This document shows, piece by piece, positions 1 through 15,235 of a stretch of 15,235 nt of DNA. Made by a program: the position numbers and the translations under genes. Origin of the DNA: Thermoanaerobacteraceae bacterium. Its GTDB lineage: Bacteria > Bacillota > Desulfotomaculia > Desulfotomaculales > Ammonificaceae. The notes beneath the pieces are model-generated. The model worked only from the letters and a program-made list of their open reading frames with translations, had not been told where the DNA came from and ran no database searches. Where the stretch lies: positions 1 to 15,235 of the forward strand of contig JASEJH010000012.1 in the NCBI GenBank assembly GCA_030016455.1, read 5' to 3'. Numbering within the stretch: position 1 is the stretch's first letter; the number at the start of each line of letters is the position of its first letter.

Positions 1-46
1 GGCTGCCCGTCAACCCGCCGGAAAATAATAGACGGGAGTGAGGGGC

Positions 47-1240
47 GTGGAGCGAACGATCCTTTTTGTGGACGACGATCCGAATGTGATCCAAGGGCTC
101 CGGCGCATGCTCCGGGAGATGCGGGCGCAGTGGGAGATGCTCTTTGCTACCAGCGGCGAAGAGGCGCTGGCGGTGATGAAGGCGCAGCCCGTTGACGTAA
201 TCGTGGCCGATATGCGGATGCCCGGGATGGACGGCGCTACGCTGCTAACAAAGGTAAGGGAGCTTTACCCCCAGGTGGTCCGGATAATGCTGTCGGGTCA
301 CTCGGACCAGGAGTTGGTGTTGCGGGCTGCCAAAAGCGCCCATCAGTTCTTGGCGAAGCCGTGTGATGCCGAGACGCTGCGGTACACGATTGAGCGTGCC
401 TGCCGGCTGCGGAAGCTGTTCCAGAACGAGGACCTGCTGCAGGCGGCCGCCGGCATCACGACCCTGCCCAGCCTGCCGGCGCTCTATAGCAGGCTGATCG
501 CGGAGTTAGAGTCGCCCGCGGTTTCGCTTGACCGGGTGGGGAAGATCGTCTCCCAGGATATGGCGATGACCGCCAAGGTTTTGCAACTGGTTAACTCTGC
601 CTTCTTCGGGTTGCGCCAGCAGGTTACCGATCCCCGCTGGGCGGTTGCTTTGCTCGGCATAAACAACCTGCGACCGCTGGTGTTCTACCTGCAGTTATTC
701 GAGGCTTTTAAACCCGATGCCGGGACGAGTTTTTCGCTGGAGGCTTTGTGGCGGCACAGCCTGATGGTGGGAAGCCTTGCCAGGGAGATCGCCCGTACCG
801 AGCTGCGGTCCCGCGAGGCGACCGATGAGGCCTTAACGGCGGGGCTCCTCCACGATATCGGGAAACTCCTGTTGTTGCGGGTGCCGGCGTACCGGGAGCA
901 GTTGGCCGCACTCTTTAAGCCAGAGGGCGGCACCACTGCGGCGGCCGAATACCGGCTGTGGGGAACCTCGCACGCCGAGGTCGGGGCCTATCTGCTCGGG
1001 CTGTGGGGCCTCGCCGACTCGATCGTGGAAGCGGTGGCCTTTCACCACCGGCCGGCGGCAGGGGCGGGGAACCGGTTTACCCTGCTGACGGCCATCTACG
1101 TGGCGGATGGTCTGGCCCACGGGGAGGAGGCGGTGCTTGACCACGAATACCTGGAGTTACTCGGGGTGAGCAACAGGGTGGCCCGGTGGGTGGAAATCGG
1201 TCGGGAGGTTAGGGAAAGGGGTTTCCGCGATGAAGGATAA
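47..1240 (+). CDS. Response regulator with C-terminal HDOD domain
   Basis: A 397-residue two-domain signalling protein, probably cytoplasmic. Residues 1-120 are a CheY-like receiver with acidic pocket D9-D11, phosphoacceptor D55 (in ADMRMPG) and lysine K104 (in AKPC). Residues about 140-340 form an HDOD domain (LPSLPALYSRL, the VNSAFFG segment, GLLHDIGK at 266-273). HDOD is a relative of HD hydrolases usually treated as a non-catalytic signalling module. Here H269-D270, an upstream histidine (WRHS) and a downstream HH pair (FHHRP) survive. The GTG at 47 is chosen because GGGAG lies 8 nt upstream and the protein then begins MERTILFVDDD; a GTG at 38 would add three residues but sits on that ribosome site. 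The gene overlaps the next regulator by 11 nt, so the two are probably translationally coupled. The family is clear; the output is unknown. Confidence 0.9.
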   Translation: MERTILFVDDDPNVIQGLRRMLREMRAQWEMLFATSGEEALAVMKAQPVDVIVADMRMPGMDGATLLTKVRELYPQVVRIMLSGHSDQELVLRAAKSAHQFLAKPCDAETLRYTIERACRLRKLFQNEDLLQAAAGITTLPSLPALYSRLIAELESPAVSLDRVGKIVSQDMAMTAKVLQLVNSAFFGLRQQVTDPRWAVALLGINNLRPLVFYLQLFEAFKPDAGTSFSLEALWRHSLMVGSLAREIARTELRSREATDEALTAGLLHDIGKLLLLRVPAYREQLAALFKPEGGTTAAAEYRLWGTSHAEVGAYLLGLWGLADSIVEAVAFHHRPAAGAGNRFTLLTAIYVADGLAHGEEAVLDHEYLELLGVSNRVARWVEIGREVRERGFRDEG

Positions 1241-2390
1241 GGTGCTCCTTGTGGACGACGACCCCCATATCCTTGCCGCCTTCAGGCGAAACCTGCGGCC
1301 GTACTTCGAGATCATGACGGCCGAAAACGGCGCTGCGGGGGTGGCCGCCCTTAAGGACCAGGGACCGTTTGCGGTTGTGGTTTCGGACCTCAAGATGCCG
1401 CAGATGGACGGGATCCAGTTTCTCTCCATCGCCCGCCAGCTCGCTCCGGATACGGTCCGGGTGATGCTCACCGGATACGCGGAGCTCCAGACGGCGATCG
1501 ACGCGATCAACGAAGGGAGCATCTTCCGCTTTCTCACCAAGCCCTGCTCACCCGAGGATTTCTACCGGGTGCTCGAGGCGGCGGTGGAACAGTACCGGCT
1601 CGTGATCGCGGAACGGGAGCTTCTGGAAAAGACGCTCCAGGGCAGCATCAAGGTCCTTATGGATATCCTCTCCGTGGTTAGTCCGTTTGCGTTTAACCAG
1701 GCCTCCCGCCTCCGCTATCTGGCCAGGCGACTGGGGGTTCGCCTGAAGGTGGAACGGCTGTGGGAAGTGGAATTGGCGGCCATGCTATCCCAGATCGGTC
1801 ACGTAACCGTTCCCCAGACGATCCTGGAGAAAAGGTATAAAGGGGAACAGCTTTCCGACGAAGAAGCAAAGGTTTTTTACAGCCACCCGCAGGCGGCGCG
1901 GGATTTACTGAAGAATATTCCGCGCCTCGAGGGGATTGCGGAGGCGATTGCCTACCAGTGCAAACTCTTTAACGGCGAGGGCTTTCCGCTTGACGGTCGC
2001 AGGGGAAAGGCGATTCCTTTAATCGCGCGGATTCTGAAGGTGGTTCTCGATTGCGACGCGCTGGTTCAGGCGGGGAAGACGATTGCCGGGGCCGTGGCGG
2101 TAATGCGCAGCCACGAAGACTGGTACGACCCGGCGGTCCTGGGGGCGCTCGAAGCCGAGGGCTTAGAGGCGGAGGAGGGCTTCATTGTCCGCACCGTCAG
2201 TCTCGGCGAGTTGCTGCCGGGGATGGTGCTGGCCGAAGAGATAACGGACGGCCGGGGCGTTATCCTGGTGCCCAAACGGTACGAGATAAGCGAGGTTTTA
2301 AAGACAAGGCTGCTGAACTTTGCCCGGTTCGGCACGGTATCGCAGCCGATCAAGGTTCTGGAACCGGTCAAGGGTAGAACTGAGGCGTAA
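1230..2390 (+). CDS. Response regulator with degenerate HD-GYP-like domain
   Basis: A 386-residue protein. The N-terminal receiver has D10-D11, phosphoacceptor D53 (SDLKMP) and K104. Residues about 140-285 align by eye with HD-GYP c-di-GMP phosphodiesterases: a SHP motif with H219, then GEGFPLDGRRGKAIPL at about 249-264, then an LDCDAL segment. The catalytic HD pair reads SQ (187-188), the HHE triad reads YQC (242-244), and GYP reads GFP. Several metal ligands are therefore missing and phosphodiesterase activity is unlikely. The last 80 residues (LGELLPGMVLAEEI and onward) are a C-terminal extension seen in other receiver/HD-GYP proteins. The ATG at 1230 has AAAGGGG 8 nt upstream and overlaps the preceding stop. 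It could act as a phosphorylation-gated binding protein, or as a c-di-GMP sensor without catalysis; both are inference. Confidence 0.88.
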   Translation: MKDKVLLVDDDPHILAAFRRNLRPYFEIMTAENGAAGVAALKDQGPFAVVVSDLKMPQMDGIQFLSIARQLAPDTVRVMLTGYAELQTAIDAINEGSIFRFLTKPCSPEDFYRVLEAAVEQYRLVIAERELLEKTLQGSIKVLMDILSVVSPFAFNQASRLRYLARRLGVRLKVERLWEVELAAMLSQIGHVTVPQTILEKRYKGEQLSDEEAKVFYSHPQAARDLLKNIPRLEGIAEAIAYQCKLFNGEGFPLDGRRGKAIPLIARILKVVLDCDALVQAGKTIAGAVAVMRSHEDWYDPAVLGALEAEGLEAEEGFIVRTVSLGELLPGMVLAEEITDGRGVILVPKRYEISEVLKTRLLNFARFGTVSQPIKVLEPVKGRTEA

Positions 2391-2399
2391 AGAGGTTTT

Positions 2400-3149
2400 T
2401 CAGGTGACCGGCAACGCTGCCGGGACGAGCTTGACTTTCCCCCAGGCGCCCAGGTTTTCGCCGGTGACGACTATGGCGCCGGTGACGCCGGGGATGCTCC
2501 GGGCGAAGGCGAGCGCCTTTTCGATGTCGGCGGCCGTTTGCACTAAGTTGCCGGTGGCGGTGGCCACCGCGTCGGCCAGCGTGGCAGAGGCGGCGAGGAT
2601 TACGGCGGCGTCGGCCCGGCCGAGGCTTAAAGAGTGGCCGACCGTTCCCGAAGAGGTGCAGACGCCGAGCGGCGTCATCTCCGGCGGGATCTCTATCGCC
2701 ACCCGGTTGGAGAGAGGCGATTCGCCGGCGAAGATGCCCACCCGGCGCTTGCGGGTGGATTTAAGGTAGATGTCACCGCCGTTTTCGACGATCACATCCC
2801 GGGAGTAGCGGGCAAGGATCCGCCCCACCAGGTCCGCAAACGCACCGGCGACCGCGGCCATCGGGCCGACGCCCGCCGCGGCGGCGGCATCGGCCATCGC
2901 TGCGGCGAGCGCCGGGGCGTTCGGTAGAAGACAGTGCGGCACGAGGGTTTTCAGGAATACCGGGTCTTTTTCAATATAAGCCTCGAGCCGCTTCCGTTCT
3001 TCTTTCACTGTTTTTTCCACTAGCCAGACCAGGTCCGGGTCAAACCGGTCCGCACGCACGCCTATGTGGAGGTCGGTTTCTTTAACTTTTACCTCGAAAT
3101 GGGCGAGGTCGTCTTCCTGGAAGAGCGCCCGGTAGGTGCGCCGCGCCAA
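2400..3149 (-). CDS. UPF0280/COG2122 protein, ApbE-related, sulfide assimilation
   Basis: A 249-residue protein of the UPF0280 (COG2122) family, whose fold belongs to the ApbE/FMN-transferase superfamily. Visible family marks are FEVKVKETDLHI near the N terminus (18-29), the small-residue stretch GPMAAVAGAFA (95-105) and VENGGDIYL (121-129). In Methanosarcina acetivorans a COG2122 protein (MA1715) aids efficient sulfide assimilation, which fits the two genes upstream here; the biochemistry is not settled. The TTG at 3149 is chosen because it starts 1 nt beyond the ferredoxin stop, has GGAGG 12 nt upstream and gives the family's usual length. The open frame extends upstream to 3317, but that part only mirrors the ferredoxin gene in another frame. 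It is the last gene of the operon and converges on the HD-GYP-like gene with 9 nt between and no clear terminator. Confidence 0.85.
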   Translation of the reverse strand: MARRTYRALFQEDDLAHFEVKVKETDLHIGVRADRFDPDLVWLVEKTVKEERKRLEAYIEKDPVFLKTLVPHCLLPNAPALAAAMADAAAAAGVGPMAAVAGAFADLVGRILARYSRDVIVENGGDIYLKSTRKRRVGIFAGESPLSNRVAIEIPPEMTPLGVCTSSGTVGHSLSLGRADAAVILAASATLADAVATATGNLVQTAADIEKALAFARSIPGVTGAIVVTGENLGAWGKVKLVPAALPVT

Positions 3150-3150
3150 C

Positions 3151-3552
3151 TTAAAAACGGACCTCCATCGCGTGCATCGGACAGGCCCGCACGCAGAGCT
3201 GGCAGACGACGCAGGCCTCACTGTCGAAGCGGACAAACATCGCCGGCCGCTCCAAGTAGAGTGCTCCGGTGGGGCAGATCGCGGTACAGGCCCCGCAATG
3301 GGTGCAGCGCTCCTCATTGCGCACGATATCTTCCGTTAAGGGTTGCACGCCCACGCCCTGCCGGCGCAGGAAATCAAGGCCCGCTTCGGTTTTCTCGCCA
3401 ACCACGTCAAGGACCATCGTTCCCTCTTTGTGCGGGTTGATGTTCGCTTTGAGGATGTTGATCATCAGGTCGTAATCCTTGACCAGGTGAAAGATGATCG
3501 GTTTATCGGCGATGGCTGCTGGGAAGCGCAAAACCACCTTGCTCGGCGCCAT
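3151..3552 (-). CDS. NIL domain protein with 2[4Fe-4S] ferredoxin domain
   Basis: A 133-residue protein. Residues 1-75 are a NIL domain, a small ligand-binding fold also found at the C terminus of methionine ABC importer ATPases. Residues 80-127 hold two CxxCxxCxxxCP clusters: C83, C86, C89, C93 and C114, C117, C120, C124. It can therefore carry two [4Fe-4S] clusters and pass electrons. Its homologue in Methanosarcina (MA1822) works with the DUF39 protein to make homocysteine from aspartate semialdehyde and sulfide. The ATG at 3552 directly abuts the upstream TAG stop, and the ribosome site AAGGAGG lies inside the end of the DUF39 gene, so translation is probably coupled. The stop is followed after 1 nt by the UPF0280 start. 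The family call is firm; the exact electron donor is unknown. Confidence 0.92.
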   Translation of the reverse strand: MAPSKVVLRFPAAIADKPIIFHLVKDYDLMINILKANINPHKEGTMVLDVVGEKTEAGLDFLRRQGVGVQPLTEDIVRNEERCTHCGACTAICPTGALYLERPAMFVRFDSEACVVCQLCVRACPMHAMEVRF

Positions 3553-4770
3553 CTATCTGTTCCTCCTTCCAGAATCCCGGATTTCGAGGGTTTTGGGGGT
3601 GATGCCGGCGTCCGGGCCGGGCAGAAGCTGGACCGGCTCGCCGAGCAGGAATTTTCCCTCTAAAATCCACTGTTTGAGTATGTTACTGATTTCACGCGCC
3701 TTAACATAGCTCGACAGCGGCGCGGTCGGCACTTCTTTTCCTTCGATGATTATTCGGCCCGACTTGAGTTCGGCGTAGCTGACGAAGCCTAAGTTGCCGG
3801 GCCGGCGGTTCGGGTAGGCTTCGGCATAATCCACCACCGGCGCGTAAAGCTCGCTGTCCGGCCGGGAGGCCCAGTAGCAAACCTCCTCGTTTAAGACAGG
3901 GATGGGGATGCCGATGCCCACGCTGAGGGTGGCGCCGTAGCCCAGCATGCTCGTTCCCCGCAGCCATTGCGGACTCATCTGCTTCAGGTCGCCCAGTACG
4001 GCAAGGGTACCCCCTGCCGGGACGGGCGGCGCCCCTTCCGGCAGTGCCAGAAGGCCCGGGAAGTGCTGCGTCCCGTTCCAGACCACGTAACCGGTGCCGC
4101 CGCCGAGGAAGATGCGGGTACCCACGCCGATGGTGCGGAAGTACGGATCCTTCAAGAGCGGGCTCAACTGTCCCGAAGTGGAATAGTGGGCGTTGCCCAG
4201 GCGGGGTTTGAGCACCCCCATATAGGTATAAAGCGTCTTCGGCCCGAGGTTCACCGCGCAGTTATAGTTCTGGTAAGCGTTGCGGGGGTTGAAGAGCACC
4301 GCCTCGTTTAGGTCGTTAAGGGTGACTACGGTTTCAATTTCGCGGCGCGGGTAGCAGTCGGTGCCGTAGCCGAGCGCCTTGAGCCGGACTGGTCGCCCGG
4401 CTACTAAGTCCTCGATGACATGTCCGCCGCCGTAACGGAACTCGCCGGGGTGGTTCTTGTTTAAGGGATCCTCTTCCGGCAGGGCTGTAGCGCCAAGGAA
4501 AGCGTCAACGGCAGCCAGGCCGGCGTAGGCCGGCACGTTGTTCAGCCAGACCCGGTGAAACTTTATCCGCGGCGCACTGTGTCCAAAGTTGAAGAAGGCT
4601 CCCGAGGAGCACATCGGGGCGAAGGTTCCGGTGGTGACGACATCAACCTCTTTCGCTGCCCGGCCCACGCCCTTTTCGGCGACGAACTGGACCAGTTCCT
4701 CTGCGGTTACCACCACCGCCTTGCCGGCCCTGATTTTGGCGTTGATTTCGGCGAAAGTTTTCTCCGCCAA
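3553..4770 (-). CDS. DUF39 homocysteine biosynthesis protein
   Basis: A 405-residue protein of the DUF39 (COG1900) family, which with the NIL-ferredoxin builds homocysteine from aspartate 4-semialdehyde and sulfide, bypassing O-acyl-homoserine. Visible features are the N-terminal TFAEINAKIRAGKAVVVTAEE, the segment FAPMCSSGAFFNFGH (50-64) with C54, and GYGTDCYPRRE (134-144) with C139. From memory, two conserved cysteines, one also near residue 54, are functionally important in the methanogen protein. The length matches the form without C-terminal CBS domains. The TTG at 4770 is chosen because GGGAGGGAG lies about 7 nt upstream and the product then starts (M)AEKTFAEIN. A longer frame to 4863 would run back across the riboswitch terminator. 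First gene of the operon, under the SAM-I riboswitch. Confidence 0.92.
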   Translation of the reverse strand: MAEKTFAEINAKIRAGKAVVVTAEELVQFVAEKGVGRAAKEVDVVTTGTFAPMCSSGAFFNFGHSAPRIKFHRVWLNNVPAYAGLAAVDAFLGATALPEEDPLNKNHPGEFRYGGGHVIEDLVAGRPVRLKALGYGTDCYPRREIETVVTLNDLNEAVLFNPRNAYQNYNCAVNLGPKTLYTYMGVLKPRLGNAHYSTSGQLSPLLKDPYFRTIGVGTRIFLGGGTGYVVWNGTQHFPGLLALPEGAPPVPAGGTLAVLGDLKQMSPQWLRGTSMLGYGATLSVGIGIPIPVLNEEVCYWASRPDSELYAPVVDYAEAYPNRRPGNLGFVSYAELKSGRIIIEGKEVPTAPLSSYVKAREISNILKQWILEGKFLLGEPVQLLPGPDAGITPKTLEIRDSGRRNR

Positions 4771-4810
4771 TTTGCTTCTCCCTCCCCTTTCCCTGGCGCT
4801 CCGCTCGCAG

Positions 4811-4845
4811 AGAAAATTACAGCCCCTTCCAACAAGAAGAGGCTG
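4811..4845 (-). terminator. Intrinsic terminator of the SAM riboswitch
   Basis: On the minus strand a 10-bp stem (CAGCCTCTTC pairing with GGAGGGGCTG-like bases through one G-T wobble, loop about 6 nt, positions 4820-4845) is followed by TAATTTTCT. It lies between the aptamer and the DUF39 ribosome site. The 3' strand of aptamer helix P1 ends in AAGAG, which can pair with CTCTT in the terminator's 5' arm. This gives the usual S-box choice: SAM bound, terminator forms; SAM low, antiterminator forms and the operon is read. Confidence 0.85.
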
Positions 4846-4862
4846 CGATTTGGTTCGTAGCA

Positions 4863-4995
4863 CTCTTATCTGTCAGAAGAGAACGTTGGATAGCTCTCCC
4901 TGCAGGAATTAGCACCTGGCCGGCTGAGCCTCGTTAGGCCACCGGCTGGTTGCCGGGCTTCATAGGGCCAGTCCCTCCGCCGCTCTGGATAAGAG
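4863..4995 (-). promoter_or_regulatory. SAM-I (S-box) riboswitch aptamer
   Basis: The minus strand carries the S-box core in order: CTCTTATC (P1 5' strand), CAGAGCGGCGGAGGGACTGG, CCCTATGAAGCCCGGCAACC, a P3 hairpin with GCCGGTGGCC and GGCTCAGCCGGC arms, CCAGGTGCTAATTCCTGCAG, and GATAAGAG (P1 3' strand). The two P1 strands are perfectly complementary over 8 bp. These blocks match the known SAM-I consensus closely, including the G-rich GGAGGGACTGGCCC and GGTGCTAATTCC segments. It binds S-adenosylmethionine and should turn off the homocysteine operon when methionine and SAM are plentiful. This gives independent support for a sulfur/methionine role for all three downstream genes. Confidence 0.97.
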
Positions 4996-5022
4996 CCCAG
5001 GTCGTATTTGGTTTGTTCTAAA

Positions 5023-5049
5023 ATTATCAGTTTTCGCGCGGGGTGTCAA
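5023..5049 (-). promoter_or_regulatory. Promoter of the riboswitch-controlled operon
   Basis: On the minus strand a perfect TTGACA -35 box (5044-5049) and a GATAAT -10 box (5023-5028) are separated by 15 nt; reading TAATTT as the -10 would make the gap 17 nt. Transcription would start about 20 nt before the riboswitch P1 helix. The -35 box contains the TGA stop codon of the upstream DUF2889-like gene. Confidence 0.65.
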
Positions 5050-5888
5050 GAGGCGGATTCATTTTTCTTCCGTCGCTCCCGCGCAGCCTGCAGGAGGGTC
5101 ACGGCTTCCGCGGCCAGGTCGATCAGGTGGACGCAGCCTTGCTCCTCCCCCAAAAGGGACGCGGTCTCCGCCCGCGTCAGGCCGGGGAGGCGAACCCCTT
5201 CGAGACGCTCGATGAAGGTTGCGGCGCCAAAGCAGAGCCGGTCCGGGGCCCGGATGATTGCTCCGGCCGCTTCGCGCACGGTTTCGCCGGCCGGGTCGAG
5301 GTGGAGGCTGAACGCCATCTCGTGAAACGAATCGTTGATGGCAGCGCGCAACAGCATGCCGCCCTGGTCCCGGTCGAGCGACAGGGTCTTGAACCGGTTG
5401 AACAGGTGGGTGCCGGGCCGGCGGCCCGCTACGTAGGCGGCCCAGGTTTGTTCGATCGCGTCCAGGTTGCTGTAATAGCGGCAGGTACCGGTGTAAAATT
5501 TCTCCCAGTAGGCGGCATACTCGTCGAGGGAGGAAAAACCACGCTCCTCCAGCAGGAAGGTCTCGGCCTGGATGACGGCGCCGACGGTCTCGCGGAAGAG
5601 GGTGAGGGCCACGGGCGGGTAGGCGGCCAGCGCCTCCTGCAGCGATTTGCCGCACCCGAAATAGGCCACGACGCCCTGCAAGGCCGGGATTTCGACGGCG
5701 GGGGGCAGGTCCTCGCCTTCGAAGCGGTGCACCTCCCAGGTTGCCCCGAGGATTTTGAGGGTTTTCGGTTCGATCCAGAGCTGCGCTGCCGTCTCCCTGC
5801 CGGTGCCGCACTGGGTCGTCCGGGCGAGGAGCCGGTCACCCAGGTGGTGGACGCTGGCGAGACGCATTTCGTGCATGAAAGGTCGCAT
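5046..5888 (-). CDS. DUF2889-like protein of unknown function
   Basis: A 280-residue soluble protein with no signal peptide or membrane segment. The C-terminal half (about 175-270) resembles DUF2889: DSFHEMAFSLHLDP, then IIRAPDRLCFGA, then ERLEGVRL, then GCVHLIDL. The N-terminal half (about 17-75) has a similar pattern, with QLWIEPKTLKILGA, then VEIPALQGVVAYFG, so the protein may hold two diverged copies of one fold. The ATG at 5888 follows GGAGGT after 4 nt, a short but workable gap. A promoter is likely at 5926-5955. The stop overlaps the next operon's -35 box and no terminator lies between, so transcripts may run into the SAM riboswitch. No function is assigned; a sulfur or methionine role is suggested only by position. 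The opposite-strand frame over the same stretch lacks these signs. Confidence 0.7.
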   Translation of the reverse strand: MRPFMHEMRLASVHHLGDRLLARTTQCGTGRETAAQLWIEPKTLKILGATWEVHRFEGEDLPPAVEIPALQGVVAYFGCGKSLQEALAAYPPVALTLFRETVGAVIQAETFLLEERGFSSLDEYAAYWEKFYTGTCRYYSNLDAIEQTWAAYVAGRRPGTHLFNRFKTLSLDRDQGGMLLRAAINDSFHEMAFSLHLDPAGETVREAAGAIIRAPDRLCFGAATFIERLEGVRLPGLTRAETASLLGEEQGCVHLIDLAAEAVTLLQAARERRKKNESAS

Positions 5889-5925
5889 GGTTACCTCCGG
5901 TGCCGGGTTTTGGTGTACAAACCAT

Positions 5926-5955
5926 ATTGTATCAGGGGTCCGGGCGGCGCTACAA
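5926..5955 (-). promoter_or_regulatory. Probable promoter of the DUF2889-like gene
   Basis: On the minus strand TACAAT (5926-5931, five of six matches to the -10 consensus) lies 18 nt downstream of TTGTAG (5950-5955, a weak -35). The boxes sit about 40-65 nt before the ATG. The match is moderate and was found by eye only. Confidence 0.45.
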
Positions 5956-6020
5956 GGGGTTGGAACGGAGTGCTGCGGAATTTTGGGTAGAAGGTAGTAG
6001 CCGCGCCGGGTTTTTTTCGT

Positions 6021-6026
6021 TATAAT
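6021..6026 (+). promoter_or_regulatory. -10 box of the CGGC-domain gene
   Basis: A perfect TATAAT lies 36 nt before the GTG start at 6062. No good -35 box is visible at 16-18 nt spacing, so an activator may be needed or the promoter may rely on the -10 box. It lies in the divergent gap shared with the DUF2889-like gene. Confidence 0.55.
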
Positions 6027-6061
6027 ACATATGTTAAAAATTTTTGCCGGGGGGAGATAGC

Positions 6062-6421
6062 GTGGCGCGCGTGGTGATCCTGAACTGCAAAAAGATCAGG
6101 GATATCCTTTGTGTCTCGTGCATGAAGTGCTACAAGGCGATGCAGGAACGGGTGGGTGAGTTTGAGCGCTACAAGGACGAGCCGATTGACATCGTGGCGA
6201 TGGGCGACTGCGGCGATTGTCCCGGGCTGGTGATGCCGAAGTTAGTGCTGATCAGCGATATCGGCAAGGCGATCGGACGCGACTTCGACGTGGTTCACCT
6301 AGGAACCTGTATCGTCAAGGCCGGTATGACGGCGAAGTGCCCGATCAATCCGGAGGAACTGGCCAAGAAGATCAAGGACAAAATGGGGAAAGAGGTAATC
6401 ATCGGGACGCATCCGTGGTAA
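6062..6421 (+). CDS. CGGC-domain cysteine-rich protein, putative metal binding
   Basis: A 119-residue protein of the CGGC-domain family (PF08821), a small cytosolic family thought to bind metal and common in anaerobes. Family landmarks are the VVILNC start, FERYKDE (35-41), the central GDCGDCPG (49-55, where the usual CGGC reads CGDC), DVVHLGTCI (76-84), KCPI (92-95) and the terminal VIIGTHPW. It has eight cysteines: C9, C17, C20, C23, C50, C53, C83, C93. The GTG at 6062 is chosen because GGGGGGAG lies about 6 nt upstream and the product starts MARVVILNC; the frame can extend to a TTG at 6044, but that lies before the ribosome site. It is a single-gene unit with its own -10 box and terminator. 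The metal and the reaction are unknown. Confidence 0.85.
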   Translation: MARVVILNCKKIRDILCVSCMKCYKAMQERVGEFERYKDEPIDIVAMGDCGDCPGLVMPKLVLISDIGKAIGRDFDVVHLGTCIVKAGMTAKCPINPEELAKKIKDKMGKEVIIGTHPW

Positions 6422-6437
6422 TGCCGGTGGGGCTCTT

Positions 6438-6471
6438 CCGGGGGGCAAAAACGCTCCCCGGTTTATTTTTT
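6438..6471 (+). terminator. Strong intrinsic terminator after the CGGC gene
   Basis: CCGGGGGGC and GCTCCCCGG form a 9-bp stem (6438-6461) with one G-T wobble and a 6-nt loop AAAAAC, followed at once by TTTATTTTTT. It lies 17 nt after the stop and isolates the CGGC gene from the glycosyltransferase operon. Confidence 0.92.
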
Positions 6472-6596
6472 GGGGAATAAAGAGGGGATATGGAGGAATA
6501 AGACGAATACGAGGTTGACGGCGAAAGCGGTAAAAAGTGGTTGTCTCAAAGGTAGTTCAAAACAGACGATTTTATAAGTAGGAGGTTGCAGGTTTC

Positions 6597-7763
6597 TTGC
6601 GGGTGGGAGTTTTCCTGGACAGTTACCGGCCGTACGTGAGCGGCGTCGTCCGTTCGGTGGAAACCTTCCGGGCGGAACTGGCGAAAAGAGGGGTTTCCTT
6701 CTTCATTTTTGCGCCGTGGTATCCGCGCTGCGAACCGGAGGAGCAGGTTTACCGGTTTTTTGCGGTGCCGGCGCCGACGAACCGCGACTTTATGCTGGCC
6801 GTTCCGGTTTCCCCCCGGCTGGGGCGGGAGTTAAAGCGGCTTGAACTTGATCTGATCCACGTGCACTCGCCGTTTCTCTTAGGAAGTCTCGGGGCGCGCT
6901 GGGCCCGGCGCTTGGGCCTGCCGCTCGTTTTCACCTACCATACCCTTTACGAGGAATACGTGCACTACTTCCCGCTCCTGCAGAAACAGGCGCGTGCGGT
7001 GACCCGGCGGTACACCGTTGGCTTTTGCAACCGATGCGACCTGGTACTTGCACCGACGGGGATAATCCGGGAGTACCTGGTGCGGGCCGGCGTCCGTGTT
7101 CCGGTGGCGACTTTGCCCACCGGCATCAACCTGGCGGTTTTCCGGGGGGGTGACCGGGAGGGTTTCCGGCGGCGGTACGGGATCGCCCCGGACGCACCGG
7201 TCCTGGTTTACGTCGGGCGCTTAGGCAAGGAGAAAAACATCGCGTTCTTGCTCCGGGCGCTGCGGCGGATCGGGGAGCGGATGCACGACGTGCGGCTGGT
7301 GCTGGTTGGCGGGGGACCCGCGCGCAGGGAACTGGCTGCTTTAGCGGGGGAACTGGGGGTGGGGGAGCGGGTAATTTTTACCGGCCCCGTACCGCCGGAC
7401 CGGGTGAAGGATTGCTACGCCGCTGGCGATCTTTTTGTAAGCGCTTCACTCACCGAAACCCAGGGGCTGGTAATCGGGGAGGCCAAGGCGGCGGGCCTGC
7501 CCGCGGTTGCGGTGGGGGCGCAGGGTGTAAGCGAAATGGTGGCGGAGGGGGTGGACGGATTTTTAACCCCTCTGGACGAAGAAATTTTTGCCGACCGGGT
7601 CTGCAGATTGCTGGAGGACGCGGAGTTGTACCGCCGGCTGAAGGTGAACGCCCTGATGAAAGCCGAGGAGCTGTCCGCGTCCCGGACGTCGGACATACTT
7701 TTGGGCCATTACCGGGTGCTGGCCGGTCGTGTGAGGGAGAAGGGGATTCAGGCAGGGGAATAG
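6597..7763 (+). CDS. GT4 family glycosyltransferase
   Basis: A 388-residue GT-B fold retaining glycosyltransferase. The N-terminal domain starts MRVGVFLDSYRPYVSGVVRS and includes DLIHVHSPFLLG (85-96) and FTYHTLYEEYVHYFP (112-126). This most resembles the 1,2-diacylglycerol 3-alpha-glucosyltransferase/alpha-mannosyltransferase-like branch. The C-terminal domain has VYVGRLGKEKN (204-214), LVLVGGGP (234-241) and the EX7E catalytic motif E287-E295 in ETQGLVIGE. A membrane glycolipid or surface polysaccharide is the likely product, but the acceptor cannot be read from sequence. The TTG at 6597 gives the expected N terminus; GGAGG lies 11 nt upstream, rather far, and a GTG at 6603 is possible. The gene is 12 nt from degS, so the three genes probably form one operon. 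No confident promoter was found in 6472-6596. Confidence 0.88.
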   Translation: MRVGVFLDSYRPYVSGVVRSVETFRAELAKRGVSFFIFAPWYPRCEPEEQVYRFFAVPAPTNRDFMLAVPVSPRLGRELKRLELDLIHVHSPFLLGSLGARWARRLGLPLVFTYHTLYEEYVHYFPLLQKQARAVTRRYTVGFCNRCDLVLAPTGIIREYLVRAGVRVPVATLPTGINLAVFRGGDREGFRRRYGIAPDAPVLVYVGRLGKEKNIAFLLRALRRIGERMHDVRLVLVGGGPARRELAALAGELGVGERVIFTGPVPPDRVKDCYAAGDLFVSASLTETQGLVIGEAKAAGLPAVAVGAQGVSEMVAEGVDGFLTPLDEEIFADRVCRLLEDAELYRRLKVNALMKAEELSASRTSDILLGHYRVLAGRVREKGIQAGE

Positions 7764-7775
7764 GAGGTGACGCTC

Positions 7776-8915
7776 GTGACCGACATGAAAAGTCTTGACG
7801 ACATCATTAAAGAAACGGTGGATTTGATCGAAAAGAATAAAGAAGAGATTTTTGCCATCGCTGAAGCGACGGAAGCGGAAGTGGTGCGCATGCGCAGGGA
7901 GGTCGAGCAGGTCCGGCAGGAAACCCAGGAGCTAATCGCCCGGGTCGACGCGCTGGAAAAAGAGGAAAAAAAGGCTCGCGTCCGCTTGATGGAGGTAAGT
8001 GCAGATTTTTCAAAATATTCGGAGGCGGACATCAAGGAGGCTTACGAGAACGCCCAGCGGCTTCAAGTCGAACTCGTCACCCTGCGGGCCCAGGAAAGCA
8101 TGCTGCGCTTCCGCCGGGACGAGCTGGAGCGGGGGCTGAAACGTCTCCTCGATACCAGGCAGCGGGCGGATCGGTTGGCTTCCAGAGTAGGAGTGGTGCT
8201 CCAGTACCTGAAGGAGGATCTTCAGGAAGCGGCGGGGCGCTTGGGGGAGATGCACCAGTGGCAGCAGATGGCGCTCCGGATTCTCGAAGCGCAGGAAGAA
8301 GAACGGCAGCGGGTAGCCCGTGAAATCCACGACGGCCCGGCACAGTCAATGGCAAACGTGGTGATGCGGGCGGAGTACTGTTTGAAGTTGTTAGAGAAAA
8401 ACCCGGGAAAGCTCCGGGAAGAGTTGGTGGCGCTCCAGACCATAGCTCGCGACAGCCTGCAGGACACGCGGAAGATCATCTTTGACCTGCGGCCCATGGC
8501 GCTCGACGACCTGGGCTTGGCGGCGGCGTTGAAGAAGTTCGTGGCGAATTACAAGGACCAGTACGGGTTGCCGGTGGAATACCAGTACTTCGGGCCGCGC
8601 AGGCGGCTGCCGGAAGCGGTGGAAGTGGCGCTGTTCCGGATCGTCCAGGAAGGGTTAAACAACATCTACAAGCACGCCCACGCTTCGAGTGCGTCCGTAA
8701 AGCTGGAGGTTTTGCCGGACAAGGTGAATCTGGTAATCAGGGATAACGGCAGGGGCTTCAACGTGCAAAAGGTCTTGAAGGACCGGAACCGCAAGGGTTA
8801 TGGGTTGTTGGGAATTAAGGAACGGGTACAGTTGCTGAAGGGTGAAATGGAAATCGTTTCTGCGCCCGGCAAGGGGACAACCCTGATGGTGAATATTAGC
8901 CTGCCGGAGGAATAA
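7776..8915 (+). CDS. degS: Sensor histidine kinase DegS
   Basis: A 379-residue cytoplasmic histidine kinase with no membrane segment, as in Bacillus DegS (about 385 aa). Residues 5-165 form the long coiled-coil DegS sensor domain ([20 protein letters not shown], then [21 protein letters not shown]). The HisKA_3 region holds the phosphoacceptor H185 in REIHDGPAQ and the family block [14 protein letters not shown] (235-248). The ATPase domain has N295/N296 ([12 protein letters not shown]), DNGRGF (323-328) and [10 protein letters not shown] (341-350). It should phosphorylate the DegU-type regulator encoded next. The GTG at 7776 is chosen because AGGAGGTGA ends 5 nt before it; upstream GTG 7767 lies inside the ribosome site and ATG 7785 is far. 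Its input signal is unknown. Confidence 0.95.
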
Positions 8916-8961
8916 GAAATTGAGGTGTTTTGCGGAACCTTGCGCCAATGGAGGAGTGGCC

Positions 8962-9597
8962 GTGGTAAGGGTTTTGATCGCTGACGACCACGCCCTGATC
9001 CGGGAAGGGCTGCGGAAGATCCTTACGATGGAACCGGGGATCAGGGTGGTCGGTGAGGTCGACAACGGGCAAGCGGCCGTGGATTTTGTCCGGCGCGAGC
9101 CGGTGGACGTGGTGCTCCTTGACGTCAGCATGCCGGTGATGAACGGGGTCGAGGCGTGCCGGCAGATCAAGCAGGCCAAGCCCGGCGTGGCGGTAGTCGC
9201 ACTCACCATTCATGATCAAGACGAGTATCTTTTCGAAATGATCCGCGCGGGGGTTTCCGGATACATCCTAAAGGACGTTTCGCCGGACAAGCTGGTGGAA
9301 ACGATCCGGGGCGTGGCGCGCGGGGAGTCTTTCATTCCGCCGCAACTGGCAACAAAGATCTTTCAGGAGTTCAGCCGGCTGGCGGAGAGGAACAACCCGG
9401 ACGGGCTCACCGAGCGAGAGCTGGAAGTGTTGCGTCTGGTCGCCGCCGGGGCGAGCAACCGGGAGATCGCCAGCACCCTTTACATCAGCGAGAAGACGGT
9501 GAAGAACCACCTGTCGAACATCTTCCAGAAGATCGGCGTAACCGACCGTACACAGGCTGCGCTTTACGCGCTGAAGCACCGGCTGGTAAGATTGTAG
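8962..9597 (+). CDS. degU: Response regulator DegU, NarL/LuxR family
   Basis: A 211-residue transcription factor. The receiver (1-118) has D8-D9, phosphoacceptor D54 in LLDVSMP and K104. The LuxR-type helix-turn-helix (about 149-207) reads [22 protein letters not shown], then [18 protein letters not shown]. It is the partner of the DegS kinase 46 nt upstream. In Bacillus DegU controls motility, biofilm and exoenzymes; here its place just before the Tad pilus locus suggests that it controls pilus genes, which is inference. The GTG at 8962 has GGAGG 7 nt upstream and the product starts [16 protein letters not shown]. The frame extends to a TTG at 8920, but that tail is not conserved receiver sequence. 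Confidence 0.94.
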
Positions 9598-9606
9598 TTC
9601 CGGGAC

Positions 9607-9634
9607 GGGGATGGCAACAAGCCCCCAATTTTTT
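9607..9634 (+). terminator. Probable intrinsic terminator after degU
   Basis: GGG, a bulged AT, GGC, loop AACAA, then GCCCCC form a short G+C-rich hairpin (9607-9626), followed by AA and six T residues (9629-9634). It begins 10 nt after the degU stop. The stem is short and bulged, so termination may be partial. Confidence 0.6.
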
Positions 9635-9666
9635 AACACTTTCTTTTGTCGAATATTCCAAAATTA

Positions 9667-9702
9667 GGTCGAAAGTCCCATGAAAAATGGGACTATAAGA
9701 CC
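9667..9702 (+). repeat. Inverted repeat in the leader region of flp
   Basis: AGTCCCAT (9674-9681) and ATGGGACT (9687-9694) are perfectly complementary around the loop GAAAA. Outside them GGTC (9667-9670) pairs with GACC (9699-9702) across an internal loop of GAA and ATAA. There is no T-run after it, so it is not a normal terminator. It may be an RNA element in the pilin leader or an operator. Confidence 0.7.
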
Positions 9703-9791
9703 CCCATAAAATAAGGCAAACGTTCGATAGCAAGCCCTTTGCGGTTTGTTACGATAAAACCAAAGACACATGTCAAAGGAGGGAAAAAACG
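9703..9791 (+). promoter_or_regulatory. Possible structured leader upstream of the Flp pilin
   Basis: This stretch between the inverted repeat and the pilin start contains GGCAAAC (9715-9721), GCAAGCC (9730-9736) and the arms GGTTT and AAACC (about 9743-9761), which can form alternative helices. GGCAAAC can pair with GTTTGT, competing with the GGTTT/AAACC hairpin. CGATA occurs twice (9725 and 9752). The strong ribosome site AAGGAGGG (9776-9783) follows. GGCAAAC with GCAAGCC recalls pieces of the c-di-GMP-I aptamer but the layout does not fit that consensus. No promoter with good boxes was located in 9635-9791. Confidence 0.35.
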
Positions 9792-9953
9792 ATGTTGGAG
9801 CTGGTTCGGCGTTTGGTAAGGGAAGAGGAAGGTCAGGGAATGGCGGAGTACGGTTTGATTTTAGCGCTGATTGCGGTGGTGGCAATTGCCGGACTGCTGA
9901 TCCTCGGGCCAAAGATCAGGGATAAGTTTGTTGATGTTTCAAACAACCTGTAA
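9792..9953 (+). CDS. flp: Flp-family type IVb pilin
   Basis: A 53-residue pilin precursor and the structural subunit of the Tad pilus. The leader (residues 1-14, rich in basic and acidic residues) ends in EEEG. The conserved processing motif G/XXXXEY is seen as G14 followed by QGMAEY, so the prepilin peptidase should cut between G14 and Q15 and leave a mature pilin of 39 residues. E19-Y20 and the hydrophobic segment GLILALIAVVAIAGLLIL (21-38) match the Flp/Fap family. The ATG at 9792 has AAGGAGGG 8 nt upstream, the strongest ribosome site near the locus, as expected for an abundant subunit. It stands alone between two non-coding stretches, suggesting that it is expressed separately from or at a higher level than the assembly genes. 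Confidence 0.95.
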   Translation: MLELVRRLVREEEGQGMAEYGLILALIAVVAIAGLLILGPKIRDKFVDVSNNL

Positions 9954-10040
9954 CCCACCGGTCTTTGGAAGCCTAAAGAAGTTTTTACACGGCGGATACC
10001 ATTCAGTTTGGATCGAAGAGGCACCTCCTACCCCTACATA

Positions 10041-10072
10041 GACCCTACCCGGTCGTTTGGCCGGGTAGGGTC
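10041..10072 (+). terminator. Perfect 12-bp hairpin between flp and tadV
   Basis: GACCCTACCCGG (10041-10052) and CCGGGTAGGGTC (10061-10072) are perfectly complementary around the loop TCGTTTGG. A TTTTTT run exists only at 10084-10089, 11 nt past the stem, so this is not a textbook terminator. It could partly stop transcription after flp or protect the pilin mRNA from 3' decay; either would raise pilin output relative to assembly proteins. Confidence 0.55.
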
Positions 10073-10113
10073 ACCTTTAGAACTTTTTTAGGCGTCTGAC
10101 GTGGACTTGAACT

Positions 10114-10136
10114 GGAAATCGCCTCTGGGGATTTCC
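10114..10136 (+). repeat. Short inverted repeat before tadV
   Basis: GGAAATC (10114-10120) and GATTTCC (10130-10136) form a perfect 7-bp stem around a 9-nt loop. No T-run follows. Its role is unknown; it lies between the 12-bp hairpin and the tandem heptamers. Confidence 0.5.
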
Positions 10137-10144
10137 TTCAACAA

Positions 10145-10179
10145 CCGACGTCCGACGACTGACGACCGACGACCGATAA
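10145..10179 (+). repeat. Five tandem heptamers, consensus CCGACGA
   Basis: Five consecutive 7-nt units are CCGACGT, CCGACGA, CTGACGA, CCGACGA and CCGATAA. They end about 30 nt before the prepilin peptidase start, where an activator or operator could act. They may equally be a neutral microsatellite-like array. Confidence 0.7.
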
Positions 10180-10210
10180 GAAGGGCTTGCCAAGGTTTTT
10201 AGGAAATCGG

Positions 10211-10711
10211 GTGGTTGGGGTGACGTTCCTGGACTTTCTGGTAATAACGGTGGCGCTGGTTTCGATCGCGACCGACCTCTGCCAGCGGCGGATTTACAAC
10301 TTAGTTGTTTTCCCGACCGTCGTTTTGGCGCTGCTCTTTCGTGGCGTCACAGGCGGGTGGACGGAAGTCTGGGGAGGGCTGGCGGGTCTCACAGCCGGGA
10401 TTGGGCTCTTGCTCCTTCCGTACGTCGCGGGTGGAGTGGGTGCCGGCGACGTAAAGTTTCTCGGGGCGGTGGGAGCCTGCGGTGGTCCCCTCTTCGCGCT
10501 TTACACCTTCCTGGCGGGGGCGGTCCTGGGCGGTCTGGTATCCTGCTACCTGCTGGCCAGGAACGGCAAGCTCGGACTGGCGTTAAAGGGAGTTTGTTTC
10601 GGCTTCTTACTGCCGGGCGGCGTGCGGCTGTGGCTTGGAGAAAGCGGAGTCCGGTTTCCTTACGGTGTAATGTTTTGTTTGGGCGTCTTTGTCGCCTTAT
10701 TGTTGAGGTGA
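10211..10711 (+). CDS. tadV: Prepilin peptidase, TadV/CpaA type (A24)
   Basis: A 166-residue polytopic membrane aspartyl protease that trims Flp and the TadE-like pseudopilin. The two catalytic aspartates are visible: D22 in ATDLCQRRIYN and D80 in the GxGD motif GAGDVKF. About five or six hydrophobic segments span the protein. It is short, lacking the N-methylation half of classical PilD enzymes, as usual for TadV. The start is uncertain. GTG 10211 has AGGAAA 5-6 nt upstream, and GTG 10220 gives the more typical MTFLDFLVI start. TTG 10187 would add eight residues but has a ribosome-like site too close to it. It stops 5 nt before the TadE-like gene, so the two are co-transcribed. It lies 257 nt after flp. 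Confidence 0.9.
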   Translation: MVGVTFLDFLVITVALVSIATDLCQRRIYNLVVFPTVVLALLFRGVTGGWTEVWGGLAGLTAGIGLLLLPYVAGGVGAGDVKFLGAVGACGGPLFALYTFLAGAVLGGLVSCYLLARNGKLGLALKGVCFGFLLPGGVRLWLGESGVRFPYGVMFCLGVFVALLLR

Positions 10712-10716
10712 GGTTT

Positions 10717-11100
10717 ATGCGCCGTGGAGAACGCGGCCAGGCTACAGTTGAACTCGCGCTTGTGGTTCCGGTCCTGCTCCTCATTCTTTTTGGCATCATG
10801 GAGTTCGGGCGGATTTTTTCGTCCTATTTAATCGTTACCAATGCTGCGCGGGAAGGTGCCCGGCTGGCGGTGGTAGGAGGCGATGACGCGGCTATCGTAG
10901 AGCGGGTGGAAGACGCGGCCGCCGGCCTGGATTTGAGCAGGTTGACGGTGACCATTACTCCTTCGGAGGGCAGCCGGGTAACGGGTGTACAGGCCACGGT
11001 GAGCGTGGGTTACAGCGTTGATCTGGTCACGCCGGTACTCAGCGGGCTTGCACCCAATCCTTTTCCGTTGACGGCTCAGGCTACGATGCGCGTTGAGTGA
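10717..11100 (+). CDS. tadE: TadE-like pseudopilin
   Basis: A 127-residue TadE-like protein (PF07811). The N terminus ERGQATVELALVVPVLLL has the charged leader, a G-Q-A-x-x-E core like a prepilin processing site (G7, E12) and one membrane segment (about 12-34), then MEFGRIFSSY and NAAREGARLAVVGG. The rest is a small extracytoplasmic beta-rich domain. It is processed by the same peptidase and works as a minor pilin in Tad pilus assembly. The ATG at 10717 sits 5 nt after the tadV stop with GAGG 8 nt upstream. An upstream extension of the same frame only overlaps tadV. Confidence 0.92.
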   Translation: MRRGERGQATVELALVVPVLLLILFGIMEFGRIFSSYLIVTNAAREGARLAVVGGDDAAIVERVEDAAAGLDLSRLTVTITPSEGSRVTGVQATVSVGYSVDLVTPVLSGLAPNPFPLTAQATMRVE

Positions 11101-11111
11101 GGTGAGAAAAG

Positions 11112-12020
11112 ATGAGCCTGTTAAGGGATGAACGGGGTACGGTCCTGGTTCTGGTAGCGGCGGCCCTGGTGGTCTTGCTCGGTTTTGGCGCCCTCACCAT
11201 TGACGTCGGCCTTTTGTTTCTTAACCGAGAGCGCCTGGTAAACGCGGCCGACGCGGCTGCGCTTGCCGGGGTGCAGTTTTTGCCGGGCGATCCCGTGAGC
11301 GCTGCTAATACCGCGCTCTATTACGCGCTCCAAAACGGGATCGAACCCGGGGAAGTGACGGTTAATGTCAGCGGTGACGGCAGGACCATTACAGTTAGTA
11401 CCGCGCGGCAGGTCAGTTTCTTTTTAGCTCCTGTGCTTGGTTTCGCCGATACAGGAGTGTCGGCAGAGGCCAAGGCGCGGGTAGGCGGTGTAGAGGCGGT
11501 TTGGGGTGCCGCCCCGCTGGGGATTCTGGAACAAACCCTCGAGTTCGGCGAGCTCTACACGCTCAAGGTTGGCGGCGGGTGCGGGGAGCAGGGGAATTTC
11601 GGTGCGCTGGCCCTGGGCGGCCACGGAGCAGGTAACTTCGAGGACAACCTGCGAGACGGCTACGACGGATGGCTCGAAATCGGCGACGTGATCGAAACCG
11701 AGACGGGCAACATGTCCGGACCGACAAAGCGTGCGATTGAAGACCGGATCAGCGGGCACGAGGGTTGTACCTTCGATAACTACTGCCAGAATTGCCCGCG
11801 CCTCATTTATGTTCCCGTCTACCGGGATCTCGGCGAGAAGGAGCAAGGAAGGCACGAAGTCGAAATTGTCGGCTTTGCCGCCTTTTTCCTGGACGGGGTC
11901 GTTCCGGGGCAGGGCCAGGAAAGCAAGGTAAGGGGTTACTTCGTGGAAAAGCTGAGCAGCGCGGCGCAGGGTCTCAACGGAACTGATTTCGGGCTCCGAA
12001 CGGCAAAGCTAATTGAATAA
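11112..12020 (+). CDS. Tad (TadG-like) pilus assembly protein
   Basis: A 302-residue membrane-anchored protein. Residues 4-55 are the Tad/TadE-G-like N-terminal domain (PF13400): DERGTVLVLVAAALVVLLGF, ending in NAADAAALAG. One membrane segment (10-33) leads to a large outward-facing domain. Beyond residue 130 the sequence has a glycine-rich stretch around C157 and a cysteine cluster C219, C225, C228 (GCTFDNYCQNCPR), unusual for an exported domain and possibly for disulfides or metal. It lacks the long von Willebrand A domain of proteobacterial TadG and is about half that length, so it is better called a Tad-domain protein. The ATG at 11112 is 11 nt after the TadE-like stop. Its exact part in assembly is unknown. 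Confidence 0.85.
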   Translation: MSLLRDERGTVLVLVAAALVVLLGFGALTIDVGLLFLNRERLVNAADAAALAGVQFLPGDPVSAANTALYYALQNGIEPGEVTVNVSGDGRTITVSTARQVSFFLAPVLGFADTGVSAEAKARVGGVEAVWGAAPLGILEQTLEFGELYTLKVGGGCGEQGNFGALALGGHGAGNFEDNLRDGYDGWLEIGDVIETETGNMSGPTKRAIEDRISGHEGCTFDNYCQNCPRLIYVPVYRDLGEKEQGRHEVEIVGFAAFFLDGVVPGQGQESKVRGYFVEKLSSAAQGLNGTDFGLRTAKLIE

Positions 12021-12034
12021 GGGGAGAGTCACGG

Positions 12035-12805
12035 GTGCGGAACAAGCTCTTTTTATTCTTCGCGGTGATTTTTGCTGCCGGTGCCGCCTTAAGCGTCTAC
12101 TTCTACTTAGAATCGGTTGAGAAGGCTTACCGGGAAGCCGGAAAGTACGTGACCGTGGTGGTTGCCGGGAGCGACATCCCGGCCCGGAGTACCGTGACGG
12201 CGGGGGTGATCAGGTACGCGGACATGCCGGAGCAGTACGTACATCCGGCTGCGGCGCGGTCCGCCCAGGAAGTCCTCGGGAAAATTGCTCTGGCGGACAT
12301 TGCCGCCGGGGAACCGATCCTCAAAAGCAAACTCGTGGCGGAGAAGGACGCCCGCCACGGCCTGGCTTTCGGTCTGGCTGCCGGTGAGCGTGCCGTGACG
12401 GTAGCGGTGACCGAGGTTTCCGGGCTGGCGGGAATGGTGCAGCCGAACGACCGGGTGGACGTGATTGCAACGTTTGACGTAGTACCGCCCAACCCCCAGG
12501 AACCCAAAACCAGTTACAGCTCAACCATCATCCATAACGTTCGGGTACTGGCGACCGGGCAGACGCTTGTTTCGGTTAAGGATAGCAAAGGCAAAAAGGG
12601 TTCCGGGTTCGAAACCGTAACCCTGGCGGTGACCCCGGCCCAGGCGCAGTTGCTGGTTTTGGCTTCCGAGCGGGGGACCATCCGCCTGGTGCTGCGTTCG
12701 CCGGCAGACGAAAGCGTGATCAGGGTGCCGCCGGCTAAGCTGCTCGACCTGCTCAATGTTGCACATAGCGCACCGGTACCGGTACCGGCGCCTTTGAAGA
12801 AGTAG
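12035..12805 (+). CDS. cpaB: Flp pilus assembly protein RcpC/CpaB
   Basis: A 256-residue protein anchored by one N-terminal membrane segment (about 4-24). Residues 38-102 form a SAF domain (VVVAGSDIPARSTVTAGVIR, then ADIAAGEPILKSKL). Residues 115 onward are the RcpC/CpaB core (GERAVTVAVTEVSGLAGMV, then NDRVDVIATFD, then TVTLAVTPAQAQLLVLA). In diderm Tad systems RcpC acts with the secretin RcpA. No secretin gene is seen in this window, and if the host is a monoderm, CpaB would have a wall-related or periplasm-like role. The C terminus is a short PVPVPAP linker. The GTG at 12035 follows GGGGAGAG at normal spacing and 14 nt after the previous stop. Confidence 0.92.
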   Translation: MRNKLFLFFAVIFAAGAALSVYFYLESVEKAYREAGKYVTVVVAGSDIPARSTVTAGVIRYADMPEQYVHPAAARSAQEVLGKIALADIAAGEPILKSKLVAEKDARHGLAFGLAAGERAVTVAVTEVSGLAGMVQPNDRVDVIATFDVVPPNPQEPKTSYSSTIIHNVRVLATGQTLVSVKDSKGKKGSGFETVTLAVTPAQAQLLVLASERGTIRLVLRSPADESVIRVPPAKLLDLLNVAHSAPVPVPAPLKK

Positions 12806-12923
12806 CCCAGCACTCGACTGACTGAGAATTGAAGAACTTTCACGCGGGCGAACAGGTCTCAGGTGTATAAAACTTCTGCCACTTCAAAGATTAGGTTGAG
12901 TGCCGGGCGGGGAGGCATAGGTC

Positions 12924-14120
12924 ATGGAACCGATTACGGTTGTCATAGCTGACGATATTGTAAATACCAGGGAAGATATCAAACGCCTGCTCTTTTTCGA
13001 GGAGGATATTAAGGTCGTGGGCGAGGCGGGTGACGGCGAAGAAGCGGTGCACGTGGCGGAGGAACTGCAGCCCGACATCGTCCTGATGGATATAAACATG
13101 CCCGGGCTGGACGGGATAACGGCAACCGAGATCATCACGGAACGGGTGCCCCGGACGGCGGTGGTAATCATTTCGATCCAGGGCGAGCAGGAATACATCC
13201 GCAAGGCTATGGCCGCAGGCGCCAGCGACTACCTGCTGAAACCCTTCACTTCTCAGGAGCTTGCGGATACTATCAGGCGGGTAAATGAAAAAGCCAAGCG
13301 GCGGCAGGGCACACTCTTGCGTCTCCAGGAGAAACCCGAGGCCCCGCTTCCCGGAAAGGTGGTGGTGCTCTTCGGCACCAAGGGGGGTGTCGGGCGTACC
13401 ACCCTGGCCTGCAACCTTGCGGTGGCGTTAACCCAGGAGTTTCGCAAGCGGTCGGCAGTGGTTGATCTGGACGTTGCCGGCGCCGACGTGGCGCTTCTTT
13501 TCAACCTGAACCTGCCCGGGAGCATTGCGGAACTTGCCCGGGAGCCGGAGTTGAATAGGGAGATCGTTGAAGCTTACACTGCCACGCACCTCACCGGGGT
13601 CAAGGTTCTCGGCGCCATTTCCTCCCGGGAAGAGGATTACACGGATCTGGCGGCGCGGCTGCCCGAGATTTTCGAAATCCTGAAGGAAGAATGCGATTTC
13701 CTGCTGGTTGACACGCCGCCGGTGCTGAACGCTGCTGTGGCGCAGGCACTGGATACGGCGGACGAGATCCTGGTGGTGGGCGGCCAGGACTTACCGGCGC
13801 TGAGGCGGCTGAAGGCAGACGTTGAATTCTTAACGGAACACGAACTCGGGGGGAAGGTCCGGGCCGTCTTGAACGCTTTCGTCGAAGGCGGGCTTAAGCC
13901 TGGGGACATGGAGAAGACTCTCGGTTTGAAGTTCACCGGGATTATTACTTCCGACGTGAAAACCGCGCAGTTGGCGGCGAACAAAGGAACCCCGTTTGTC
14001 CTGCTTCAGAAGGGGAGCCGGATTGCCCAGGACGTCTGCCGCCTGGCGGAGAAGCTGTTGCAGAAAGAGACGGTGAAGGAAGAAAAGCGTTCTTTGCTCG
14101 GAAAAATCTTGAGTTTTTAA
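12924..14120 (+). CDS. cpaE: CpaE/TadZ-like receiver-MinD ATPase fusion
   Basis: A 398-residue two-domain protein. Residues 1-125 are a complete receiver with D10-D11, phosphoacceptor D56 (MDINMPG) and K106 (LLKPF). Residues 144-370 form a ParA/MinD-type ATPase with the deviant Walker A GTKGGVGRTT (151-160): the signature lysine K153 is kept but the P-loop lysine is R158. VVDLDVAGADVAL and LLVDTPPVLN (Walker B-like) follow. CpaE/TadZ proteins place the Tad machinery at a cell site. Many have an atypical or dead receiver; here the phosphorylation residues are intact, so a kinase may control it directly. The C-terminal KRSLLGKILSF may be a short amphipathic membrane-binding helix. The ATG at 12924 follows a 118-nt gap and is preceded by GGGGAGG at longer spacing. 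Confidence 0.92.
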   Translation: MEPITVVIADDIVNTREDIKRLLFFEEDIKVVGEAGDGEEAVHVAEELQPDIVLMDINMPGLDGITATEIITERVPRTAVVIISIQGEQEYIRKAMAAGASDYLLKPFTSQELADTIRRVNEKAKRRQGTLLRLQEKPEAPLPGKVVVLFGTKGGVGRTTLACNLAVALTQEFRKRSAVVDLDVAGADVALLFNLNLPGSIAELAREPELNREIVEAYTATHLTGVKVLGAISSREEDYTDLAARLPEIFEILKEECDFLLVDTPPVLNAAVAQALDTADEILVVGGQDLPALRRLKADVEFLTEHELGGKVRAVLNAFVEGGLKPGDMEKTLGLKFTGIITSDVKTAQLAANKGTPFVLLQKGSRIAQDVCRLAEKLLQKETVKEEKRSLLGKILSF

Positions 14121-14149
14121 ACCAGCGAGGTTAGCCGGGAGATGGTAGG

Positions 14150-15235
14150 GTGACGGTCTTTTCACGGTTTGAAAAAGGAGAAAAACCAAGGACCGGTCCG
14201 GAGCGCCCGGTCCGGCGCGACGCCCATCAGGAGCTGAAAACGAACCTGCACAAGTTGCTGGTGGCGGAACTCGGGGATATTCTGCGGGCTGGTGGAAATA
14301 CAGAAATCGACGCCTCCAGAGTGGAAAGCGTGGCTTGGGACCTTTTGGAGAAACAGGCGGTGAATCTTCCCCGGCTTGAAAAACAGCGGATCGTAGCGGA
14401 GCTTGTTCAGGAGGCGCTTGGTTTCGGGCCCATCACGCCCTTTCTTGAAGACGCGGAAGTCACGGAAGTAATGGTCAACGGCCCCCGGCAGGTTTATATT
14501 GAGCGCCACGGTAAGCTGGAACTTACCGAAGTAACCTTCCGGGACAACGAACACGTACTGCACGTGATTGAAAAGATCGTGGCGCCGCTCGGGAGGAGGA
14601 TCGATGAAAGCATGCCGATGGTGGACGCACGGCTGCCGGATGGTTCCCGGGTCAACGCGATCATTCCGCCGCTGGCGCTCAACGGGCCGACGATCACCAT
14701 CCGGAAGTTCTTCCGGGATCCCCTGACGATCGAGGATTTAATCCGGTTCGGGAGCCTGACCCCCGAAATCGCCGAGTTTCTTAAAGCCTGCGTTAAAGCG
14801 CGTCTGAACATCATCGTTTCCGGCGGCACGGGCAGCGGTAAGACCACCCTGTTGAACATCCTTTCTTCGTTCATTCCTCCCGACGAGCGGATAATCACGA
14901 TTGAGGACGCCGCGGAGTTACAGTTGCGCCAGGAACACGTGGTGCGACTTGAGTCCCGCCCCCCGAATATTGAAGGGAAAGGGGCTATTACCATCCGCGA
15001 TCTGGTGCGGAACGCCCTGCGGATGAGGCCCGACCGGATCGTCGTGGGCGAGGTGCGCAGCGGAGAGGCGCTGGACATGCTCCAGGCAATGAATACCGGC
15101 CACGACGGAAGCCTCACCACCGGTCACGCCAACACTCCCCGGGACATGCTTTCCCGCCTGGAGACGATGGTGTTGATGGCCGGGATGGACCTCCCGGTTA
15201 AGGCGATCCGGGAGCAGGTTTCTTCTGCGCTTGAT
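14150..15235 (+). CDS. cpaF: TadA/CpaF pilus assembly ATPase (partial)
   Basis: A secretion-type hexameric ATPase that powers Flp pilus assembly at the membrane; 362 residues are present and the frame is open at the window edge, so the C terminus is missing. Visible motifs are LGFGPITPFLEDAEVTEVMVNG (90-111), Walker A GGTGSGKTT (225-233) with K231, the Asp box TIEDAAEL (250-257), the arginine/Walker B region MRPDRIVVGEVRSGEA (292-307) and the His box TGHDGSLTTGHAN (316-328). The residues needed for ATP hydrolysis are present, in contrast with the substituted Walker A of the CpaE-like neighbour. The GTG at 14150 has GGGAG 8 nt upstream and lies 29 nt after the cpaE stop. Family members end about 80 residues after this point, so tadB and tadC genes are expected beyond the window. 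Confidence 0.95.
   Translation, partial: MTVFSRFEKGEKPRTGPERPVRRDAHQELKTNLHKLLVAELGDILRAGGNTEIDASRVESVAWDLLEKQAVNLPRLEKQRIVAELVQEALGFGPITPFLEDAEVTEVMVNGPRQVYIERHGKLELTEVTFRDNEHVLHVIEKIVAPLGRRIDESMPMVDARLPDGSRVNAIIPPLALNGPTITIRKFFRDPLTIEDLIRFGSLTPEIAEFLKACVKARLNIIVSGGTGSGKTTLLNILSSFIPPDERIITIEDAAELQLRQEHVVRLESRPPNIEGKGAITIRDLVRNALRMRPDRIVVGEVRSGEALDMLQAMNTGHDGSLTTGHANTPRDMLSRLETMVLMAGMDLPVKAIREQVSSALD

Follow-up and report, generated by a model that had tools for sequence, protein, structure and literature searches.

SAM-I riboswitch leaders on DUF39, NIL-ferredoxin and UPF0280 operons of probable homocysteine synthesis in Bacillota

We have found that a stretch of DNA from an anaerobic Thermoanaerobacteraceae bacterium very probably carries a SAM-repressed operon for the synthesis of homocysteine from aspartate semialdehyde and sulfide. 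A SAM-I aptamer and genes for DUF39, NIL-ferredoxin and UPF0280 proteins follow one another on the minus strand of the 15,235 nucleotides of contig JASEJH010000012.1 that we analysed (the window), and a SAM-I aptamer over a DUF39 operon is the usual, lineage-wide layout in the related bacteria examined. The roles that we assign to the three proteins come from the published work of others. In the mechanism that we propose, plentiful SAM would bind the nascent aptamer and hold P1 together, and with P1 held the terminator hairpin would form and RNA polymerase would stop before DUF39. Under SAM shortage, a predicted antiterminator would form between the P1 3' strand and the terminator 5' arm, and DUF39, NIL-ferredoxin and UPF0280 would be made together from the antiterminated transcript. 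DUF39 would then move sulfur onto aspartate semialdehyde by way of Cys54, with electrons from the two [4Fe-4S] clusters of its ferredoxin partner; UPF0280 would help sulfide assimilation, and the homocysteine would feed methionine and SAM.

The SAM-I leader and its expression platform

When both strands of the window were searched at the Rfam gathering score, there was one match in total, to the SAM aptamer RF00162 at 4863..4995 on the minus strand (78.7 bits, gathering cut-off 44.4 bits, E 1.9e-17, model positions 1-108 of 108), which is exactly where the initial annotation had placed a SAM-I (S-box) riboswitch. The organism's own assembly, which is 80.6% complete, has no RF00162 match besides this one. 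The parts of SAM-I that contact SAM are J1/2 and the P3 internal loop, according to PMC10853860, which also describes SAM-I variants with other ligands and alterations in these same parts. If the window held such a variant (compare the spermidine riboswitches), the operon would answer to something besides SAM. We consider this highly improbable, as the upper-case letters of the consensus, which mark strong conservation, are matched by the window in J1/2 and the P3 internal loop of the cmscan alignment (AGAG..., GGUGC.AAUUCC), 64 aptamer columns are invariant over the window and 17 relatives, and the content of the operon is methionine synthesis. Read as a SAM sensor, the leader resembles transcriptional SAM-I riboswitches in its aptamer above the gathering score, its methionine-synthesis target and its predicted terminator and antiterminator, the latter sharing the P1 3' strand; it differs in having the direct sulfide pathway (DUF39) as its target, the usual ones being metX, metY and metK.

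An expression platform of the kind that shuts out P1 is present in the window as predicted folds. The putative intrinsic terminator (4820..4845, minus strand) has an 11-bp stem and a U-rich tail (AAUUUUCU), and its hairpin folds at -17.9 kcal/mol, compared with -7.0 (sd 1.9) for 200 shuffles, none of which is as good (z -5.9). The claim that the aptamer is followed by a transcription terminator is upheld. A terminator consensus scan picks the identical hairpin, at 4845-4820 with the tail AATTTTCTCT, but such a scan is by itself no evidence, since it gives 5 sites between 2200 and 6100 compared with 5.1 in shuffles. Once the terminator 3' arm is omitted, an antiterminator of -11.0 kcal/mol is predicted (4834..4867, minus strand), in which the P1 3' strand (AAGAG, a bulged U and GCU...CGA) would pair with the terminator 5' arm (UCG...AGC CUCUU). 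A terminator-like hairpin is found in 91 of 110 SAM-I leaders, compared with 3.1% of shuffled leaders, and 63 of those 91 have a 5-nt antiterminator-type complement. The minimum free energy fold of the whole leader has a z of -2.1 and no clean four-way junction. Just upstream of the aptamer, at 5023..5049 on the minus strand, a candidate promoter can be picked out by eye (TTGACA, a 15-nt spacer and GATAAT), which is weak by consensus; a scan requiring spacers of 16-18 nt listed no promoter.

Three protein families and their linkage to SAM-I

The initial annotation had named three families and placed them in one tight operon; profile matches agree on each family. The first gene (3553..4770, minus strand, TTG start) encodes a 405-aa protein of the L-aspartate-semialdehyde sulfurtransferase (L-ASST) type (DUF39/COG1900/HcyBio; PF01837, 511.7 bits, cut-off 26.2), the second (3151..3552, minus strand) a 133-aa protein with a NIL domain (PF09383, 54.4 bits) and two [4Fe-4S] motifs (Fer4, 54.2 bits), and the third (2400..3149, minus strand, TTG start) a 249-aa UPF0280/COG2122 protein (NF003323, 310.6 bits, cut-off 271). 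In the sequence, 0 nt separate the end of DUF39 at 3553 from the NIL-ferredoxin start at 3552, and 1 nt separates the end of the latter at 3151 from the UPF0280 start at 3149. The interval originally singled out, 3147..4995, holds the aptamer, DUF39 and NIL-ferredoxin but stops at the start of UPF0280, whose body runs to 2400.

The window shares all three families, Cys54 and the ferredoxin partner with the L-ASST pathway of Methanosarcina (MA1821/MA1822/MA1715), and differs from it in its single tight operon, its putative RNA control and its lack of a C-terminal CBS pair on DUF39. Cys54 is essential in Methanosarcina L-ASST (PMC12068725). The window protein has C54 and C139, which we equate with Cys54 and Cys131 of L-ASST by motif and number, MA1821 being outside the alignment; Cys54 is present in 131/131 aligned homologues and Cys139 in a fraction of 0.99. 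The two-cluster ferredoxin partner occurs in the window and at 129 of 131 DUF39 loci. The suggestion that these archaeal families are new to a bacterium was overstated, for the same three are found in Desulfovibrio vulgaris, where Price 2018 reported from transposon fitness that DUF39, NIL/ferredoxin and COG2122 are needed for methionine synthesis, with rescue by methionine (PMC5764234). That paper also names a three-gene run in Dehalococcoides, DET0921:DET0919, as the DUF39 pathway, which likens it to the window; its locus tags for Desulfovibrio vulgaris Miyazaki (1464, 0262 and 0044) are far apart, in contrast to the window operon. The pathway, COG2122 included, was already known and the operon layout is lineage-wide; neither claim is new.

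We examined 131 DUF39 loci in the window's phylum, 41 of the same order and 90 further ones. G318, in which DUF39 is broken over two contigs, was left out; L171 (a partial DUF39) was excluded from set A2, and set A4 contains neither L128 nor certain partial or long open reading frames. A same-strand aptamer lies no more than 400 nt upstream at 39 of the 41 order loci, which puts the linkage beyond chance, and upstream on the same strand at 71 of the 90 further loci. SAM-I is thus upstream at 110/131 loci, and within 400 nt of DUF39 at 95/131. Exactly one RF00162 match is present in 27 of 41 order genomes, and by coordinates it is the one in the DUF39 leader in 27/27; seven order genomes have SAM-I additionally ahead of metX or metY, again by coordinates. 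O. alaskensis G20 is described as having a single SAM-I (PMC11124144). Of 299 genomes sampled from the phylum, 99 have the DUF39 route. Neither model R1 nor Rfam found an aptamer at 21 of the 131 loci, of which L010 runs off the end of its contig, L053 is a second copy and the other 19 keep DUF39 without SAM-I; for other RNA regulators ahead of these 21 loci, the Rfam gathering score returned tRNAs alone.

This order- and phylum-wide linkage lends good support to the proposal that homocysteine synthesis is under SAM feedback, as do the methionine genes that share the stretch in some relatives. Between aptamer and DUF39 there are MetH-type genes at four loci (L044, L060, L064 and L084), S-methyl_trans and MTHFR at L063, S-methyl_trans at L092 and MetX at L119; downstream there are MetH-type genes at L073 and L102, S-methyl_trans at L117 and MTHFR at L095, as well as an amino-acid kinase gene at L128. 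The reading is further supported by the window's own assembly (80.6% complete), in which no full-length PF01053 (MetY/MetB type) and no MetX above the cut-off was found; in the order, full-length PF01053 is present in 10 of 41 genomes and MetX above the cut-off in 3 of 41. Methionine synthase of type PF02574 or PF01717 was likewise not found in that assembly, which leaves the step that follows homocysteine unaccounted for. DUF39 might make a different thiol, in the way that MMP16/ComF serves coenzyme M, and the window protein does match TIGR03287 (methanogenesis marker 16). However, its score of 118.6 bits is far under the cut-off of 363.95, which leaves it outside the MMP16/ComF family, and its ferredoxin is a separate gene, unlike the inserted one of MMP16 (PMC12068725). 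With its Cys54 and Cys139 pattern and the methionine genes near DUF39 in relatives also speaking against another thiol, we give that product very little credence and take homocysteine as the probable one.

The place of UPF0280

The riboswitch had been held to argue independently that UPF0280 is part of methionine synthesis. It does provide independent regulatory support, but direct genetics came first, the fitness of COG2122 in D. vulgaris correlating with that of DUF39 at 0.98 (PMC5764234). This correlation speaks against the alternative that UPF0280 is an ApbE-like enzyme with its own job (nucleotide or flavin transfer) and is a passenger of the operon or a general helper outside the sulfur transfer, and so does the presence of UPF0280 no more than 800 nt downstream at 128 of 131 phylum DUF39 loci; of the three loci without it, two are second copies, and their sister loci do have UPF0280. 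There is distant kinship with ApbE, in that Pfam ApbE is matched by 5 of the 31 members of UPF0280-homologue set A5, at best with E 5.5e-7, and ApbE structures align at the ADAxAT motif, although below significance (E 0.17). The window protein is homologous to the solved structure chain 2o34_A (E 1.4e-37), which we take to be a Desulfovibrio-type protein. A search of named genomes outside the phylum gave 20 UPF0280 loci and did not reach Desulfobacterota or Chloroflexota; 14 proteobacterial loci have UPF0280 homologues without DUF39 in the fetched stretch, which argues that the fold has other uses. A persulfide relay through Cys164 of UPF0280 was dropped as a general mechanism, because this residue, a cysteine in 126 of 128 Bacillota proteins, is A, G or S in 19/19 archaeal-side sequences (one counted twice, L137 being L154), and we reckon this in favour of a passenger. 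We consider a separate role unlikely and favour UPF0280 as a contributor to the pathway. Its role in Methanosarcina is conditional on low sulfide, as cited in PMC5764234, and the role of COG2122 reportedly differs between organisms.

SAM sensing by protein or by RNA

The idea of SAM feedback on the DUF39 enzyme has been raised before, as the Methanosarcina subunit has a CBS domain that is taken to permit control by SAM (PMC12068725). We did not find a link between SAM-I and DUF39 (COG1900) in the literature searched, some key older papers being outside that search. What is newest here is the contrast, drawn from sequence, between CBS domains on the archaeal side and SAM-I in Bacillota. CBS domains are on 17 of 23 DUF39 proteins of one archaeal phylum and on 0 of 39 Bacillota-side DUF39s scanned, and SAM-I was not found at archaeal DUF39 loci (24 searched with model R1, and 20 of those, without L174-L177, with Rfam). 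The C-terminal CBS pair of an archaeal DUF39 protein matches that of MJ0100 (3kpb, 3kpc and 3kpd; E 1e-31), which binds SAM and MTA according to the title of Lucas 2010 in the reference list of PMC12068725. No C-terminal CBS pair like that described for methanogen L-ASST was found on the window DUF39, and the MJ0100 pair is absent from it and from 39/39 Bacillota-side DUF39s scanned; a C-terminal CBS is therefore not defining for the bacterial members. SAM feedback may work at the level of protein in one of the two groups and at the level of RNA in the other. We note that this is a single phylogenetic contrast, confounded by phylogeny, and no proof. Within the phylum, loss of one sensor is unmatched by gain of the other, because the 21 Bacillota-side loci without SAM-I have no C-terminal extension long enough for CBS.

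It is possible, though on balance somewhat doubtful, that the SAM sensors are exchangeable, with CBS fused to DUF39 in archaea, a SAM-I leader in Bacillota and NIL as a third, optional sensor, of methionine; NIL is put forward as optional because nine Bacillota loci keep the ferredoxin half of the NIL-ferredoxin partner alone and have SAM-I in 9/9. If true, DUF39 with Cys54, the two-cluster ferredoxin and UPF0280 would be a fixed core with interchangeable sensor parts. The SAM-I leader gives a ready test of UPF0280 membership, through co-repression with DUF39, and a cheap way to spot the operon and odd extra genes in unannotated genomes. A little-studied route from sulfide to homocysteine is now tied to a sensor of known ligand, and one enzyme with feedback through RNA or through protein would offer a natural contrast.

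The SAM-I leader and operon of the window

The initial annotation placed a SAM-I aptamer and terminator over genes for DUF39, NIL-ferredoxin and UPF0280 on the minus strand of the window, and all of these parts could be located. Rfam model RF00162 matches at 4995-4863 on the minus strand (78.7 bits, E = 1.9e-17), and an intrinsic terminator lies at 4845-4820 (-17.9 kcal/mol, z = -5.9), ahead of the genes for DUF39 (4770-3553; of the L-ASST type, which would make homocysteine from aspartate semialdehyde and sulfide), its NIL-ferredoxin partner (3552-3151) and UPF0280 (3149-2400), all on the same strand. In the predicted antiterminator, AAGAG of the 3' strand of P1 (the aptamer's closing helix) together with GCU pairs with AGC CUCUU of the terminator 5' arm, a fold of -11.0 kcal/mol when the terminator 3' arm is left out. 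As modeled, the P1 3' strand and terminator 5' arm show the classic mutually exclusive pairing of S-box leaders. When the 240-nt leader is folded as a whole to minimum energy, the four-way junction does not appear and z is only -2.1; such an absence is probably usual for long ligand-free leaders, and we count this fold as no support.

A weak promoter-like pair, read by eye, starts at 5049 (minus strand) just upstream of the aptamer and is not listed by a promoter scan. The operon's neighbors (5046-5888, minus; 6044-6421, 38-2390 and 10187-15235, plus) include, on its upstream side, a DUF2889 protein; there are also a CGGC-domain protein and, judged from reading alone, genes for response regulators and a run resembling Tad/Flp-pilus genes.

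Spread of the linkage and other routes to homocysteine

Among 41 genomes (32 genera) of the window's order, PF01837 (DUF39) occurs in all 41 and RF00162 in 40. We fetched 130 further DUF39 loci, 40 from the order and 90 from a sample of the phylum (299 genomes, 99 of them with PF01837); adding the window gave 131 loci, spread over 129 genomes (two loci each in G180 and G184, G318 left out). A covariance model built from 18 order aptamers and run over all 131 loci placed SAM-I upstream of DUF39, in the same orientation, in 110 of them: 39 of the 41 from the order and 71 of the remaining 90. It is within 400 nt of DUF39 in 95 loci and farther away in 15. The model comes from relatives, yet RF00162 itself found identical places within the order, and at its gathering score it likewise finds nothing in the 21 aptamer-free loci. 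By coordinates, the single RF00162 match present in 27 of the 41 order genomes is the DUF39 one in all 27. Of the 110 leaders, 91 have a terminator-like hairpin 3' of the aptamer, compared with 3.1% when leaders are shuffled (five times each), and in 63 of the 91 five nucleotides in the region of the P1 3' strand are complementary to the terminator 5' arm. The window holds a real and well-formed SAM-I operon, typical of its lineage, for a pathway already known.

At locus L021, a second SAM-I aptamer (881-993, plus) and then a 61-codon frame (1083-1268, plus) with only DUF39 model positions 1-37 lie some 4 kb ahead of the intact DUF39 copy, and together look like a decayed tandem duplicate.

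Full-length PF01053 (MetY/MetB type) occurs in 10 of the 41 order genomes and MetX above its cut-off in three; SAM-I also lies, by coordinates, ahead of metX or metY in seven, and G021, the sole order genome lacking RF00162, has a strong PF01053 match. The window's own assembly has no full-length PF01053 and no MetX over the cut-off, only a 29-bit partial PF01053 match. Neither PF02574 (MetH/BHMT type) nor PF01717 (MetE type) was matched in this assembly, which is 80.6% complete, leaving an apparent gap between homocysteine and methionine there.

The available text of Rodionov 2004 (PMC545781) reports S-boxes ahead of metX and metIC in Geobacter, and no homocysteine route known at that time in Desulfovibrio; that of Sun 2013 (PMC3766115) says only that novel SAM-riboswitch-controlled genes are probably methionine genes. 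We found no statement of the SAM-I/DUF39 link in the literature searched, which was available in part and has several key papers outside its coverage.

Genes sharing the transcript

In 128 of 131 loci UPF0280 follows DUF39 at a distance of no more than 800 nt; the others are L053 and L119 (both second copies) and L079. A two-cluster ferredoxin partner is found in 129 (missing in L079 and L102); in nine loci (L063, L073, L076, L092, L093, L095, L097, L112 and L115), all with SAM-I, it is 65-80 aa long and lacks NIL. NIL thus looks dispensable, the two clusters not. At L128 (3159-4589 and 1217-2416, both minus), a DUF39/two-cluster ferredoxin fusion under SAM-I is followed by UPF0280 and then by an amino-acid kinase with an ACT hint, which reads like an aspartokinase.

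In the 15 loci with the more distant aptamer, genes between it and DUF39 that Pfam or NCBIfam could type are MetH-type (L044, L060, L064, L084), S-methyl_trans with MTHFR (L063), S-methyl_trans (L092) and MetX (L119); a MetH-sized open frame, known by size alone, stands there in five more (L071, L081, L083, L086, L088). Downstream of UPF0280 are MetH-type (L073, L102), S-methyl_trans (L117), MTHFR (L095) and PLP-dependent enzyme (L064) genes, and others whose link is not evident (NAD synthase, YebC-like, MFS, serine dehydratase). In L119, the second DUF39 copy of G184, SAM-I is followed in turn by MetX, by DUF39 and by a gene of NIL type, with no UPF0280, so that one leader stands over both homocysteine routes. 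The SAM-I stretch thus brings together, in several lineages, genes that make homocysteine and genes that use it.

In three genomes that belong to one family (f49), a ~290-aa gene stands between SAM-I and DUF39 (L072:4623-5537, minus; L074:4053-4922, plus; L124:3462-4319, minus). These genes have no Pfam match, but PADLOC assigns them to Cmr3 (E = 1e-29 to 9e-36), an effector protein of type III CRISPR systems; a low-confidence structure model (pLDDT 56.5) gave Cas RAMP chains in all 50 matches listed. The protein database holds nine close homologs, and more remote matches come from 19 other genomes; the six scanned among them score strongly as Cmr3. No other cas genes were seen in the scanned parts of the three loci. 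This is possibly a CRISPR protein recruited into a methionine operon.

UPF0280 and the archaeal contrast

The nearest solved chain to UPF0280 is 2o34 (E = 1.4e-37). Kinship to ApbE is faint, with 5 of 31 members matching (best E = 5.5e-7) and ApbE chains appearing in the structure comparison only at E = 0.17. P96, M97, G102, G124, G125, S175, G177, D193, A196 and N201 are shared by members from Bacillota, archaea and proteobacteria, a set that we take to resemble the ApbE metal-site motif; Cys164 is restricted, among the sequences compared, to Bacillota-side members and 2o34. We therefore favor a probable role for UPF0280 in aiding sulfide assimilation or the maturation of an enzyme, rather than a relay through Cys164. 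The proteobacterial UPF0280-like genes (L138-L151) have no DUF39 within the fetched stretch, and in L138 two AA_synth (PF06684) genes follow. In all 14, NNGGD replaces ENGGD and the position of Cys164 is taken by Ala; these genes are another use of the UPF0280 fold.

The archaeal record L137 led us to genome G330 and to a sample of 81 genomes from the same phylum, of which 24 carry PF01837. CBS, a C-terminal domain pair, is present on 17 of 23 complete archaeal DUF39 proteins; three of those lacking it resemble MMP16 and have Fer4. In one archaeal protein the CBS portion matches MJ0100 (3kpc; E = 1e-31). UPF0280 lies inside the short flanks of 18 of the 24 archaeal loci, and SAM-I was found neither by the covariance model, run on all 24, nor by Rfam, run on 20 of them. 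On the Bacillota side none of 39 scanned DUF39 proteins carries CBS, and C-terminal extensions are at most 28 aa, the L128 ferredoxin fusion excepted. For the Methanosarcina L-ASST system, the available text of Chadwick 2025 (PMC12068725) has Cys54 as essential, the CBS domain as permitting SAM control and the NIL domain as a methionine binder, the last two being taken to be so. Most DUF39 proteins of the archaeal sample thus have CBS, with no SAM-I found at their loci, and most Bacillota loci have SAM-I, with no CBS in the proteins scanned. On this one deep split we tentatively entertain, as possible rather than probable, a shared core for homocysteine synthesis whose sensors may be exchangeable.
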